NCBI GenBank assembly: GCA_021604645.1
Contig: BQJJ01000009.1
Coordinates: 122,037-186,036 of the forward strand
Source: Methyloligella sp.
GTDB lineage: Bacteria > Pseudomonadota > Alphaproteobacteria > Rhizobiales > HXMU1428-3
Direction: 5' to 3'
Length of the DNA: 64,000 nt
The notes beneath the pieces were generated by a model. The model was given only the letters and a program-made list of their open reading frames with translations. It had not been told where the DNA came from and did no database searches. Both the position numbers and the translations under genes were made by a program. This document shows, piece by piece, positions 1 through 64,000 of the stretch (its first letter is position 1; every line of letters starts with the position of its first letter).

Positions 1-204
1 GGTTTGACGCGCAAGGGCCACAGATGCCTTCCCCCTCTGCGGGCTAAAAATTTGATCTTTCGATATTTGAAAAATTGATGAAACAACAGCACCAACTACT
101 TCACTATTTAATTTAAGCGGGCTGACGTTAGTCGTTGGGGTAAGTGTAATAGGTCGATCACCATAAATTGGTGCATCAAAAACTTCTGTATAACTCATTG
201 TCAT
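1..204 (-). CDS. DnaA C-terminal-domain-like DNA-binding protein (N-terminal part only)
   Basis: The reading frame is open from an ATG at 204 to the window edge, 68 codons, so the C-terminal part is missing. A GGAGAG ribosome site sits 6 bases upstream of this ATG; a second in-frame ATG at 198 is less well spaced. The visible end (QIFSPQRGKASVALARQ) resembles the start of the DnaA domain IV helix-turn-helix as found in small alphaproteobacterial regulators that carry only this domain. The first 45 residues show no domain. Function is therefore probably sequence-specific DNA binding, but whether it is a transcription factor or a replication factor cannot be told. Identification rests on one short motif. 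Confidence 0.6.
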   Translation of the reverse strand, partial: MTMSYTEVFDAPIYGDRPITLTPTTNVSPLKLNSEVVGAVVSSIFQISKDQIFSPQRGKASVALARQT

Positions 205-552
205 TGTTCTCTCCACATGAGCAAATAGGTATAAATTCCTACAAATTAGAATAGGTGCTATTGTTGTGGGCGGGGATAAATTCAGAAAAAAAAGAAATTA
301 ATGGTTTATTTTAACTCTTTCTATCCTCGTCTTTATCGGAGCTTCGATAATAGGTGAGTAAAAGAAAAAAGAAGTGAGTGACAAACAGGCAAGTACCTAG
401 AAACAAAAAGAAAAAGAATATGAAATTAGAAGGTTAACCACGGGCAAAAGAGGGGGAATACTTCGCTTAGTTATATGAGCCTGTAAGGAATACAGATTAT
501 AAAAAAGTCAGAGATAAAGAAACAGAACCAAACTCTCACCTATATACGAGAA
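205..552. other. AT-rich intergenic stretch
   Basis: About 350 bases between the divergent DnaA-like gene and the small gene at 553. I see no credible reading frame, hairpin terminator or RNA gene. It should contain the promoters of both neighbours. Confidence 0.6.
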
Positions 553-759
553 GTGGATTTGCTTCACCTCATACCAGTATGGCCAAATGAATGTGAAGAT
601 TTTACCCAAAAAGGAATTTTATCGATCATTTCAAAATTAAAGACAGCTCTGCGAGCAGAGCGAAAACGAGCCCGCTTAGGTCATTGGGCTTACAGTTTAA
701 ATAAGCATAAAGCTTTGCTTGAAGCCCTTAAAGGTGAGGAAGAAAAACTAAATAAATAG
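553..759 (+). CDS. Small conserved-looking basic protein, function unknown
   Basis: 68 codons starting with GTG. The product is cytoplasmic, basic and helical, with a central segment rich in Arg (LRAERKRARLGHWAYSLNKH) that reads like a real protein and resembles short uncharacterised alphaproteobacterial proteins, although I cannot name the family. No strong Shine-Dalgarno precedes the GTG. It is divergent from the DnaA-domain-like gene and followed by the long regulatory region of the RTX gene. No function is proposed. Confidence 0.55.
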   Translation: MDLLHLIPVWPNECEDFTQKGILSIISKLKTALRAERKRARLGHWAYSLNKHKALLEALKGEEEKLNK

Positions 760-1183
760 TTCTAAAAAAATCTCAATAAAAAAGTTATCCACAGTTTTGG
801 TAGCAAAAAATAAAATATCAAACAAAAAAATATCAACCTTTAATTGAATTTTCTTTTTGTCTGAAATAAGAAAAAGTTTATATATACCAACGAAGTACAA
901 TGTCACTTAAGTGACAAACACATGTTTACAATGTAAAAAAATGAATAAAATAATGGCCCCTTTAACAAACAAAAATAGAAGGAAATAAAATTTAAACTAC
1001 TTGAGGTTGTGGTGGCTTTGTAGAATAGTTGGGCCTTGGGGGTGCTTAAAAAGGTTTGTTAGAGTGAAACTAAAGTGAACATCCGCATTCTAATAAGTAA
1101 TTTAGCCAGCAATTTTCTCATGCAATCCCCCCGGATTTCTCTCGTAGGGAGAGAGTGATATTTCAATCTTTAGGGGATAGAAT
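760..1183. promoter_or_regulatory. Regulatory region upstream of the RTX gene: DnaA-box match and two palindromes
   Basis: This 424-base gap contains a perfect DnaA-box consensus TTATCCACA (785-793), a perfect 16-bp palindrome TGTCACTTAAGTGACA (901-916) and, 8 bases later, a second inverted repeat TTTACA-A-TGTAAA (925-937). A small hairpin CTCTC/GAGAG lies at 1139-1153 and an AGGGGAT ribosome site precedes the RTX start at 1184. The two palindromes look like operators for dimeric regulators of the RTX gene. The single DnaA box could be coincidental; no box cluster or AT-rich unwinding array is visible. Confidence 0.5.
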
Positions 1184-4100
1184 ATGGCCTATACTTTTAC
1201 TCAAGAAGAACTCGATCAAATTGGTGTAGCTTTCACAATTGCTGAAACTTCCGCATCTGACCAAACAGCAGGTAAGTTTGCAGATGTCTACGAATTGATA
1301 CGAGATATTTTGACTGTTGAAGGCCCCCTATTTGATCGACCTGTAGACGGTTTAGAAGAAAATGTATGGATCTGGATTAACGGTGCAAGAGAAATCAATA
1401 CAGGACAAGGGTATTACGCCGATTTCATACGAGGTTATACACGCTCTCAGTTTGAACAAAGGTATCACAGAACAATTTCCGACGAAGATTTGAATAGCGC
1501 TTCCAATTCAATCGCGCGAAATTTTATCAATGATATTTTGCAAGGTACCACCCCAACTATCGAAGAATTAGGGTTAATTGATGCAGCCCCAGTAGCCGGT
1601 GATATTTTTAATCAATTGTTTGATCAAAATTTCACACCGTGGTCGGGAACCCTTCTTTTTCCATTCCTAGGTGTAGATTCCTATTATAAAGATTGGCTTT
1701 TAAACGAAGGTACAGTCGGAGACTTTAAGCCAATAGCTGGTACATATGATCTAATTTCAACAGCAGCGACCGTCATCCCTCTAGCTTCAAGTCCAACAGA
1801 GATCGCCGTTAATTTGCTTAGCACCTTTGGTTTCTCAGGAACTGTAAATGCTTACTTAAACACAAGCACTCTAGCAAATGATACAGACGCATTTATCAAT
1901 CAAGTCTACAAATTAGATAAATATGGTTTCGATTTGGAATTAGGGGCAGACATATTTGGTGTTGGAAGTAAGTCAGCAAATTATATCATCGGTACAGTAG
2001 GGTCAGATACATACAATAAAAATCCAAATGTTAATTTAGCTGTGAACGGTACAAGCGGTAAAGATGTGATCAACGCAGGTATCGGTGATGATTTTGTCTT
2101 TGCCGGCAGTGGTGATGATCTCATTGATGGCGGAGAAGGCAACGATACACTTGATGCTGGAGATGGTAATAATCTAATCGTCTCTGGTGCTGGTGCTGAT
2201 GACATCATTTTAGGAATGGGCGAACACGTAATCCTTGATGGTGCCGTTGAAGATCGTCTTTTTATTCGCGGCAGTCATCTAGGCATCCAACAAATAGATG
2301 GAGCAGATCGCTTATTTCCACTTCTCGGAGGGGTATCATCCTTTATTTCCTATGCTGATTTTAATGGTCAAAAATTCAATCCAGATCAAACTTATTACGA
2401 TACGGACGGAGATGGTAATGTTGAATACTGGTTTTCTTCCACATTGCAAACGATTGTCACAACAGGTGGAAACGGTTCAATTGTAGTTTCTGGCCAAGAT
2501 ATATTGGCAGACCTTAATCCTAGTCGTTTTGCGCTTATGTATGAAATGAATGGTTCTGATTTAGAGGTAAAATTATTCTTGGGCCAAGAAATTATCTCTC
2601 CATTTTTTGAACCAACAAGTGGAACCTTAGATCCGTTTTGGAATTTCCATGCCACAGAAATCCCAAACATTCAAATCACTTTGGCCAATTACCAATCAGG
2701 TGACTTTGGGCTTCAGTTGATAAGTCCTTTAGAGCTAGGTTCTGTATTGGAAGATAATGATTCAACTGTAAATGGAACGGCAGTCACAGACCATAACAAT
2801 GCAGTTGCATACATAAACAATAATGGTGACTTAAACCAAACATTAGGTCAGCAAGTCGCAAAGAGCCCAGTTTCAGACAGTCTTTCCGGACAGCCAATTG
2901 AAATAATAATCAAACTAGGTGGGTTTGATGAGCAGTTTGTTGGTGATGAAACAGATGAGAATATAGATGGTCAAGGCGGTGATGATACGATTGATGGGGC
3001 CGGTGGTAACGATGAAATAGAAGGTGGTTTTGGTGATGATACGTTAAGCGGTGGAGCTGGCGATGACACCATTAACGGAGGTGCCGAAAACGATACAGTA
3101 AGTGGAGGAACTGGCGCTGATACTTTAAGCGGTGGTTCTGGAGAGGATACTGTTGACTATTCAGGTTCATCCAGTGGTGTGTCCATAGATTTTGAATTAG
3201 GAACAGGTGCCGGGGGTGAAGCTGAAGGTGATCAGCTATCTGAATTTGAGGGCGTTTTAGGCTCAAGCTTTAATGATAGCTTTAGCGGAAGTGCAAATAA
3301 CGAGAGCTTCTTTGGGCAAGCGGGTAACGATACAATCTTAGGCTTAGCCGGTGATGATATTTTAGATGGCGGTGAAGGAGCTGACATCTTAAATGGCGGG
3401 GACGGCTTGGATTCTGCCTCGTACCAATCATCCATAGAAGCTGTGATGGTTGATCTCATAAATCAATTAGCCAGTGGTGGTTTCGCCACAGGAGACACGC
3501 TATCAAATATAGAAGGTGTAATCGGCTCAAACTTCTCAGATACCATTATTGGTAACGACTTGGATAATGTTCTAAGAGGAGCTGATGGCGATGATGTCAT
3601 TTTCGGTGGAGATGGAAACGATATTATTGAAGGAGGTGACGGCGTAGATACATTAGATGGCGGTGCAGGGATAGATACTCTGGATTTTAGCTCATCAAGC
3701 AATGGTGTTCTGCTTGACTTGTCTTCTCAAAATTCAGCACAAACTGTCGTTACAACAACGACCCTACAAGCACCAACCGCTCCGTTGGATCAATATGATA
3801 ATTTTGAAAATGCCACGGGTTCAAACCATGCTGATCACTTAAAAGGTGATGGCGGAGACAATGTTTTATCAGGGCTCGATGGTGATGATGAATTCATCGC
3901 GACGGAAGGGGCTGACGTTATTTTGGGAGGTTTCGGATCTGATACATTGAATTTCTCAAATTCAATCGGAGCCATTCAAGTGGACTTATCCACCTCAACT
4001 TTTTCAGGTGGCTTGGCGAACAGCTTACAGGCGATTTCTATTGAAAATATAGTCGGCACAGATCTTAACGATGAGCTTATCGGCAGTGCAATTGAAAACA

Positions 4101-6469
4101 ATCTAAAGGGGGGCGCTGGCGACGACATATTGAGAGGTGGAGCCTTTGATGACCTGTTAGATGGAGGTGACGGTGTAAATGATACTGCCATTTATGAAGG
4201 TAATAGAGCAGATTATTCCATTTCTCAAAACCAAGCTGGTCGGTACAAAATAACAGATTTAAGACCGGGTGGAGATGAAGGAACGGATATAATTGAAAAC
4301 ATCGAATTTCTTCAATTCGCGGATGGAACCATTGCGGTACCTAGTTTAGTCTTGGATAATGCCAGTCCAGAATTAGCAGATGATCAACTGGCACCAACCA
4401 ATGAAGATGAAGTGATCATCATTGATCCCAATATATTACTGGCAAACGATCAGGAATTCGACGGTGAAACTCTTACTATCACGAATTTACTGAATGTCAG
4501 GCACGGAACAGCAGTTATATTGCCATCTGGTGAAATTGAATTCACACCTGATTTGAATTTCAATGGCACAACAACATTTCAGTATGAAGTAAGCGATGGA
4601 ACTTCTATCCCCTCAGTTGCGACAGTAACTCTAGAAATCTCGCCTGTTGCAGATGCACCAATCACGAAAGTCGATGACACAATTGTAATTTATACCAGTG
4701 AACCAAGGTTAATTACCAAAGAAGAATTACTGGCCAATGATATAAATGTTGATGGTACACTGTTGGAAATTGTATCTGTGTCGTCTTCTTCAGCTGGGAC
4801 CACAGAGCTAACTCCTGAAGGAGATGTTTTATTTACACCAACAGCAACATCAGGAACAACAAGCTTTTTTAATTATGAAGTCAGTAATGATGGAGGTCAG
4901 ACATCTGTCACAACCTTCGTCATTGCCACCATAACAGACCGTATTCCACTAACTGCCGAAGATGATGCTTTTGACGGTAACGAAGATCAGCCACTTACTA
5001 TAAACTTTACTGATTTATTTGATAATGATGTAAACCAGGGAACAGGCTCATTAAATATCAAAGAAATAACCAACGTAGTGAACGGATCTGTCGCTATTGG
5101 GCAAAATCAAGATCTGATTTTCACACCAAATCAAGGGTTTAGTGGAATAGCTTCTTTTGATTATATTGTAGAAAATGGCGAAGGCGGGGAAGACACAGCA
5201 ACCGTTACGATAAATGTCATTGCTGACCCGCAAAACACAACCCCAGTTGCGAATGATGACAGCGGATTCGTGACGTTAGAAGACGAAGCTATACTGATCA
5301 CACAGGCATCCCTATTAAATAATGACAACGACGCTGACAATGATCCCTTACAAATCATCAATGTTTCAAATGCAACAAATGGTGCCGTTGAGCTAACAAC
5401 TGGAGGGGACGTTCGCTTCACTCCCGTGCTTAATTATGCAGGGCCGGCGAGCTTTACCTACACAATTTCAGATGGTCAGGGCGGTGAGGCAATCGCAACT
5501 GTTTCACTCGATGTAACTCCCGTAAATGATGCCCCTACCAATTTAGAAATTACAAATTTGGAAATTGAAGAAAACAGCCTAGGTGGCACCCTGGTAGGAG
5601 AACTCTCTATTACTGATCCAGACCAAGGTGATACGGTGACTTACGCCATCGAGAACAGTGAAGTTTCTGATCTGTTTGAAGTGGATGGAAATCGAATATT
5701 AGTGAAAGAAGGAGCTGAATTAGATTTCGAAACTCAGAATACCTTTGATCTCACCGTTTCCGCAACAGATCAGGGTGGACTAACAGTTCAAAATAGTTTC
5801 ACCATTCAACTAACAGATGTTCTTGAAGATGCAACCATAACCGGCACATCCGGTAATGATACCCTAATAGGGTCAAACAGCGATGACATAATTGATGGGT
5901 TAGACGGAAATGATACCCTAATAGGAAATGCTGGCAACGATGTGCTTATTGGAGGTGCTGGTGGAGATATTCTAAATGGTGGTGATGGGAGTGACACTGC
6001 TGATTATTCAGGTTCGCAATCTAAAGTCATCATCTTCCTCTCAAGTACCTGGTGGAGACCATATGGAGTGGGCTTCGGTGGGGATGCGAACGGTGACAAA
6101 TTAATCGATATTGAAAATGTCATTGGTTCAAATTTCAATGATGTTTTGATAGGCGATAGCCAAGATAATGTTTTTGAAGGACAAGCTGGTAATGACTATC
6201 TAATTGGTGGTCGAGGCGAAGATACGTTCATATTTAAAGAGGGAGATGGTCGGGATACTGTCCTTGATTTTAATACAAGTAATTCTGATATGGATAAAAT
6301 AATTATTGAAATGGATGGTATTGATAGTTTTGAAGATCTATCGGGTCACATTTCGTCAGTTGGTTTTTTCAGCTCGTCAACGCGAATAGAATTCGCATCA
6401 GGTGATCGGCTTACATTGTTAGGTGTGCGTAATAATGAATTAACTGAAGACCATTTCGAGTTTTTATAA
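1184..6469 (+). CDS. Large secreted RTX protein with cadherin-like repeats
   Basis: 1761 residues with no Sec signal peptide. Glycine/aspartate-rich calcium-binding nonapeptides (GGxGxDxLx) form three blocks: about 289-352, 588-1000 and 1554-1606. Between the second and third lie four cadherin/VCBS-like modules (about 1054-1449, each with NDxDxD...FTP..N..G..SF.Y.VSDG) and one classical cadherin-type domain (about 1451-1547, EIEENS...G.L...DPD). The C-terminus (GEDTFIFKEGDGRDTVLDF, then about 60 residues to a hydrophobic end) is the layout of type I secretion signals. Residues 1-280 match nothing I recognise and may hold the effector or anchoring function. Likely exported by a type I ABC/MFP/TolC system, none of which is in this window; adhesin or surface protein is the best guess. 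Preceded by AGGGGAT. Confidence 0.9.
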   Translation: MAYTFTQEELDQIGVAFTIAETSASDQTAGKFADVYELIRDILTVEGPLFDRPVDGLEENVWIWINGAREINTGQGYYADFIRGYTRSQFEQRYHRTISDEDLNSASNSIARNFINDILQGTTPTIEELGLIDAAPVAGDIFNQLFDQNFTPWSGTLLFPFLGVDSYYKDWLLNEGTVGDFKPIAGTYDLISTAATVIPLASSPTEIAVNLLSTFGFSGTVNAYLNTSTLANDTDAFINQVYKLDKYGFDLELGADIFGVGSKSANYIIGTVGSDTYNKNPNVNLAVNGTSGKDVINAGIGDDFVFAGSGDDLIDGGEGNDTLDAGDGNNLIVSGAGADDIILGMGEHVILDGAVEDRLFIRGSHLGIQQIDGADRLFPLLGGVSSFISYADFNGQKFNPDQTYYDTDGDGNVEYWFSSTLQTIVTTGGNGSIVVSGQDILADLNPSRFALMYEMNGSDLEVKLFLGQEIISPFFEPTSGTLDPFWNFHATEIPNIQITLANYQSGDFGLQLISPLELGSVLEDNDSTVNGTAVTDHNNAVAYINNNGDLNQTLGQQVAKSPVSDSLSGQPIEIIIKLGGFDEQFVGDETDENIDGQGGDDTIDGAGGNDEIEGGFGDDTLSGGAGDDTINGGAENDTVSGGTGADTLSGGSGEDTVDYSGSSSGVSIDFELGTGAGGEAEGDQLSEFEGVLGSSFNDSFSGSANNESFFGQAGNDTILGLAGDDILDGGEGADILNGGDGLDSASYQSSIEAVMVDLINQLASGGFATGDTLSNIEGVIGSNFSDTIIGNDLDNVLRGADGDDVIFGGDGNDIIEGGDGVDTLDGGAGIDTLDFSSSSNGVLLDLSSQNSAQTVVTTTTLQAPTAPLDQYDNFENATGSNHADHLKGDGGDNVLSGLDGDDEFIATEGADVILGGFGSDTLNFSNSIGAIQVDLSTSTFSGGLANSLQAISIENIVGTDLNDELIGSAIENNLKGGAGDDILRGGAFDDLLDGGDGVNDTAIYEGNRADYSISQNQAGRYKITDLRPGGDEGTDIIENIEFLQFADGTIAVPSLVLDNASPELADDQLAPTNEDEVIIIDPNILLANDQEFDGETLTITNLLNVRHGTAVILPSGEIEFTPDLNFNGTTTFQYEVSDGTSIPSVATVTLEISPVADAPITKVDDTIVIYTSEPRLITKEELLANDINVDGTLLEIVSVSSSSAGTTELTPEGDVLFTPTATSGTTSFFNYEVSNDGGQTSVTTFVIATITDRIPLTAEDDAFDGNEDQPLTINFTDLFDNDVNQGTGSLNIKEITNVVNGSVAIGQNQDLIFTPNQGFSGIASFDYIVENGEGGEDTATVTINVIADPQNTTPVANDDSGFVTLEDEAILITQASLLNNDNDADNDPLQIINVSNATNGAVELTTGGDVRFTPVLNYAGPASFTYTISDGQGGEAIATVSLDVTPVNDAPTNLEITNLEIEENSLGGTLVGELSITDPDQGDTVTYAIENSEVSDLFEVDGNRILVKEGAELDFETQNTFDLTVSATDQGGLTVQNSFTIQLTDVLEDATITGTSGNDTLIGSNSDDIIDGLDGNDTLIGNAGNDVLIGGAGGDILNGGDGSDTADYSGSQSKVIIFLSSTWWRPYGVGFGGDANGDKLIDIENVIGSNFNDVLIGDSQDNVFEGQAGNDYLIGGRGEDTFIFKEGDGRDTVLDFNTSNSDMDKIIIEMDGIDSFEDLSGHISSVGFFSSSTRIEFASGDRLTLLGVRNNELTEDHFEFL

Positions 6470-6496
6470 AAAAATGAACGGCCAAATAACAGAAAT

Positions 6497-7243
6497 TTAT
6501 TTGGCCGAATAATCGACCTGTAAAAAATACAAACCGTGGGCCGGGGCAACCGGCCCACAAGCCGACCGCGCTTTAGCTTCTATGGCAGTTTGAATGCCGG
6601 AAACAGGCCATTTACCCATGCCAACTTCAGCGAGGGATCCAACCATAGACCGCACCTGGTTATGCATGAAACTACGAGCGGAACATTCGACAATCACCTT
6701 TTCACCGTTTCTATAAACTGAAACGGCATCAATTGATTTTAATGGGCTTTTGGCTTGGCAATGAGTTGAGCGAAAGGTTGTGAAGTCGTGATGTCCAACA
6801 AAACTTTGTGCCGCTTCGTGCATTAATTTTTCATTTAAGGGGCGAGGAACCAACCAAGCATAAGCCCGGTCAATTGTTAAGCGAGCACGTCGATTAACAA
6901 TAATATAGCGATAATGACGAAGAGTGGCTGAAAAACGAGCATCAAAATCTTCTGGTACAGCCTCAGCTTTGGTAATGGCAATGGGAGCAGGCCGAATGTG
7001 GTAATTCAAACCATCCCGAATTTTATCAACGCTCCACTCTTTAGAGAGGTCAATATGCGCAACTTGCCCAAGCGCATGAACACCTGCATCAGTTCGCCCA
7101 GAACCTTTAGGAACGAAATCTTCCCCAGAAAGGTTTTTAAGGGCCGTTCTGAGAACTTCCTGAACAGAAAGACCATTATCCTGTATTTGCCAGCCAACAT
7201 AAGGCGTGCCATCATATTCAATTGTTAACTTATAGCGGTGCAT
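6497..7243 (-). CDS. truA: tRNA pseudouridine(38-40) synthase TruA
   Basis: Converts uridines 38-40 of the tRNA anticodon stem to pseudouridine in the cytoplasm. The 248-residue product starts MHRYKLTIEYDGTPYVGWQ, the standard TruA opening, and has the catalytic aspartate motif GSGRTDAGVHALGQ. Later conserved parts include SFVGHHDFTTFR and FMHNQVRSMVGSL. The frame is open to 7321 but the extra 26 residues (TTG start) are not TruA-like, so ATG 7243 is chosen; no strong ribosome site is visible. It converges on the RTX gene with 27 bases between stop codons. Confidence 0.95.
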   Translation of the reverse strand: MHRYKLTIEYDGTPYVGWQIQDNGLSVQEVLRTALKNLSGEDFVPKGSGRTDAGVHALGQVAHIDLSKEWSVDKIRDGLNYHIRPAPIAITKAEAVPEDFDARFSATLRHYRYIIVNRRARLTIDRAYAWLVPRPLNEKLMHEAAQSFVGHHDFTTFRSTHCQAKSPLKSIDAVSVYRNGEKVIVECSARSFMHNQVRSMVGSLAEVGMGKWPVSGIQTAIEAKARSACGPVAPAHGLYFLQVDYSAK

Positions 7244-7483
7244 AAAATCAAAACTGTCGAAAGTTAAGTGAAAAAAACTATGCTCCAATAAGCGATCTGC
7301 GCGTGAAGCGCACTGGTCCAAAGGGCACGGAAAAAATATAAAGAATTAAGAACTATACATTTTAAAAAAAATCAAAGAAATTCTTTCATAAAAACAATAG
7401 AGACAAAAAGATTTTCTAAACAACATAAAAACAAAGATAAAAACCAAATAGAATAACGAACAAATTTCTGAGGGAATAAAACT

Positions 7484-8008
7484 ATGGAATGGGTTATCAC
7501 AGCCATATCTGAAGATAGAGCGGGCATTGTAGAAGAAATCGCAGGGATTATAACCAAGCATGACGGGAACTGGGTAAAAAGTTCGATGTCTAGATTAAGT
7601 GGTCAATTTGCGGGCATGGTCCAGTTTACATCATCACAATCCACAAATGTTTCAGCTTTAAAAACAGAGCTGGAAGGGCTAACTGAAAAAGGCATTATTA
7701 TAAATCTGGTTGAAACATCAGAACAGCCCAAGCCTAAAGGGCAAAAAGCACAGATTGAGCTAACAGGTATCGACCATAAAGGCATTGTCGCAGAAATCAC
7801 ACATTTACTCGCAGAAAAACAAGTGACGATTGAAGAATTGGAAACAGATATTTTTACAGCAAGTATGGCTGGAGAGGCCATGTTCACAGCAAAAGCTGAA
7901 ATCCGCTTACCAGAAGGACTTACATTTATTGAGTTAAGAGAAGCAACCGAGGCGATTGCTGAAGATATAATGGTTGAAATAAATCTTCAAATGGATAAAG
8001 CTGACTAA
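7484..8008 (+). CDS. Tandem ACT-domain protein, GcvR-like
   Basis: 174 residues forming two ACT domains (about 1-80 and 88-170), each with the beta-alpha-beta-beta-alpha-beta layout and the conserved (D/E)xxGI(V/I) ligand-site turn (EDRAGIVEEIAG and DHKGIVAEITH). This is the architecture of the glycine cleavage repressor GcvR and related proteins, which sense glycine or other amino acids and act through protein partners and not by direct DNA binding. A TGAGGGA site lies ahead of the ATG. No gcv genes are nearby, so the regulated pathway is unknown. Confidence 0.8.
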   Translation: MEWVITAISEDRAGIVEEIAGIITKHDGNWVKSSMSRLSGQFAGMVQFTSSQSTNVSALKTELEGLTEKGIIINLVETSEQPKPKGQKAQIELTGIDHKGIVAEITHLLAEKQVTIEELETDIFTASMAGEAMFTAKAEIRLPEGLTFIELREATEAIAEDIMVEINLQMDKAD

Positions 8009-8056
8009 GGTTGGCGTTATTATTATAATAATTATCATATTACAGAGGGACGTAAA

Positions 8057-8245
8057 ATGAGACCATCAGCACCATCATTTGTAACTTTCATCATTTCATT
8101 TATTCTAGCTGCTCTAGTCGTAGCATCAAAATATTTCGGCATACAAATTCCTGTACTGACAGACATTGTTCGCGGAAACTATTTTGAAGTTCTTCTTGTA
8201 GCCTATGTTCTATTACTCCTAGGCGTAATCTTCCGCCGGATGTAA
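8057..8245 (+). CDS. Small two-helix membrane protein
   Basis: 62 residues with two predicted transmembrane helices (about 8-30 and 38-58) separated by a short loop (VLTDIVRGNYF) and a basic FRRM end. An AGAGGG site precedes the ATG. Such small membrane proteins are common in alphaproteobacteria but I cannot assign a role. It lies 48 bases after the ACT-domain gene and is followed by a strong terminator, so the two are probably one transcription unit. Confidence 0.65.
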   Translation: MRPSAPSFVTFIISFILAALVVASKYFGIQIPVLTDIVRGNYFEVLLVAYVLLLLGVIFRRM

Positions 8246-8285
8246 TAAAACCGGAAGTAATAAAGAAAGTCGCAAATCGACAAAA

Positions 8286-8333
8286 CAACCTGCCTCTTTC
8301 TGCGACTAAGGCAAGCAAGGGGCAGGTTTTTTA
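8286..8333 (+). terminator. Rho-independent terminator
   Basis: AACCTGCCTCTT (8286-8297) pairs with AAGGGGCAGGTT (8317-8328) and is followed by a T-run. It closes the 7484-8245 unit. Confidence 0.85.
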
Positions 8334-8342
8334 TTGTCTTAG

Positions 8343-8369
8343 CGCGGTTGCTAGTGGGCATCTGAAGCG
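8343..8369. repeat. Diverged copy of the palindromic repeat found inside the 8399-9376 gene
   Basis: The segment CGGTTGCTAGTGGGCATCTG... matches the 27-bp core at 9127, 9159 and 9235 at most positions. It lies just beyond the 3' end of the CXXCW-protein gene. Confidence 0.6.
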
Positions 8370-8398
8370 CCACTAAAAAGAAAAAGCCGTGAGAGATG

Positions 8399-9376
8399 TT
8401 ATTGCGTAAGCCTACGCGTCATATTTGGCAAAGGTACTGGTATCGCTTTTTTCACAGCACCGCCTATTTCCAGCCAGCCATCAGTTCCACGTGGAAACCA
8501 ATAGACGGAGCTATAGCCATATTCAAGCGCTCGCTTAGCAGCATTCCAGCTCATCCAACATTGTTGTTGGCAATAAAATAACAGCGGGTGAGATAAGTTA
8601 CCTGTCGTGAGTTTTTTCAAATTGCTCTTAAAGTAAGTCGCCATTTCAGGGGGCAAAGCACCATACCCAACATTTGCCAACCAAGAACTACCTTCAATAT
8701 TTTTCCGCGTCTTTTCACGCCAAATCATCGTCTTTGGTAAGTTGGGTGGTTTGGGGATAAAAGGCATCACATCTATGAAAAGCGTCTTCTTCTTTTCATA
8801 TAACTCTTTTGCTTCCACACTGTTAACTACTGTTGCCCCTTTTAAAGTTGCAGGAACCATTTCACGATATTTATTCATCCTATAATCGTCTGGTTCAAGT
8901 GGAGGCTCATCAGGAAAACGCAGAGTTTCTTCTTGGGAGGATGCTATTTGATAAATATCTGGTTTAGAAATTTCACCAGCTAGAATGCTATTTTTTGATA
9001 ATCTGCCTTTCGTATAAGTCACATTAAATGGAGGAAAATCGCTAAATGCTTTAGAAGAGGCAGTTTTCATTCCATCAAAAAATACACAGCACTCTAGCCT
9101 GGAGAAATATTTACGCGGATGCTTGGCCCGGTTGCTTGTGGGCAACTGAAGGGCCAGCCCCGGTTGCTTGTGGGCAACTGAAGGGGTTAAGAAAGAACTC
9201 GCATCTGAAGCGTAAATATAACGCGGATGCTCAGCCCGGTTGCTTGTGGGCAACTGAAGGGTTACAGAAGAATTAGCATCTGAAGCGTAAAAAAGAAGAG
9301 AAAAAAATAAAAAAATCAGTGAAACCAAATAATTATGGTCCCTCCGAGGGGAAAAATTTTGTCTGATTCTCTTCAT
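8399..9376 (-). CDS. PQQ-associated CXXCW-motif rhodanese-like periplasmic protein
   Basis: 325 residues. A basic start and hydrophobic stretch (NYLVSLIFLFFSLLFYASDA) form an export signal. The C-terminal half is rhodanese-like and ends in the signature FYCQQQCWMSWNAAKRALEYGY...GTDGW, which marks the 'PQQ-dependent catabolism-associated CXXCW' family. Such proteins occur with a zinc metallohydrolase and a SoxYZ-like carrier, exactly the two genes found next door, and are thought to serve electron relay from quinoprotein dehydrogenases. Oddly, about 60 residues after the signal peptide come from in-frame palindromic DNA repeats (peptide LQLPTSNRAxHPR appears twice), absent from what I know of the family. 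Start ATG 9376 has only a weak ribosome site. Confidence 0.85.
   Translation of the reverse strand: MKRIRQNFSPRRDHNYLVSLIFLFFSLLFYASDANSSVTLQLPTSNRAEHPRYIYASDASSFLTPSVAHKQPGLALQLPTSNRAKHPRKYFSRLECCVFFDGMKTASSKAFSDFPPFNVTYTKGRLSKNSILAGEISKPDIYQIASSQEETLRFPDEPPLEPDDYRMNKYREMVPATLKGATVVNSVEAKELYEKKKTLFIDVMPFIPKPPNLPKTMIWREKTRKNIEGSSWLANVGYGALPPEMATYFKSNLKKLTTGNLSHPLLFYCQQQCWMSWNAAKRALEYGYSSVYWFPRGTDGWLEIGGAVKKAIPVPLPNMTRRLTQ
9110..9291. repeat. Palindromic repeat elements inserted in frame in a coding sequence
   Basis: A 27-bp core containing GGTTGCTTGTGGGCAACTG occurs three times without change (9127-9153, 9159-9185, 9235-9261). Within it GTTGC/GCAAC forms a hairpin, extended by CCC/GGG. Outer arms ACGCGGATGC (9112-9122, 9220-9230) and GCATCTGAAGCGTAAA (9201-9216, 9276-9291) pair imperfectly. 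Two elements are therefore in tandem, the first with a doubled core. The 32-bp offset between the first two cores means the middle one is read in another frame. Confidence 0.85.
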
Positions 9377-9598
9377 GCAATCACTATAGGCTGCAAGAGA
9401 CGATGATAATAATAGAAAAAGGTTAGTCTTTAAGAAGCTGCGCCAATCAAGAAAAATAATATATGATTTACAGTGTATTAGCCGAGTATATTCTGCGATT
9501 ATGATATGTTTTGATAATAGCGTCTTGTCAGGATCTTGATGAAAGATAATGATGAAGACTATGAAAGATAAACCCAGTGTATAATTTAGAGGTGCTAA

Positions 9599-10690
9599 AT
9601 GATAAAAAAAACATCTATAGCATTTCTGGTCATTCTAACAGCGTTCACAGGGACAACAATCAGAGAGGCAGCGTTCAGTGAGACAGCGTTCAGAGGGGCT
9701 GTTCTAACCGAATCTGGGTTGACTGAAAAAGTTCATTATCCACTTCCTTTGATTTCATCCATTATCAGGTTTTTTTTAAGCCCTCAAATAGCACATGCAA
9801 AAGAAACAATCACATGCCCCAAAACAAAAAACCAGTCTGTTAAAGTCGTTGAAGTTGCAAAAAACATCTACGTGCGTAAGGGCCTAAATGAAATTTTCAC
9901 TAAGGAGAATTTAGCAGCCATTGCAACAATAAGTTTCGTCATTGGTGAAAAGTCTGTAGCCGTTATTGATACAGGGGGAAGTTATTGCGATGGCGCTAGA
10001 CTACTTAGGGTGATTAGAAAAATAACAGACAAACCAATTAGTCATGTCATCAACACTCACACCCATCCAGATCATATTTTTGGGAACGCAGCGTTTGAAA
10101 AAGAAGGTGCTGTTTTTGTCGGGCATAAAAATTTAAAAAGGGCCATGGTAGATAGAGGAAAAATCTACCTGGAAAACCTAACGCGTATTATGGGAAAAGA
10201 TCAATTGGTCGGAACCAAAGTTATTCCTCCAAGCCTTCTTATAAGCAAAACAAAAACCATTGACTTAGGAAACAAGAAACTTGAACTTCGAGCTTTCGGC
10301 ACCGCCCATACAGATCATGATTTAACTGTTTTCGACCCTGAATTAAAAATAATTTGGACGGGAGATCTATTGTTTCACGAACATACGCCAGTGGTCGATG
10401 GAAGCTTGTTAGGTTGGCTTAAGGAAATGAAAGAGCTCTCAAAAATTCCAGCAAAATTTGTCATCCCAGGGCACGGCGGCCCTTTATTAAAATGGCCCAA
10501 AGCATTGAAGCCACAACAGGATTATTTGGAAAAACTAACCGCAGATTTACGCAAAATAATTGAAGAGGGCGGCACGATGCTTGAGGCTCAAAAAAGGGCT
10601 GCAGTGTCAGAAAGAAAGAAATGGAAATTGTTCGAGGAATTCAATGCAAGAAATGCATCAACATCTTTTGCAGAACTTGAATGGGAATAG
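9599..10690 (+). CDS. Quinoprotein relay system zinc metallohydrolase (SoxH-like MBL fold)
   Basis: 363 residues. A long N-terminus with hydrophobic segments suggests export to the periplasm. The metallo-beta-lactamase fold is shown by NTHTHPDHIFGN (about 149-160, zinc motif HxHxDH), TAHTDHDLTVF (about 237-247), WTGDLLF and PGHGGP (about 295-300). Its SoxH-type sequence and position between the CXXCW protein and a SoxYZ-like carrier match the quinoprotein relay metallohydrolase families. Substrate is unknown for the family. GAGGTG precedes the ATG. It is divergent from the CXXCW gene across 222 bases. Confidence 0.85.
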   Translation: MIKKTSIAFLVILTAFTGTTIREAAFSETAFRGAVLTESGLTEKVHYPLPLISSIIRFFLSPQIAHAKETITCPKTKNQSVKVVEVAKNIYVRKGLNEIFTKENLAAIATISFVIGEKSVAVIDTGGSYCDGARLLRVIRKITDKPISHVINTHTHPDHIFGNAAFEKEGAVFVGHKNLKRAMVDRGKIYLENLTRIMGKDQLVGTKVIPPSLLISKTKTIDLGNKKLELRAFGTAHTDHDLTVFDPELKIIWTGDLLFHEHTPVVDGSLLGWLKEMKELSKIPAKFVIPGHGGPLLKWPKALKPQQDYLEKLTADLRKIIEEGGTMLEAQKRAAVSERKKWKLFEEFNARNASTSFAELEWE

Positions 10691-11009
10691 TTTATAAAAC
10701 CAATGAATTAAGAGATGATAGGCTGCCTGCATGAGTTGATTTGCATGCCAAAACTTCTTTATATGCCTCAAAGTTGATATACTGACCATTAGGTAGAATG
10801 GCGGCCTGTGGATCTGGATCATCTAATCTGGATTGTGCAAGTACAATAATACAAAGTTTTCAGGCATTTAATTATGCAATGCACTCCGTTAGTAACAGCC
10901 AAAATTGGCAAAAATTTCTCCTGTAAAACAGGTGAATGATAAATTTGAACTTCGTTAAAAAAAACTGACAAAAAAACACAATCGAAGTGAAACAAAAGCG
11001 AGACAAAAA
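10691..11009. other. Intergenic region between metallohydrolase and SoxYZ-like genes
   Basis: Apart from the possible remnant on the minus strand I see no gene. A small inverted repeat TCTCCTGTAAAACAGGTGA near 10917 lies upstream of the SoxYZ-like gene. Confidence 0.4.
10692..10856 (-). pseudogene. Possible C-terminal remnant of an unknown gene
   Basis: On the minus strand an open frame of about 50 codons without a convincing start ends at TAA 10694-10692. Its translation includes DDPDPQAAILPNGQYINFEA and then YKEVLACKSTHAG, which looks like real protein sequence and not random codons. No family is recognised. It could be the tail of a decayed gene or simply a chance frame. Confidence 0.25.
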
Positions 11010-11930
11010 ATGAAAAAGCTTGGTTTAATTGTATCTCTAATCACATTGCTAACCCTGAATATCTCTTTACTAAGTGATTTGAAAGCAGAAAGTAAGCTGA
11101 CTGAAGTCGCAGCAAAAACGGTGACTGAAACAAATATCAATCAGGAAATCTGGGCAGATCTAAAGTCAGATTTATACGACGACAAGAAAATAAACAACGC
11201 ACCTAATTGGCTTGTGATGGAAGCACCTTACAGAGCACATGATGCTGCATTGGTGCCAATTACGATCAAAGCCAATCTGCCAAAGTCAGAAGGAGACACT
11301 GAAAAGAAGCCATACTTAAAAGCGCTGACTTTAGTGATCGATAATAACCCTGTGCCGATAGCTGCCAAAATACAGCTTTCTCCAAAACTCGGCCCTCTTC
11401 ATATGGAAACAAGAATTCGAGTTAATCAATATAGCCATGTCCGTGCCATCGTTGAAACCAATGACGGTGAACTCTTCATGGTGGCAAAATATGTAAAAGC
11501 CGCCGGAGGATGCTCAGCTCCAGCAATGAAAGACATTGACGCAAAAATGGCATCGATAGGAAAAATGAAAATGCGTCAGTTCACGCCAAAGCCAGGCACT
11601 GAACTTGTTAGCAAAGATCAAAGTTCGAAAAGTGGCACTCGTGAAATTCAACTTATGGTCCGTCATCCAAATTATTCTGGTATGCAACTAAACCAAGTAA
11701 CTGGTTACTACATTCCAGCACACTTTGTAAATGACATGGAAGTTAAACTTGATGAGGCACCGCTCATTAAACTGGAAGGAGCCATCTCATTGAGTGAAGA
11801 CCCAATGATCAGGTTTCGCTTTCAAACAGACAAAGAGCAACCTAAATTAGAATTTTTGGTAAAAGACACGAAAGATCAGACGTTTAAGAAGCAATGGCAA
11901 TTAAAGTCATTAATGAAGGCTGGCTCTTAA
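11010..11930 (+). CDS. Quinoprotein dehydrogenase-associated SoxYZ-like carrier
   Basis: 306 residues with a signal peptide (MKKLGLIVSLITLLTLNISL, cleavage near residue 26). The first part is SoxY-like and ends in the cysteine motif GGCSAP at about 165-170, equivalent to the swinging-arm GGCGG of SoxY. The second part (about 195-300, MVRHPNYSGMQLNQVT...IPAHFVNDMEVKLD) is SoxZ-like. This fused carrier is the third member of the PQQ relay set. It is periplasmic and presumably carries a thiol-bound intermediate or relays electrons through its cysteine. No PQQ dehydrogenase gene is in the window. Confidence 0.9.
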   Translation: MKKLGLIVSLITLLTLNISLLSDLKAESKLTEVAAKTVTETNINQEIWADLKSDLYDDKKINNAPNWLVMEAPYRAHDAALVPITIKANLPKSEGDTEKKPYLKALTLVIDNNPVPIAAKIQLSPKLGPLHMETRIRVNQYSHVRAIVETNDGELFMVAKYVKAAGGCSAPAMKDIDAKMASIGKMKMRQFTPKPGTELVSKDQSSKSGTREIQLMVRHPNYSGMQLNQVTGYYIPAHFVNDMEVKLDEAPLIKLEGAISLSEDPMIRFRFQTDKEQPKLEFLVKDTKDQTFKKQWQLKSLMKAGS

Positions 11931-11979
11931 ATCTAAAATAAATTACCTGTTAGCTTACATCAAACAATAAGTGTAAGTC

Positions 11980-14100
11980 TTAAGCCACGCGCGAACTAAT
12001 GAGTGCGGGGTTAACCTTAGGCTTTTCTTGGTTAGCTTCAGCAGACTGTTTGTCTATAATTTCACTAAGAGGAACCGGTCTACCGAAAAGATATCCTTGA
12101 CCAAAGTGACAACCGGCCGCTTGTATGAGGAGTAGCTGCTCATTTGTCTCAATGCCTTCAGCCGTAATCATTATATCAAGTGCTCGGCCGAGACCAATAA
12201 TGGTTGTAATAATAGCTCGGGCACGTTCATCATCTTGAATAGAGGCCACAAAAGAGCGATCAATTTTAATTTTATCGAATTCAAATTCTGATATGTAGCT
12301 AAGACTTGAATAACCGGTGCCAAAGTCATCCATGGCGATGTTCACACCAAGTTTTTTCAAATCTTCAAGCATCACCAATGCCGCATCCGTGTCGGACATC
12401 AGGGTGGATTCTGTAATTTCAATTTCTAACCGCTCTGCAGCAAGGCCGGTGTCGGAAAGAGCTTTCGCTACCATACTAGGTACGTCTTGATGTTCAAACT
12501 GAACGGTAGAAAGGTTAACCGCTACTTTCTCATTATTCTCCCATGTCAAAGCTTCTTTACAAGCTCTTCGCAATACATACTCACCCACTTCAACAATCAT
12601 CTTTGTCTCTTCAAGTATAGGGATAAAGTCAGCAGGAGAGACCATTCCTTTTGTCGGATGGTTCCAGCGCAACAAAGCTTCGTAACCAATGATTTTCGCG
12701 TCACTCAGTTCTACTTGAGGCTGATAATAAAGTTCGAATTCTTCTTCCTTAAGGGCTTTGAGAAGGCTTTTCTCAAGTTCTCTTCGGCGCTGTAAGGCTT
12801 GGTCCATCGTCGGCTCAAAAAAGCGGAAGCTATTTCCACCATCTTCTTTAGCACGGTATAAAGCAAGCTTTGCATTTTTTAAAATTGTTTCAGCTTTTTG
12901 ATCCTTGTTCTGACCAAATGCAATGCCGATACTACCTGTACAAGTGATATCTTCTTGTTTGTGAGGGAATGGCTGAGCAATTTGCTTGAGGAATTGTTTA
13001 GCCAACTCAGAAGCTTCTTCTGGGGTGGAAATTTCCGGCAATATAACAGCAAACTCATCTCCAGACATACGAGATAAAGTGGCGCTTTTGGGTTTGAATT
13101 CTTGCAAGCGTTCAGCAAGTGAAATCAGGTATTGGTCTCCAGCTTCATGACCAATAATTTCATTTATCTGATTAAAATCATCAATATCAATAGAAAAAAC
13201 AGCAATGTTTTTTTCCTCTGATTCAGGTTTTATATCGATGGTATGCTTTAAAATGTTATTAAATGTAAGTCGGTTTGGAAGCTCCGTGAGGTGATCATTC
13301 AATGCAAGAAAGCTAATTTTTTCCTGAGCTTGTATTTTCTCTCTAAATCGTAACCATCCTAAATACATAACAAGAAGGATTACAGGCAAGCCAGCGAAAG
13401 TGGTAAAATAAACAGCACTAGAAACGGCGTTCGCAACCTTAGCTCCAGCCGATGTCTGTTGAGCTTCAAGTAAAACAACGCCAAGAACTTTTCCATCTCT
13501 TTTTAGAGGAATAAAGTGCTGAGTATGAGTGCTTTGATTATTTTCTCTAAAAGCATAAAGACTCTTGCCGTTTTTAAAAACACTTTGAACTGAAGACACA
13601 AATCGATATGAATTTGTAAATTTCTTTAAATCTGATCCCGCTCTAAACTTTTTCTGAGGCAGATAGACAGTTCCACTTGGAAGATAAACGGCAAAGCTTT
13701 CAAGAGCATTTAAGTGATTATGGTCATTGATGTGTTCATCAAAAAATTGTTTTAATTTCGGCGCACCAAGTAAGGGCTTGGCAGTGAATTGCTGTAAGGT
13801 CTTTGGTGGTATATTGCTGTTACTTTTTGAGTAACTATTGGATGTCTTATTATGAAATTTTGTTTCTTTCTTAAAAAAAGAACGCGTTTTTCTGGCAGAA
13901 TTGTCTAAAATATCGCCAGGAAAAAATTCGCCACGTATTTTACCTGCTACATTTGTAGATAATGTATGGGCATCTTGAATAATAAGACGATCCACAAACA
14001 TATAATGTATGGATGTAATCGTGAACAAAGTTAATAGGAACACAGAGACAATGACAGCCACCGTGATCTTGTCCAATTGTTGAGTAAATGTTTTTAACAT
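11980..14100 (-). CDS. Membrane-bound GGDEF-EAL cyclic-di-GMP enzyme
   Basis: 706 residues. A transmembrane helix at 13-33, a periplasmic sensor region of about 190 residues, and a second helix near 233-250 (FTTFAGLPVILLVMYLGW). The GGDEF domain (about 270-430) has SGDEF in place of GGDEF, a variant seen in active cyclases. The EAL domain (about 450-690) keeps YEALLRW, IEITES, MDDFGTGYSS, IKIDRSFV and TAEGIET, so phosphodiesterase activity is likely. It makes or degrades c-di-GMP in response to an unknown periplasmic signal. It is monocistronic and convergent with the SoxYZ-like gene. Confidence 0.92.
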   Translation of the reverse strand: MLKTFTQQLDKITVAVIVSVFLLTLFTITSIHYMFVDRLIIQDAHTLSTNVAGKIRGEFFPGDILDNSARKTRSFFKKETKFHNKTSNSYSKSNSNIPPKTLQQFTAKPLLGAPKLKQFFDEHINDHNHLNALESFAVYLPSGTVYLPQKKFRAGSDLKKFTNSYRFVSSVQSVFKNGKSLYAFRENNQSTHTQHFIPLKRDGKVLGVVLLEAQQTSAGAKVANAVSSAVYFTTFAGLPVILLVMYLGWLRFREKIQAQEKISFLALNDHLTELPNRLTFNNILKHTIDIKPESEEKNIAVFSIDIDDFNQINEIIGHEAGDQYLISLAERLQEFKPKSATLSRMSGDEFAVILPEISTPEEASELAKQFLKQIAQPFPHKQEDITCTGSIGIAFGQNKDQKAETILKNAKLALYRAKEDGGNSFRFFEPTMDQALQRRRELEKSLLKALKEEEFELYYQPQVELSDAKIIGYEALLRWNHPTKGMVSPADFIPILEETKMIVEVGEYVLRRACKEALTWENNEKVAVNLSTVQFEHQDVPSMVAKALSDTGLAAERLEIEITESTLMSDTDAALVMLEDLKKLGVNIAMDDFGTGYSSLSYISEFEFDKIKIDRSFVASIQDDERARAIITTIIGLGRALDIMITAEGIETNEQLLLIQAAGCHFGQGYLFGRPVPLSEIIDKQSAEANQEKPKVNPALISSRVA

Positions 14101-14433
14101 TTTTGATAATCGCTCAAATAATAATCACCACCCAATTCTTCGGGCAATATCTGTTGTACAACAAGGGGATTAACAAATTGGTACTGGTGAGTGTTTCGAT
14201 TGATTATGGTTAATGTTTCACTAATCAAAGTCAGCTTAATGTCTGTCTAATCACATCAGACAAATTGAGAAAAAAATCAAAGAAAACAAAGTTTTCCATA
14301 GGCTTTCCACAATTATAGAGGCTTAATAGAGATAGAGTGGGCTTTCAATTGGAGAGATTTATAATAAAACTGAGCCTTGCTGAAACAAAGTAAGAAATTA
14401 AAAATTCATACAAATAAATGGAGTTAATTAAAA
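14101..14433. other. Divergent promoter region between the GGDEF-EAL gene and dnaG
   Basis: A 12-bp palindrome TGTTGTACAACA lies at 14152-14163. No reading frame or RNA gene is seen. An ATGGAG ribosome site (14418-14423) serves the dnaG TTG start. Confidence 0.4.
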
Positions 14434-16317
14434 TTGCGTTTTCCTCCGCATTTTCTAGACGAAATAAGAGCCAGACTTAGCGTAAGCCAGGTGGTCTCTC
14501 GCTCGGTTAAATTGCGGCGGCAAGGACGAGAATTCACTGGGCTATCTCCATTTAAACAAGAAAAAACTCCCTCATTCACCGTAAATGACCAAAAAGGCTT
14601 CTATCATTGTTTTGCAACCGGTGAGCATGGAGACATCTTCACCTTTTTAATCAAGACACAAGGACTAAGCTTCCCAGAAGCTGTTGAACAACTGGCAAAT
14701 GAAGCAGGTGTTCCAATGCCTGTTTCATCCCCCGAAGCCATTGTAAAAGCAGAGCAAAATGACAGATTAAGAGAGTTAACAGAGCTGGCTGCAAAATTTT
14801 ATCAAGATGCTCTTAATGCTCCCATAGCAGACAAGGCCAGAAATTACCTTATAGATCGAGGGTTAAGCAGAGAGCAGGTCACAAAATTTCGGTTAGGTTA
14901 TGCGCCAAATTCTCGAAATGCCTTAAAACAACATCTTGAGAAGGCTGGTTTTAGTGAAAAAGAGATTGTTCTCTCTGGTATGGCCATTGGGGGAAATGAT
15001 ATCCCAGTCCCTTATGATCGTTTCCGTGACCGGATTATGTTTCCAATAGCTGACTTGAAACAAAGGGTAATTGCCTTTGGCGGGCGGGCTCTAGATCCAG
15101 ATCAGCCAGCAAAATATCTAAATTCTCCCGAAACACCGTTATTTCATAAAGGTCATCAGGTTTATAACGGTGCTTTGGCCAGAAAATCAGCCTATGATTT
15201 AAAGTCAGTTATCGTCACAGAAGGCTATATGGATGTAATCGCTATGGACAGCGCTGGGTTTGAAAACACAGTCGCCCCTTTAGGGACTGCTCTGACGATT
15301 GAGCAAATTCAACTCTTATGGCGCATGGCTTCAGAGCCTATTTTATGTTTCGATGGTGACCAGGCAGGCAAAAAAGCAGCATTTCGCGCTGTGGAAACCG
15401 TATTACCACACTTAAAACCGGGGTTTTCATTAAAATTTGCATTTTTACCTGATGGCCAAGATCCAGACGATTACATAAAAGATCATGGCGCAGCTGAAAT
15501 GAAAAACATTCTGGATGCATCCAAACCTTTGTCAGAAGTTCTATGGCAAAAAGAATTTACAGCTGATGAATGGGAGACACCTGAGCGAAGAGCGGCATTA
15601 GAGCAAAATTTAATCTCGCTGATTAATGGTGTTGAAGACCAAACAGTGAAAACACACTATTTAAGGGAGATAAAATCTCGTCTCTGGCGTGCATTTCAAA
15701 AAAGCGGCAAAAATTTAGAAAAAAGCAATTCAAACTGGCAAAAAGGCGGAAAATCCTCTGCTAAGTCGTATTCCGGGAAATATGGCGCTAATTCTCGTCA
15801 ACCAGCCACGAATTCACTTCTATCGAGCCCATTAATGAAAGGGCCAGAAAAGCAAAACCTATCCCATGAAGCGGAAATAATAGATTTAATCATCACTCAT
15901 CCATGGCTACTTGATACTGAAGATGAGCTGTTCTCCAGCTTTAAATTTACAACAGAAGACGCAAAAAAATTAAGAGATGCTTTGCTAGAAGCCCAATTCG
16001 TACAAAATCCACAGAATTCTCTTGACAGCGCGGCCGTTCAGTCCCATTTAGAAAAGTTAGAACTACACTCACTGGCCGCCCAGATGCAACGCAAAGTAAC
16101 CCAAACCGGGGCTAAATCTGCCGAACCAAATGCGAACTCAAATGAAGTTCTCAGAAAATGGCATGAACTAATGGTGCTACATCATAAGGCTGAGGAGCTA
16201 GAACGGGAGCTTGATGCCGCTGAACGCGCATACAGGGAAGAGGATAATCAACTAAATTTTGATCGTTTAGAATCTCTTAGAAAAGCTTTAACGCAAAGCA
16301 TGAATGAGGTTCTTTAG
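14434..16317 (+). CDS. dnaG: DNA primase DnaG
   Basis: Synthesises RNA primers at the replication fork with DnaB. 627 residues from a TTG start supported by ATGGAG ten bases upstream. The N-terminal CHC2-type domain is recognisable (EKTPSFTVND then GFYHCF), but the zinc ligands are largely lost: the usual CPFH is SPFK and the second CxxC is CFAT. The TOPRIM domain follows (VIVTEGYMDVIAM at about 257, then FDGDQAGKKAA), then helicase-interaction sequences. Loss of zinc ligands is, to my knowledge, shared by some Hyphomicrobiales primases. It stands directly upstream of rpoD, a common macromolecular-synthesis arrangement. Confidence 0.95.
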   Translation: MRFPPHFLDEIRARLSVSQVVSRSVKLRRQGREFTGLSPFKQEKTPSFTVNDQKGFYHCFATGEHGDIFTFLIKTQGLSFPEAVEQLANEAGVPMPVSSPEAIVKAEQNDRLRELTELAAKFYQDALNAPIADKARNYLIDRGLSREQVTKFRLGYAPNSRNALKQHLEKAGFSEKEIVLSGMAIGGNDIPVPYDRFRDRIMFPIADLKQRVIAFGGRALDPDQPAKYLNSPETPLFHKGHQVYNGALARKSAYDLKSVIVTEGYMDVIAMDSAGFENTVAPLGTALTIEQIQLLWRMASEPILCFDGDQAGKKAAFRAVETVLPHLKPGFSLKFAFLPDGQDPDDYIKDHGAAEMKNILDASKPLSEVLWQKEFTADEWETPERRAALEQNLISLINGVEDQTVKTHYLREIKSRLWRAFQKSGKNLEKSNSNWQKGGKSSAKSYSGKYGANSRQPATNSLLSSPLMKGPEKQNLSHEAEIIDLIITHPWLLDTEDELFSSFKFTTEDAKKLRDALLEAQFVQNPQNSLDSAAVQSHLEKLELHSLAAQMQRKVTQTGAKSAEPNANSNEVLRKWHELMVLHHKAEELERELDAAERAYREEDNQLNFDRLESLRKALTQSMNEVL

Positions 16318-16773
16318 CTAAGTTTTGAGCGATTTTTGCAGTTTTTTAGGTAAATAATTTATCAAAAGGGCTCGTTCGTTAATCTTTTCTAGCCGAATCA
16401 CGCTTAAAATTATCTATTAGTTTGGGGAGTAAAGCCTTAAATTACTTGGATAAATAGGAGTTTTAGGCAAATTGAGGCTACCAAAGCCTCAAAACGAACT
16501 TAAGCAATAGAGAAGATGCTTAAATGAAACTTTTTAAAGTTCAGTTGAAATTACCTTAAGGGCGCACCAGATATATATAACGGCAAAGTTTTAACGTCAA
16601 AACGACAACTCAGGCTTCAATTTTGAGCAGAGTTTCAGGCTCAAGTTCAGCTTAGCCTTTTATATTGCCAGCTTTTCTAATGAAAAAACGAAAAGCAGCA
16701 ATTAAAAAGATTAGATTGCAACAGACCGCATTAAGTTAACGATGTGGCATCAATTGTGTTTCGGAGCACATAT
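16318..16773. other. Intergenic region between dnaG and rpoD
   Basis: 456 bases. One hairpin, TTGAGGCT/AGCCTCAA at 16472-16492, without a T-run. No gene or clear promoter could be picked out. Confidence 0.4.
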
Positions 16774-19452
16774 ATGGCGACCAGAACAACAAAAACGACC
16801 AGCAAAACAGCAGCCAAGAAAACAGTGGCCCAAAAAACAGGGGCTAAGAAGCCTGCTGCGAAAAAAACTGCAACAGCAGCAAAAGCTACTGCCAAAAAGG
16901 CGCCAGCAGCCAAAAAGACGGCTGTGAGTAAAGCAACAGCAGCTAAATCTGCAACAAAATCCAAAGCCAAGGCTGTAGCCAAGTCTGCAGCGGCAACAAA
17001 TACAATTGCAAAGAAAGCAACCGCTAAGCCTACGACTACAAAGAAAACGGTAGCCAAACCTAAAGCAGCGGCCAGTAAGACAGCAGAAAAAACCACAACA
17101 AGAAAAACGGCAACAGCGAAAACAACTTCCAAGGCAGCGACTGCTGTGAAGAAAACCCCCGCTAAAGCAACAAAAGCTAAAAGCCCGGCTTCTGCTAAAA
17201 CAGCTTCAAAAACTGTGGCAAAATCAAAGGCCACCTCAAGTCCTAAGACAACAGCAAAAAAAGCGCCTGTGGCAGCAAAAAAAGAGCCCGCTGCCAAAAA
17301 AGCAGCACCTTCAGCAAAAACGAAAACAACAGCAAAAACTACAGCTAAAACAAGAGTGACAAAACCTAAAGTGGTAAAAGCAAGCGCAACATCGACCCAA
17401 GCCGTCAAACGTTCAGAACCAAAGAAAAAACCAGCTGCCAGCAAAAAAGGCGATGATGCCAAAAGTGGTGATAGCCCAATACTGGATCTCACAGATAGCT
17501 CCGTGAAACGTATGATCAAAACCGCCAAACAGCGCGGTTATGTAACATATGATGAGCTAAATGAAGTGATGCCATCTGACGAAGTGTCCTCCGAACAAAT
17601 TGAAGACGTCATGTCAATGCTTTCTGACATGGGTATCAATGTTGTTGAAGAAGAAGAAGTTGAAGACGCAACAGAAGCAGCAACACCGGCAATAGCTGAG
17701 AACAATAAATCTGTCGTAAAAACAGGCACAGCAAAAGAGCCATCAGAGCGAACAGATGATCCCGTTCGCATGTATCTTCGTGAGATGGGCACCGTTGACC
17801 TCCTCTCCAGAGAAGGTGAAATTGCAATCGCCAAGCGTATTGAAGCTGGGCGTGAAGCAATGATCGCAGGACTTTGTGAAAGCCCACTAACCTTCCAGGC
17901 CATTATTATTTGGCATGATGAATTGATGGAAGGTAAAATTCTCCTAAGAGATATTATTGACCTTGAAGCCACATACGCAGGACCCGAAGCTAAAGCACCT
18001 GTCATAATGGGTGCAGACGGTAAACCAGTAGAAGGGCAAACAGCTGAAGGTCAAGAAGCTCCAGCAGTTGAAGGTGCGCAAGCAAGCCCGGATGCCTCGA
18101 CGAGCTCTGAAGGTCAGACCCTGGATGAAAATGGACAGCCTATAGAAAATGATGAGGACGAGGATGACGATGATCTCGAAAATTCTCTCTCTCTTGCCGC
18201 AATGGAAGCTGAGCTAAAACCAAAAGTTTTAGAAACATTTGATAATATTGCTGCCAACTATAAAAAGTTGAGAAAGCTACAAGATTCAAAAGTTGAAAAA
18301 TCTTTGGACGGTGAAAAAGTCACCAAAGCACAAACAAACAAATTCGATAAATTGAGAGAAGACATCGTCAACGACGTGAAGAGCCTCTCCTTGAATAACA
18401 ATCGGATTGAGAGCCTTGTTGAGCAACTATACGCCATTAACAAAAAGCTCATCGGTTATGAAGGCCGCTTGATGCGTCTGGGCGATAGCTATGGCATTCC
18501 GCGTATTGAATTTTTAGAAAGTGCACAAGGCCGCGAAATGGATCCAAATTGGATCGACGAAATGGCAGCGTCTAAGAAAAAAGGCTGGGCAGCTTTTGTT
18601 GAATCAGAGCGCCCAACCATCGAAGATATTCGCTCAGAAATCCAAATCCTGGCAACAGAAACAGGCTTGGATATTTCAGAATACCGCCGCATCGTTCGCC
18701 ATGTGAAAAAAGGTGAGCGTGAAGCGCGCATCGCGAAAAAAGAAATGGTTGAAGCCAACCTGCGTCTTGTGATTTCTATTGCAAAAAAATACACCAACCG
18801 CGGTCTGCAGTTCCTTGATCTTATTCAGGAAGGTAATATTGGCCTGATGAAAGCGGTTGATAAATTTGAATATCGCCGTGGTTATAAATTCTCAACTTAT
18901 GCAACATGGTGGATCAGACAGGCAATCACACGCTCAATCGCTGACCAGGCACGGACAATCCGTATCCCAGTTCATATGATTGAGACCATCAACAAAATCG
19001 TTCGCACATCTCGTCAGATGCTGCACGAAATCGGCCGCGAACCAACACCTGAAGAATTGGCCGCTAAATTAGCCATGCCTCTTGAGAAGGTACGTAAAGT
19101 CCTCAAGATCGCTAAAGAGCCAATCTCTCTGGAAACGCCAATCGGTGATGAAGAAGATAGTCATCTTGGTGATTTCATCGAAGACAAAAATGCAGTTCTG
19201 CCAATTGACGCAGCGATCCAGTCTAACTTGCGCGAAACAACAACCCGCGTGCTGGCAAGTCTAACACCGCGTGAAGAGCGCGTTCTTCGTATGCGCTTCG
19301 GCATCGGCATGAACACTGACCACACACTAGAAGAAGTTGGCCAGCAGTTCTCTGTAACAAGAGAGCGGATCAGACAGATTGAAGCGAAAGCTTTGCGGAA
19401 ACTAAAACACCCATCAAGATCTCGCAAACTACGCAGCTTCCTTGATAACTAG
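16774..19452 (+). CDS. rpoD: Primary sigma factor RpoD with long Lys/Ala-rich N-terminal extension
   Basis: Housekeeping sigma-70. 892 residues from ATG 16774, chosen because GGAG lies 7 bases upstream; an upstream GTG at 16744 lacks this. Residues 1 to about 225 are almost only Lys, Ala, Thr and Ser with AAKK-like repeats, resembling histone H1-like tails. Region 1.1 follows ([20 protein letters not shown], about 232-290), region 1.2 ([11 protein letters not shown]), an acidic non-conserved insert (about 410-480), region 2 (about 659-720) and region 4 with its helix-turn-helix ([20 protein letters not shown]) to the end. Length compares with roughly 610-680 in most relatives. The basic tail could bind DNA or RNA; this is inference. 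Confidence 0.95.
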
Positions 19453-19480
19453 GCAGCTAGCTGCTTTTATAATAAAATAC

Positions 19481-19514
19481 AAATAGCGCTGGGGTAACCG
19501 AGCGCTATTTTTTT
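19481..19514 (+). terminator. Rho-independent terminator of rpoD
   Basis: AATAGCGCT (19482-19490) pairs perfectly with AGCGCTATT (19501-19509), followed by seven T. Confidence 0.9.
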
Positions 19515-19673
19515 GACTGCATTCACGGGAGCTGGGGCAGCTAGATGCAGTATTAATATTAACTAATAAACTCAACAAATTGTGACACCACATGTGAATA
19601 ATATTGGGGTATCAAGAAGTAGTAAGTCTCAACAGCAGTTAAAACTGTAATGTATAAAAGCTAGGTTGTTTGA

Positions 19674-20483
19674 ATGTTTTTCTATCTCTCAAAAATAGTT
19701 TGGTTCTTTCTGCAACCATCTGCATTTTGTGCGTTTCTGATTATAGCTGGTGTAATTCTCACCAAAACCAGATGGGAAAAAACAGGAAAATTAGCCGTAA
19801 AAGTAGGCGCAATCGGTGTGTTACTCGTTGCCTTTAGCCCCTTTGGCCGTCAATTGATGATCCCCCTAGAAGATCGTTTCTCGCTCATTACCTTTGAAGA
19901 GCAAAAGAAGAAAAAGGTTGATGGTATCGTTGTTCTTGGTGGCACTGTTCATATGTATGTGTCTGACCAAAGAGGTGTACCCTCAATCGTCAGTGGTGCA
20001 GAGAGGATTATTGAGGCCGTTAAATTAGCTACACACTTCAAGGAAGCAAAAATAGTGCTTTCTGGTGGCCCCAACACATTTGTTAAAAATCCGACCCCAG
20101 ATGCGGTTATTGTGAAACAACTAATGGTTGATATGGGTATTGATGGCAAACGCATCCTTGTTGAAGGAAAATCACGAAACACATGGGAAAACGCCGTTTT
20201 TGCAAAAAAACTGGCTCAGCCCAAAAAAGGCGAAAATTGGCTATTGGTCACGTCTGCTTATCATATGCCCCGTGCAATGGGCACCTTCAGACAAGCAGAA
20301 TTTGAGGTCGCAGCCTATCCGGTTGATTATTACACCGGCGGCGAAACATCCCGTTTTTCACCCTTCTATTACGCAATGGATGGCGTAACAATCACAGATA
20401 CAGCGGCCAAGGAGTGGCTAGGGTTGATCGTCTATAAGCTCACTGGGCGTAGTAGTGGTTTCTTTCCAAAGCCCCAGCTTTAG
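19674..20483 (+). CDS. YdcF/ElyC-like DUF218 membrane protein
   Basis: 269 residues with two N-terminal transmembrane segments (about 5-28 and 40-62). The DUF218 fold follows: VDGIVVLGG, VLSGGP, SRNTWENA and LLVTSAYHMPRAM. Members such as ElyC and SanA affect envelope or peptidoglycan integrity; the chemical activity is not established. No strong ribosome site precedes the ATG. It stands alone between the rpoD terminator and panD. Confidence 0.85.
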   Translation: MFFYLSKIVWFFLQPSAFCAFLIIAGVILTKTRWEKTGKLAVKVGAIGVLLVAFSPFGRQLMIPLEDRFSLITFEEQKKKKVDGIVVLGGTVHMYVSDQRGVPSIVSGAERIIEAVKLATHFKEAKIVLSGGPNTFVKNPTPDAVIVKQLMVDMGIDGKRILVEGKSRNTWENAVFAKKLAQPKKGENWLLVTSAYHMPRAMGTFRQAEFEVAAYPVDYYTGGETSRFSPFYYAMDGVTITDTAAKEWLGLIVYKLTGRSSGFFPKPQL

Positions 20484-20631
20484 ACGCTAAAATGCCCCTG
20501 ATACTTTTGTACATGAAAGTGAATGATTACGCAGGTGCAGCATTTTTTTAAATGTGGCCTTGCATTTTGCCTAAAAAACACCCATATATCATTTTGAATG
20601 AACAGTTGAGATAGAATAAGGGACGTTTTTG

Positions 20632-20991
20632 ATGCAATTAAATATGCTCAAAGCAAAACTTCACCGTGCAACAGTCACTTTTTGCGACCTTGATTATGAA
20701 GGCTCCATCGCCATTGATCAGGACTTATTAGAAAGTGCCGGAATTTTGCCATTCGAACAGGTTGATATTTACAACATCACCAATGGCGAACGGTTGACGA
20801 CCTATGCAATCCCAGCTGAGCGCGGTTCAAAAGAATTTGGCCTCAACGGTGCCGCAGCCCGAAAAGCGGCCAGAGGCGATGAAATTATTGTCTGTACATA
20901 TTGCTCGATGCCAGCTGAGCAAGCACGCAACTATCAACCCGTTGTTGTGTTGCTAGATGAAGATAATAACATCAAAAAAACAGCTAATTAA
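20632..20991 (+). CDS. panD: Aspartate 1-decarboxylase PanD
   Basis: Decarboxylates aspartate to beta-alanine for pantothenate and CoA synthesis. 119 residues. The Gly24-Ser25 self-cleavage site that creates the pyruvoyl cofactor is present (YEGS), and numbering from ATG 20632 puts it at the canonical position, which with AAGGGACG upstream decides against the TTG at 20629. Other conserved parts are [18 protein letters not shown] and [18 protein letters not shown] Glu precedes the Gly where Val is commonest. It is monocistronic with a terminator downstream. Confidence 0.93.
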
Positions 20992-21033
20992 AACTTGAAT
21001 AAAAGCCTGGTTCGTTTAGGCAGCATAAAAACA

Positions 21034-21068
21034 AAAAACCAGAGATGTTAAAATCATCTCTGGTTTTT
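21034..21068. terminator. Bidirectional terminator between panD and the SIMPL gene
   Basis: A perfect 14-bp stem, AAAAACCAGAGATG (21034-21047) with CATCTCTGGTTTTT (21055-21068), has A-run and T-run flanks and can serve both converging genes. Confidence 0.9.
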
Positions 21069-21129
21069 CAGTTTTGCATTTACCGTTCTGGTTACTCCTG
21101 AGCACTGAGCTTGAACAAAGGAACTCTGT

Positions 21130-21861
21130 TTAGTCGAGTTCCCAGCTAATTGTAACGCTGACACTAAGTTGCTGTTCTCCGCCTGAAATCGGAACAGAAG
21201 TGGCTTCAGCTGCAAGGCTGCGAGCCATGGGGACCGGATGGTTTCCAGCATGGCGTGAGCTTTCACTAATCACCATGACCTTACCAAGTTTCACACCAGC
21301 AGCTTCTGTATATAGCTGCGCCTTACGTTTTGCTTTCTCAACGGCCTTTTTGCGTGCCTTATCTTTAATTTCATCTGCATTGGAAACGTAAAAGCGAATA
21401 CCATGAACCTGATTTGAGCCAGCAGAAACAACTTTATCAAGCAAAGGGCCAAGTGCTTTCACATCTTGGACCTGCACTCGTACGTTATTGGAGACTTTAT
21501 AGCCGCGCACCTTAGTAGGGCGTCCATCTTTAAAATGTTGATATTCAGCGTGAATAGAAAAGTTAGAAGTTAGAATGTACTTTTCTTCAACGCCATTCTC
21601 TTTAAGAGTTGCGATGATCTGATTCATATTTACATTATTTAACGTAAGTGCATCTTTAGCGGTCTCAGCCTTGCTAGAAACCCCTAGTGTAATCTCAACT
21701 CTATCAGGAGTAGCGCCAATACTAGCACTCCCTGTCATCGTAATAGTGCGCGGTGTCGGGTCATCAGCAAGCGCTTCAGTTTGACCCAAAATTGTTTGTG
21801 ACATAAAAATTACTCCTAAAATCATTCCAGAAGCAAAAAATTGTTTAAAATTAACGCTCAT
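21130..21861 (-). CDS. SIMPL-domain (DUF541) periplasmic protein
   Basis: 243 residues with a signal peptide (cleavage near ALA-DD). The mature part is one SIMPL/DUF541 domain: TITMTGSASIGATPDRVEI, GYKVSNNVRV, and near the end KAKRKAQLYTEAAGVKLGKV. Family members are exported and often linked to oxidative stress, with unclear activity. ATG 21861 is preferred over 21873 because GAGG is spaced six bases ahead of it. Confidence 0.88.
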   Translation of the reverse strand: MSVNFKQFFASGMILGVIFMSQTILGQTEALADDPTPRTITMTGSASIGATPDRVEITLGVSSKAETAKDALTLNNVNMNQIIATLKENGVEEKYILTSNFSIHAEYQHFKDGRPTKVRGYKVSNNVRVQVQDVKALGPLLDKVVSAGSNQVHGIRFYVSNADEIKDKARKKAVEKAKRKAQLYTEAAGVKLGKVMVISESSRHAGNHPVPMARSLAAEATSVPISGGEQQLSVSVTISWELD

Positions 21862-21997
21862 AAAAACCCTCATTAAGAATTTTGCCTTTAAATATCACCA
21901 GATTATGGAGAAACGTAACTCTAATATTGCATGAAACTTCGCTATGAGCTATAGCTTCCATTCTCTAAGAATGAGCCGCACATTTGCGGCATGATTA

Positions 21998-22074
21998 GGG
22001 CCAGTAGCTCAGTTGGTTAGAGCCGGCCGCTCATAACGGTCTGGTCGTAGGTTCGAGTCCTACCTGGCCCACCA
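21998..22074 (+). tRNA. tRNA with CAT anticodon (Ile2-lysidine or elongator Met)
   Basis: A complete 77-base cloverleaf with encoded CCA. Acceptor GGGCCAG/CTGGCCC is fully paired; D stem GCTC/GAGC; anticodon stem GGCCG/CGGTC with loop CTCATAA; T arm GTAGG-TTCGAGT-CCTAC. A loop CTCATAA and the variable loop TGGTC fit tRNA-Ile2, where C34 becomes lysidine, but elongator tRNA-Met cannot be excluded by eye. A GCCGCA/TGCGGC hairpin sits just upstream (21975-21990). Confidence 0.93.
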
Positions 22075-22195
22075 TTTCCTTAAAAAAGAGCCCTTTTAAA
22101 ATATAAACTAAGATCTTCTTTTTGGGGAGGGGCTATCCAATTAAAAAAATACTTAATAGATACGGATAACGTCCTAATTTTTAAGTAGAACAAAG

Positions 22196-22226
22196 AAAAA
22201 ACCGGTCTTTTTATAAAAAAGACCGG
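22196..22226 (-). terminator. Terminator of the peroxiredoxin gene
   Basis: Read on the minus strand, CCGGTCTTTTTTA/TAAAAAGACCGG is followed by a T-run. It lies 28 bases beyond the stop codon. Confidence 0.85.
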
Positions 22227-22253
22227 CCTGGAAATATTTAAGTTAGAACTAAC

Positions 22254-22847
22254 TTATGCTGCACTCTCTGAAAGGTAGGCAGCTGTTGATTCTCTTGTGG
22301 CAGAGATGCCTGTATCACCTTGCTTCCAATTAGCAGGACAAACCTCACCATGTTTTTCTGAGAATTGCAAAGCATCAACCATTCGTATCATTTCTTCAAC
22401 ATTGCGTCCAAGGGGAAGGTCATTAACAACCATATGACGAACAATGCCTTTCGCATCCAATAGATAGCTCGCTCTATAAGTGACACCGCAGTCAGTTAAT
22501 ATTCCAAGTTCAGTTGAGAGTTGCCGCTTAATATCAGCGATCATTGGGAATGAAACTTCACCTATTCCACCTTCATTCAATTCGGTTCGTCTCCAGGCTG
22601 CATGACAATGAGCACTATCAACTGACGCTGCTATGATTTTTACATTCCTTTTTTCAAATTCTGGAATAAGCTTATCGAATGTGACTATTTCAGTCGGACA
22701 AACAAATGTAAAATCTAGAGGATAAAAGAATACAATTTTATGCTGACCTTTAGCTTGGTCATGTATATTAAAATTATCAATGATTTCGCCGGTCTCAGAG
22801 ACCGCTGGTGTTGAAATATCTGGAAATCTATTTCCTACCATTATCAT
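22254..22847 (-). CDS. Typical 2-Cys peroxiredoxin (AhpC/Prx1 type)
   Basis: Reduces hydrogen peroxide and organic peroxides in the cytoplasm using a thiol partner. 197 residues with peroxidatic Cys50 in DFTFVCPTE and resolving Cys near 170 in EVCPANW, plus the active-site Arg region. AGGGAG stands 8 bases before the ATG. It lies downstream of the GMC/glyoxalase genes but has its own terminator and a gap of about 200 bases before it. Confidence 0.95.
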   Translation of the reverse strand: MIMVGNRFPDISTPAVSETGEIIDNFNIHDQAKGQHKIVFFYPLDFTFVCPTEIVTFDKLIPEFEKRNVKIIAASVDSAHCHAAWRRTELNEGGIGEVSFPMIADIKRQLSTELGILTDCGVTYRASYLLDAKGIVRHMVVNDLPLGRNVEEMIRMVDALQFSEKHGEVCPANWKQGDTGISATRESTAAYLSESAA

Positions 22848-22930
22848 ATCAAAAACTCCCTATATTATTCTAATTTTGCAAAAATTTGAGGGTGTATAAT
22901 TCCACCCTTCTATTTTTGAGTTTTAATTAA

Positions 22931-22985
22931 ATATAAAAAAACCAACCTATCCATCCAGAAGTCAGGGGAGAATGGATAGGTTGGT
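22931..22985 (-). terminator. Terminator of the GMC oxidoreductase operon
   Basis: On the minus strand a 13-bp stem (ACCAACCTATCCA, 22941-22953, with its complement at 22973-22985) is followed by TTTTTTATATT. Confidence 0.85.
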
Positions 22986-23051
22986 AAGCTCTAGTCGTCA
23001 AGTTCGGTCGTTGAGGATTGATAGCTCGACGAACTAGGAGAATACTAATTT

Positions 23052-24620
23052 TTATATGTTTCCTTTATTCATTTGATCAGCAATGTATTCAGCTTGTCTC
23101 GTAGCAAGTGCAACAATTGTTAGCGTAGGGTTCTCACAACCACCTGTTGTGAAAACGGAACCATCTGAAATAAATAAGTTCGGTATTTCATGTGAACGTC
23201 CCCACTTATTAACTACACCATCTCTATCCTTTTCTGACATTCTGTTGGTTCCTAAATTATGTGTGGAAGGATAAGGAGGTGTTGGGATTGTTCTAACCGC
23301 TCCTACTGCATCGTAAACTGCGGAGCCTTGTTTATATGCGTGTTCTCTCATTGCAATGTCATTTGGATGGTCATCAAAATGAACATTTGCAACAGGTAAT
23401 CCATGCGCATCTTTAGCCGTACTATGTAGACTAACGCGGTTGGTTTCTTGCGGCATATCTTCACCAACAAGCCACATGCCAGCCATATTTTCATATGAGT
23501 CGAGCGCTGTCGTGAAGGAACGTCCCCAAGCGCCTGGGTTAAGAAACGCGGCCATAAATGGTAAGCCAAGAGACAAAGTCTCCATTTCATAACCACCAAC
23601 AAAACCACGTTTCGTGTTATGTTTGGCTTCATCTTTAATGATGCCAGCCATAGTTGTTCCACGCCACATTTTAACCGGCTTATCGAAAATACCATAGACC
23701 GAACCGGTCATATGGCGCATATAGTTACGGCCGACATGTCCATAAGAGTTACCTAATCCATCAGGGAACATAGATGAATGTGAGTTAAGTAAAATCCGTG
23801 GGCTCTCAATAGAATTGCCCGCAAGACATACAACTCTGGCTTTTTGTTTATGCGTTTTGCCATCTTTATCGGCATAAACAACTGCTGTAACTTTTCCAGT
23901 TTTATCATGCTCAATTCTTAAGACATAACTCTCTGGTCGAACTTCAAGTTTGCCAGTTTCTTCACCTTTTGGAATTTCAGCATAAAGTGTTGACCATTTT
24001 GCGCCAAACTTACAGCCTTGAAAACAAAATCCCACTTGCTGACAACCTGGGCGTCCATCCCTTTCTTCTGAGTTAATTGCCATCTGTCCCGTGTGGACTT
24101 CTTTATAGCCAATTGCTTTGGCACCTTTTTCAAATACTTTAAAGTTATTATTTCCAGGTAACCCTTTAATACCGTTCGTACGTGTAACGCCCATACGGTC
24201 TTCGGCTTTGGCATAAAAAGGCTCTAATTCTTTGAGTGAGATTGGCCAATCAAGAAGGTTAGCCCCTTGGACGTTTCCATAAGTTGTTTTAGCTTTAAAT
24301 TCATGTTTCTGAAATCTAAGTGAAGCACCGGCCCAATGGGTTGTAGAGCCACCAACTGATTTTACAATCCACGCAGGTAATTGAGCAAAATCTTTTGCAA
24401 CACGCCACGAACCAGATGTCATTCGTTGATCTGACCAAGCAAGTTGAGAGAAACTATCCCATTCATCATTGATGAAGTCCTCAGTTTCATGTCTTTTGCC
24501 AGCTTCTAAAATTACGGTCTTAATACCTTTTAGAGCTAGGTCCGTTCCAACAACGCCACCACCTGCACCTGAACCAATTACCACAACAACTGATGAGTCA
24601 TCTTTGCTAAATTTAACCAT
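23052..24620 (-). CDS. GMC-family FAD-dependent oxidoreductase, large subunit
   Basis: 522 residues. The FAD-binding motif VIGSGAGGG lies at 14-22, followed by GTDLALKG and VILEAG. The GMC C-terminal domain is seen in STHNLGTNRMS and in GSVFTTGGCENPTLTIVALA. It oxidises an alcohol, aldose or polyol, passing electrons to the respiratory chain, probably through a membrane cytochrome not encoded here. ATG 24620 is chosen because GGAG lies 8 bases upstream. It starts 16 bases after the small-subunit gene and the pair forms one enzyme, as in gluconate/sorbitol dehydrogenases. Tat export of the complex would be driven by the small subunit. Confidence 0.9.
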   Translation of the reverse strand: MVKFSKDDSSVVVVIGSGAGGGVVGTDLALKGIKTVILEAGKRHETEDFINDEWDSFSQLAWSDQRMTSGSWRVAKDFAQLPAWIVKSVGGSTTHWAGASLRFQKHEFKAKTTYGNVQGANLLDWPISLKELEPFYAKAEDRMGVTRTNGIKGLPGNNNFKVFEKGAKAIGYKEVHTGQMAINSEERDGRPGCQQVGFCFQGCKFGAKWSTLYAEIPKGEETGKLEVRPESYVLRIEHDKTGKVTAVVYADKDGKTHKQKARVVCLAGNSIESPRILLNSHSSMFPDGLGNSYGHVGRNYMRHMTGSVYGIFDKPVKMWRGTTMAGIIKDEAKHNTKRGFVGGYEMETLSLGLPFMAAFLNPGAWGRSFTTALDSYENMAGMWLVGEDMPQETNRVSLHSTAKDAHGLPVANVHFDDHPNDIAMREHAYKQGSAVYDAVGAVRTIPTPPYPSTHNLGTNRMSEKDRDGVVNKWGRSHEIPNLFISDGSVFTTGGCENPTLTIVALATRQAEYIADQMNKGNI

Positions 24621-24636
24621 TTTAATTTCTCCTGTT

Positions 24637-25167
24637 TTATAGCCAGTCAATGTCGTTGAAGCCACGGTCTATGTAGCCACCATGTTCAAAAGATGCGCCT
24701 TGATAACCAAAGAGCGGCCACACTTCTTTCTGGTTGTAGATGCCAGTCACCAGGCTGCCACGTAGGGCTTGAAACATTGGAGTTGATTGGATGTTTTCTA
24801 ACAGGGAAGTTCGTTGTGATTCCAAACCTATATTTCTGTAATCAGTTCCGAATTGAGATTGAGATAAGCTATTGAGGACTTTTATTCCTTCTTCAATAGT
24901 GTCCTTGAGATCCTGCTTATCAAATCCTTTGCAGGCAACAGCATAATATCGATCTGCCAGACGATCATGAGGGTAAATATCTCTAGACATCTGGATTAAT
25001 GTGCTCATTGATTCAGGTGATAAATGTTGAACTTCTAATCCCCATGACTCTTTTGTAGAGACAAGTGCAGAACCTGATATAATAATTGCAGCTGCTCCAA
25101 CAGCCACACTTGATGACGCAATAAAGTCTCGTCTCGTAAGTGTGTTTTCTGTTTGCCGTTCTCCCAT
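24637..25167 (-). CDS. Gluconate 2-dehydrogenase subunit 3-family protein (Tat-exported)
   Basis: 176 residues with a twin-arginine signal (TRRDFIASSS then a hydrophobic stretch to about 40). The rest matches the small-subunit family of GMC dehydrogenases, with LIQMSRDIYPHDRLADRYYA and the C-terminal WPLFGYQGASFEHGGYIDRGF. It chaperones and co-exports the FAD subunit through Tat to the periplasm. First of the two enzyme genes; about 80 bases separate it from the glyoxalase gene upstream on the same strand. Confidence 0.9.
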   Translation of the reverse strand: MGERQTENTLTRRDFIASSSVAVGAAAIIISGSALVSTKESWGLEVQHLSPESMSTLIQMSRDIYPHDRLADRYYAVACKGFDKQDLKDTIEEGIKVLNSLSQSQFGTDYRNIGLESQRTSLLENIQSTPMFQALRGSLVTGIYNQKEVWPLFGYQGASFEHGGYIDRGFNDIDWL

Positions 25168-25246
25168 ATTAATCCTCCCAGAATTTCTATAAGTAGCTAT
25201 TTGTTTAAAATTATTTTTACTTTAGAGGCAAAGCCTCTTGAGAATT

Positions 25247-25645
25247 TTACTGAAAGCGCCCCATTTTCTGGAGGACTTCAATTTTGTATCCATCAGGATC
25301 AGTCACGAAAAAAAACTTCGCCTTGAGTGTCGGGTGAGAATTAAACTCAACTAAATTTTGTGGATTGAGATTAAGTTTAGTTAATCGCTGATGTTCAGCT
25401 TCCACGTCATCAACTACAACAGCAATATGACCATAGCCATTTCCCAGGTCATAGGGATCAGTTTGTGATTTATTTACAGTCAATTCGAGTTCAAAGTTCG
25501 AGTGTCTGTTTTTAAGATAAATCAAAACAAAATCATCAAAATCAAACCGCTCAAAAATTTCAAGGCCAAAAGCCTGTTCATAAAACTTAGTAGATTTTTC
25601 TTCATCAATGACCCTAACCATTGAATGAATTAATTTAGCGGTCAT
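25247..25645 (-). CDS. gloA: Lactoylglutathione lyase (glyoxalase I)
   Basis: Converts the hemithioacetal of methylglyoxal and glutathione to S-lactoylglutathione. 132 residues, VOC fold with both beta-alpha-beta-beta-beta modules. The four metal ligands of GloA can be placed: His7 (IHSMVRV), Glu in FELELTV, His in GYGHIAV and Glu in YKIEVLQ. Also DPDGYKIEV near the end. It is the first gene of a likely three-gene unit with the GMC dehydrogenase, suggesting it detoxifies an aldehyde arising in the same pathway. Confidence 0.88.
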   Translation of the reverse strand: MTAKLIHSMVRVIDEEKSTKFYEQAFGLEIFERFDFDDFVLIYLKNRHSNFELELTVNKSQTDPYDLGNGYGHIAVVVDDVEAEHQRLTKLNLNPQNLVEFNSHPTLKAKFFFVTDPDGYKIEVLQKMGRFQ

Positions 25646-25783
25646 AAGTCTAACTCTCTCTTTGTTTGAAGCATTTTCTTTTCAATCAGATAGAGCTGTA
25701 GATATTCAAACGGGATAATAACGAAGACACTTGAAATGTTTTTTTAAAAGCAACCCTGTAGTGATTGCAGCTAAAAAATAACT

Positions 25784-25876
25784 ATGAAGAAATTAAAAAA
25801 TTTTTTCGTAGGAGTGATAACGTTTTTAATATTTTGTTTTGCAACCCCAGTCTATCAAGACATTTTTCGAATATAA
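25784..25876 (+). CDS. Possible 30-residue membrane peptide
   Basis: ATG followed by 30 codons: a basic start (MKKLKNFF) and one hydrophobic segment (VGVITFLIFCFA). It looks like a signal or membrane peptide but has no clear ribosome site and lies in very AT-rich DNA, where such frames arise by chance. Confidence 0.2.
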   Translation: MKKLKNFFVGVITFLIFCFATPVYQDIFRI

Positions 25877-25896
25877 TTAGGCCTCAAAAAAATAAG

Positions 25897-25914
25897 GTAG
25901 TAGCTAACTACTAC
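25897..25914. promoter_or_regulatory. 18-bp palindromic operator candidate, site 1
   Basis: GTAGTAGCTAACTACTAC, a perfect inverted repeat, preceded by G and followed by AA. It lies 252 bases upstream of gloA and belongs to the same family as the sites at 26955, 42348 and 43343. Confidence 0.55.
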
Positions 25915-26428
25915 AAACAGTTTGACATGCTTTATTTTCTAAAAAAACAGAGCGTTTTTTACCAACTCCATTTGGAACGTAAATATTTTTTACAATAGTA
26001 AAAAAACAATACGATTGGTGATGTAAAGAATGTTTACGCATTGAAATTATTGTCTTTTTTGAGTTGAAAAAGCATGCTTTTACTTTACATGAAGGTAGGG
26101 TTTTTGGTAATAATAATTTAACAATATCGGACCAAAGCTTAAAAATATTAAGCAAAAAAACTGATGAAATTATGATGAAATTATAAGGAGTCTTTATAAT
26201 TCTAAGTTTTTTCTAATCACTATTTAAACAATAATTTTGTGACTTAAAAAAAAAGAAAAACTGGTGCGACTTAAAGCTCAGACGTCTGATGAATAACTCT
26301 TTTCTAGATATAAAACGATCGTTTGTTCTTTGAGTTTATTGTTGTTTGAATTCTGGGTTCTGAAGTGAAAAATAAATAGCTATTGCTGGTGTTGAACAGA
26401 CTTAATTTAGAAAGAAACAGGTGGATCA

Positions 26429-26758
26429 ATGTGTGAGATATTTTCTAAACAGCCGATAGAGGCTTATTCTTCTCAAACACGATCAGTTCGTTTATCCGGA
26501 CACGCTACGAGCATTCGCCTTGAAGGCGCTTATTGGAAAATTTTAGAAGAAATGGCTCGAAAGCAAGATATGAGTTTGGGGCGGTTTCTATCACTTATGT
26601 ATGATGAAGTTCTCGAGCTAACAAATGATGAAGAATCTATATCATCTAATTTTACCTCACTCTTAAGATGTGCATGTCTGACATATTCTTCCAAGGTGAA
26701 AGAAGACGAAATGAGCAATACTCCTCACTTTAAGATCAAGCAGTGTGTTAACTCTTGA
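26429..26758 (+). CDS. Ribbon-helix-helix domain protein
   Basis: 109 residues. Residues 17-60 (RSVRLSGHATSIRLEGAYWK, then EEMARKQDMSLGRFL) match the RHH_4 ribbon-helix-helix family of alphaproteobacteria, a DNA-binding fold in which the first strand contacts the major groove. The remaining third is not recognised and carries several cysteines. Its targets are unknown. AGGTGG precedes the ATG closely. Confidence 0.8.
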   Translation: MCEIFSKQPIEAYSSQTRSVRLSGHATSIRLEGAYWKILEEMARKQDMSLGRFLSLMYDEVLELTNDEESISSNFTSLLRCACLTYSSKVKEDEMSNTPHFKIKQCVNS

Positions 26759-27082
26759 AACAACTTTTAGCTGAAAATGTTTTGATTGGGTAGCGTCGTT
26801 TCATAATAAATAGATTGCTCTGAAAATCATGTGAAGAATAAAAACAAACCTCTTTCTAAAAAAGTTGTCTTGTTGAAAACACATGTAATTGGGTAAATTT
26901 TCAGCCAGTAGGTTTGGTTATTTCTCCCCAAGTAAAATTAGTGGATAAGGCGGTGTAGTATGGGGGTACTGCCCATTGTAAATGATTCTGCTGTTTAAAT
27001 TTTAATTATCTACTTTAGTAGGAAAGTGATGCGTGAAAATTTTGAGTTTAAAGAATTAAATACGTTTCAGGATGGGGGAACC
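26759..27082. promoter_or_regulatory. Porin promoter region with operator candidate, site 2
   Basis: This 324-base gap carries GTAGTATGGGGGTACTGC at 26955-26972, one base short of a full 6+6 palindrome, immediately followed by CCATTGTA. The site is 110 bases before the porin start. The segment GGTACTGCCCATTGTA recurs in slightly changed form at 43440. No gene is seen in the gap. Confidence 0.5.
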
Positions 27083-28426
27083 ATGCAATTAAAATTTAAA
27101 AGTTTGAGTTTGGGAGGTATAGCCTTCTTACTCTTGGGATCTGCTTCAACATCTTATGCTGCTGACTTAGGTGGTGATTGTTGTTCAGATTTAGAAGAAA
27201 GAGTTGCTGTTTTAGAAGCAACAACAGCTCGAAAGGGAAACAGAAAAGTTTCTCTAGTCGTTTCAGGCAGTGTCAATACAGCTATATTTGCTTGGGATGA
27301 TGGCATTGATAGTGATGTTTATGTTGGGGATGATAATAGTTATACAATTTCTAATGTACTGAGATTTCACGGTTCAGCTAAAATCAACAGTGAATGGACA
27401 GCAGGTTATAAAATAGCAATTGATATTCTTGGTGATGGTTCCGGTGGTGCTATCTTAGGAATCAATCAAGCAAATGATGATGCGTCATTGCTTCCAGGTA
27501 TCAATCAAACAGAAAGCTATATGTATGTTGAGAACAAACAATTAGGTAGATTGAGTTGGGGTTTTTTAAGTGGTGCAGCTGATAATTCTGCAGCACTGGT
27601 TGATCCGTCAGGTAGTTATTGGGCAAGTCTAGCACCAATCTTTAGAGGTCAAGGTTTTTTTCTTAGAAACTCTAATGGTGCCACTTACAATAATACTGCA
27701 GGCCTTACAGGCACTGCCTCAACTGTAGGTTCTGGTACTAATTTGAATTGGGGTGATTTTGCCCAGTGTCAGACACTTGGTGGAGTTGGTGTCGGTACAG
27801 ACTGTAATGGTCTCTCAACAAATGGTGTTTTATATGATTCACCCGTCATTGCTGGCTTTCAACTCTCTGTAGGTTGGGGCGAAGACGACTATCTTGATGT
27901 CGCGCTTAAATATAACGATACAATAAATGATTTTCTTGTAAGTGCTGCAGCAGCCTATACTGATAACAGCGATAACAATAGTGAAACTGAATATTATCAA
28001 GTTCAAGTTGGCTTTCTGCATCAACCAACAGGCATCTTTGCTATAGGTTCTTATGGTAATGAAGTTAGAGATACATTTAATGGAACCGCCAGACCAGTTG
28101 GTATGGAAAAAAATGCAGAAGCTTATTGGTTTAAAGCTGGTATTAAACAACAATACAATTCACTTGGTAAAACAGCGATTTTTGCTGACTATGGCGAATA
28201 TAAAGATCAATTTGGAGTGAACATCTTTAATGCAGGTGTTACTGGCTCAACCTACTCAAGGTACGGAGTTGGTATTAATCAATGGATTGATGCAGCTAGT
28301 ATGCAAATTTATGGCCGTTGGGTACGCTTTGAACTTGATGTTGAAGGCACTGGAGCGGTTGTAAATGATTTGAATAATGCTGAAGATTTGGACCTCTTTG
28401 TATTAGGCGGAGTAATCTTCTTTTAA
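27083..28426 (+). CDS. Outer-membrane porin of the Rhizobiales Porin_2 type
   Basis: 447 residues from ATG 27083 (GGGGGA upstream; the longer frame from 27026 is not family-like). A signal peptide ends at SYAADLGG. The mature N-terminus CCSDLEERVAVLEATT with the short coiled coil and ARKGNRKVSL...VSGSVN...WDDG is typical of porins in Hyphomicrobiales. The rest is Gly/Asn/Tyr-rich beta-barrel sequence ending in Phe (GGVIFF), the usual outer-membrane insertion signal. It forms a trimeric diffusion channel. The promoter has a palindrome shared with the GMC and DUF1097 regions. Confidence 0.93.
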   Translation: MQLKFKSLSLGGIAFLLLGSASTSYAADLGGDCCSDLEERVAVLEATTARKGNRKVSLVVSGSVNTAIFAWDDGIDSDVYVGDDNSYTISNVLRFHGSAKINSEWTAGYKIAIDILGDGSGGAILGINQANDDASLLPGINQTESYMYVENKQLGRLSWGFLSGAADNSAALVDPSGSYWASLAPIFRGQGFFLRNSNGATYNNTAGLTGTASTVGSGTNLNWGDFAQCQTLGGVGVGTDCNGLSTNGVLYDSPVIAGFQLSVGWGEDDYLDVALKYNDTINDFLVSAAAAYTDNSDNNSETEYYQVQVGFLHQPTGIFAIGSYGNEVRDTFNGTARPVGMEKNAEAYWFKAGIKQQYNSLGKTAIFADYGEYKDQFGVNIFNAGVTGSTYSRYGVGINQWIDAASMQIYGRWVRFELDVEGTGAVVNDLNNAEDLDLFVLGGVIFF

Positions 28427-28446
28427 TCCGTTTCAAAGCTAAAAAT

Positions 28447-28474
28447 AAAAGGGGTGCTTCATCACCTCTTTTAT
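28447..28474 (+). terminator. Terminator of the porin gene
   Basis: AAAAGGGGTG and CACCTCTTTT flank a CTTCAT loop, followed by TTATTT. Confidence 0.8.
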
Positions 28475-28599
28475 TTCGATCCTCTAAGGTTTGATGCCTT
28501 GTTAATTGTCGATCTTTAATGTTTTAGATCCGATGAAAGTCAACAAACCAATGAAATTTCTTAAGTATAAAAACTCTTCAAACTTCATGGGATGGTGTG

Positions 28600-29913
28600 A
28601 TGTCTATGAATAGATTGTCGACATTTGTGAATAAAAATAATCAGCATAATGACGAAAAAGACCTTTTAGACCTTTTAGATAAACATGCTGGTGTTGGATT
28701 TTGGGATGCTGTCTTACATGATGGTGATCCAATGAATGAAAAAAGCCAGTGGACATGGTCATCAGAGTTTCGCAGGTTATGTGGTTTTTTTAATTCAGAT
28801 GATTTTCCAAATATAGTTCAATCCTGGGCTGATCGTTTGCATCCAGATGATGTCGAGACAACATTTGAACAGTTTTCTGAAGCGCTTTCTGGTGCAAAAA
28901 AAGGTTATGATGCCACCTACAGGTTGAAGGTATGTGATGGTACATATCGCTGGTTTCGCGCTACAGGTGGCGTGCTGCATGATGAAAAAGGCGTTCCTTT
29001 GCGAGCCTGTGGGTCATTAGTTGACATTCACGAAGCAAAAACGGCTGAACTTGTTCAAAAAGAAAGAGTGAATTTATTAAATGAATATATCTCCTCATTT
29101 GATAAGGAAATGAGCAAAAGTTTAGCAACTTCAATTGAAGCCGCCACGAACATGCAAGAGGCTGCTGAAAAACAAACAGTAATATCTCACCAAGCAAATG
29201 AGGATATCAAACGAGTGATTGGCGTTTCTAATATGATTTCAGGAGATGTGGCAAATATTTCAAGTACAACTGAAAGTCTATCAAGTTCAATATCTGAGAT
29301 CAGTTTAAAAGCCACAGAAGCCAGCGATGTCGCGAAGAATATTTCTGATGAAGCAAACCGTACAAATATAATCGTTCAGTCGTTAGCGTCGACGTCTCAG
29401 AAGATTGAAGAAATTATTGTATTGATCAGTTCTATTGCTGCGCAAACAAATCTTCTGGCATTGAATGCAACCATCGAGGCAGCAAGAGCTGGCGAAGCCG
29501 GAAAAGGTTTTGCAATAGTTGCGCAAGAAGTCAAAGCGCTAGCCGGACAAACAGCAAGTGCGACCGAAGAAATTAGCAATCAGGTCTTATCTATACAGAA
29601 AGAAACCAGTAATGCAGTTGAGGCAATTGATAAGGTAAGTGATATTAGTCAAAATATTACATCTCTGTCAAAAGGCATTGAGTGTGCGGTTGAAAAGCAA
29701 AATTCTTCTACAGCAGATATTTCTGTAAAGCTAAGCGGTCTAGTTTCATCCATGAAATCAGTAGCTAGTGACATTAACAAAGTTTCTTATGCCACTGAAA
29801 ACGGAGTGGCACTGAGTGAAAATACTCAATTAAAGTCGGAAGAAATATTTGGGCAGTCACAAAATATCAAATCACATATGACTGATTTTTTAGGGAAATT
29901 AAAGGCTTCGTAA
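28600..29913 (+). CDS. Soluble PAS-domain methyl-accepting chemotaxis protein
   Basis: 437 residues without transmembrane segments. A PAS fold (about 28-150, with [14 protein letters not shown] and [16 protein letters not shown]) is followed by a long coiled-coil signalling domain with the CheA/CheW-binding hairpin tip ([20 protein letters not shown] at about 285-310). It should relay a cytoplasmic cue such as redox state or a metabolite to the flagellar motor. The GTG at 28597 is also in frame, but ATG 28600 is taken. No chemotaxis genes are adjacent. Confidence 0.92.
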
Positions 29914-29949
29914 AAATAAGTTTTTAAAAAAAATTTTAGAAAGATATGA

Positions 29950-29977
29950 GGAGGTGCTAAAGGCATCTCCTTTTTTC
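29950..29977 (+). terminator. Terminator of the chemoreceptor gene
   Basis: GGAGGTGC/GCATCTCC stem with a TAAAG loop and a T6 tail. Confidence 0.85.
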
Positions 29978-30102
29978 TTGTAAAAATAGAAAAGTATTTT
30001 TTCAAGAAAACTCAATCGACGCCGGATAATTTTCCAGTTCTATCCATGTAATTAGACGAATAGCACAGAACCTCAATGAGAGTGAGTTACTGCGTATTTA
30101 TT

Positions 30103-30142
30103 AAGTGAAAATGTGAAGGTAAAAACCGTCACATTTTCACTT
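30103..30142 (-). terminator. Strong hairpin at the end of the 30177-31856 unit
   Basis: A perfect 14-bp inverted repeat: AAGTGAAAATGTGA at 30103-30116 and TCACATTTTCACTT at 30129-30142. It lies 35 bases past the stop codon of the minus-strand gene at 30177. The T-run is weak, so it may stabilise mRNA as well as terminate. Confidence 0.65.
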
Positions 30143-30176
30143 TTGAACAAAAATAACATCCAATTATTGTTTGAAC

Positions 30177-30374
30177 TTAATTTTGGTTTGATTCTTCTTT
30201 AGGACCGATTTTGTTTTCTGCAATCCATCGGGCTGCAAGCACAAGCGTTCCCATGCTAAAGTCTTTACCATGTTCGGTTACCATCTCTTGTGAGATAGCC
30301 GCTACACGCTGAAAGAATTTATCTTTGCTGATTTCGTCCTCTGTTAATTCATTCTTTTCTTCTGTTTGTGTCAT
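30177..30374 (-). CDS. Small acidic protein of unknown function
   Basis: 65 residues, mostly helical and charged, with a hydrophobic patch FSMGTLVLAARWIAENK. AAGGAAATGACATG gives a ribosome site. I do not recognise the family. It lies 28 bases after the WD40-like gene on the same strand and is probably co-transcribed with it. Confidence 0.6.
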   Translation of the reverse strand: MTQTEEKNELTEDEISKDKFFQRVAAISQEMVTEHGKDFSMGTLVLAARWIAENKIGPKEESNQN

Positions 30375-30402
30375 GTCATTTCCTTTATTTATTACTATTT
30401 AA

Positions 30403-31527
30403 TCACTTAAACATCTGAGGCGGGAAGTCGATGATCGCAGTATCGCCACCTTCAAAACCAATTGCTAAATGCTTGGCATCTTCTGACCAAGATAAGCTCT
30501 TAATTGAAGTGCCTTCGCTATGTAGTAGAAGTTCATCCGGAAGACCTGGTTTGGTTAGGATAACTTGACCGTTTTCATAACCAACTGCGATAAAATCGTT
30601 CTTAAAATTGGTAGCAACCATGGTCACCAGTACAAGACCTGAGCGCCCGGATTGTAATGCTTTGTGTGGTGATGCCTCTGTTTCTTCAGTCAGTGACCAT
30701 GCTGTTGTTCTAAAAGCACCCGAAGCTACAAAAATGTTTTCTTTTTCACACCAGCTCGCAGCTGTTACCGGACCTGGAAAATCGTTAAGGTAAGTCACTT
30801 TCCTGTCGTTCAAGGAAATGAGGGCAAGCCCATTATCTTCAAGTGTGCATAAAATCCATTCTTGATCAGCTTTCCAGTAAATGTTTGAAGACTTGGCTTT
30901 TAAAGCTATACGAATAGGCTCATCGCCAATGTTAGTTACATTCCAAATGGCGATTTCTTTTTCATTTGTCGCTGATAATTTTTTCCCATCAGGTGAAAAC
31001 GAGATAGCAGAAAAATTTGTAGAGCTTTGTGCAAAGATAACTTTCTTATTTATTTTTTCACCATAAATAAGAATTTTTTCTTTGCTGATGCAAGCTGATA
31101 GACCTGAAGAATAGTGATGATCTATGTCTATGATTGCACCATCTAATTTTTCTTCTGAATCAGAAATGTCACCATTAGCAGAAATGATTTTTATTTTACC
31201 GTTTTGATCACCGACCAGAAAAGAGCTTTCTTTATAGTTAGAGATTGGTAGGCTCTGATCACCCCCTAAGTCAATGATGTTCGCTTCCGTGATGGGAGTT
31301 GTTCTCGGTGTAATAGTTGATCGCCCTGTATCGCCACAAATTCTAATTCGCGTATGGGGCGCCTCTTCATCTGATAGTGAAATAATGACAAGGTGACCAT
31401 CAGCCGTTGAAAAACAGGCCGTGGTACCGCAATAATTTATAATGCTGTTTTTGACAGATTTACCAGTCGTCCATTTGCGACCAATCAAGTCAAAAAGGGA
31501 AGTTGTTTTTCTATTTTGTAGTGTCAT
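30403..31527 (-). CDS. WD40-repeat-like beta-propeller protein
   Basis: 374 residues without a signal peptide. Repeating units of about 40-45 residues with the pattern ...SxSPDGKKLSATN..EIAIWNV... (FSAISFSPDGKKL; SASWCEKENIF; SLSWSEDAKHLAIGF) show a WD40-type propeller, probably seven blades. Cytoplasmic WD40 proteins act as interaction scaffolds. It lies in an apparent unit with small proteins at 30177 and 31548 and shortly upstream of the monooxygenase operon, but a functional link is not shown. Confidence 0.75.
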   Translation of the reverse strand: MTLQNRKTTSLFDLIGRKWTTGKSVKNSIINYCGTTACFSTADGHLVIISLSDEEAPHTRIRICGDTGRSTITPRTTPITEANIIDLGGDQSLPISNYKESSFLVGDQNGKIKIISANGDISDSEEKLDGAIIDIDHHYSSGLSACISKEKILIYGEKINKKVIFAQSSTNFSAISFSPDGKKLSATNEKEIAIWNVTNIGDEPIRIALKAKSSNIYWKADQEWILCTLEDNGLALISLNDRKVTYLNDFPGPVTAASWCEKENIFVASGAFRTTAWSLTEETEASPHKALQSGRSGLVLVTMVATNFKNDFIAVGYENGQVILTKPGLPDELLLHSEGTSIKSLSWSEDAKHLAIGFEGGDTAIIDFPPQMFK

Positions 31528-31547
31528 TTTTCACCTATTAATTTTTT

Positions 31548-31856
31548 TTAATGTGAATTGATTTTGATTATTTTTTCATCAATCTCAGCAATTTCATCTT
31601 GTTTCGATTTTATTTGTGCCTCAGTATGGGAAAGTTTTTTTCTAATTTCAGAGAGTTCTTTCTCAATCTTTTTGAGGTTTTGAATTTCAGCTAAGCCTTG
31701 TTGCTCAATTAAATTTTGTAAATGCAATTGACTAACTTCAATGCCAGATATGTTCTGGGTCATTTTTAAAATCTCAGCGTTATGCTCTGATATTTGAAGC
31801 ACTAAAATTGTTCTTTTTGTCATTAATTTATCCAAGGCTTCAACTTGCAAATCCAT
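31548..31856 (-). CDS. Small coiled-coil protein
   Basis: 102 residues, almost entirely heptad-patterned coiled coil from about 30 to 98 (LKKIEKELSEIRKKLSHTEA). An AAGGAAAG site precedes the ATG. It ends 20 bases before the WD40-like gene. No domain family is recognised; a structural or dimerising role is inferred from the coil alone. Confidence 0.65.
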   Translation of the reverse strand: MDLQVEALDKLMTKRTILVLQISEHNAEILKMTQNISGIEVSQLHLQNLIEQQGLAEIQNLKKIEKELSEIRKKLSHTEAQIKSKQDEIAEIDEKIIKINSH

Positions 31857-31965
31857 AAAACTTTCCTTTGTATAAAAAATATTTTTGTTGCTTATTTTGA
31901 TTTGATAGATTGAGATTGTATTTTCTATCAGGAATTATTCGACCAGCATTTAAAGGACAGCACTT

Positions 31966-32226
31966 ATGTTCAATCCAATTGATAAGAAAATTTTGTTGGC
32001 TCTGAGTGAGGCGGCTAAAGAATTGTTTGGCGAAGATGATGAGTGCACTAAGTTTCTTGAAAGTTGTATTTCGAAGGGAACTGAGGGATTGGAAATACAA
32101 GACCGATTGTTGCAACTTACAGATATCGATCGAGATAAATTGCTGTCTACAGCACATCAAAAGTTGGTGCTCGGCCCTTCTGCTTGCTTGGGAATTTGGG
32201 AACCAGAAAATGACACTGTTCATTAA
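31966..32226 (+). CDS. Small protein of unknown function
   Basis: 86 residues, acidic and helical, with an AAAGGACAG site ahead of the ATG. Motifs such as KELFGEDDECTKFLESC and LGPSACLGIWEPEN look protein-like. The overlapping minus-strand frame is judged a shadow. It is oriented opposite to both neighbours. Confidence 0.55.
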   Translation: MFNPIDKKILLALSEAAKELFGEDDECTKFLESCISKGTEGLEIQDRLLQLTDIDRDKLLSTAHQKLVLGPSACLGIWEPENDTVH

Positions 32227-32242
32227 ATTATGATTTTTTTTC

Positions 32243-32707
32243 TTAATCATTAGAATACTTTGGGTTGCTAGTAAGTTTGTTTGACGCAATGAACTTGGGC
32301 AGGTCTTTAGCTTGTTTGGAAAATCTCTGCTCTGCAGCCTCAATGTGACCTTCAAGTGTATCCCAGATGTCGACCAGCATTAGAGAAGTTGCGTCTCCAA
32401 GCAGTTCCTCAAATTCTTTAAAACGTAATAACCTTTGAAGAGATACTCCGGTGAAAACAAAGTCCCTTAACTCAGCAGCATGTGCTTCTGCAAATAACCC
32501 TAAAAGAGGGTCTTCGTCTGGGTGAAACCCCTGGGAGTTCAGTTCATTTAAAATGAGTTCACGAAAATGATTAAAGAGCAAGTTTTGGCTTTCACCTAAA
32601 AAATCCATCTTAAAGACAAGATCATCTTTTGCTCTTTTTAAGAGAGCGTTTGTGACTTTGCTTTTATCGATTTGGAAATTTATAGGGCTCTTTTTTTTAT
32701 GACTCAT
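32243..32707 (-). CDS. Protein of unknown function near the monooxygenase operon
   Basis: 154 residues from ATG 32707, chosen because GGTGG lies five bases upstream; the frame is open to 32794. Predominantly helical and charged (LLFNHFRELILNELNSQGFH; AEAHAAELRDFVF). No transmembrane segment or signal. It is divergent from the di-iron monooxygenase operon and shares its long upstream region. I do not recognise the family. Confidence 0.6.
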   Translation of the reverse strand: MSHKKKSPINFQIDKSKVTNALLKRAKDDLVFKMDFLGESQNLLFNHFRELILNELNSQGFHPDEDPLLGLFAEAHAAELRDFVFTGVSLQRLLRFKEFEELLGDATSLMLVDIWDTLEGHIEAAEQRFSKQAKDLPKFIASNKLTSNPKYSND

Positions 32708-33338
32708 TTCATCCACCAAACCGTTGTTTAAATAAATTCTCGTCCTTTCATAGCTGAACAGAAAGGGCGTGAAGACTGTTTGGTAATAGAGCAAAAAAAT
32801 AAGTATAAATCAATAAAATTAGCGATAAAAATAAAATATACTTAGTCGTAGGAAGTAAAAAGAAAGTAATCGTTACAATTGTAAAGTTTAGTGTAAAAAA
32901 TCTTTACGATTTGCGGGTGTTTTTTTAGCAGTAAAGATAAGTGGACTTGTTAGTGCGTTGAAATAATTAAATAAAATATTATGGCACGATGATTGCTATT
33001 ATTACGGGGAGGTGTCGGACAAGGGATGTAAAGTCTCATTCGACACTAAAAGGTTTTTGGGGAGTTTCTGGGGAGAAGGTCTTGTTAGTGCCGTGTCTCG
33101 ACTTGCGTCGAAGGCTCGTGATTGACGAAATATTTCATTCCTTGTTTTGAGACAAACTACCTTTGAAAAAAAGATTTTGGCAGATCTGGATGATGGCCTT
33201 GGTGACCTGACAATGAGTTTCAGGTTGGGGTGTAGTTCTGATTGTTTGTCGAATAGCTATGACAGGCAACTCTTGTGGTGCCTGTTGAATAACAAAGAGA
33301 GTTTTGAGAGCTCTCTCTATAATGGAGGTTTTTGTTAA
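32708..33338 (+). promoter_or_regulatory. Monooxygenase operon control region and long 5' leader
   Basis: 631 bases. Inverted repeats TTACAATTGTAA (32873-32884) and GTAAAG...CTTTAC (32881-32907) lie about 100 bases upstream of the sigma-54 promoter, where activator sites are expected. Downstream, a leader of about 330 bases can form hairpins GTGTCG/CGACAC (33012-33046), ACAGGCA/TGCCTGT (33263-33286) and an AGAGAG/CTCTCT stem just before the GGAGG ribosome site (33324). The short reading frame at 33147-33338 is not convincing as a gene. Confidence 0.6.
32982..32997 (+). promoter_or_regulatory. Sigma-54 (-24/-12) promoter
   Basis: TGGCACG-ATGA-TTGCT is a full match to the sigma-54 consensus TGGCACG-N4-TTGCW. 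It precedes the monooxygenase operon, whose 3' neighbour is a sigma-54 activator gene. Confidence 0.9.
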
Positions 33339-35006
33339 ATGACATCTTTAACTTTGAACAAGATCACATCGCAACGGGGTATTCCTGTTGGTGAAGCAGC
33401 AAAAAAGATTGCTGATCTTGGTTGGAATCCTTCGTATGTGCAGGAAGCGGCTGTGCATCCGTCAGATTATAAAATTAATAAAGAACCGCGCGATCCCATG
33501 AAACAGGTTTTGCGGTCTTACTTCCCGATGGAAGAGGAAAAAGATAACCGTGTTTATGGTGCGCTTGATGCAGCTTTGCGTGGTGATATGTTCCGCAATG
33601 TCGAGCCACGTTGGGTTGAATGGATGAAGCTATTCTTAGCTATTATTCCTTTCCCGGAAATTTCAGCGGCACGTTCAATGGCTATGGTTGCTCGTCTAGC
33701 ACCTGGCGAAGAACTAAGAACGGGCTTTACCATGCAGATGGTTGATGAATTCCGTCATTCTACTATCCAGATGAACTTAAAAAAATGGTACATGGAAAAC
33801 TATATCGATCCAGCCGGTTTTGACATTACGGAAGAAGCTTTCGGTAAATGTTACGCCACCACCATTGGTCGACAATTTGGTGAAGGCTTTATCACTGGTG
33901 ATACAATGACCGCAGCCTGTATGTATCTAACAGTGGTTGCTGAAACGGCTTTTACAAATACTTTATTTGTTGCCATGCCATCTGAAGCAGCGCGAAATGG
34001 TGACTATGCACTGCCAACAGTTTTCCTTTCTGTGCAATCAGATGAAAGTCGTCACATTGGAAATGGTCACTCATTGCTTATGGCAGCTTTAAAAGAACCA
34101 GAAAATCATTTGCTTCTTGAGCGTGACCTTCGATATTCCTTCTGGCAAAACCACGCGATTGTTGATGCAGCGATTGGTACGTTTATCGAGTATGGTACAA
34201 CCAACCGTGATAAAGAAAAAGAATCATATGCTGAAATGTGGCACCGGTGGATCTTTGAAGATTACTATAGAACATACATGCTGCCGCTTGAGAAATATGG
34301 CATCAAAGTTCATCATGATGATGTTCATGCTGCTTGGAACCGTATCACTGAGAAGATGTATGTCCATAATACAGCGCAATTCTTTGCTGTTGGCTGGCCT
34401 GTTAACTTCTGGAGAATTGAAGCTCAAACAGAAAAAGATTTTGAATGGTTTGAACATAAATATCCAGGTTGGTATGCGAAGTTTGGTGAGTTCTGGAAAT
34501 GGTATGCGAAACTAAGCACACCAGGTCAAAAAGTTGTGACCTTTAATGAAGAAGTTGGTTATGTCTATCCTCATCGTTGCTGGAGCTGCTTAGTTCCGTG
34601 CTTGGTGCGTGAAGATATCGTAACTGATACTATTGATGGTCAACTTCACACCTTTGCTCACGAAATTGATCGTTGGACAGCTGTTGAAGCATTTGCTGAC
34701 GAATATCAAGGTCGTCCTACACCTGCAATGGGTAAATTTGGCGGAAAACGTGAGTGGGAAACACTCTATGATGGTTGGGATCTTGCCGATGCGATTAAGG
34801 ATCTTAACTTTGTTCGCCAGGATGGTAAGACACTTATTCCTCAACCCCATATGCGTTTTGATGACAAGGATATGTGGACCCTCGATGATGTGAGAGGACA
34901 CACCTTAGCGTCACCATTGAATATGCTTCGGAATATGACTGATGAACAACGTGAAGCCCATCTAACTGAGTATCGTGCTGGTTTTACTATTAACCCTTGT
35001 AACTAA
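33339..35006 (+). CDS. mimA: Soluble di-iron monooxygenase, hydroxylase large subunit
   Basis: Catalytic subunit of a bacterial multicomponent monooxygenase that inserts oxygen into a hydrocarbon or ketone. 555 residues. The carboxylate-bridged di-iron site is seen in two DExRH motifs: DEFRHS (about 136-141) and SDESRHIGN (about 234-242), with the first glutamate near FPEIS. The gene order large subunit, reductase, small subunit, coupling protein, GroEL is that of the propane/acetone/phenol monooxygenases MimABCD and PrmABCD, not of methane or toluene enzymes. Substrate is thus probably propane or another short alkane, or acetone; this is inference. GGAGG ten bases before ATG. Confidence 0.93.
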   Translation: MTSLTLNKITSQRGIPVGEAAKKIADLGWNPSYVQEAAVHPSDYKINKEPRDPMKQVLRSYFPMEEEKDNRVYGALDAALRGDMFRNVEPRWVEWMKLFLAIIPFPEISAARSMAMVARLAPGEELRTGFTMQMVDEFRHSTIQMNLKKWYMENYIDPAGFDITEEAFGKCYATTIGRQFGEGFITGDTMTAACMYLTVVAETAFTNTLFVAMPSEAARNGDYALPTVFLSVQSDESRHIGNGHSLLMAALKEPENHLLLERDLRYSFWQNHAIVDAAIGTFIEYGTTNRDKEKESYAEMWHRWIFEDYYRTYMLPLEKYGIKVHHDDVHAAWNRITEKMYVHNTAQFFAVGWPVNFWRIEAQTEKDFEWFEHKYPGWYAKFGEFWKWYAKLSTPGQKVVTFNEEVGYVYPHRCWSCLVPCLVREDIVTDTIDGQLHTFAHEIDRWTAVEAFADEYQGRPTPAMGKFGGKREWETLYDGWDLADAIKDLNFVRQDGKTLIPQPHMRFDDKDMWTLDDVRGHTLASPLNMLRNMTDEQREAHLTEYRAGFTINPCN

Positions 35007-35019
35007 TAAAAACGATTGT

Positions 35020-35043
35020 CCGGTGGGGAGTGTTCTCCACCGG
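35020..35043 (+). other. Intercistronic hairpin between large subunit and reductase genes
   Basis: CCGGTGGGGA (35020-35029) pairs with TCTCCACCGG (35034-35043) around a GTGT loop, without a T-run. It could protect the upstream mRNA end or lower expression of the following genes. Confidence 0.7.
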
Positions 35044-35078
35044 ATCATTCATCATATTTTGGGAGATGAAGTAAAATA

Positions 35079-36131
35079 ATGGGTGAAAATTATAATGTAC
35101 GTCTAGAACCAGTAGGTGTGGAAATCACTGTGGATGAAGACGAGACTATTTTAGACGCTGCTTTTCGCCAGGGTATTGCTCTACCGCACGGCTGCAAAGA
35201 AGGACAATGTTCAGCTTGTAAATGTGTTCTTATAGATGGTGAAGTAGATATGCTTAAATATTCTACATTTGCCTTGAGTGAAATGGAACGCGATACCAAT
35301 CATATTTTGTTATGTCGGGCTGTTTGTTATGAAGATGTTGAAGTCGAACTTCTGAATTACGATGAGGAAGCTCTATCAAAGTCTATAGCAGTACAAGAAT
35401 ATGAAGGTGGTATTGTTGCTTTTGACAAGTTAACTCATGATATTCGCAGTGTTCAGATTAAACTGGATGAAACCATCAAATTTTGGGCGGGGCAATATGT
35501 TGATATTATTATCGATACGCCTGAAGGAGAAACAATAAAACGTTCGTTTTCAATGGCCAATGTTCCAACACAAGGTGATGAGCTTTCTTTTATAATTAAG
35601 AAATATCCCGAAGGGCGTTTTTCAGGTCTGTTGGATTCTGGTGGGATTAAGGTTGGGCAAAAAGTCAAAGTTGTTGGACCTTATGGAGATTGTTTTCGTC
35701 GTGAAAACAGAGAAGGCGCTATTATTCTCGTAGCTGCTGGATCTGGTATGTCACCCATCTGGTCAATACTACACGACCATTTAGCAAGTGATGAAGAACG
35801 ACCTGTGTATTTCTTCTACGGAGCACGTACTCAGGAAGACCTGTTCTATCTTGATAAGATTTCAGAACTGACAAATTCAAATCAAAATATCAAGTTTATT
35901 CCAGTGCTGTCTCACGCTGAAGATGACACCAATTGGAATGGTGAACGAGGGTTTGTTCATGAAATCGTCGATCAAAAATTAAAAGAATTAGGAATTGATG
36001 GTGAAGGGGATGTTTATGCCTGCGGACCACCTCCTATGATCGATGCGTTATCACCAATGCTATTTATGAATGGCTTTGAACCAGAGCGAATTTTCTATGA
36101 CAAATTTACACCGTCAACACCAATTGAGTAA
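35079..36131 (+). CDS. mimB: Monooxygenase reductase (2Fe-2S, FAD, NADH)
   Basis: Transfers electrons from NADH to the hydroxylase. 350 residues: a plant-type ferredoxin domain at the N-terminus with cluster ligands CKEGQCSACKC (about 39-49) and a fourth Cys in LLCRAVC; an FAD domain with RSFSMAN; and an NAD domain with AGSGMSPIWSIL and YACGPPPM. GGGAG is well spaced upstream. It is the second gene of the operon. Confidence 0.95.
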   Translation: MGENYNVRLEPVGVEITVDEDETILDAAFRQGIALPHGCKEGQCSACKCVLIDGEVDMLKYSTFALSEMERDTNHILLCRAVCYEDVEVELLNYDEEALSKSIAVQEYEGGIVAFDKLTHDIRSVQIKLDETIKFWAGQYVDIIIDTPEGETIKRSFSMANVPTQGDELSFIIKKYPEGRFSGLLDSGGIKVGQKVKVVGPYGDCFRRENREGAIILVAAGSGMSPIWSILHDHLASDEERPVYFFYGARTQEDLFYLDKISELTNSNQNIKFIPVLSHAEDDTNWNGERGFVHEIVDQKLKELGIDGEGDVYACGPPPMIDALSPMLFMNGFEPERIFYDKFTPSTPIE

Positions 36132-36200
36132 ATCATTGGGGTTGATGAACTTTAAATCTAAAAACTAACTAAAAATTTTATAAAAAGGATGGAGGAAAAT

Positions 36201-37277
36201 ATGGGAGTTTTATCAAGCTCAGTCGGATCAGGTGCAGCAGGTGCTGCAAAGTTCTCAGATTCGGATAGTCGTAAATATCGTTATTTTGATCCGAAGGGAA
36301 AACGTCAATCACATTATGAAGATGTGACAGTTGATGTTCAGCCAGATCCAGAAAGGTATCTAATTCAAGATTGGATTATCAATTTTTCAGATGGTTCAGG
36401 GGCTTATGAAAAGAATGCGACTTCAGCTAAATCTTCAAATTGGCATGCATTCCGTGCGCCTGATGAAGAATGGGAAAGAACACATTATCAACGCCAGTCT
36501 AAAATTGTAGGCATGGTACAAAGCGTAATTAGCAATGCTCGCGCAAATAACGTACCTGAAGGTTATGATGGTGTTTGGCGCAAAGTTCTACAAAAGCATC
36601 TTGGTGCATGGAAACATGCAGAGTTTGGCCTTGGGACATCTCTTATGCGTGCTCAGCGTTTTGGTTATACCCAAATGATCAATAATGCGACGTTGACCAA
36701 CTCATCTTATAAACTCAGATTATCGCAAGACATTACTCTTTTTCTTGCCGAAGTCGGTATGGAACTAGACGGTTGGAATGATGAATTGGGTAAAGAGACC
36801 TGGATGAATGATCCTATTTGGCAAGGTACCCGTGAAGCGATTGAAACAATAATGGGGGCCGAAGATTATCTGGAGCAATATTTTGCCAGTAACATAATTT
36901 TTGAACCAATGGTTGGAGAACTTATACGTTCTGGCTTCTTTATGCGTATTGCTGCTGCCAATAATGACCCTATAACACCACCAGTTATCTCTGCAGCCGA
37001 AGCAGACTATGAGCGCAATCTCGCCAATACAATTGACCTCATGTACACATTGATTAATGATCCGCAACACGGAAATGAGAATAGAGCTCTCTTTGCTGGT
37101 TGGGCCAAGAAACATGGAACGCTTGCAAATAAAGCCGCTCTTGGATTGCAACCGATTTGGTCAGAACCTCACACAAAACCAATTTCATTTGATGATGTAC
37201 GAGCTCAATCCCATGAGCGTGTAAATCATATACTAGGCGAGTTGGGTATCGGTGATGTTCTTAACGGCATTATTTAA
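36201..37277 (+). CDS. mimC: Monooxygenase hydroxylase small subunit
   Basis: Non-catalytic ferritin-fold partner of the large subunit. 358 residues with the family pattern RKYRYFDPKGKRQSHYEDVT near the start, WHAFRAPDEEWERTHYQRQS and LRLSQDITLFLAEVG. ATG 36201 is chosen because GGAGG lies five bases ahead; ATG 36189 would overlap that site. Confidence 0.93.
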   Translation: MGVLSSSVGSGAAGAAKFSDSDSRKYRYFDPKGKRQSHYEDVTVDVQPDPERYLIQDWIINFSDGSGAYEKNATSAKSSNWHAFRAPDEEWERTHYQRQSKIVGMVQSVISNARANNVPEGYDGVWRKVLQKHLGAWKHAEFGLGTSLMRAQRFGYTQMINNATLTNSSYKLRLSQDITLFLAEVGMELDGWNDELGKETWMNDPIWQGTREAIETIMGAEDYLEQYFASNIIFEPMVGELIRSGFFMRIAAANNDPITPPVISAAEADYERNLANTIDLMYTLINDPQHGNENRALFAGWAKKHGTLANKAALGLQPIWSEPHTKPISFDDVRAQSHERVNHILGELGIGDVLNGII

Positions 37278-37359
37278 TGGAAATTTTTTTCGCTCTTTCC
37301 GGCGTGATACGTCGGAAAGAGATAATCAAACTAAGAATTATAATAGAAGGAATGTATCT

Positions 37360-37728
37360 ATGTCAGATGTAAGTCGTGGTGAAGCTCATGATAATATTTT
37401 TAAGTCGATGAACGACCTTGAATTTAAACAAACTATTTCTCATCAGTGTGGCGTGACGATGAATGAGTCAGTTGAGGCTCGTGCTATTTCTGAATTTATG
37501 GCAACAAAACCAGATGTAACCGTCACAAATATGCCGGCTATGATTAGAATAGATGGCGTTGGCAAACTCATCTTTAAAATGGATGAAATTAGCGACATTC
37601 TTGGACGTGAAATGAATGCTGAAACCTTTGAAGTGAATACATCAACTCACTATGGTCGCATGGTTCGTATCGATGATAATACCGTGATCCTCTTTGGTGA
37701 TATGGATGAGATGATGGAATATATCTAA
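37360..37728 (+). CDS. mimD: Monooxygenase coupling (effector) protein, MmoB/DmpM family
   Basis: 122 residues. Binds the hydroxylase and controls oxygen activation and substrate entry. The family core is visible in GVTMNESVEARAISEFM, PAMIRIDGVGKLIFKMDEI and THYGRMVRIDD. AGAAGGA precedes ATG 37360; the frame is open upstream into the end of the small-subunit gene but that part is not family-like. Confidence 0.92.
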   Translation: MSDVSRGEAHDNIFKSMNDLEFKQTISHQCGVTMNESVEARAISEFMATKPDVTVTNMPAMIRIDGVGKLIFKMDEISDILGREMNAETFEVNTSTHYGRMVRIDDNTVILFGDMDEMMEYI

Positions 37729-37751
37729 TTGATATTTCATTGCTAGTACTA

Positions 37752-37792
37752 ATGTCAGGCGGTCTTTGAAACTATATGGGGCCGTCTGACAT
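37752..37792 (+). other. Intercistronic hairpin before the GroEL-like gene
   Basis: ATGTCAGGCGG pairs with CCGTCTGACAT across a loop of about 18 bases. There is no T-run, so partial attenuation or mRNA stabilisation is more likely than full termination. Confidence 0.6.
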
Positions 37793-37836
37793 TGAAAGCA
37801 TAATAATAAAAATTATTGAACTAGGAGGAAAGTCAT

Positions 37837-39483
37837 ATGCCTAAATTGTTATTACATGGAAATGACGCTAGAAAAACTTTGGCCATAGGTGTCCAGAAAT
37901 TAGCTGAAGCTATTGAGCCAACGCTTGGACCAAAGGGAATGAATACTATCATTGATAGACCAATTGGAACACCAGTTGTGACACGTGATGGTGTTAGTAT
38001 CTCTGAAGAAATTGAGTTGTTCGACCGGTTTGAAAATATGGGTGCTCAAGTTGTTCGAGAAGTCTCAATGCAAACAAATGAGATCGCTGGGGACGGTACC
38101 ACGACATCAATTGTACTGGCAAATGCCTTGATACAACTTGGTGTTGATGCCTGTAATAAGGGTGTCAAAGCGGTTGACATGTGTGAAGGAATTGAGATTG
38201 GCGTTAGCAAGGTTGTTGAGTTATTACAAGATGTTGCAAAGCCAGCCAATGAAAAGAATGTAATTAATAATGTCGCTAACATAGCGGCAACCAAAGCTGA
38301 TTTAGGGGCCTTAGTTGCAGATGTTTTTGACAAAGTTGGTATCGATGGAATTGTCACGACTGACTATTCAGTAACGACTGAGACAACGATTGAGGTTGTT
38401 GAAGGTATGTCTTTCGATCGAGGTTATCTTTCCCATCACATGGTAACTGATACGGAAACAATGGAAGCTGTTTTAAAGCAGCCTTATATTGTTATGACCG
38501 ATAAAAAGATCCTTGTTGAAGATGATTTAAAAGCAGCTCGTCAAATCGCTGATGAAGATAACCGGCCGCTATTGATTGTTGCAGAAGAAGTTTCCCCTGA
38601 AGTTGTTGTGTCTCTATTAGGAGATGGAGCTGCTGGTAAGTATTTGATCGTTCATCCTCCTGAATATGGTAATTGGCGTAAAGATATGATGGAAGACCTT
38701 GCCATCATCACTGGTGGTAAAGTAATTGCCCGCGATCTTGGTGGAGATTTAAAATCTATCACACGCGACGAGTTGGGAACTGCCGAAAAAGTTATAACTT
38801 CATCTTCCTATACAACGATAATTAATGGTGAAGGGAATGCCGAATTAATAACTGCAAGAAAAGCACAGATCCAACGAAGAGCTGATGTTGCTCCCCCCAA
38901 TATCGAGCAGGATAAGTTGAGAGAAAGGCTTTCTAAATTTACCGGAGGAACGGCTATTATTTTTGCAGGCGGGGTCACTCCTGTTGAACAAAAACGCACG
39001 ATTCAATTAATTGAAGATTCAATGAATGCTGTAAGAGTTGCAGCTGAACACGGAATTGTTCCTGGAGGCGGTGTTGCTTTAGCGCAGATATCTTCAAAAT
39101 TTGACGGAGTAATCCAGGAATATGAAGGCGACATTGCAAAAGGTGTTGAGCTTGTAAAAGCGGTTTTAACAAAACCTTTGTCACGAATTGCTCTGAATGC
39201 TGGGGCCGAGCCAAACGAGATTGTAAAGAGAGTACTCGAAAGTAAAGATGGTCAAGGCTTTGATGCTTCTTCTTCCAGCGGACATTTAAAAGAATGTGTT
39301 GATATGTTTGAGGCTGGAATTGTAGATCCCTTGTTGGTGACAACAAGTGCAATTAAAAATGCGGCCTCTGTTGCAAGGCTGATATTAAGCACTGAAACTC
39401 TGGTAGGTGATTTAGCTGAAGACGAAGATCCAACCGAGGGCTATGCACTTGGTGGCGGATCTGAAAATTTAGGTCGTGCTTAA
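37837..39483 (+). CDS. mimG: GroEL-like chaperonin dedicated to the monooxygenase
   Basis: 548 residues with chaperonin signatures LGPKGMNTIID, VTRDGVSISEEIEL, the ATPase motif AGDGTTTSIVLA (about 86-97) and EHGIVPGGGVALAQI. It lacks the C-terminal GGM repeat of housekeeping GroEL, ending GGGSENLGRA, and no groES is adjacent. In mycobacterial MimABCD a similar chaperonin is needed to fold the large subunit, and the same role is inferred here. GAGGA site; last gene of the operon, followed by a terminator. Confidence 0.92.
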   Translation: MPKLLLHGNDARKTLAIGVQKLAEAIEPTLGPKGMNTIIDRPIGTPVVTRDGVSISEEIELFDRFENMGAQVVREVSMQTNEIAGDGTTTSIVLANALIQLGVDACNKGVKAVDMCEGIEIGVSKVVELLQDVAKPANEKNVINNVANIAATKADLGALVADVFDKVGIDGIVTTDYSVTTETTIEVVEGMSFDRGYLSHHMVTDTETMEAVLKQPYIVMTDKKILVEDDLKAARQIADEDNRPLLIVAEEVSPEVVVSLLGDGAAGKYLIVHPPEYGNWRKDMMEDLAIITGGKVIARDLGGDLKSITRDELGTAEKVITSSSYTTIINGEGNAELITARKAQIQRRADVAPPNIEQDKLRERLSKFTGGTAIIFAGGVTPVEQKRTIQLIEDSMNAVRVAAEHGIVPGGGVALAQISSKFDGVIQEYEGDIAKGVELVKAVLTKPLSRIALNAGAEPNEIVKRVLESKDGQGFDASSSSGHLKECVDMFEAGIVDPLLVTTSAIKNAASVARLILSTETLVGDLAEDEDPTEGYALGGGSENLGRA

Positions 39484-39527
39484 GTTTAAATAAATTTATT
39501 AGAACTTTAAAATTATTCCGAATGTTT

Positions 39528-39563
39528 AAAGTGGCCTGGTCAAATTCTTGACCAGGCCACTTT
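39528..39563. terminator. Bidirectional terminator between GroEL-like gene and activator gene
   Basis: A 16-bp stem (AAAGTGGCCTGGTCAA with its perfect complement) around an ATTC loop, with T-rich flanks for both directions. Confidence 0.92.
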
Positions 39564-39568
39564 CTTTT

Positions 39569-41668
39569 TTAAGAGAAGTTTCTTTTGATATTATGGATTT
39601 CTAATTTTCGATAAAGCGTAGGTCTGGACATGCCTAAGATTTTGGCCGCCTTAGTCAAATTGCCATTCTCTTCTCTGATCACCCGAGTGATGGTTTCTCT
39701 CTCCATTTGCTCCAAAGGGTTCCTATTGGGAATAACATTAAACTCTTCTGTTGCTTCTTCCGAGAAATGCCCCGGAATACTTTCATCTTGCATCACAGAG
39801 AATTTAGAAACGGTAATAGGGCGGTTCACCATTTCGTCAGGAAGGTCATTTAAATTGACTTCTCTATGGGATAGTAAAATGTGAAGATTTTCAACAAAGT
39901 TTTTCAACTCTCTTACATTTCCTGGCCACAGATATTCAAGCATGACTTGCTGAACATCATTAGTGAATATTAAAGGAGAATTCCCAGTTTCATGAGACAT
40001 TTTCTGATTAAAATGTTCAGCCAGTAAAAGTACGTCTTCTCCTCGTTCTCTGAGGGCCGGTATTTTAATGGTTACGGAGCTTATGCGGTAGTAGAGGTCT
40101 TGTCTAAAAGTACCTTTTTCAACTTCTGATTTTAAAGTCCTGTTGGTCGAGGCGACAAGCTTAACATCTATTTTTTTACCTTTGACAGAGCCAATACGTT
40201 GAACGGTTCTATCTTCAAGAACACGCAGTAGATAGGGTTGAATATCCAGTGGCATTTCACCAATTTCATCCAAACATAAGACACCACCATCAGCGAGCTC
40301 AAATTTACCTGCTTTACCTTCTTTCAAGGCCCCAGTGAATGAGCCAGAAACATGCCCAAATAATTCACCACCAAAAAGCTCTTTGGATACAGCACCGCAA
40401 TTGAGTATAATGAACGGAGGTTTTTCACTTTTATTGATCTCAGCATGAACTAACTTAGCAAAAAGTTCTTTGCCAACGCCCGTTTCTCCTTCAATGAGAA
40501 GAGCTGTGTTTGCGGAGTAATTTGCTAATCTTTTAATTTTGTCAATGGCGTCAAGCAGTGCCGGGCTGTTACCTATAATCTCAGTTGTTGAGTTTTTAGG
40601 GAGAGCCTTCTTATTATTAATTTGAGTATTAGAAAGTGAATTTTTTATTTTTCTTTCATATACCAACATGGCACCTTGCAGACCATCTTTATTAATGATG
40701 TTGATCGAGCATTCGCGTAACTCTTTCGGAAGAGCTGAATAGATGTCGCTGCTCGTCATGTTTTTATTTACATCAATTAATTGTTTGCCTTGGTGAATCT
40801 CTTGTTGAGAGAGAAAATTATTTTGTTTAGATGAATTGTTTTGGGAAAATGCGATACGACCTTTTTCATCAAGCAGAATAAGACCATCATTTTCCTCAAC
40901 CCCCTTCATACTTGTAAAAAAGGCCTCTAATAACTTTAGGCGATCTTTATAGCTACTCGCAGCAAGAGTTTCTTCTATTTCCCTGGCGGCGCCAGCGATA
41001 AGTGCTGAAGTATGCGCTTGAAAAATTTCAGAGGGACCAGAGAGGTCTATAACACCGATAACATTTCCATCAATAGGGTCATGAATGGGAGCACCAGCAC
41101 ATGTCCAAGCTTTAATTCCCATGCAAAAATGTTCAGCAGCATGAACAAAAACAGGTTTGCCTGTACTTATCGCTGTTCCAATACCATTGGTGCCCACAAC
41201 ATTTTCATTCCAAACACTACCAACTTCAAGACTGATATCTCGACCAGCATTTAAGGTGCTTCTATCTCCTAATGCATCAATAATAGCCCCTTCTTGGTCA
41301 GTCAAAATTAGCATGGCTTTGGTTCCATGTAATCTTGCTCCAATATTAGAAAAAATTGATCGAGAGGCTTTTAAGAGATTATTGCAATTCTCTTTACGAA
41401 ATTCTATTTGGTCTGTATCAAGGTTGTAGTTGGATCGCTCGTTTTGTGCATTAATACCTTTTGAAAGACTTCGTTGCCAAGATTCTTGAATAACAGATCT
41501 AACATTATTTATCTCAGCTTTCTTTTGGTCTCCATCCAAGCATTTTTCCCAGGCATCCATTATTGTATTTTCGTTATAATCAAGCCCAGATTCTAAAAAT
41601 GTTTCATTAGGAGCATCTTTTGAGGAGGCTCTATTTGTAAAGTCGAAATGTCTTGGGCTAGTTACCAT
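39569..41668 (-). CDS. mimR: AcoR/MimR-type sigma-54-dependent activator
   Basis: 699 residues. A GAF-type sensor domain (about 90-235, with [20 protein letters not shown] and CAGAPIHDP), a central AAA+ domain with Walker A GETGVGKE (about 396), the sigma-54 contact loop as GSFTGA in place of the usual GAFTGA (about 443), Walker B LDEIGEM, and a C-terminal Fis-type helix-turn-helix ([19 protein letters not shown]). It should activate the promoter at 32982 in response to the monooxygenase substrate or product. It converges on the operon. Confidence 0.92.
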
Positions 41669-41758
41669 AATTTATTCCAAGGAAAATTTTAAAAATTAAT
41701 ATTTATATATTCACTTCTCTGTCCAAATTTGAGGGGAAGATGTGATAAATTAAAAACG

Positions 41759-42238
41759 TTATTCAAATCCAAGTGTCTGACTAATGTCTGCCTTGAGATT
41801 GTCCTCAGTATATTCGTCTGTAAGTTCTACTTGGTCAAATTGTATTAAATGTTGTGCAATTTCTGCATCCAACGGTTTAAAGAATTTATTGTCTTTCGTT
41901 GCTAGAACAAACTTTTCATCCAACACATATCGTCTAATATCACCTAAATGATGCAACTGCTTTCTTGAATTCTCATCAACGACAGTAACCTTACCGTTTA
42001 TACTTATTCGAATATATGGCTTTGTATCTTTTTCTGAAGGTGTACTAAACCTGTAATAAAAAGTAGAGGAGGTATCAGGCGCTGGTTGTTGAACAACTGG
42101 CTGCTGAGATCGGGAATAATTTCCCTGAGTAAGCCTGTCGGCAAGAGCTGTGATGGTTCGTTGATTGTTTTTAATAAGAGTTTTTAACTTTACGTCTTCT
42201 TCACGAGGCCCATCTTTTTTGGAAATAATATCAACCAT
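41759..42238 (-). CDS. Conserved hypothetical protein
   Basis: 159 residues. The N-terminus (MVDIISKKDGPREEDVKLKT...TALADRLTQGNYS) and the C-terminal part (YIRISINGKVTVVDENSRKQ, then FFKPLDAEIA) resemble an uncharacterised family I associate with Hyphomicrobiales; function unknown. A Pro/Gln/Ser-rich linker lies at about 62-78. No signal or membrane segment. Confidence 0.65.
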   Translation of the reverse strand: MVDIISKKDGPREEDVKLKTLIKNNQRTITALADRLTQGNYSRSQQPVVQQPAPDTSSTFYYRFSTPSEKDTKPYIRISINGKVTVVDENSRKQLHHLGDIRRYVLDEKFVLATKDNKFFKPLDAEIAQHLIQFDQVELTDEYTEDNLKADISQTLGFE

Positions 42239-42738
42239 TTATATCCGTCCTACCTAATAGATTTTGATTTTAAAATTTATTGATTTTCTATTCATGAAAT
42301 TTATGCATCTATAATATTTTACGGTACTAAAGTACCAGGGCACTCAGGTAGTAAGCATATACTACAATGATATGAGTTGCAAAGTTGATACTAATTCAAA
42401 AAGAGTACATTGACACATAGTTCGTTTGTTTAAAACATTTCTAATAGCTTATAGGCAACAATCTGATTTATATGTATTTTTTACACTTAACGGGGCTCAT
42501 TTATAGAAGCTTTTAACAATGAAATTTCTGTTGAAGTATGTAAATGCTTGAGGATGAAGATAGATTGCTGTGCATCTAAATTTTACACCGAAACTCGATT
42601 TAATAGTACTGTCATCAAGGTGAGCAATTACAACCGTTTCAAGTAATTTTATTCTAAAATTCTTGAAGTTAAAAAAACAGGCCACCAATGAATATATTAG
42701 TGACCTGTCTTGAACTAAATTATTTAGAGTGAAATTTA
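42239..42738. other. Intergenic region with two palindromes
   Basis: 500 bases. It contains GGTACT-AA-AGTACC (42323-42336) and, 11 bases on, site 3 of the 18-bp palindrome family (42348-42365). A minus-strand frame at 42497-42688 (63 codons) is not convincing. Nothing else is seen. Confidence 0.5.
42348..42365. promoter_or_regulatory. 18-bp palindromic operator candidate, site 3
   Basis: GTAGTAAGCATATACTAC with flanks AG and AA, the same form as sites 1 and 4. It is 110 bases upstream of the 42238 start. Confidence 0.5.
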
Positions 42739-43269
42739 TTAAGTTGTCTGCTGTTGATGCTCTCTTCCCAAAGCAATGGCAAAGCTCTCAGATAACCAAC
42801 CAATAAACGCCCCGAGAAAAAGAGAAATGATGGTAACACTTAAAGGATTCTCTAGGGGAGAGGTTGCATATAGAGAATCTAATTTACCAGCAAGAAAACT
42901 ATACCCTGCAATGGTTGCAAAGCCATAAAATGCTGAAGGTATATTTGACAATAAGCTGAATTTCGAAAACTGAACAATGACCACAGCTCCAAGAAAAACA
43001 GAGATCCCCGCAATAGCAGCAATGCCCAATTGCTGGCTATAGATAGTAATGAGTATCAGCGCCACCCATCCAACCAGTGCTCCAAAAATGTGGCATGGAA
43101 TATTGGTTTGCAAAGCTTTTGTAGTACCGCCTGAGTGGTAATATGAGGCCCAGGCAATAAAGATAGCCCAGACTTGAACATTTAATGCTGAAAGTGGACC
43201 GACAAAAGCCCAGGTAACCAAGCCGGCAATTAAGCCAATGCTGATCGTTAATCTTGTTAATAGTGACAT
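42739..43269 (-). CDS. DUF1097 integral membrane protein
   Basis: 176 residues, five or six transmembrane helices, with the DUF1097 features WAIFIAWASYYHSGG and a Gly-rich C-terminal helix FLGAFIGWLSESFAIALG. Function of the family is unknown. Promoter DNA carries site 4 of the palindrome family 74 bases upstream. Confidence 0.8.
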   Translation of the reverse strand: MSLLTRLTISIGLIAGLVTWAFVGPLSALNVQVWAIFIAWASYYHSGGTTKALQTNIPCHIFGALVGWVALILITIYSQQLGIAAIAGISVFLGAVVIVQFSKFSLLSNIPSAFYGFATIAGYSFLAGKLDSLYATSPLENPLSVTIISLFLGAFIGWLSESFAIALGREHQQQTT

Positions 43270-43342
43270 TTTTTTCTCCCCAAAATTATCATCGTTTCTT
43301 TGATGATGTAAGGGAAAGTGTAATTCTTTTCGTGCAGCTTAG

Positions 43343-43360
43343 GTGGTAGTTCACTACTAC
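43343..43360. promoter_or_regulatory. 18-bp palindromic operator candidate, site 4
   Basis: GTGGTAGTTCACTACTAC, flanked by AG and AA. It lies in the promoter region of the DUF1097 gene. A related half-site pair GTAGTG/GTAGTA occurs at 43441-43458. Confidence 0.55.
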
Positions 43361-43500
43361 AATTAAATATTTTAAAGGCCCAATGAGCTTTTATTTGTGG
43401 TTAGTAAAAACTAAAAAGACATCCGTCTTCATGATAGGAGGTAGTGCTCATTGTAGTAGAAGAAGAGGGGCACCATCATGTGCGCAAACAGTTTTTTTAA

Positions 43501-44409
43501 TTATCTTTCCCAAACTGGTGGCTTACCAATTTTCTCCAATAGAAAATCAATAAAAACCCGAATTTTTGCAGTTAAGACATTTGATTTAGGATAGACCAGC
43601 CAAATCGCAGATTGATCTTTTATTTCATAATCAGGTAGGACCCGCACAAGTGAGCCGTTATTAATTTCTTGGTAAACAGCCCATAAGGAATTCATTGAGA
43701 TTCCGACACCAGCCATAGTCGCAACCCTCATACTCGTCCCATCGTCACAAACAACACGTTCTTGTGCATTGCGCGGTGGAAATGTGCAAGGTGGTTTACC
43801 GTTATTCGATAACAGTTTTCGTGGTCTAGCATTCATGAAGGTAAGCATTTGATGGTGAATTAAGTCATCAGGGGCGAGAGGCGTTCCATGATGAGCCAGA
43901 TAGTCTGGAGCTGCACATAGAATTCTTTTATCTTCAGCAAGTTTTCTTGCCTTAAGAGAGCTATCTTCAATGGCAGTGTTTCGCAAAGCGAGGTCAAAAC
44001 CACCCTCAATTAGATTTGTCTGAGTATCAGATAGTTTTAGTTCGAAGTTTACACCAGGGTATAGCTCAAGAAATTCGGGTAATATTGGGACTATGAAAAG
44101 TTGGGCAAATGTACTTGATGCTGCAAACCGGATTGTTCCGTTAACTTGCGCGCTCCCATGTCCTAAGGCGGCAAGAGCAGCATCTTCTTGAGCTAAGATT
44201 TCTCGAGCAAAGGGAAGAAATTCAGCACCTTCAAGTGACAAGGCAACTTTTCTTGTCGATCGATGCAGTAAATCAGCGCCAATTTGTTTTTCCAGTTTTG
44301 AAAGACGCGCACTTGCAACGGCAGGGGCCAACCCTAATTGCCGTCCCGCAGCACTAATATTGAGCATATCAGCGGCCCTTACAAAGAGGCGTATTCCTTC
44401 AGTATCCAT
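43501..44409 (-). CDS. LysR-family transcriptional regulator
   Basis: 302 residues. N-terminal winged helix-turn-helix (AADMLNISAAGRQLGLAPAV...RLSKLEKQIG, about 12-60) and a periplasmic-binding-like effector domain (RFAASSTFAQLFIVPILPEF). It is divergent from the CmcJ-like operon across 129 bases, the usual LysR arrangement, so it probably controls that operon in response to a pathway metabolite. Confidence 0.92.
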   Translation of the reverse strand: MDTEGIRLFVRAADMLNISAAGRQLGLAPAVASARLSKLEKQIGADLLHRSTRKVALSLEGAEFLPFAREILAQEDAALAALGHGSAQVNGTIRFAASSTFAQLFIVPILPEFLELYPGVNFELKLSDTQTNLIEGGFDLALRNTAIEDSSLKARKLAEDKRILCAAPDYLAHHGTPLAPDDLIHHQMLTFMNARPRKLLSNNGKPPCTFPPRNAQERVVCDDGTSMRVATMAGVGISMNSLWAVYQEINNGSLVRVLPDYEIKDQSAIWLVYPKSNVLTAKIRVFIDFLLEKIGKPPVWER

Positions 44410-44538
44410 TTATTATATCCAAAATCCGAATTCTGTTATTCAATTCGAGGTGTTTTAATCTCCTTTTTAAAATAATAAATTCATTTGGAAAAGAAAATTC
44501 CACCCCATTGACTTCATAAATAATTTGGAGATAAAGCA

Positions 44539-45321
44539 ATGCAATCAACCGCAACAGTGAATTACCATGTAATCAGCACTGAAACCCAAGCGTTTCAGTT
44601 CGACGTAGACGGTATAGTCGGTAATTTGATTTCACCTGAACTCATCCCAAAAAAGGTAAAAGTTCAGAACATGCGAGATAATTTATCGACTATTGATTTC
44701 GATAATGACGGCATTGTCTTTGAAGACCACGTTAGTCAGGTCAAGAACTTTGAAGCGCAGTCCGGCTGGCAAGAGACTTATAATGATGAATTGCGAGCAT
44801 TGTTAAAACATAAGATCGGGGCTAAAGACGTTGCCATCTTTGATCATACTGTGCGAATTGATGATCCCAATTCTGATCGTAAACCGGCGCGCAATGTTCA
44901 CAATGATTATAGCCGTCAAGGGGCAGAGCAGCGGCTGATTGATCTTCTCGGTAAAGAGCAAGCAAGTACCTATCGAGCGGGACACTATGGGTTTGTCAAC
45001 ATTTGGCGCCCAGTAGAACACATAATAAAAAGTGCTCCGTTAGGGTTCATTCGCCCAAGTTCGATGAGCAGTCAGGATTGGATGACTATTGAGTTGATCT
45101 ATCCTGATCGCAGAGGACAAATCCTCGGCGTGGCGGCCAATGAGGATCACAAATGGTTCTACCTCTCACATATGACACCAGATGAAGTGGCAATTTTCAA
45201 TATTTTTGACAATAGGGGGCGACCACATCTTGCACACAGCGCTCTTGATATGGACAACAATGTTAATCCGTCGTCGCCACGTAAAAGTATAGAGAGCCGA
45301 ACTCTGGTTCGTTACAGTTAA
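44539..45321 (+). CDS. CmcJ/NvfI-family oxidoreductase
   Basis: 260 residues. The pattern RNVHNDYSRQGAEQRL, FVNIWRP and the C-terminal SPRKSIESRTLVRYS matches the CmcJ-like family of non-heme enzymes known from cephamycin and fungal meroterpenoid biosynthesis; the HxD in NVHNDYS and a later His are probable iron ligands. Substrate unknown. TTGGAG stands ahead of the ATG. First gene of a four-gene unit. Confidence 0.82.
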   Translation: MQSTATVNYHVISTETQAFQFDVDGIVGNLISPELIPKKVKVQNMRDNLSTIDFDNDGIVFEDHVSQVKNFEAQSGWQETYNDELRALLKHKIGAKDVAIFDHTVRIDDPNSDRKPARNVHNDYSRQGAEQRLIDLLGKEQASTYRAGHYGFVNIWRPVEHIIKSAPLGFIRPSSMSSQDWMTIELIYPDRRGQILGVAANEDHKWFYLSHMTPDEVAIFNIFDNRGRPHLAHSALDMDNNVNPSSPRKSIESRTLVRYS

Positions 45322-45331
45322 ATAGGTAAAT

Positions 45332-46309
45332 GTGTTTATGTTGAAAGTCGACCAAAATAAAAAGACATTCAAGATCATCAATAGCGGATATAATACCGTG
45401 TTCAAACCAGAACAGTTAACCCTGGGTCTTGTGGTGCCGATAGAAACTTATTCGAGCACACCGATACCTTCCATGACGGATCATATCGAACGTATCCAGT
45501 CAGCTGAAGCGTTTGGTTTTTCTGCCATTTGGTTACGTGACGTACCGTTCAATGTTCCTTCATTTGGGGATGCAGGCCAGGTCTTTGATCCGTTTGTTTA
45601 TCTCGGTGCTCTCGCCGTTCAAACATCAAGAATAGCACTTGGTATCGCAAGCATTGTTCTACCACTTCGTCATCCAGCTCACGTGGCTAAGGCCGCCGCA
45701 ACAGCGGATGTATTATCTGATGGCAGGCTAATACTTGGTATTGCTTCAGGAGATAGGCCTGAAGAATACCCAGCATTAAACATACCGTTTGAAACGCGCG
45801 GTGAATTATTTCGAGAAAGTTATGAATACATCCGCTTGATGAGTAATGAAAAGCCATGCTTTGAGAGTTCATTTGGGCAGGTCTCAAACGGTATAGATAT
45901 GTTGCCAAAGCCGAGCAGCGGGCAGCTACCTTTGTTGGTAACAGGATCCTCTCAACAATCTCCTGACTGGATTGCAGCAAATGGGGACGGTTGGATGACA
46001 TATCCTCGCCCTGTAGATCAACAAGCTCACATGATCAGTGAATTTCGATCAAGGATTGAGAAATGTGGCACCTCAGACAAACCAGTGATGGAGCCTCTTT
46101 ATATTGATCTTGCGCCTGATCCTGACGAACCACCTAAGCCAATACATTTAGGATTGCATCTGGGGATCAATTCACTTCGTGACTATTTAAAATCTAGAAA
46201 ACAAATTGGAGTCAATCATGTTGCTCTCAATTTGCGGTTTAACAAAAGCAATATAGAAAAAACATTTCAAAAACTGAGCAATGAACTTTTGCCAGAATTT
46301 AGGTATTAA
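45332..46309 (+). CDS. Luciferase-like (LLM) flavin-dependent oxidoreductase
   Basis: 325 residues with the bacterial-luciferase-type TIM barrel: IERIQSAEAFGFSAIWLRDV, TSRIALGIASIVLPLRHPAH, DGRLILGIASGDRPEEY. It is a flavin monooxygenase or reductase of unknown substrate, using reduced flavin supplied by a partner. GTG 45332 and ATG 45338 are both possible starts. It begins 10 bases after the CmcJ-like gene. Confidence 0.87.
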   Translation: MFMLKVDQNKKTFKIINSGYNTVFKPEQLTLGLVVPIETYSSTPIPSMTDHIERIQSAEAFGFSAIWLRDVPFNVPSFGDAGQVFDPFVYLGALAVQTSRIALGIASIVLPLRHPAHVAKAAATADVLSDGRLILGIASGDRPEEYPALNIPFETRGELFRESYEYIRLMSNEKPCFESSFGQVSNGIDMLPKPSSGQLPLLVTGSSQQSPDWIAANGDGWMTYPRPVDQQAHMISEFRSRIEKCGTSDKPVMEPLYIDLAPDPDEPPKPIHLGLHLGINSLRDYLKSRKQIGVNHVALNLRFNKSNIEKTFQKLSNELLPEFRY

Positions 46310-46319
46310 GGAAACAAAT

Positions 46320-47129
46320 ATGACAAAAATAATTTTAATCACTGGATCAACAGATGGGATTGGTCTTGAAACAGTAAAAATGTTGGCAAGTCATGGCCAT
46401 ACCTTATTAATACATGGCCGCAGTGAGCAAAAACTGACAGATGTAAAAAAGCAATTACAACAGATTGAAGGTGCAGTAACGATAGAAACATACCAAGCTG
46501 ATCTATCAAAAATATCGGATATTGAGGCGTTAGCAAAAGCAATAACTGATAAACACGATCAACTTGACGTGCTTATAAACAATGCTGGCGTTTATAAAAT
46601 TCCAAATCCAATAAGAGAAGGTGGCTATGATCTACGTTTTATAGTGAACACCATTGCACCCTATCTCTTGACGCAGCGTCTTTTACCTCTTTTGCATTCT
46701 GATGGTCGTATTATCAATTTATCATCAGCAGCTCAATCACCGGTTGATCTTTTCGCTTTTGCCGGCAAGGCCCCTTTGGATGACCAGCCAGCTTATGCCC
46801 AAAGCAAACTTGCGATTACAATGTGGTCATTTCATCTTGCCCAGTCTCTCGGAGAAAATGGGCCGTCAGTCATTGCAGTAAATCCTGGATCACTCTTGGC
46901 CAGTAAAATGGTGAAAGACGCTTATGGCGTTGAGGGTGGTGATCTAAGCATTGGCGCTGATATTCTTCTACGCGCAGCCTTAAGTGATGAATTTGCAAAT
47001 GCGTCTGGTCAGTACTTTGACAATGATCATGGTCAGTTTGCACCCCCTCATTCTGATGCTCTTGATAATAAGAAAAACGAAAAGCTGGTTAGAGCTGTTG
47101 AAGAAGTTCTGTCTCAAATTTCAGTTTAA
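46320..47129 (+). CDS. Short-chain dehydrogenase/reductase
   Basis: 269 residues from ATG 46320, 10 bases after the preceding stop. NAD(P) motif TGSTDGIG, NNAG, and active-site SS...YAQSK (Tyr-x-x-x-Lys) are present. The sequence with PSVIAVNPGSLLASKMV resembles retinol-dehydrogenase-like SDRs. An AAGGAA site is present. The longer frame from 46281 overlaps the LLM gene. Confidence 0.9.
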   Translation: MTKIILITGSTDGIGLETVKMLASHGHTLLIHGRSEQKLTDVKKQLQQIEGAVTIETYQADLSKISDIEALAKAITDKHDQLDVLINNAGVYKIPNPIREGGYDLRFIVNTIAPYLLTQRLLPLLHSDGRIINLSSAAQSPVDLFAFAGKAPLDDQPAYAQSKLAITMWSFHLAQSLGENGPSVIAVNPGSLLASKMVKDAYGVEGGDLSIGADILLRAALSDEFANASGQYFDNDHGQFAPPHSDALDNKKNEKLVRAVEEVLSQISV

Positions 47130-47225
47130 GGAGTTATGTAGCCATCTCAATACAATAAACAAACTATCGATTTTAAAATTGACACATATGAATTTGGAAA
47201 ACTAAATTTCAAAAAGGAAAATTAA

Positions 47226-47711
47226 ATGAGAATGATATCTTTTTATACAGCATTAATTGCGGCATTATTGGCCTTTAGTACGTCAGCTATGGCTGACGCG
47301 GAAATTACAGCCACTTATAAAACCTCGGCGGATAAGCTTTGGAAATTGGTTGAATTTCACCAACCTTCTGAAAATATTATGCCTCCGATTGAAGCAAGCA
47401 AACTTACCGGTAACGGGGTCGGTGCGATTAAACTCAACAATCTAAAAGGTGGAGGGGAGCTAGCGCTTCAACTTGTATATTTTGAACCTAAATCAATGGC
47501 ATTCAATTATGTCATCCAGAAATCTCCGTTACCGTTGAAGAACTATGTCGGGCAGGTGCGAGTAGAGGATCTTGGAAACAATCGTGCAAAGTTGACCTGG
47601 AGCAGCGTATACGATCCTAAAGGTGTTGATAGCACTAAGGCTGATGAGATAGTGAATGGGTTTTATAAATCGATTGTTGGCCGGATTGGTGAAAAATATA
47701 CGAAAGAGTAG
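47226..47711 (+). CDS. Exported SRPBCC (START-like) protein
   Basis: 161 residues with a signal peptide (cleavage after SAMADA). The rest has the SRPBCC/polyketide-cyclase-like pattern TYKTSADKLWKLVEFHQPSE, LTGNGVGAIKLNN and NRAKLTWSSVYDPKG, similar in layout to MxaD-like periplasmic proteins. It probably binds a hydrophobic ligand. Separated by about 95 bases from the SDR gene, likely still the same unit. Confidence 0.8.
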   Translation: MRMISFYTALIAALLAFSTSAMADAEITATYKTSADKLWKLVEFHQPSENIMPPIEASKLTGNGVGAIKLNNLKGGGELALQLVYFEPKSMAFNYVIQKSPLPLKNYVGQVRVEDLGNNRAKLTWSSVYDPKGVDSTKADEIVNGFYKSIVGRIGEKYTKE

Positions 47712-47735
47712 AATTAGGAAGTTTAACATTATCGA

Positions 47736-47767
47736 ACTTGACGGCAGTAAATAAATTGCCGTCAAGT
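47736..47767 (+). terminator. Hairpin after the SRPBCC gene
   Basis: An 11-bp stem, ACTTGACGGCA with TGCCGTCAAGT, but no T-run downstream; probable 3' end of the transcript. Confidence 0.55.
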
Positions 47768-47872
47768 GATACAAGCTAAATTGAAAATGATGCATCTTTC
47801 TTCTTGTGGTGCGCTGGGGGGAATGAAGTCGTAAGAAAAAAAGGGGTGTTAGCCTTGCGCCACATGCCGCTT

Positions 47873-49450
47873 TCACTGATCAAAATCGCTCCATTTTAAT
47901 GAGAATTTTTCAAGATATTTCCTTAAACGATCTGCATCATTGCGTGTGCTCTTTGCAGCACGAGAAGCGGCAAAAAGTGTACGTCCTGCAGCGCTTAAGG
48001 ATCGACTTTGTTGGCATGTCCTAATGACCGTGGCTAATTGAACAATATCAAATGGATCAATTTTATCAGCTTCTGAGCCTAAGAATTGGCGTACGATTTT
48101 GTCATCTTCATTATCTTCTGCGCTGGCCCATTGATACTGCAAAGAATTGATTTCTTTCTCAACCATAGACAACGTTACACGGCCTCGCGGGGCCAGAGTG
48201 CACAAACGTTGCACAGAAGCCCCAAGGTCACGAAAGTTGCCAGGCCACAATGTTGCTGGATCAGTTGCAAAGCGAATGTATTTCTTGGTCGCGTCAGCAT
48301 TAAATCCGACTTTAACCCCTAAGCTTTGTTCTGCTTTGCTGAGTTCAAACTCAATATTGGGTTCTATGTCTTCTCGTCTATCTTGCAATGCGGGCAAACT
48401 AAAGGTCCATAAATTTAAACGAGCAAACAAGTCCGGTCTAAATAAGCCTTTAGCAACCAGCTTCCCAAGGTCTCGATTGGCGCCAGCAATTAGTTGGAAT
48501 TTGCTGGTGATTTCGTGATCGGAACCAAGAGGGAAGAACTTACCTGTCTCAATGGCATGCAAAATCATTGCTTGCTCATCTTGTCCCAATTCATCAATTT
48601 CGTCGAGAAAAAGAACGCCGCCATCAGCTTCTCTCAGTAGGCCCTTGCGATCAGTAGGTGCTCCAGCAAAGGCCCCGCGGCGATGACCAAAAAGGTTGGA
48701 CATCGCTCGTTCGCCCTTAAGGGTTGAGCAGTTTACATGGATAAACCTCCCTTTTACGCGGCGGCGTTGGAGTTTGAGTTCATAGATGCGTTCTGCAAGC
48801 TCAGATTTTCCGGTGCCGGTCGCACCAAGTAAAAGTAAAGGCGCATCCGTTGTGGTCGCGACCAATTCTATTCTTTCTATAAGCTGGTTGAATTCTTTGT
48901 TTCGGGTATTTATCCCGGCTTTTAGTAAAGCGTTATACTCATCAGAGATGAGGTCGAAGCGTTGTTGCAGGGCATTATATTTGGAAAGGTCCAAATCAAC
49001 GATATTAATCTGGCCTTCAGGACCGTGTTCTTCTTTTCGTGGAGGTGCCGTTTGTAAAAGGCGGGCAGGAATGTGGCGAGACTCGGTTAAAAGAAACCAG
49101 CAAATTTGCGCAACATGTGTGCCTGTTGTGAGGTGAACATGATAGTCCTCACGCTCTTCATCAAATTCATAATTGCGCGCAAAGTCGAATAAGGCGCCAT
49201 AAACTTCCTGGAAGTCCCAGGGGTTATTTAGATCTATTAGCTGGAGAAGCACTTCTGTTTCTGGGGTCTCGGTTTCAATCTCCGTTTTAATTGAGTGAGC
49301 GAGATTTGAATGATGGCGGTCGTAGAGAAGTTCCATACGTTCTACTGGAAACGCTTCATGCTTTGTAAGAGAGGGGGAGGGCCGCCAGCGTCTCTTTTTG
49401 CCAGCATCTAAATTCGTGCCAAGGAAGCCAATAACAACATTATTTTTCAT
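47873..49450 (-). CDS. rtcR: RtcR, sigma-54 activator of RNA repair genes
   Basis: 525 residues. An N-terminal CARF-type domain (NVVIGFLGTNLDAGKKRRW..., LTTGTHVAQI) that in characterised RtcR senses RNA ends; an AAA+ domain with Walker A GATGTGKS (about 213), the contact loop as GAFAGA (about 264) and Walker B FLDEIDEL; a C-terminal helix-turn-helix (LSAAGRTLFAASRAAKSTRN). It should activate the divergent rsr-rtcB operon on RNA damage. The region between them holds a 14-bp inverted repeat. Confidence 0.95.
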   Translation of the reverse strand: MKNNVVIGFLGTNLDAGKKRRWRPSPSLTKHEAFPVERMELLYDRHHSNLAHSIKTEIETETPETEVLLQLIDLNNPWDFQEVYGALFDFARNYEFDEEREDYHVHLTTGTHVAQICWFLLTESRHIPARLLQTAPPRKEEHGPEGQINIVDLDLSKYNALQQRFDLISDEYNALLKAGINTRNKEFNQLIERIELVATTTDAPLLLLGATGTGKSELAERIYELKLQRRRVKGRFIHVNCSTLKGERAMSNLFGHRRGAFAGAPTDRKGLLREADGGVLFLDEIDELGQDEQAMILHAIETGKFFPLGSDHEITSKFQLIAGANRDLGKLVAKGLFRPDLFARLNLWTFSLPALQDRREDIEPNIEFELSKAEQSLGVKVGFNADATKKYIRFATDPATLWPGNFRDLGASVQRLCTLAPRGRVTLSMVEKEINSLQYQWASAEDNEDDKIVRQFLGSEADKIDPFDIVQLATVIRTCQQSRSLSAAGRTLFAASRAAKSTRNDADRLRKYLEKFSLKWSDFDQ

Positions 49451-49454
49451 AGCG

Positions 49455-49488
49455 TATATATTTTTCTAAAAGAGTAGAAAAATATATA
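49455..49488. promoter_or_regulatory. 14-bp perfect inverted repeat between rtcR and rsr
   Basis: TATATATTTTTCTA (49455-49468) and TAGAAAAATATATA (49475-49488), spaced by six bases, lie immediately upstream of rtcR and about 140 bases before rsr. It fits an RtcR activator site. I could not find a consensus -24/-12 element between it and rsr. Confidence 0.6.
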
Positions 49489-49621
49489 ATAAAATATCGT
49501 TATTTTTTTGTTAAACGGTGAAATGTCATTTAAAAACAATGGATTGCAGGTTTTTCGTTTTTTCTTTTTTTTAGCCAGTTTTCGCGACAAACTAATCTCA
49601 TACAAAACAAGGAATAGAAAA

Positions 49622-51178
49622 ATGGCAAACAAATCTGTGTTTGCATCAGGGCGCGGTAGAATGATCCCGAAAGCTGATGCACTGAATAAAGAAGGCGCTC
49701 CGGCCTATGCATATGCTGACCAGCATCTGTTGGCTCAATTGGCAATGACAGGCACGATTAGTGATCTATATTACCAACAAGCTGAAGTTGAGCTTGAAGC
49801 AATATTAGATACAGCGAGCAATGTTTCACCTGAATTCTTGGCAAAAACGGCCATCTATGTTCGAGAAAAAGGGCATATGAAAGATATGCCAGCTTTATTG
49901 TTAGCAATCTTGGCTTCACGGGATACTGAGCTATTTTCAAACACATTCCCGCGCGTTGTAACAAACGGGAAGATGTTGCGTAATTTTGTTCAAATCATAC
50001 GATCAGGCCAAACAGGACGAAAGTCTTTGGGAACACGGCCAAAAGCGCTTGTATCAAACTGGTTGAAAACGGCAACAGATCGACAGTTGCTACAAGCAAG
50101 TGTTGGTAATAGCCCATCATTGTCTGATGTGATCAAGATGGTGCACCCAAAGCCAGGTGATAAGGCGCGTGAAGCTTTTTTTGCTTGGTTGATTGGTAAG
50201 CCATGTGATTTGGAAAAATTGCCAAAAGAAGTACGCGAGTATATTGCCTATAAAGAAAATGAAGGTGGCCCGTTGCCAGATGTGCCATTTCAGATGCTAA
50301 CGCATTTGCCATTGACTGCAAAGAAATGGGCAAAGATTGCACGTGGCGGTAGCTGGCAAATGGTCCGCATGAACTTAAACACATTTCAGCGCCAAGGTGC
50401 TTTTAGCATTAAAGGAGTAACAAAAGATGTTGCTGAAATTTTAAGAGATCCGACACGCATCAAAAAGGCACGGGTATTTCCGTATCAATTGATGACGGCT
50501 TATCAATCACTTTCTGCGGATATTCCTGTAGAAATTAGGGATGCGTTGCACGACGCAATGGAAATTGCAGTTGCAAACGTACCTAAGATTAAAGGGCAGG
50601 TGGTCATTTGTCCGGACGTTTCCGGCTCAATGTTGTCACCTGTAACCGGTTATCGAAAAGGAGCGACAACATCAACAAGGTTTGTTCATGTTGCAGCTCT
50701 GGTCTCAGCAGCATTCTTACGCCGTAATCGCGGTGCAACAGTGCTACCGTTTGAGTTTAAAGTTTGTAAGACACAGCTTGAAGCTCGAGATACGGTTTTA
50801 ACCAATGCACAGAGACTAACGGATCTGGCTGGTGGTGGAACAAACTGTTCTGCACCTCTAGAGTGGTTACTTGCCCGAAAACAGGCACCAGATTTAGTTA
50901 TCTTTGTTTCAGATAATGAATCCTGGGCAGATGCTAATCGTTATGGAAGAGGTACGATGATGATGAAAAATTGGGAAAAGCTTAAAAAGCGGAACCCAAA
51001 AGCCAAATTGGTTTGCATCGATATCGCGCCTTATGGAACGACACAAGTTCCATCTCGCTCAGATGTTTTAAACATTGGCGGGTTTTCGGATGCGGTCTTT
51101 GATCAGATCGCAGCCTTTGCTGAAGACCGTCTTGGAGCAGACCATTGGGTTGGAGAAATTGAAGGCATGAAATTGTAA
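49622..51178 (+). CDS. rsr: Ro60 orthologue Rsr (TROVE + VWA domains)
   Basis: Ring-shaped RNA-binding protein that holds structured or damaged RNAs and a Y RNA on its surface. 518 residues from ATG 49622 (AAGGAA upstream; earlier frame not family-like). The HEAT-like TROVE domain covers about 1-320 (YVREKGHMKDMPALLLAILA; FPRVVTNGKMLRNFVQIIRS). The VWA domain follows with the MIDAS motif DVSGS (about 333-337) and LAGGGTNCSAPL. It is followed directly by the Y RNA region and rtcB, the known rsr-yrl-rtcB order. Confidence 0.95.
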   Translation: MANKSVFASGRGRMIPKADALNKEGAPAYAYADQHLLAQLAMTGTISDLYYQQAEVELEAILDTASNVSPEFLAKTAIYVREKGHMKDMPALLLAILASRDTELFSNTFPRVVTNGKMLRNFVQIIRSGQTGRKSLGTRPKALVSNWLKTATDRQLLQASVGNSPSLSDVIKMVHPKPGDKAREAFFAWLIGKPCDLEKLPKEVREYIAYKENEGGPLPDVPFQMLTHLPLTAKKWAKIARGGSWQMVRMNLNTFQRQGAFSIKGVTKDVAEILRDPTRIKKARVFPYQLMTAYQSLSADIPVEIRDALHDAMEIAVANVPKIKGQVVICPDVSGSMLSPVTGYRKGATTSTRFVHVAALVSAAFLRRNRGATVLPFEFKVCKTQLEARDTVLTNAQRLTDLAGGGTNCSAPLEWLLARKQAPDLVIFVSDNESWADANRYGRGTMMMKNWEKLKKRNPKAKLVCIDIAPYGTTQVPSRSDVLNIGGFSDAVFDQIAAFAEDRLGADHWVGEIEGMKL

Positions 51179-51192
51179 TAGAAGAAAATATT

Positions 51193-51221
51193 GGAAGCGG
51201 ATGAGGTTTTCATCTGCTTCC
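51193..51221 (+). other. Hairpin between rsr and the first Y RNA
   Basis: GGAAGCGGATGA pairs with TCATCTGCTTCC (one G-U/T mismatch) and is followed by ATCAAAAAA. No T-run, so it may be a processing or stability element, not a terminator. Confidence 0.6.
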
Positions 51222-51235
51222 ATCAAAAAAATAAC

Positions 51236-51305
51236 CCTGGTGAATGCAGGTGGAACTACATCATTAAGCTATGACAAAGACGTTTCATCAAATCTTGTCA
51301 CCAGG
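51236..51305 (+). ncRNA. Y RNA 1 (short form, about 70 nt)
   Basis: Ends pair as CCTGGTGA (51236-51243) with TCACCAGG (51298-51305). Inside is the pattern common to all four: GAATGC on the 5' side, CTTG on the 3' side, an upper stem TGGAAC/GTTTCA, and an unpaired ACTACATC. The loop is short (about 20 bases), without a tRNA-like module. The bottom stem reads GGTGAATG, close to the Ro60-binding consensus GNCGAAN0-1G of bacterial Y RNAs as I recall it. Confidence 0.75.
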
Positions 51306-51339
51306 ACATTTGAAAAAAATGAATTGTAATTAAATTGAA

Positions 51340-51477
51340 TTTTGACGAATGCCAATGGAACTACATTCACGCCGGAGGTTATGTGAGTGGCGCCACATCA
51401 ATATGGAAAACAATATTGTAGCTCAAAAGCTTAAGAGTACCGGCTTTCCATGTTTCATTAACAACTTGTCGTCAAAA
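51340..51477 (+). ncRNA. Y RNA 2 (about 138 nt, multi-hairpin module)
   Basis: TTTTGACGA (51340-51348) pairs with TCGTCAAAA (51469-51477), with GACGAATG fitting the Ro60 consensus. The shared inner pattern ATGGAACTACAT / ATGTTTCAT is present. The enclosed module is bounded by GCCGG/CCGGC (51371/51440) and holds hairpins ATGTG/CACAT (51381-51398) and GTAGCTC/GAGTAC (51418-51439). The latter looks like a tRNA D arm without the GG pair. No T arm is visible. Confidence 0.75.
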
Positions 51478-51500
51478 CAAAAAAGAAATTTTGAAAATTA

Positions 51501-51630
51501 GGGCGAATGCCTGCAGAACTACATCGACTCTTAATCGCCAGGTCGCAGGTTCGAATCCTGCCGCTGCAACCATTTATGGCAGCGTAGCTCAGTGGTAGAG
51601 CAGGAACGTTTTGCATCACACTTGTCGCCC
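51501..51630 (+). ncRNA. Y RNA 3, YrlA-like with circularly permuted tRNA-like module (Lys-CTT-like)
   Basis: Bottom stem GGGCGA/TCGCCC with GGCGAATG, upper stem GCAGAAC/GTTTTGC, then ACTACATC. Enclosed, in order: a mini-anticodon arm CGA-CTCTTAA-TCG (loop as in tRNA-Lys CTT), a perfect T arm GCAGG-TTCGAAT-CCTGC (51545-51561), acceptor 3' strand CGCTGC, ACCA (51569-51572), linker TTTAT, acceptor 5' strand GCAGCG, TA, and D arm GCTC-AGTGGTA-GAGC (51587-51601). This is a tRNA in permuted order, closed at the acceptor end and opened at the anticodon side into the Y stem. Confidence 0.85.
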
Positions 51631-51640
51631 GCTTTTAACT

Positions 51641-51718
51641 CAGAGGTTAGCCCAGTCCGGTTAGAGTGCCGCACTTGGACTGCGGAGGTCGAAGGTTCAA
51701 ATCCTTCATCCCTGACCA
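51641..51718 (+). tRNA. tRNA-Pro(TGG)-like sequence, possibly degenerate
   Basis: 78 bases in normal order. Acceptor CAGAGGT/ATCCCTG pairs except for an A-C clash and a G-U; the D stem GCCC/GAGT is weak with one mismatch. Anticodon stem CCGCA/TGCGG is perfect with loop CTTGGAC (anticodon TGG). T arm GAAGG-TTCAAAT-CCTTC is perfect, and ACCA is encoded. A T-run follows. It may be a working tRNA-Pro, a decoy, or a pseudo-tRNA; the clashes favour the latter two. Confidence 0.6.
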
Positions 51719-51726
51719 AATTTTTT

Positions 51727-51797
51727 AGATGGAGCTCAATAGGAAGAGCACTTCGCAATTAACGAGGGAGATATAGGTTCGAACCCTATCATCTCTG
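51727..51797 (+). pseudogene. Degenerate tRNA-like sequence (anticodon region ATT)
   Basis: A cloverleaf remnant: acceptor only AGATG/CATCT (5 bp), D arm GCTC-AATAGGAA-GAGC, anticodon stem CTTCG/CGAGG with loop CAATTAA where U33 is replaced by A, and a perfect T arm ATAGG-TTCGAAC-CCTAT. There is no CCA (ends GCAA). It is unlikely to be a decoding tRNA, but the arms are well kept, suggesting selection for shape. Confidence 0.55.
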
Positions 51798-51819
51798 CAA
51801 GAATAAAGAAGATAATTTA

Positions 51820-51953
51820 GAGCGAATGCTGATGGAACTACATCGTTGTGGACGACCGAGTCGCGGGTTCGAATCCCGCCACTGCTACCATTTGTGGCAG
51901 TGTAGCTCAGCGGTAGAGCAGGAGAAAATGTTTCATCAAAACACTTGTCGCTC
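51820..51953 (+). ncRNA. Y RNA 4, YrlA-like with circularly permuted tRNA-like module (His-GTG-like)
   Basis: Bottom stem GAGCGA/TCGCTC with GAGCGAATG, upper stem TGATGGAAC/GTTTCATCA, then ACTACATC. Inside: mini-anticodon arm TCG-TTGTGGA-CGA (His GTG-like loop), T arm GCGGG-TTCGAAT-CCCGC (51863-51879), acceptor 3' strand CACTGCT, ACCA (51887-51890), linker TTTGT, acceptor 5' strand GGCAGTG, TA, D arm GCTC-AGCGGTA-GAGC (51905-51919). The acceptor pairs over 7 bp. Topology is the same as Y RNA 3, with compensating changes in the stems. Confidence 0.85.
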
Positions 51954-51967
51954 ACATAGTTTGAGAG

Positions 51968-52064
51968 ATGCCAGTAGGATTACAGGTAGACGCAATTCTT
52001 CCCGTTTGGGAAGAATGGTTCTGAGGAAACTCAGACCGTGCTGGTTCAAATCCAGCCTGAAGTA
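51968..52064 (+). pseudogene. Degenerate type II (Leu-like) tRNA sequence
   Basis: The D region GGATTACAGGTAGACGC is typical of tRNA-Leu. A perfect hairpin ATTCTTCCC-GTTT-GGGAAGAAT (51995-52016) takes the place of the anticodon arm and has no usable anticodon loop. A long variable arm TCTGAG-GAAA-CTCAGA (52020-52035) and a perfect T arm GCTGG-TTCAAAT-CCAGC (52040-52056) follow. Acceptor pairing is 5 of 7 and CCA is absent. Confidence 0.55.
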
Positions 52065-52156
52065 ATTCAGTGGCGGAATATAAATATCTTACTAACAACT
52101 TGCTCTCATTTAAATGAAGCAAATATCAAACCGACCGATTATGAACGAGATGTAAA

Positions 52157-53560
52157 ATGACTGAAACAACAACAAATAAATTGACCAGCGAAACGCTTTC
52201 CTCTTGGGGACATAAGCCAGGGAAAGAATTTGGCGCAGCGTTACGTGATGGAACAACAGCTCTTATCGAAGGTAAATCCTTGGTCGAAGTTCGTACAATG
52301 TTGGAAAGCTATAAACCAGCGCCAACAATCCCTCTTAGAGATAAGGGTGAGTTAGAGTTTTCTATAAACATTGAAGCATCATCTCCAGATGAAGAAGAAA
52401 ACATCATCAAAGTTTCAGAAACAATGACTGAGCTTATGCGCACACCAACTGTTGAAGCTGGGACTGTGATGCCAGACGCTTGTCCAGCTGGGCCAGTTGG
52501 TACTATTCCAGTTGGGGGTGTGGTGGCAACAAAAAATGCCATTCATCCTGGGATGCATAGCGCTGATATTTGTTGCTCTGTCATGATGACAAATTTTGGT
52601 AATGCAGAGCCTAAATCCGTTTTAGATGCCATGAATGATGTCACTCATTTTGGTTTTGGCGGACGACCAAATGGTAAACGCTTCACAGTGTCATTAGATC
52701 TTCTTGATCAATTTCGTGAAAATAGATTCTTGAATGGCAAAAAGTTATTACGAAGCGCTCAAGAACATATGGGTACGCAAGGCGATGGTAATCATTTTGC
52801 TTTTGTCGGAAAATCACGAGCAACTGGTAAAACTGCACTTGTAACCCATCATGGTTCACGTGGGCCAGGGGCTTTGCTTTATAAAGAAGGTATGAAAGTT
52901 GCGGAAAAATTTCGCAAAAAGTTATCGCCTAAAACCTTGAAGCAAAATGCCTGGATTCCGGCCGACACAGAAGAAGGCCAGGACTATTGGCAAGCTTTGC
53001 AGTTGATCCGTAAATGGACAAAGGCCAATCATAATGCACTGCACCAAGCAACTTGTGATGTGCTTGAGGTTGAGCATGAAGATCGGTTTTGGAATGAGCA
53101 TAATTTTGTCTTTGAGCGTGATGGTTTGTTTTATCACGGCAAAGGAGCGACACCCGCTTGGGATGAGTTTGCGTGTGACGCTACAGGTTTAACGCTCATT
53201 CCACTAAATATGTCTGAGCCTATTTTGGTCGTACGTGGTAAAGATGCAACGCATGCCCTAGGTTTCAGCCCTCATGGCGCTGGGCGGAATTTTTCACGTG
53301 CTGAGCATCGTCGCCGTATGGGAAACATGACAGCTGAGGAAATGCTTGCCTTGGAAACCGAAGGCTTGGATATCCGTTTCTTTGGCGGCAATATTGATCC
53401 GTCAGAATTGCCATCTGGTTATAAAAATGCTGAAGCTGTTGTTCGTCAAATAGAGAAATATGGGCTCGCTGAAATTGAGGATTATATTGATCCTTATGGC
53501 TGCATCATGGCCGGTGATCAGCCAAAGCCTTGGCTTAATAAAAAGAAGAAAAGAAACTAA
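52157..53560 (+). CDS. rtcB: RNA ligase RtcB
   Basis: Seals RNA 2',3'-cyclic phosphate or 3'-phosphate ends to 5'-OH ends with GTP and Mn. 467 residues. Metal and guanylylation residues can be placed: HSADICC (Asp and Cys, about 133-139), GDGNH (about 209-213), HHGSRG (about 231-236) and SPHGAGR (about 371-377, with the His that carries GMP). GDGNHFAFV lacks the usual IE after NHF, as in some RtcB paralogues. The Y RNA/tRNA-like cluster lies directly upstream and is presumably co-transcribed. Confidence 0.95.
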   Translation: MTETTTNKLTSETLSSWGHKPGKEFGAALRDGTTALIEGKSLVEVRTMLESYKPAPTIPLRDKGELEFSINIEASSPDEEENIIKVSETMTELMRTPTVEAGTVMPDACPAGPVGTIPVGGVVATKNAIHPGMHSADICCSVMMTNFGNAEPKSVLDAMNDVTHFGFGGRPNGKRFTVSLDLLDQFRENRFLNGKKLLRSAQEHMGTQGDGNHFAFVGKSRATGKTALVTHHGSRGPGALLYKEGMKVAEKFRKKLSPKTLKQNAWIPADTEEGQDYWQALQLIRKWTKANHNALHQATCDVLEVEHEDRFWNEHNFVFERDGLFYHGKGATPAWDEFACDATGLTLIPLNMSEPILVVRGKDATHALGFSPHGAGRNFSRAEHRRRMGNMTAEEMLALETEGLDIRFFGGNIDPSELPSGYKNAEAVVRQIEKYGLAEIEDYIDPYGCIMAGDQPKPWLNKKKKRN

Positions 53561-53563
53561 AAA

Positions 53564-53596
53564 TTTTAAGGGACTTCCAATGGAGGTCCCTTAAAA
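53564..53596 (+). other. Intercistronic 15-bp hairpin after rtcB
   Basis: TTTTAAGGGACTTCC pairs with GGAGGTCCCTTAAAA around AAT (one G-U). It may act as a terminator or as a stability element before the nucleotidyltransferase genes. Confidence 0.7.
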
Positions 53597-53647
53597 CATT
53601 TAATTAGTCAACCAATGTACCGATATTGATTTTAGAGGGAAATTCTC

Positions 53648-54625
53648 ATGAAAATGATAGTACAGATGAAATTTGGGTCTCACCTTTATGGTACCTCAAC
53701 TCCTCAGTCTGATACGGATATTAAGGGAGTTTTTCTGCCTTCCCCGCGAGATATATTGCTACAACAAGTCAAACCTATGATTTCCCAGAGCAGATCAAAA
53801 GAGCATGGAGAAAAAAACACATCTGAAGATATTGACCGAGAAGCATATAGCTTGCAGCGATATTTAGAATTGCTCTCTCAAGGCCAAACAGTTGCTTTGG
53901 ATATGCTATTTGCTCCTGATTGGGCCATGATTAAGCAACCAGACCAGGTTTGGTTGGAATTGAAAGAGATAGCACCTTGCTTAATCGCTAAAGGGGCCGC
54001 TTCTTTTGTGAAATATTGCCGTCAACAGGCCAATAAATATGGGGTCAAAGGGTCTCGAGTTGCAGCATCACGATTAGCTTTAGAGGTTTTAAGAAAAGCT
54101 GAAGATCAATACGGTTCTGATAAAAAGTTAGAAGTGAGCTTCAAAGACTTAAAAGGTGTTGTCGATCAGAATGAGTTTCTAAATTTTAGCGAAAGTGAGC
54201 AGCCAAACGGTGAGCGGATTAAGTACTTCGAAGTGTGTGGAAAAAAAGCCTTGCTTACGTCTTCAATTAGAAATGCTCGAGAGATTTCGGAGAACCTCGT
54301 CAATCAATATGGTCAACGGGCTTTGGCAGCTGAAAAGAATGAGGGAGTTGATTGGAAAGCACTGTCTCATGCTGTGCGTGTTGGGCATGAAGCTATTGAA
54401 CTTTTCAACACCGGGAAAATTACATTCCCACGCCCTGAGGCAGAATATTTGTTGAAAATCAAACAAGGAAAAATTGAATATAGAGACGTAGCTGAAGAGA
54501 TTGAACAGCTATTTGAAAAAGTCGAAAATTCAGCAGAACAATCCAAGTTGCCAGATGAAGTAGATGAAAGAATAATCAATGATTTTATCATGGAGCACTA
54601 TGGTGAACAGGTGAGAAACCAATGA
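53648..54625 (+). CDS. Nucleotidyltransferase, RNA-repair associated (COG3541-like)
   Basis: 325 residues. The polymerase-beta nucleotidyltransferase motif GSHLYGTSTPQSDTDIKG (about 10-27) gives the GS and DxD catalytic signature. The rest is helical. Relatives are found beside RtcB, RNA ligase and Pnkp/Hen1 repair genes (RlaP-type) and may add nucleotides to damaged RNA ends; activity here is inferred. The stop overlaps the next start (ATGA). Confidence 0.82.
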   Translation: MKMIVQMKFGSHLYGTSTPQSDTDIKGVFLPSPRDILLQQVKPMISQSRSKEHGEKNTSEDIDREAYSLQRYLELLSQGQTVALDMLFAPDWAMIKQPDQVWLELKEIAPCLIAKGAASFVKYCRQQANKYGVKGSRVAASRLALEVLRKAEDQYGSDKKLEVSFKDLKGVVDQNEFLNFSESEQPNGERIKYFEVCGKKALLTSSIRNAREISENLVNQYGQRALAAEKNEGVDWKALSHAVRVGHEAIELFNTGKITFPRPEAEYLLKIKQGKIEYRDVAEEIEQLFEKVENSAEQSKLPDEVDERIINDFIMEHYGEQVRNQ

Positions 54626-55428
54626 AAGAACATTTGAAAAAACACATATGCTCAAAGCTAAATGAATTGGCTGGCCAACATAATATCAAGATTCTTCATG
54701 CTATTGAATCAGGAAGCCGAGCTTGGGGGTTCCCATCCACGGATAGTGATTATGATGTCCGTTTTATCTATGTTCATAATTTAGATCATTATCTATCGGT
54801 TGACGGTAAGAGAGATGTGATTGAAACACTAATTGTTCATGACCCAACATTGGGCGTGGATTTTGACATGAACGGTTGGGATTTGAAAAAAGCAGTTTAT
54901 CTTGCCTTGCGAGGCAATGCTGTTGTCAATGAATGGCATACATCACCAATTCAGTATGTTTACAATGAAGAGTTTCATAGCAATTTAAAGAAGTTCATTA
55001 ACCAAGTTAGTGACCTCAAGGCATATTATCATTTTTATCGTAATTATATGCGCCAACCGTGGGAGAGCTATAGAGAGGATCAGGCTAAGAAAATTAAAAT
55101 AAAGCATTATTGTTATGTTCTACGTTGCGCTTTAGCTTTGAAGTGGCTCGACAATCAAAAAACGCCGCCACCAATGGACGTCCCCTCTCTATTAAAAGGT
55201 GGATCTTTTAGCCAAGGATTAAAAGATCAAATAGACCTTCTAATCTCAAAAAAAGCAGAGGCCATAGAAGCAAATACAATAGAACGAAATCAAATATTAG
55301 ATGAGTTTATCGATAAGACTATATTCGTAGAAAGACAACGACCATTTAAAGACAAATTGCAAGAGAGGCACATTGATAAGGCAAATCAATTGTTTAAGGA
55401 AATGGTCCTCCTAAATAATTTAAAATAA
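54622..55428 (+). CDS. Second RlaP-like nucleotidyltransferase
   Basis: 268 residues with GSRAWGFPSTDSDYDVRFIY (about 31-50), the minimal nucleotidyltransferase motif, and FDMNGWDLKKAVYLALRGN. Translationally coupled to the preceding gene by a 4-base overlap. Having two divergent NTases in one RNA-repair operon suggests a heteromeric enzyme or two substrates. Confidence 0.85.
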   Translation: MKEHLKKHICSKLNELAGQHNIKILHAIESGSRAWGFPSTDSDYDVRFIYVHNLDHYLSVDGKRDVIETLIVHDPTLGVDFDMNGWDLKKAVYLALRGNAVVNEWHTSPIQYVYNEEFHSNLKKFINQVSDLKAYYHFYRNYMRQPWESYREDQAKKIKIKHYCYVLRCALALKWLDNQKTPPPMDVPSLLKGGSFSQGLKDQIDLLISKKAEAIEANTIERNQILDEFIDKTIFVERQRPFKDKLQERHIDKANQLFKEMVLLNNLK

Positions 55429-55457
55429 ATTTATTAAGAAAATAAGAAAGAAAAAAA

Positions 55458-55979
55458 ATGACAATTATAATGGTCGATGTTGAAAGCGACGGCCCGATAC
55501 CTGGAGATTATTCTATGATCTCTTTTGGCGCCGTGATCGTAGAACAAGGTCTCGAAAAAACATTTTATGGTCAACTTAAACCAATAAGTGAAAAATGGAT
55601 ACCCGAAGCACTTGCCGTCTCTGGCTTTAACCGAGAGGAAACTCTAGAGTTTGATGATCCAAAAGTAGTGATGGAAAAATTCAGTAAATGGCTAAATGAA
55701 AACTGTAAAACACGCCCACTATTTTTTAGTGATAATAACGGCTTTGATTGGCAATTCATCAATTGGTATTTCATCCATTTTTTAGATAACAACCCATTTG
55801 GGTTTAGCTCTACCAATCTTGGGTCGTTATATAAAGGGCTGGTAAAAGATACATTCAAAAATTTTAAGCATCTGCGAAAGACAAAGCACACTCACAACCC
55901 TGTTGATGATGCAATGGGAAATGCTGAAGCATTGTTACATATGAAAAATGAAATGGGTTTAAAAATTAGTTTGAAATAA
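55458..55979 (+). CDS. DEDDh 3'-5' exonuclease (RNase T-like)
   Basis: 173 residues. ExoI Asp7 and Glu9 (MVDVESDGP), ExoII Asp in FFSDNNGFDWQF (about 90-100), ExoIII His and Asp in HTHNPVDDAMGNAEAL (about 143-158). Expected to trim RNA or DNA 3' ends. It starts 29 bases after the NTase gene and is the last gene of the island, so a role in trimming damaged tRNA ends before repair is plausible. Confidence 0.87.
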   Translation: MTIIMVDVESDGPIPGDYSMISFGAVIVEQGLEKTFYGQLKPISEKWIPEALAVSGFNREETLEFDDPKVVMEKFSKWLNENCKTRPLFFSDNNGFDWQFINWYFIHFLDNNPFGFSSTNLGSLYKGLVKDTFKNFKHLRKTKHTHNPVDDAMGNAEALLHMKNEMGLKISLK

Positions 55980-56003
55980 TTTAGTCACTAAAGACCGTTA
56001 AGG

Positions 56004-56034
56004 AGTGGTGCCAGACTTTTATAGTGGCACCACT
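56004..56034. terminator. Hairpin between converging exonuclease and DUF4173 genes
   Basis: A perfect 10-bp stem, AGTGGTGCCA with TGGCACCACT, followed by a weak AT-rich tail. Confidence 0.6.
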
Positions 56035-56101
56035 AATTAATTTAGCAAGATCTACTGACTTTTGATAACAACAATATCTCCATGGCAACTTAATATAAGC
56101 C

Positions 56102-57652
56102 TTATTCAGTTTTGTTTTGCAGCACTGTCAAATGATTTAATAATCGATATCGCCTGAAACTCCACACATTCCAATTGGTTTCCGAATTTAAGAGCACACT
56201 TGGTGAGCGGATAATATGATTTTTTAAACGTCTATTTCTAACGTTAAAACTATGATTATAAGATAAGTCAGGGGATATGCGGGATGCATAAATTGGAGCA
56301 ATTCTAATGAGTGCAGGTAAGGCGTTTTCTTCCAGAGACATCAGATAGTCTACATCAATACGATTCCCAGCGTTTTTAATAGCGTAGTCCACATTATAGT
56401 CAGAAATGATATACGGTAAGTTTAAAAAACTGGTCAGGTAAAGCACGATAAATAATGAAAACATATTGGTTTTGATGAGCCAAAGATTCGTACGTTTAAA
56501 CACTATTCGAAATAAAATAAGCCCAAGCCCAATTAACACAAGTAACATCCATATGAGAACTGAAACTCGTAAATACGTTAAAGCATATGCCTCAACATAA
56601 AGGTTCATTCTCATGAGTGTTGAAAGAACTAAAATTATATTTTGAAATGTCCAGAATAAAATTAAAAATCTTGTAAATTTGGTTAGGTCATTCTCTCTAT
56701 TTTTATTCATTACAAAGAGAATGAAAATTGCCGCTAGAAAAACTGTGAAAATTAGAGTGTATGCACCTTTATGTACGTAATCAGCGTAAGTCATGCCGGC
56801 AGGTAGTTGACTATTTCCCCATAAGTAGAAAAAGTCCAGATAAGTCTGGATAGCAAAAATAACATTGAATGCTAAAAGTGAAAGTGTAACAGCCGGTGGG
56901 GGCAAATACTCTTGTAGAAAGCTTTGTTCCTCAATTTCTGAATGTTTTTTTTGAATGTTAGGTGAAGTATTTTTTCTAAACACTGATTTTTTGGAGTATC
57001 GAAGTAAAGGCCAGATTGCAAGAGCAAGGAGCAACCAAAAAAATATCCGGTATAAGCCATTAAAGAGTGCAGTGCTGTTAAACTTTAAATCAAAAAACCA
57101 TTGAGAGATTAAAGGGTTTGCAATGGCAAACAACATTATAAAGCCGGCTGAAAATAAAATGGGAAGTATTAGAGACGTTAAAAAATCTTCTAGTTGGTTT
57201 TCTTTACAGGTTGTTTTTACAATCCTGTATTTTATTGTTTTCATATCCTTAAAAAATTGGAGGGGAGCGTAATCTAAAAAACATACAAAAGTTTTTAACC
57301 ACTCCTCAAAAGAGCTTTGAATTTTATTGTTGAGTATAATCACAAATATGAAGAGTCCAGTTAGCCCAATAAATAAGGTCAGTAAATTATATGTCTCGAT
57401 ACCAGGGAGAATGGCTGCAATTGGTATTAAAAATAACAGCTTGTTATTTTCTAAGTTGCGGTTTGATACGGTTGTGACTGTGGCACAGCAAGCGGTTAAT
57501 AAAACAAATATGGGTACTGATAGCCCTAGTGATTTGTTGAAAAAGAATAGGTCAGCTATGAAAATAAGAAATGTAAGAATACAAACTTGAAGAAAGAACT
57601 TATCTTTTTTAAACAGACGATTGAATGTTGAATTGGTTGAAAATGCAATCAT
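56102..57652 (-). CDS. DUF4173-family integral membrane protein
   Basis: 516 residues with roughly 11-12 transmembrane helices and a soluble C-terminal tail. The segments LPAGMTYADYVHKGAYTLI and YALTYLRVSVLIWMLLVLIG are typical of DUF4173. Function is unknown. It is the last gene of the operon starting near 62.0 kb, 43 bases after the kinase gene. Whether it serves the prenyl pathway is not clear. Confidence 0.82.
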   Translation of the reverse strand: MIAFSTNSTFNRLFKKDKFFLQVCILTFLIFIADLFFFNKSLGLSVPIFVLLTACCATVTTVSNRNLENNKLLFLIPIAAILPGIETYNLLTLFIGLTGLFIFVIILNNKIQSSFEEWLKTFVCFLDYAPLQFFKDMKTIKYRIVKTTCKENQLEDFLTSLILPILFSAGFIMLFAIANPLISQWFFDLKFNSTALFNGLYRIFFWLLLALAIWPLLRYSKKSVFRKNTSPNIQKKHSEIEEQSFLQEYLPPPAVTLSLLAFNVIFAIQTYLDFFYLWGNSQLPAGMTYADYVHKGAYTLIFTVFLAAIFILFVMNKNRENDLTKFTRFLILFWTFQNIILVLSTLMRMNLYVEAYALTYLRVSVLIWMLLVLIGLGLILFRIVFKRTNLWLIKTNMFSLFIVLYLTSFLNLPYIISDYNVDYAIKNAGNRIDVDYLMSLEENALPALIRIAPIYASRISPDLSYNHSFNVRNRRLKNHIIRSPSVLLNSETNWNVWSFRRYRLLNHLTVLQNKTE

Positions 57653-57695
57653 AACTAATAACTTTCTATGACGTAGTAAGGGCTGTTAATCCGGT

Positions 57696-58259
57696 TTATT
57701 GAAAGGCTTTGCAAATAAATAAAACGTTGTTTGCAATGGCAGAAAAACTTGTTTCCAAATAAGGGGCTAATGTCAGAAAGCCTAAGAGAACAGCCGTGAT
57801 TGAGCTAATAAGAACAGCTCCGGCAGCAATGTCTTTGCTGGCTTTAATGCTCGGGTTCAAACGAGGTGAGATGACATCGCATAAATATTCAAGCGCTGTG
57901 TTAATGGCTTCTGTTATCCATACGATTGAGATAGAAAATATAATCCACCTCCAATCGGCAATGCTAATTTGTAGTGCAAGGGAAACAACGAAAACTGAAA
58001 CCGTTGCTGACAAGTGAATCCAACAATTATGCTCAGTCCGCAGCATTAAGTTCAAACCATTGGCGGCAAATGAAAAACTTTTTAAGCGTGAGCGTATTGA
58101 AAATTGTTTTTCATCTAAGCGGCTTAATGAGACCAGTTCAGGATGGAACAATCGCCATCCGAGTGGATCTGACTTTGTTTGTAAGTCGGTATAATTCTTT
58201 TCTTTAAATACCCATAGGAATGAACCGATCAAGAGAGATAAAAGAGCGCAACATACCAT
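57696..58259 (-). CDS. DgkA-type lipid/prenol kinase with extra N-terminal membrane segment
   Basis: 187 residues. From about residue 58 the DgkA/undecaprenol-kinase fold is clear: RLKSFSFAANGLNLMLRTEHN, the catalytic TEAINTALEYLCD, and KASKDIAAGAVL. Three core helices. The first 57 residues, with one more hydrophobic segment, are not part of usual DgkA. The enzyme phosphorylates a membrane alcohol: diacylglycerol, undecaprenol or another polyprenol. It starts 3 bases after the LDI-domain gene, so a prenol substrate is attractive. Confidence 0.85.
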   Translation of the reverse strand: MVCCALLSLLIGSFLWVFKEKNYTDLQTKSDPLGWRLFHPELVSLSRLDEKQFSIRSRLKSFSFAANGLNLMLRTEHNCWIHLSATVSVFVVSLALQISIADWRWIIFSISIVWITEAINTALEYLCDVISPRLNPSIKASKDIAAGAVLISSITAVLLGFLTLAPYLETSFSAIANNVLFICKAFQ

Positions 58260-58262
58260 TTT

Positions 58263-60224
58263 CTAATACTCATTTTCTTGGATGAAATTAATTTCAGTGC
58301 GATGGTGAATAGGGAGGTTTAGGGTTATATCTCCCTTGTGGTCAGAGCGAACAACTTGGCTTGTTTTAGTCAAAACCTTATAGTTACTATTAGGGGCAAG
58401 GTTGCCAATTTTAAGGGGGAAAATGCCAGGCGTTTCACCAGGATATAACACCATTGAAAGAGTATTATTTTCATAGATAGCTTTAGCTACCAAAATTTGC
58501 GGGTACTGTATCTCTTTGATAAAAGGTTTTTTTTTATCTTGAGTTTTATGAATAGCAAGTTTTCTGAATGCATCTTTTTTTCCACACCTTGCCATGAGTT
58601 CTAATGAGTGAGCCCACAGTGAGGAATGCTCGCGGTGGCATACATTATGGATTGTTTGCTTTGGGCATTCATCATCAAGAAGTTCCATTAACTCATTAGC
58701 TAAGCCGGTGTCACCAAATTCGACTGCAGCCGCAGCCGTAGCTGTATAACTTGAAGCTCTGGTGAATTTATAATTACCAACATCTATAGGCCAACACATT
58801 TGTCTTAGGTCTTGATTTCTCAATTTATAACGAAATATTTCCCACTGCCGTTCGGCAATATCTGGAAAAATCATATTTAAAAATAGACATGGAAATGATT
58901 GCATAATCGCACCACCAATTTGAGGGGCAGCAAACCCGGTATAGCTGGAACGAAAAGGTACAATCTCGCCATCTGGTCGGATAAATTCCGTTTCTAAGTG
59001 ATGTTTAAAGAGTGTTTTAATTTCGTTCCAATGAGACGAGCCTTGAGTTGTATCGTATGTACGCAGAGCTGAGGCCGTTATGAAGTTGCATAAGGGATAA
59101 ATCCAGTTTGGTTCACAGGCAAGTAGACCGTATTTTGCTGTTATGTACTGAGTTTTTAGTAACTCAATAATTTCATGTAGGGAGTAAGGATAAGCTTTTC
59201 CGGATTTATTTAAGCAAGTAAAATCACCATTTTTTGTAAAGCTATTGCTTTTATTTATAGCCTCAAAATAACAAATTTGCGCCGCGACAAAGCCTGTGTA
59301 CATAATGTTTTCATGAGGTATTGGGTCAGAGCCTAATTTAAAATTCCCCCAAAGGTTTTCATATTTCCAATAACTCCAAATTTTATAATCTTGTTGTTTC
59401 AAGATTAAGTTTTTTTGTGCGGTAGTCAGGTATCCTTTGAAAGCTGGAGTGTGCACAGATTGAGCCAACGAAAGAGCGTATGACATGAAGTTTAATTGAT
59501 ATCGAATTGCACCACTTTGAAATTGATCATTCGATTCAAAACCATTGAATTGATCAAGTGGTTGCAGTGCGCGGTCCAGAAGTAGGCGCATGATTTGCAA
59601 GTCTTCAAGACCTAGTTCGTCTTTGAATATTTTAGGTTTTTCGTTAACATGGTTTTTATATAGCTTTAACGAATTCGAAATTTGATTATCTGTTCTATGG
59701 TTTAACAGTTTCCCTTTTTTAAGGTGTTTAGAGTGACGCACAATTAAAATTGCAAATAGGAATAATACCAAGGACAAACAAAATAGTGGGGCATAAGTTT
59801 CTGCTGATTGCCAAGAATGGGCTGGGTCAGAGGTTGGATTTGAGTAGCTGTGTATACCGGCCATGATGGCGGCGCCAATCCATATTAGAAAAGGTAAAAC
59901 TACATTGCCAGTTGCGAGCCAGAATATGACAGCTAGTGTAAAAACAAAGACTGTTAAAATGCTTGCTGCTACATAAATGAGCTGATCTGGATTTCCATTT
60001 CCTGCCCAGTTTAAAAAACCAGATCCAGGAAAATAAAACCCTAAAGACAAAGTTTTAATGACCTGGTTATCTGTAAGCTGTATCAATCCAGTAGCCAGAA
60101 AAATTAAGATTAAATACAAAGATACTGAGAATAGTTGTTGCTTTCGAGAAACTGAATAATAGTGGTTCTCGATTGGTAAAAGGTCAGGCCTTAGCACTGG
60201 TTCAGAATTTATATCTACAGTCAT
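58263..60224 (-). CDS. Membrane protein with linalool dehydratase/isomerase domain
   Basis: 653 residues: about four transmembrane helices (30-180), then an (alpha/alpha)6-barrel domain. The core reads LWGNFKLGSDPIPHENIMYTG and ACEPNWIYPLCNF, aligning with the linalool dehydratase/isomerase (LDI) sequences GDW..DGFGTDPIEKENIMYKG and CEPDNYFVQC. Both active-site cysteines are kept (about 370 and 379); the His after NIMYKG is Phe. It probably hydrates, dehydrates or isomerises a prenyl alcohol or lipid at the membrane. It overlaps the prenyltransferase stop by 4 bases. Confidence 0.85.
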   Translation of the reverse strand: MTVDINSEPVLRPDLLPIENHYYSVSRKQQLFSVSLYLILIFLATGLIQLTDNQVIKTLSLGFYFPGSGFLNWAGNGNPDQLIYVAASILTVFVFTLAVIFWLATGNVVLPFLIWIGAAIMAGIHSYSNPTSDPAHSWQSAETYAPLFCLSLVLFLFAILIVRHSKHLKKGKLLNHRTDNQISNSLKLYKNHVNEKPKIFKDELGLEDLQIMRLLLDRALQPLDQFNGFESNDQFQSGAIRYQLNFMSYALSLAQSVHTPAFKGYLTTAQKNLILKQQDYKIWSYWKYENLWGNFKLGSDPIPHENIMYTGFVAAQICYFEAINKSNSFTKNGDFTCLNKSGKAYPYSLHEIIELLKTQYITAKYGLLACEPNWIYPLCNFITASALRTYDTTQGSSHWNEIKTLFKHHLETEFIRPDGEIVPFRSSYTGFAAPQIGGAIMQSFPCLFLNMIFPDIAERQWEIFRYKLRNQDLRQMCWPIDVGNYKFTRASSYTATAAAAVEFGDTGLANELMELLDDECPKQTIHNVCHREHSSLWAHSLELMARCGKKDAFRKLAIHKTQDKKKPFIKEIQYPQILVAKAIYENNTLSMVLYPGETPGIFPLKIGNLAPNSNYKVLTKTSQVVRSDHKGDITLNLPIHHRTEINFIQENEY

Positions 60225-60985
60225 TTTGTTCTCATTGTTTTGTAAGTGTTCTTTTGTCCATGCATTTCAGTCAATTTTAGGTTGGGTGAATTTTCGGGCT
60301 CCAATGAACCAAAACGTCTGTTTCTTGATCTAAAATCATCAACAGCAATTTTTAGGTTTTCTTTAGAAAAATCAGGCCAATCAGTATCCGTAAAATGAAG
60401 TTCAGAGTAAGCACACTCCCAAAGTAAAAAATCGGACAATCTCTTTTCACCGCTTGTTCTTATGAGAAGGTCAACATCGCATCCACGGTCTAAGCCACTT
60501 AAAGCTCTTGAAAATGAAGAGTGGTTTTCTTTTAAAGCTGGAGAGTTTTTTTGAGCAATTTGTAAAATCTCATATCGAGCGGAATAATCCAGAGCGATCC
60601 TCAATGTAAGTTGAGTTTCGTTTTTAGTCTGCGTCTCGATATCTTCAATTAACTCTACAACATCCTCTGGAAGACGGTCCCGTCTTCCTATTGCCATAAA
60701 ACGAATTTTATTTTTGAGAAAAATGTCTAACTCAGAGGTTAAATAAAGCCTTAATAAGTCCATCAAGTGTGAAGTTTCAGACTTCGGACGTTTCCAATTA
60801 TCAGATGAAAAAGCATAAATAGTGAGCGTTGATATGTGAAATTCAGGGCAGGCCTGAATAATGGTACGAAGTGAATTTACCCCTGCACAATGACCTTTGA
60901 AGCGAGGTAAATTTCTTTTTTTGGCCCATCTACCATTACCATCCATAATGATGGCAAGATGTAATTTTTGCAAATTACTTTGCAT
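60221..60985 (-). CDS. cis-Prenyltransferase (UppS family)
   Basis: 254 residues. Condenses isopentenyl diphosphate in Z configuration. Signatures are AIIMDGNGRWAKKRNLPRFKG, GVNSLRTII, LTIYAFSSDNWKRP and DLLIRTSGEKRLSDFLLWE, the last followed by the Glu typical of the family. The chain length of the product is not evident. Because it is packed with an LDI-domain protein and a kinase, it may be a second, dedicated enzyme and not the housekeeping UppS. A palindromic operator covers its start codon. Confidence 0.9.
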   Translation of the reverse strand: MQSNLQKLHLAIIMDGNGRWAKKRNLPRFKGHCAGVNSLRTIIQACPEFHISTLTIYAFSSDNWKRPKSETSHLMDLLRLYLTSELDIFLKNKIRFMAIGRRDRLPEDVVELIEDIETQTKNETQLTLRIALDYSARYEILQIAQKNSPALKENHSSFSRALSGLDRGCDVDLLIRTSGEKRLSDFLLWECAYSELHFTDTDWPDFSKENLKIAVDDFRSRNRRFGSLEPENSPNLKLTEMHGQKNTYKTMRTK

Positions 60986-60993
60986 TGCAAAGT
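60977..60993. promoter_or_regulatory. Operator candidate over the prenyltransferase start
   Basis: ACTTTGCA-T-TGCAAAGT, a perfect 8+8 palindrome centred on the start codon. With its flanks it matches the site at 62013 at 24 of 25 positions. Confidence 0.75.
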
Positions 60994-61014
60994 TTCCTTT
61001 TAAAAAAAGAGACC

Positions 61015-61389
61015 TTATGCAGGTCTCGGCTTTAGATTTTTATTAGATGAGTTTTCCTCATCAGTTTCTTGAGCTGCATCGTGTAGCACTTTCTCTAAAA
61101 CAGATAAGTAATCCAAAAAACGCTGCCTCCCATGTTTTGTTAAAAAAACGGTGGTGTGAGGTCTATTAGCCAAGTAACCTTTTTCAATTTTAATCAATTT
61201 AGCTTCTTCTAAAACTTTCAAATGCCGACTGAGGTTGCCATCCGTGAGACCACAAAGTTGTTTTAAATCTCCAAATGTGAGCCCTTTAGGATGTGCGGCT
61301 AAAGAGGTGAGCATTCCGAGGCGAGCTTTTTCATGCATCACACGGTCTAAACCATCATAAGCAAAAATGGCTTCTGTTGTTTCATTCAT
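61015..61389 (-). CDS. Winged-helix transcriptional regulator (HTH_34/ArsR-like)
   Basis: 124 residues. Winged helix with LGMLTSLAAHPKGLTFGDLK, LCGLTDGNLSRHLKVLEEAK and wing YLANRPHTTVFLT. Overlaps the preceding membrane gene by 8 bases and precedes the prenyltransferase by 29. It most likely represses its own operon through the twin palindromes at 60977 and 62013. No cysteine metal site is seen, so the signal is not metal of the classic ArsR kind. Confidence 0.88.
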   Translation of the reverse strand: MNETTEAIFAYDGLDRVMHEKARLGMLTSLAAHPKGLTFGDLKQLCGLTDGNLSRHLKVLEEAKLIKIEKGYLANRPHTTVFLTKHGRQRFLDYLSVLEKVLHDAAQETDEENSSNKNLKPRPA

Positions 61390-61996
61390 CTATTTGTTCC
61401 TCTGAAGCAATATATAGTAGGAAGCCCATAAGCAATTGACCAATAAAGAAGGGGACGCCCATCATCCAAGGAGTTATACTTTCATGAATGCAGCCTATTA
61501 ACAAAACGGTTATACCAGATAGAAAATACCAGGCGCCAACAATAGAGATTGTCTTAGGTAAAGATCGAACAGCAGCAAAAATTCCAAGGGCTAAGCAAAC
61601 TTGCCAAATGCCAGGGAGTACCCATATGTTCTCAGCACTATATTTCATTAATACTGCTCCAATGGCAGCCCCGGCAAAACCAGCAGGTAAAAATTGCTCA
61701 ACCGCATTAGCCAGCATAGCATCAGCCAATCCTTTATGATGACGACGAGACCGAGCAATCATTTCAACACCAATAATTACAACTGAAAAAGTAGCCGTAA
61801 AAATCCAAACAATTAAAAGTTCCATATTTGTAGAAGCAAATATTTCGGGAATAAATATTTGTAGCATCATAGTTGCCCCAGCCAACAAGCCAGTTGCAGT
61901 GATGATGGTTGGGCCAAACCCTTGAAATTCAGTGCCTGCTGCCATCTGCCCACGAATATTAGCTATATCGATAAGGGCTTTATCAATGTCTCTCAT
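61382..61996 (-). CDS. Membrane protein paired with winged-helix regulator
   Basis: About 205 residues from ATG 61996 (an ATG at 62002 and TTG at 62026 are alternatives). The N-terminus MRDIDKALIDIANIRGQMAAGTEFQGFGP is cytoplasmic; then five or six transmembrane helices. I do not know its function. Translational coupling to the regulator suggests that it senses or transports something relevant to it. Confidence 0.78.
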   Translation of the reverse strand: MRDIDKALIDIANIRGQMAAGTEFQGFGPTIITATGLLAGATMMLQIFIPEIFASTNMELLIVWIFTATFSVVIIGVEMIARSRRHHKGLADAMLANAVEQFLPAGFAGAAIGAVLMKYSAENIWVLPGIWQVCLALGIFAAVRSLPKTISIVGAWYFLSGITVLLIGCIHESITPWMMGVPFFIGQLLMGFLLYIASEEQIDE

Positions 61997-62012
61997 TACC
62001 ATCTCGCAAATT

Positions 62013-62029
62013 ACTTTGTATTGCAAAGT
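62013..62029. promoter_or_regulatory. Operator candidate upstream of the prenyl operon
   Basis: ACTTTGTATTGCAAAGT, same palindrome as at 60977 with one change, lying 17 bases before the first start codon of the operon. Confidence 0.75.
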
Positions 62030-62880
62030 TGCATCTTTTTATTTAAAGATCAAGAGAGAATTTTAAAAATAAAATATTTTGGTAAATAATAAGGTATGAT
62101 TTAGGTCGGTGGAACCAACCAACTCTACAATTCTCGAGCAATCTTCTGAGAAAGAATATGAGTGAAATTTTCTTTATCCGATCTTGTGCTGCGATATAAA
62201 AAGGCCACTTAATTATACTTGGTTTATGTATCAAGCTCGTAATTGATAAATAAAAAAACGGGCCGAGATGGTCGAGCCTCTTCAATAATTTGAGAAGTTT
62301 TCTTTGCTGTATTGCTGACATACTGATCCAATATATCTGCCGCTTTCACATCAAAAGTAATATCACTGGTAAGTAGTATTCGCTTGTTAGATGTATGCTC
62401 TGTCAATGGAGCAATATTCGTCGCGACAGAGTTTTCATTCTTAGGTCTCCGTAACTCAGAAATTTCAGAAGCATCAGTATTATCAAACCGGTCAGCCGCT
62501 TTATTCGGTGTGTATCGCTTTAATAATTGTTGGGTTAAGCTTGCCAGGGCTATCAATAATGAGGTGACGATTAGGAGAATTTTCTAACAAGATGTGAATA
62601 GCGCGAAAACATCCATCTGAATTCTGAAGCACAGTACATCCAATTCAAATATAGAAAAAATACTTAATCTAGGGAAAGTACAATGAAAAGATTATAAATA
62701 TCGAATAGTTCTAATTTTTTGTATGACTATTAAAGAGAAAAAATAAATAATCTGAAGTAATTATGGTAAAATTGTATCAGTATCAACGTGGAATGCGCTT
62801 TTTTTATACAAACAACTTGCTTGTTAACTATTTTTTAAATATGTAGAAAAGAAGTTAATTTAAGTATAGGTGTTTTATAT
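62027..62880. other. Long AT-rich gap between the prenyl operon and the IalB-like gene
   Basis: About 850 bases. It contains only the doubtful minus-strand frame 62224-62556. The last 250 bases are very AT-rich and probably hold the IalB-like gene promoter. No RNA gene or repeat is seen. Confidence 0.5.
62224..62556 (-). CDS. Doubtful 110-codon gene without a normal start
   Basis: Starts at TTG; the frame extends seven or eight hydrophobic codons further upstream (ILLIVTSLL) to an in-frame TAG, as if a signal-peptide start were lost. The product has a short hydrophobic start and a polar remainder ending PVFLFINYELDT. Composition looks protein-like, but there is no ribosome site and no recognised family. 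Could be a pseudogene. Confidence 0.3.
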   Translation of the reverse strand: MIALASLTQQLLKRYTPNKAADRFDNTDASEISELRRPKNENSVATNIAPLTEHTSNKRILLTSDITFDVKAADILDQYVSNTAKKTSQIIEEARPSRPVFLFINYELDT

Positions 62881-63552
62881 ATGGCGTTATCATGTAATTT
62901 TTATTCAATTAAGCACCATTTTAGTGTAGTTAATAGTAAAATTTTGTTGTTTTTGTTCGCTTTGATGTATGTATTAGTTAATTCGAATGTAGCTATTGCT
63001 GAGGAAAAAAACAAAAACAAAGCTGAAATTGCTAAAAACAATCAAAAGAACAAGTCCAAAACCAAGAAATACAATGATTGGTATTACCGTTGTATAGAAC
63101 AGAAGACAGATAAGAAGTCACCTGCGCGGCAGTGTGAAGTCTTGCAAGTAGCTCAAGTAAAAAGCCCTTCCAAAAACCAAAACTCTAAAGATGCAGCACA
63201 AAATGTGAGTGTTTTGACGCTGGCGTTTTCAAAAGGTCTACCAGATAAGAAAAGTAAAAAACGTTCTATTTTACTGACTGTTCTCACGCCTTTAAATATT
63301 CACCTGCCATCAGGTTTTGATCTTACTGTCGATAAGAACAAGCCGATTAAAAATGTTTATCGTAATTGCAACCAGGCGGGCTGCTGGGTCAATGCTCAAT
63401 TGAGTAATCTGGATATGAAGCGTTTGAAACAAGGCAAGTTTGGGCTTGGTCAAATGCGATTGCTTAATGGTCAGAATGTGCGAATTAAATTTTCTCTAAA
63501 AGGTTTAGGGCGTGCTTTGGCCGCCCTTGAAAAAGAAGAAAAGATCAATTGA
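62881..63552 (+). CDS. Invasion-associated locus B (IalB)-family exported protein
   Basis: 223 residues. Signal peptide within the first 40 residues (hydrophobic LLFLFALMYVLVNSNVAIAE). A Lys/Asn-rich linker, then the IalB domain: DWYYRC, RQCEVLQVAQ, LPSGFDLTVDK, YRNCNQAGCWVNAQLS with the two conserved disulphide pairs. Members are periplasmic or surface proteins common in Hyphomicrobiales, many in non-pathogens; the role is unclear. Confidence 0.88.
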   Translation: MALSCNFYSIKHHFSVVNSKILLFLFALMYVLVNSNVAIAEEKNKNKAEIAKNNQKNKSKTKKYNDWYYRCIEQKTDKKSPARQCEVLQVAQVKSPSKNQNSKDAAQNVSVLTLAFSKGLPDKKSKKRSILLTVLTPLNIHLPSGFDLTVDKNKPIKNVYRNCNQAGCWVNAQLSNLDMKRLKQGKFGLGQMRLLNGQNVRIKFSLKGLGRALAALEKEEKIN

Positions 63553-63558
63553 GTTACA

Positions 63559-64000
63559 GCGCATTCCTGAAAAGTTGTCCGACTTTTCAGATAAGAATTC
63601 GCTTAGAAAAAGAGCGCATTCCTGAAAAGTTGTCCGACTTTTCAGATAAGAATTCGCTTAGAAAAAGAGCGCATTCCTGAAAAGTTGTCCGACTTTTCAG
63701 ATAAGAATTCGCTTCAGAGAAAAGAGCGCATTCCTGAAAAGTTGTCCGACTTTTCAGATAAGAATTCGCTTCAGAGAAAAGAGCGCATTCCTGAAAAGTT
63801 GTCCGACTTTTCAGACAAGAATTCGCTTCAGAGAAAAGAGCGCATTCCTGAAAAGTTGTCCGACTTTTCAGACAAGAATTCGCTTAGAAAAAGAGCGCAT
63901 TCCTGAAAAGTTGTCCGACTTTTCAGATAAGAATTCGCTTAGAAAAAGAGCGCATTCCTGAAAAGTTGTCCGACTTTTCAGATAAGAATTCGCTTAGAAA
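63559..64000. repeat. Tandem array of eight palindromic elements, cut by the window edge
   Basis: Units start at 63559, 63614, 63669, 63726, 63783, 63840, 63895 and 63950, so the period is 55 or 57 bp. The 57-bp form has CAGAG in place of AG before the A-rich joint. Each unit has an inner perfect stem CTGAAAAGT/ACTTTTCAG with loop TGTCCG and an outer stem GCGCATTC/GAATTCGC. One base differs between units (GATAAG or GACAAG). It begins right after the IalB-like stop codon. The reading frame across it is an artefact. Confidence 0.95.

What the first reader, a model, noticed from the sequence alone, without database searches (positions are those of the whole stretch)
51236..52064. Four Y RNAs and three tRNA-like sequences packed between rsr and rtcB
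Seen directly: four segments share the same end-pairing stem, GNxGAATG on the 5' side, CTTGTCxx on the 3' side, an upper stem GAAC/GTTT and an unpaired ACTACATC. Established: bacterial Ro60 (Rsr) genes are accompanied by Y RNAs, usually one or two. Here the number is four, with different central modules (none, multi-hairpin, two tRNA-like), and three linear tRNA-like sequences are interspersed. This suggests a family of Ro60 tethers with different partners, or an array of tRNA decoys for RNA repair.
Basis: partly seen in the sequence, partly recalled or inferred. Interest (0 to 1): 0.93.

Follow-up and report, generated by a model that had tools for sequence, protein, structure and literature searches.

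The report
Repair operon carrying its own tRNAs
Between two RNA-repair genes this bacterium carries five predicted Y RNA genes, one tRNA gene and one decayed tRNA gene, and related bacteria keep extra proline, asparagine and glutamine tRNA genes at the same spot, which would likely replace tRNAs destroyed during stress.

Summary
The rsr-rtcB interval holds five Y RNAs, not four: the "third tRNA-like sequence" is the inside of the fifth, a circularly permuted tRNA-Leu mimic opened at its D loop and mounted on a Y stem. Twenty-two of 98 sources searched hold a strong match to this type, and 21 of 26 pairs covary in 18 homologues. The first tRNA-like sequence is a tRNA-Pro(UGG). The second is a decaying tRNA-Asn-like relic (62% identical to a genus mate; tRNA-Pro 96%). 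Several Y RNAs per locus is usual (median three in 81 loci). The surprise is the tRNAs: 24 of 46 alphaproteobacterial rsr loci, and 0 of 51 others, carry tRNA-Pro, -Asn, -Gln or -Lys genes there, diverged from housekeeping copies, with covarying cloverleaf stems and encoded CCA. The tRNA-Pro has A37 in 12 of 12; housekeeping tRNA-Pro has G37 in 16 of 16. Best explanation: a damage-induced operon supplying ligase, Rsr tethers and replacement tRNAs. Resupply is inference; decoys remain a serious rival. In passing: RtcR of this clade has a degenerate sigma54-contact loop and the operon lacks the sigma54 promoter box.

The parts
47873..49450 (-). rtcR, RNA-repair transcriptional activator; sigma54-contact loop reads GAFAGA instead of GAFTGA
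   Evidence: NCBIfam NF038308 729.4 bits, cutoff 650; Pfam RtcR 1.7e-72; loop letters
49622..51178 (+). rsr, Ro60-related protein (divergent)
   Evidence: Pfam vWA_Ro60 57.3 bits and TROVE 27.9 bits, both over cutoff; PDB 2nvo Rsr 6.8e-20 over residues 20-501; NCBIfam Rsr 70.8 bits, far under its cutoff of 900
51236..51305 (+). Y1: minimal Y RNA without a central module
   Evidence: two-stem descriptor; fold z -2.98; no Rfam match
51340..51477 (+). Y2: Y RNA with a diverged YrlA-like module
   Evidence: descriptor; Rfam YrlA 31.0 bits, under the cutoff of 69; fold z -1.32
51501..51630 (+). Y3: YrlA-type Y RNA with tRNA-like domain
   Evidence: Rfam YrlA 70.8 bits; descriptor; fold z -1.60
51641..51718 (+). 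tRNA-Pro(UGG) gene with encoded CCA and A37; two stem mismatches
   Evidence: ARAGORN; Rfam tRNA 54.9 bits; 12 orthologues; covariation; mismatches
51725..51797 (+). decaying tRNA-Asn-like relic (anticodon AUU, A33, no CCA)
   Evidence: Rfam tRNA 38.2 bits; 62.3% identity to L004 over 51725-51800; not called by ARAGORN
51820..51953 (+). Y4: YrlA-type Y RNA with tRNA-like domain and an internal ACCA
   Evidence: Rfam YrlA 70.1 bits; descriptor; fold z -2.71
51962..52108 (+). Y5: Y RNA carrying a circularly permuted tRNA-Leu-type domain opened at the D loop, acceptor closed as a hairpin
   Evidence: descriptor; 18 homologues with covarying stems; fold z -5.11; model R2
52157..53560 (+). rtcB, RNA ligase (divergent)
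   Evidence: Pfam RtcB 120.9 bits, cutoff 27; under the NCBIfam cutoffs
53648..54625 (+). RlaP-type nucleotidyltransferase 1
   Evidence: Pfam RlaP 53.3 bits
54622..55428 (+). RlaP-type nucleotidyltransferase 2
   Evidence: Pfam RlaP 234.6 bits
55458..55979 (+). RNase T-like exonuclease
   Evidence: Pfam RNase_T 31.3 bits

Best explanation
The rsr-rtcB interval holds five predicted Y RNA genes, one tRNA-Pro gene and one decayed tRNA-Asn-like gene, and it most likely acts as a damage-induced reserve: when tRNAs are cut, RtcR would switch on the operon and supply the ligase, Rsr with several tRNA-mimic tethers, and fresh copies of particular tRNAs. Shown here: the anatomy, the covarying stems, the orthologous array tRNAs in related genomes, their divergence from housekeeping copies, and the divergently placed rtcR. 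Taken from published Salmonella work (PMC7790460, discussion section and passages read): tRNA 5' halves ending in 2',3'-cyclic phosphate bind RtcR and activate the operon. Inferred: co-transcription through the array, release of the tRNAs by processing enzymes, charging, and use in translation. Inferred: A37 of the array tRNA-Pro changes its nuclease sensitivity or its need for the TrmD methyl mark. In the window's own genus the tRNA part looks to be eroding.
For: tRNA genes lie between rsr and rtcB (or in the first 1.6 kb after rsr where no rtcB was seen) in 24 of 46 alphaproteobacterial loci and 0 of 51 others (after removing one misread Y RNA from each count). 37 tRNAs in 57,863 bp of interval against 5 in 172,618 bp upstream. 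Array Pro and Asn form clades apart from housekeeping genes (support 1.0 for ten Pro, 0.94 for eleven Asn). Array Pro: 98.3% of cells paired, 10 of 21 pairs changed on both sides, 0 of 500 shuffles reach the covariation score. Array Asn and Gln together: 98.6%, 11 of 21, 0 of 500. CCA encoded in 35 of 35 aligned copies. The Pro anticodon changes UGG to CGG in L012 and L026, keeping proline (the two loci are close relatives). Window against L004: tRNA-Pro 96.2% and Y2-Y4 93.5-95.4% identical, against 86.6% and 84.7% for rsr and rtcB DNA. A divergent rtcR stands in all 17 named array loci tested besides the window. No terminator-like or sigma70-promoter-like site was found between 51179 and 52156. 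Precedents: Anabaena's silent tRNA operon and rtcB share the repressor TrcR (PMC10272220, abstract and passages); phage tRNAs rescue phages from retron-Eco7 and PrrC170 (PMC11555353, passages).
Against: No expression, charging or phenotype data. Array Asn loops equal the housekeeping ones in the 6 genomes where one was retrieved, and array Gln loops do in 7 of 10, so nuclease evasion is not general. A37 may make tRNA-Pro a poor ProRS substrate: G37-unmodified tRNA-Pro is charged 17.5-fold less efficiently in E. coli (PMC8643618, passages). The window's tRNA-Pro has two stem mismatches, its minimum-energy fold is not the cloverleaf, its Asn-like neighbour is decaying, and genus member G007 shows neither. 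22 of 46 alphaproteobacterial loci have no tRNA there. No sigma54 box precedes rsr in the window and its RtcR loop is degenerate, so the Salmonella switch may not carry over unchanged.
Confidence: 0.45

Rival explanations
1. Decoys: the array tRNAs and tRNA-like Y RNAs are made to occupy, or be cut by, the attacking anticodon nuclease (or to load the Rsr/RtcB machinery), and are not meant for translation.
For: Y2 to Y5 already carry tRNA-mimic domains. Hughes et al. [quoted passage not shown] A37 may lower charging by ProRS (PMC8643618, passages). Array Asn loops equal the housekeeping ones in 6 of 6 genomes compared, as a bait would need.
Against: Encoded CCA in 35 of 35 aligned copies, acceptor stems kept by two-sided changes, and an anticodon change that keeps proline would not be needed for a bait.
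Confidence: 0.25
2. Punctuation: the tRNAs serve as cutting sites by which RNase P and 3' processing enzymes release the Y RNAs from a long transcript; their coding identity does not matter.
For: tRNAs lie between Y RNAs with short spacers (window: 10 bases before and 6 after tRNA-Pro), and no promoter- or terminator-like site was seen in between.
Against: Isoacceptor-specific orthology over many genera and conserved anticodons. Many neighbouring Y RNAs have no tRNA between them, and 22 of 46 alphaproteobacterial loci and 51 of 51 others have no tRNA there at all.
Confidence: 0.12
3. Passengers: tRNA genes picked up by chance, perhaps from phages, and kept for a while near a variable non-coding array.
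For: Phage tRNA-Pro is up to 82% identical to the array tRNA-Pro of L008, and Agrobacterium and Rhizobium phages carry an adjacent tRNA-Asn/tRNA-Gln pair. The window's Asn-like gene decays, and G007 has lost the tRNAs.
Against: Strong two-sided covariation and encoded CCA, and a tRNA-Pro more conserved than nearby coding DNA, point to selection. The one phage tRNA-Pro sequence looked at, of 230 records matched, has G37 and not A37.
Confidence: 0.13

Closest known systems
rsr-yrlBA-rtcBA RNA repair operon of Salmonella (PMC7790460; passages and discussion read)
   Same: Divergent rtcR, rsr, Y RNAs with tRNA-like domains, rtcB in the same order.
   Different: Here five Y RNAs, a tRNA gene and a tRNA relic; no RtcA among the six operon proteins scanned, two RlaP nucleotidyltransferases and an exonuclease instead; degenerate GAFTGA loop and no sigma54 box.
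YrlA Y RNA (Rfam RF02553)
   Same: Y3 and Y4 pass the cutoff; Y2 resembles it weakly.
   Different: Y5 is opened at the D loop and keeps an arm at the anticodon position and a long variable arm; in YrlA the Y stem stands in place of the anticodon arm. Y1 has no module.
Anabaena trn operon with TrcR (PMC10272220; abstract and passages read)
   Same: Extra tRNA genes and an rtcB gene under shared stress control, beside housekeeping tRNAs.
   Different: 26 tRNAs on a megaplasmid with rtcB elsewhere and a repressor as switch; here one to three specific tRNAs inside the rsr-rtcB operon, beside Y RNAs and rtcR.
Phage tRNAs that counter anticodon nucleases (PMC10264068, PMC11555353; passages read)
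   Same: Extra tRNAs with changed bodies and, for Pro, a changed anticodon loop.
   Different: Encoded by the bacterium in its own repair operon; Asn loops and most Gln loops are unchanged; no rescue tested.

Membership tests
Bacterial Y RNA (Y1-Y5) | Encoded beside rsr | tested here: met
   All five lie between rsr and rtcB; no other descriptor hit in the 64 kb
Bacterial Y RNA (Y1-Y5) | End-pairing stem with conserved GAATG/CTTGTC elements and covarying pairs | tested here: met
   Y5 deviates in letters (GATG, CTTGCTC) but keeps the pairing
Bacterial Y RNA (Y1-Y5) | Binds Rsr | not testable with these tools
   No binding data held
YrlA (Rfam RF02553) | Score over the curated cutoff of 69 bits | tested here: inconclusive
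   Met by Y3 (70.8) and Y4 (70.1); not met by Y2 (31.0), Y1 and Y5
tRNA (array tRNA-Pro of the window) | Score over the Rfam cutoff and ARAGORN call with anticodon and CCA | tested here: met
   54.9 bits against 29; UGG; CCA encoded; but two stem mismatches
tRNA (array tRNA-Pro of the window) | Is charged and used in translation | not testable with these tools
   No expression data held
Rtc RNA-repair operon | Divergent rtcR and an rtcB ligase | tested here: met
   NCBIfam RtcR over cutoff; Pfam RtcB
Rtc RNA-repair operon | rtcA cyclase next to rtcB | tested here: not met
   None of the six proteins from rtcR to the exonuclease matched a cyclase family; the rest of the genome was not searched for it
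Rtc RNA-repair operon | sigma54-dependent control (GAFTGA loop and -24/-12 box) | tested here: not met
   Loop GAFAGA, no box before rsr
Stress-induced spare tRNAs (Anabaena trn, phage tRNAs) | Extra copies beside housekeeping tRNAs of the same amino acid | tested here: met
   Housekeeping Pro retrieved in 9 of 9 genomes compared and in the window's own; Gln in 10 of 10; Asn in 6 of 9
Stress-induced spare tRNAs (Anabaena trn, phage tRNAs) | Induction by stress and use in translation | not testable with these tools
   No expression data held

The most novel reading that the evidence does not exclude
Alphaproteobacterial RNA-repair operons keep a private stock of replacement tRNAs (Pro, Asn, Gln, Lys), made only when RtcR senses broken tRNAs. 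One of them, tRNA-Pro with A37, is rebuilt to work without the TrmD methyl mark and to escape the nuclease. It is the host's own counterpart of phage anti-nuclease tRNAs. The same operon makes a new class of Y RNA that presents a circularly permuted tRNA-Leu, and its RtcR has abandoned sigma54.
Probability: 0.3. Interest if true: 0.88.

Novelty: new variant of a known kind. Interest (0 to 1): 0.72.

Why it matters
What Rsr and Y RNAs do in RNA-repair operons is open (PMC7790460, discussion). A cell that senses tRNA cleavage could ligate, degrade or replace the broken tRNA. A repair operon that also carries specific tRNA genes makes 'replace' directly testable and names isoacceptors that may be natural targets of the attacking nuclease. 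The Leu-type Y RNA shows that the Rsr tether can present more than one tRNA geometry, opened at different loops, which gives natural variants for asking which part of a tRNA the Rsr machine reads.

Tried and rejected
Altered position 37 as a general rule: I first compared array Gln with the window's own housekeeping Gln (A37) and thought position 37 was swapped. The housekeeping Gln of the genomes that carry array Gln has G37, so this was dropped; only Pro stands.

Third stand-alone tRNA: rejected once the flanking Y stems were seen and homologues aligned.

sigma54 promoter: a first strict pattern found nothing certain; a weighted scan found boxes in L031, L032 and L072 but not in the window or the other 14 array loci scanned.

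RtcR loop: a first search for GAF.GA alone missed G[SY][FY]TGA and fully degenerate loops; the count given uses aligned positions.

Model R2, built for the Leu-type Y RNA, also picks up most other Y RNAs at low scores (310 matches), so only scores of 78.6 bits or more are counted as that class: 22 of 98 sources, 18 of them the training rows. The other four (L018, L031, L116, L222) were inspected and keep TGGCGG and a GACGC half D arm.

A measure against covariation: 'further pair types' did not exceed shuffles for the Leu-type Y RNA (34 observed, 36.4 expected; 467 of 500 shuffles reach it), and only weakly for Asn plus Gln (21 against 18.7; 41 of 500). The other four measures were reached by 0 of 500 shuffles in each.

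ViennaRNA minimum-energy folds of tRNA-Pro (window and L004) do not show the cloverleaf; I rely on covariance models and covariation. Y2 and Y3 fold only modestly better than shuffles (z -1.32, -1.60).

Best match of another amino acid: three array copies are as close or closer to a housekeeping tRNA of another amino acid (L007 Gln to Pro 77% against Gln 72%; L011 Pro to Asn 60% against Pro 59%; L032 Asn to Met 68% against Asn 66%).

Sorting loci into alphaproteobacterial and other was mine, from record titles and kinship.
Full report
CHECK OF THE OBSERVATION. The window lies in a 3.57-Mb genome (G000:C9) of the Alphaproteobacteria (nearest named Rsr: a Hyphomicrobiales MAG, 94% identical). 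Between rsr (49622-51178) and rtcB (52157-53560) no reading frame of 80 residues or more is listed. Rfam finds two YrlA RNAs above cutoff (51500-51634 at 70.8 bits, 51819-51957 at 70.1), one below (51342-51478 at 31.0) and two tRNA matches (51641-51715 at 54.9 bits, 51725-51797 at 38.2). The three YrlA matches are the only ones at E<=0.001 in the genome. I wrote a two-stem descriptor: a GAATG...TACA 5' element and a CTTGTC 3' element, with at least four outer and five inner pairs. It finds exactly five hits in the 64 kb, all here, none on the minus strand. Across 81 rsr loci (window plus 80 fetched) it finds 259 hits downstream of rsr, and 4 in 702,370 bp of control sequence (upstream, and reverse strand). 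At five stem positions that the descriptor did not require, 157 to 179 of 184 unique stems still pair, with up to six pair types; choosing the longest helix inflates this somewhat.

FIVE Y RNAS, NOT FOUR. The fifth hit is 51962-52108. Its letters read like a tRNA-Leu D arm cut in two: ACAGGTAGACGC near the 5' end and TGGCGGAAT near the 3' end (compare the own tRNA-Leu genes). Between them lie an arm at the anticodon position, a long variable arm, a T arm and a short hairpin where the acceptor would be. The predicted fold has this junction and is far better than shuffles (z -5.11). Eighteen copies, the window's included, were found by pattern and aligned. 95.5% of cells pair, 21 of 26 pairs change on both sides, and the covariation score is 0.655 against 0.268 in shuffles (0 of 500 reach it); slid partners give 0.077-0.145. 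One measure, further pair types, does not exceed shuffles (467 of 500). The structure was drawn from these sequences, which favours it in the slid control. A covariance model of this class gives 78.6 bits or more in 22 of 98 sources, alpha- and betaproteobacteria by their titles; four were not in the training set and keep both half D arms. Rfam YrlA does not match it.

THE TRNA GENES. 51641-51718 is tRNA-Pro(UGG) by ARAGORN, with encoded CCA and the loop CUUGGAC. 51725-51797 looks like a decayed tRNA-Asn: anticodon AUU, A33, no CCA. Against the genus mate L004 the elements are 96.2% (tRNA-Pro), 93.5-95.4% (Y2-Y4), 88.4% (Y5), 87.5% (Y1) and 62.3% (Asn-like) identical, while rsr and rtcB DNA are 86.6% and 84.7%. 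So tRNA-Pro and Y2-Y4 are held more tightly than the coding DNA, and the Asn-like gene is not held. The window's tRNA-Pro has two stem mismatches (A4-C71 and C12-A25, gene numbering) that the other rows of its alignment do not share. In G007, another genus member, the first 729 bases of rsr and bases 499-1065 of rtcB are not found, and the stretch corresponding to tRNA-Pro and the Asn-like gene is missing. In this genus the array seems to be eroding. Rsr was matched in 3 of 8 genomes of the genus, G007's in two pieces.

THE SAME SPOT IN RELATIVES. Of 46 alphaproteobacterial rsr loci examined, 24 carry a tRNA gene between rsr and rtcB (or within 1.6 kb of rsr where no rtcB was seen); of 51 others, none (its raw output says 25 and 1, each including one Y RNA misread by ARAGORN). 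The genes are Pro in 12 loci, Asn in 12, Gln in 11 and Lys in 2. L007, L008, L009 and L011 have Pro, Asn and Gln together. Some loci are close relatives (L008/L009, L012/L026 and L022/L023/L024 exceed 90% in part), so the counts are not independent. Background: 5 tRNAs in 172,618 bp upstream against 37 in 57,863 bp of interval. Rsr at E<=1e-60 is uncommon: 7 of 385 genomes sampled across the class and 15 of 295 in the family of G275. Array tRNA-Pro DNA was matched in 2 of 385 class genomes: the window's own, and a cluster of ordinary Pro genes in G047.

ARE THEY REAL TRNAS? Array Pro and Asn form clades apart from housekeeping genes (support 1.0 for ten Pro, 0.94 for eleven Asn). The array Gln clade has no support (0), and the Pro of L031 and L072 and the Asn of L032 fall outside. 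Stems covary: Pro 98.3% of cells paired, 10 of 21 pairs changed on both sides; Asn plus Gln 98.6%, 11 of 21. All 35 aligned Pro, Asn and Gln copies end in CCA. Identity to the housekeeping copy of the same amino acid is 58-73% for Pro (9 genomes), 68-75% for Gln (10), 66-83% for Asn (6; none retrieved for L007, L011 and L027) and 72% for the one Lys compared. Position 37 of array Pro is A in 12 of 12; the 16 unique housekeeping Pro tRNAs retrieved all have G. Array Gln has G37 like its housekeeping partner in 7 of 10 genomes and A37 in 3. Array Asn loops equal the housekeeping ones in the 6 genomes compared.

HOW IT MOST LIKELY WORKS. In Salmonella, tRNA 5' halves with cyclic phosphate ends bind RtcR and activate rsr-yrlBA-rtcBA (PMC7790460: passages and discussion read). 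All 17 named array loci tested besides the window have rtcR upstream on the other strand; the other six array loci were not tested. Placing specific tRNA genes under that control would let the cell replace cut tRNAs while RtcB re-ligates others and Rsr with its tRNA-mimic tethers handles fragments. This step is inference. Anabaena offers a precedent: a silent 26-gene tRNA operon and rtcB share the repressor TrcR and are induced by translational stress (PMC10272220: abstract and passages). Phages offer another: phage tRNAs with changed anticodon loops are predicted to be insensitive to host nucleases (PMC10264068: passages), and phage tRNA-Tyr and tRNA-Lys rescue phages from retron-Eco7 and PrrC170 (PMC11555353: passages). 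The A37 of the Pro copies cuts both ways. That TrmD needs G37 is established; G37-unmodified tRNA-Pro is charged 17.5-fold less efficiently by E. coli ProRS (PMC8643618: passages). The array copy may be free of that requirement, or may be a poor substrate, as a decoy would be. Decoy, punctuation and passenger readings are given as rivals.

NOVELTY. Full-text searches listed no paper whose title or shown abstract describes tRNA genes inside rsr-rtcB operons. The papers most likely to mention them are not held: Chen 2014, Burroughs & Aravind 2016 (one search tried an id from memory), Sim & Wolin 2018. From recall, Burroughs & Aravind report a tRNA-like RNA with Band-7 repair systems. I therefore call this a new variant of a known kind and no more.

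SIDE FINDING ON REGULATION. In 77 RtcR proteins aligned at the sigma54-contact loop, 55 have G[ASY][FY]TGA, and 45 of these have a -24/-12-like box within 250 bases before rsr; 22 (the window included) have a degenerate loop and none has the box (Fisher p 6e-12, not corrected for relatedness). R. [quoted passage not shown] The window's genome still has rpoN.

Noticed in passing
window 47873-49621; L004-L021 and L025-L027: RtcR of this clade has a degenerate sigma54-contact loop (window GAFAGA; QAIPGA and others in Rhodobacteraceae) and no sigma54 box before rsr: 0 of 22, against 45 of 55 loci with an intact loop. Predicted sigma54-independent RtcR.
   Followed up: partly
window 49455-49488: Perfect inverted repeat, two 14-base arms 6 bases apart, between rtcR and rsr; possibly an RtcR operator.
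   Followed up: no
L245, L246, L255 (viral contigs): In 3 of 35 viral rsr loci the rsr gene sits inside a phage tRNA cluster (20, 20 and 35 tRNAs in the stretch fetched; L245 and L246 give identical lists).
   Followed up: partly
L116 (G007:C4:21702-25442): Decaying operon in a genus member: rsr lacks its first part, rtcB lacks an inner stretch, tRNA-Pro and the Asn-like gene are missing, and the second Y RNA has a different central module.
   Followed up: partly
window 53648-55979: Downstream of rtcB: two RlaP-type nucleotidyltransferases and an RNase T-like exonuclease in place of rtcA.
   Followed up: no
L274 (Rhizobium phage IG49); hits H11-H13 (Agrobacterium phages OLIVR5, OLIVR6): Phages of Rhizobiales carry an adjacent tRNA-Asn and tRNA-Gln pair, the order of the array pair in L007, L008, L009, L011 and L017.
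   Followed up: no
L275 (Rhizobium phaseoli plasmid): Plasmid-borne rtcR, an unnamed gene at the rsr position, three Y RNA descriptor hits and rtcB, with an annotated RNA ligase beyond rtcR; 35 plasmid records match the window's array in part.
   Followed up: no
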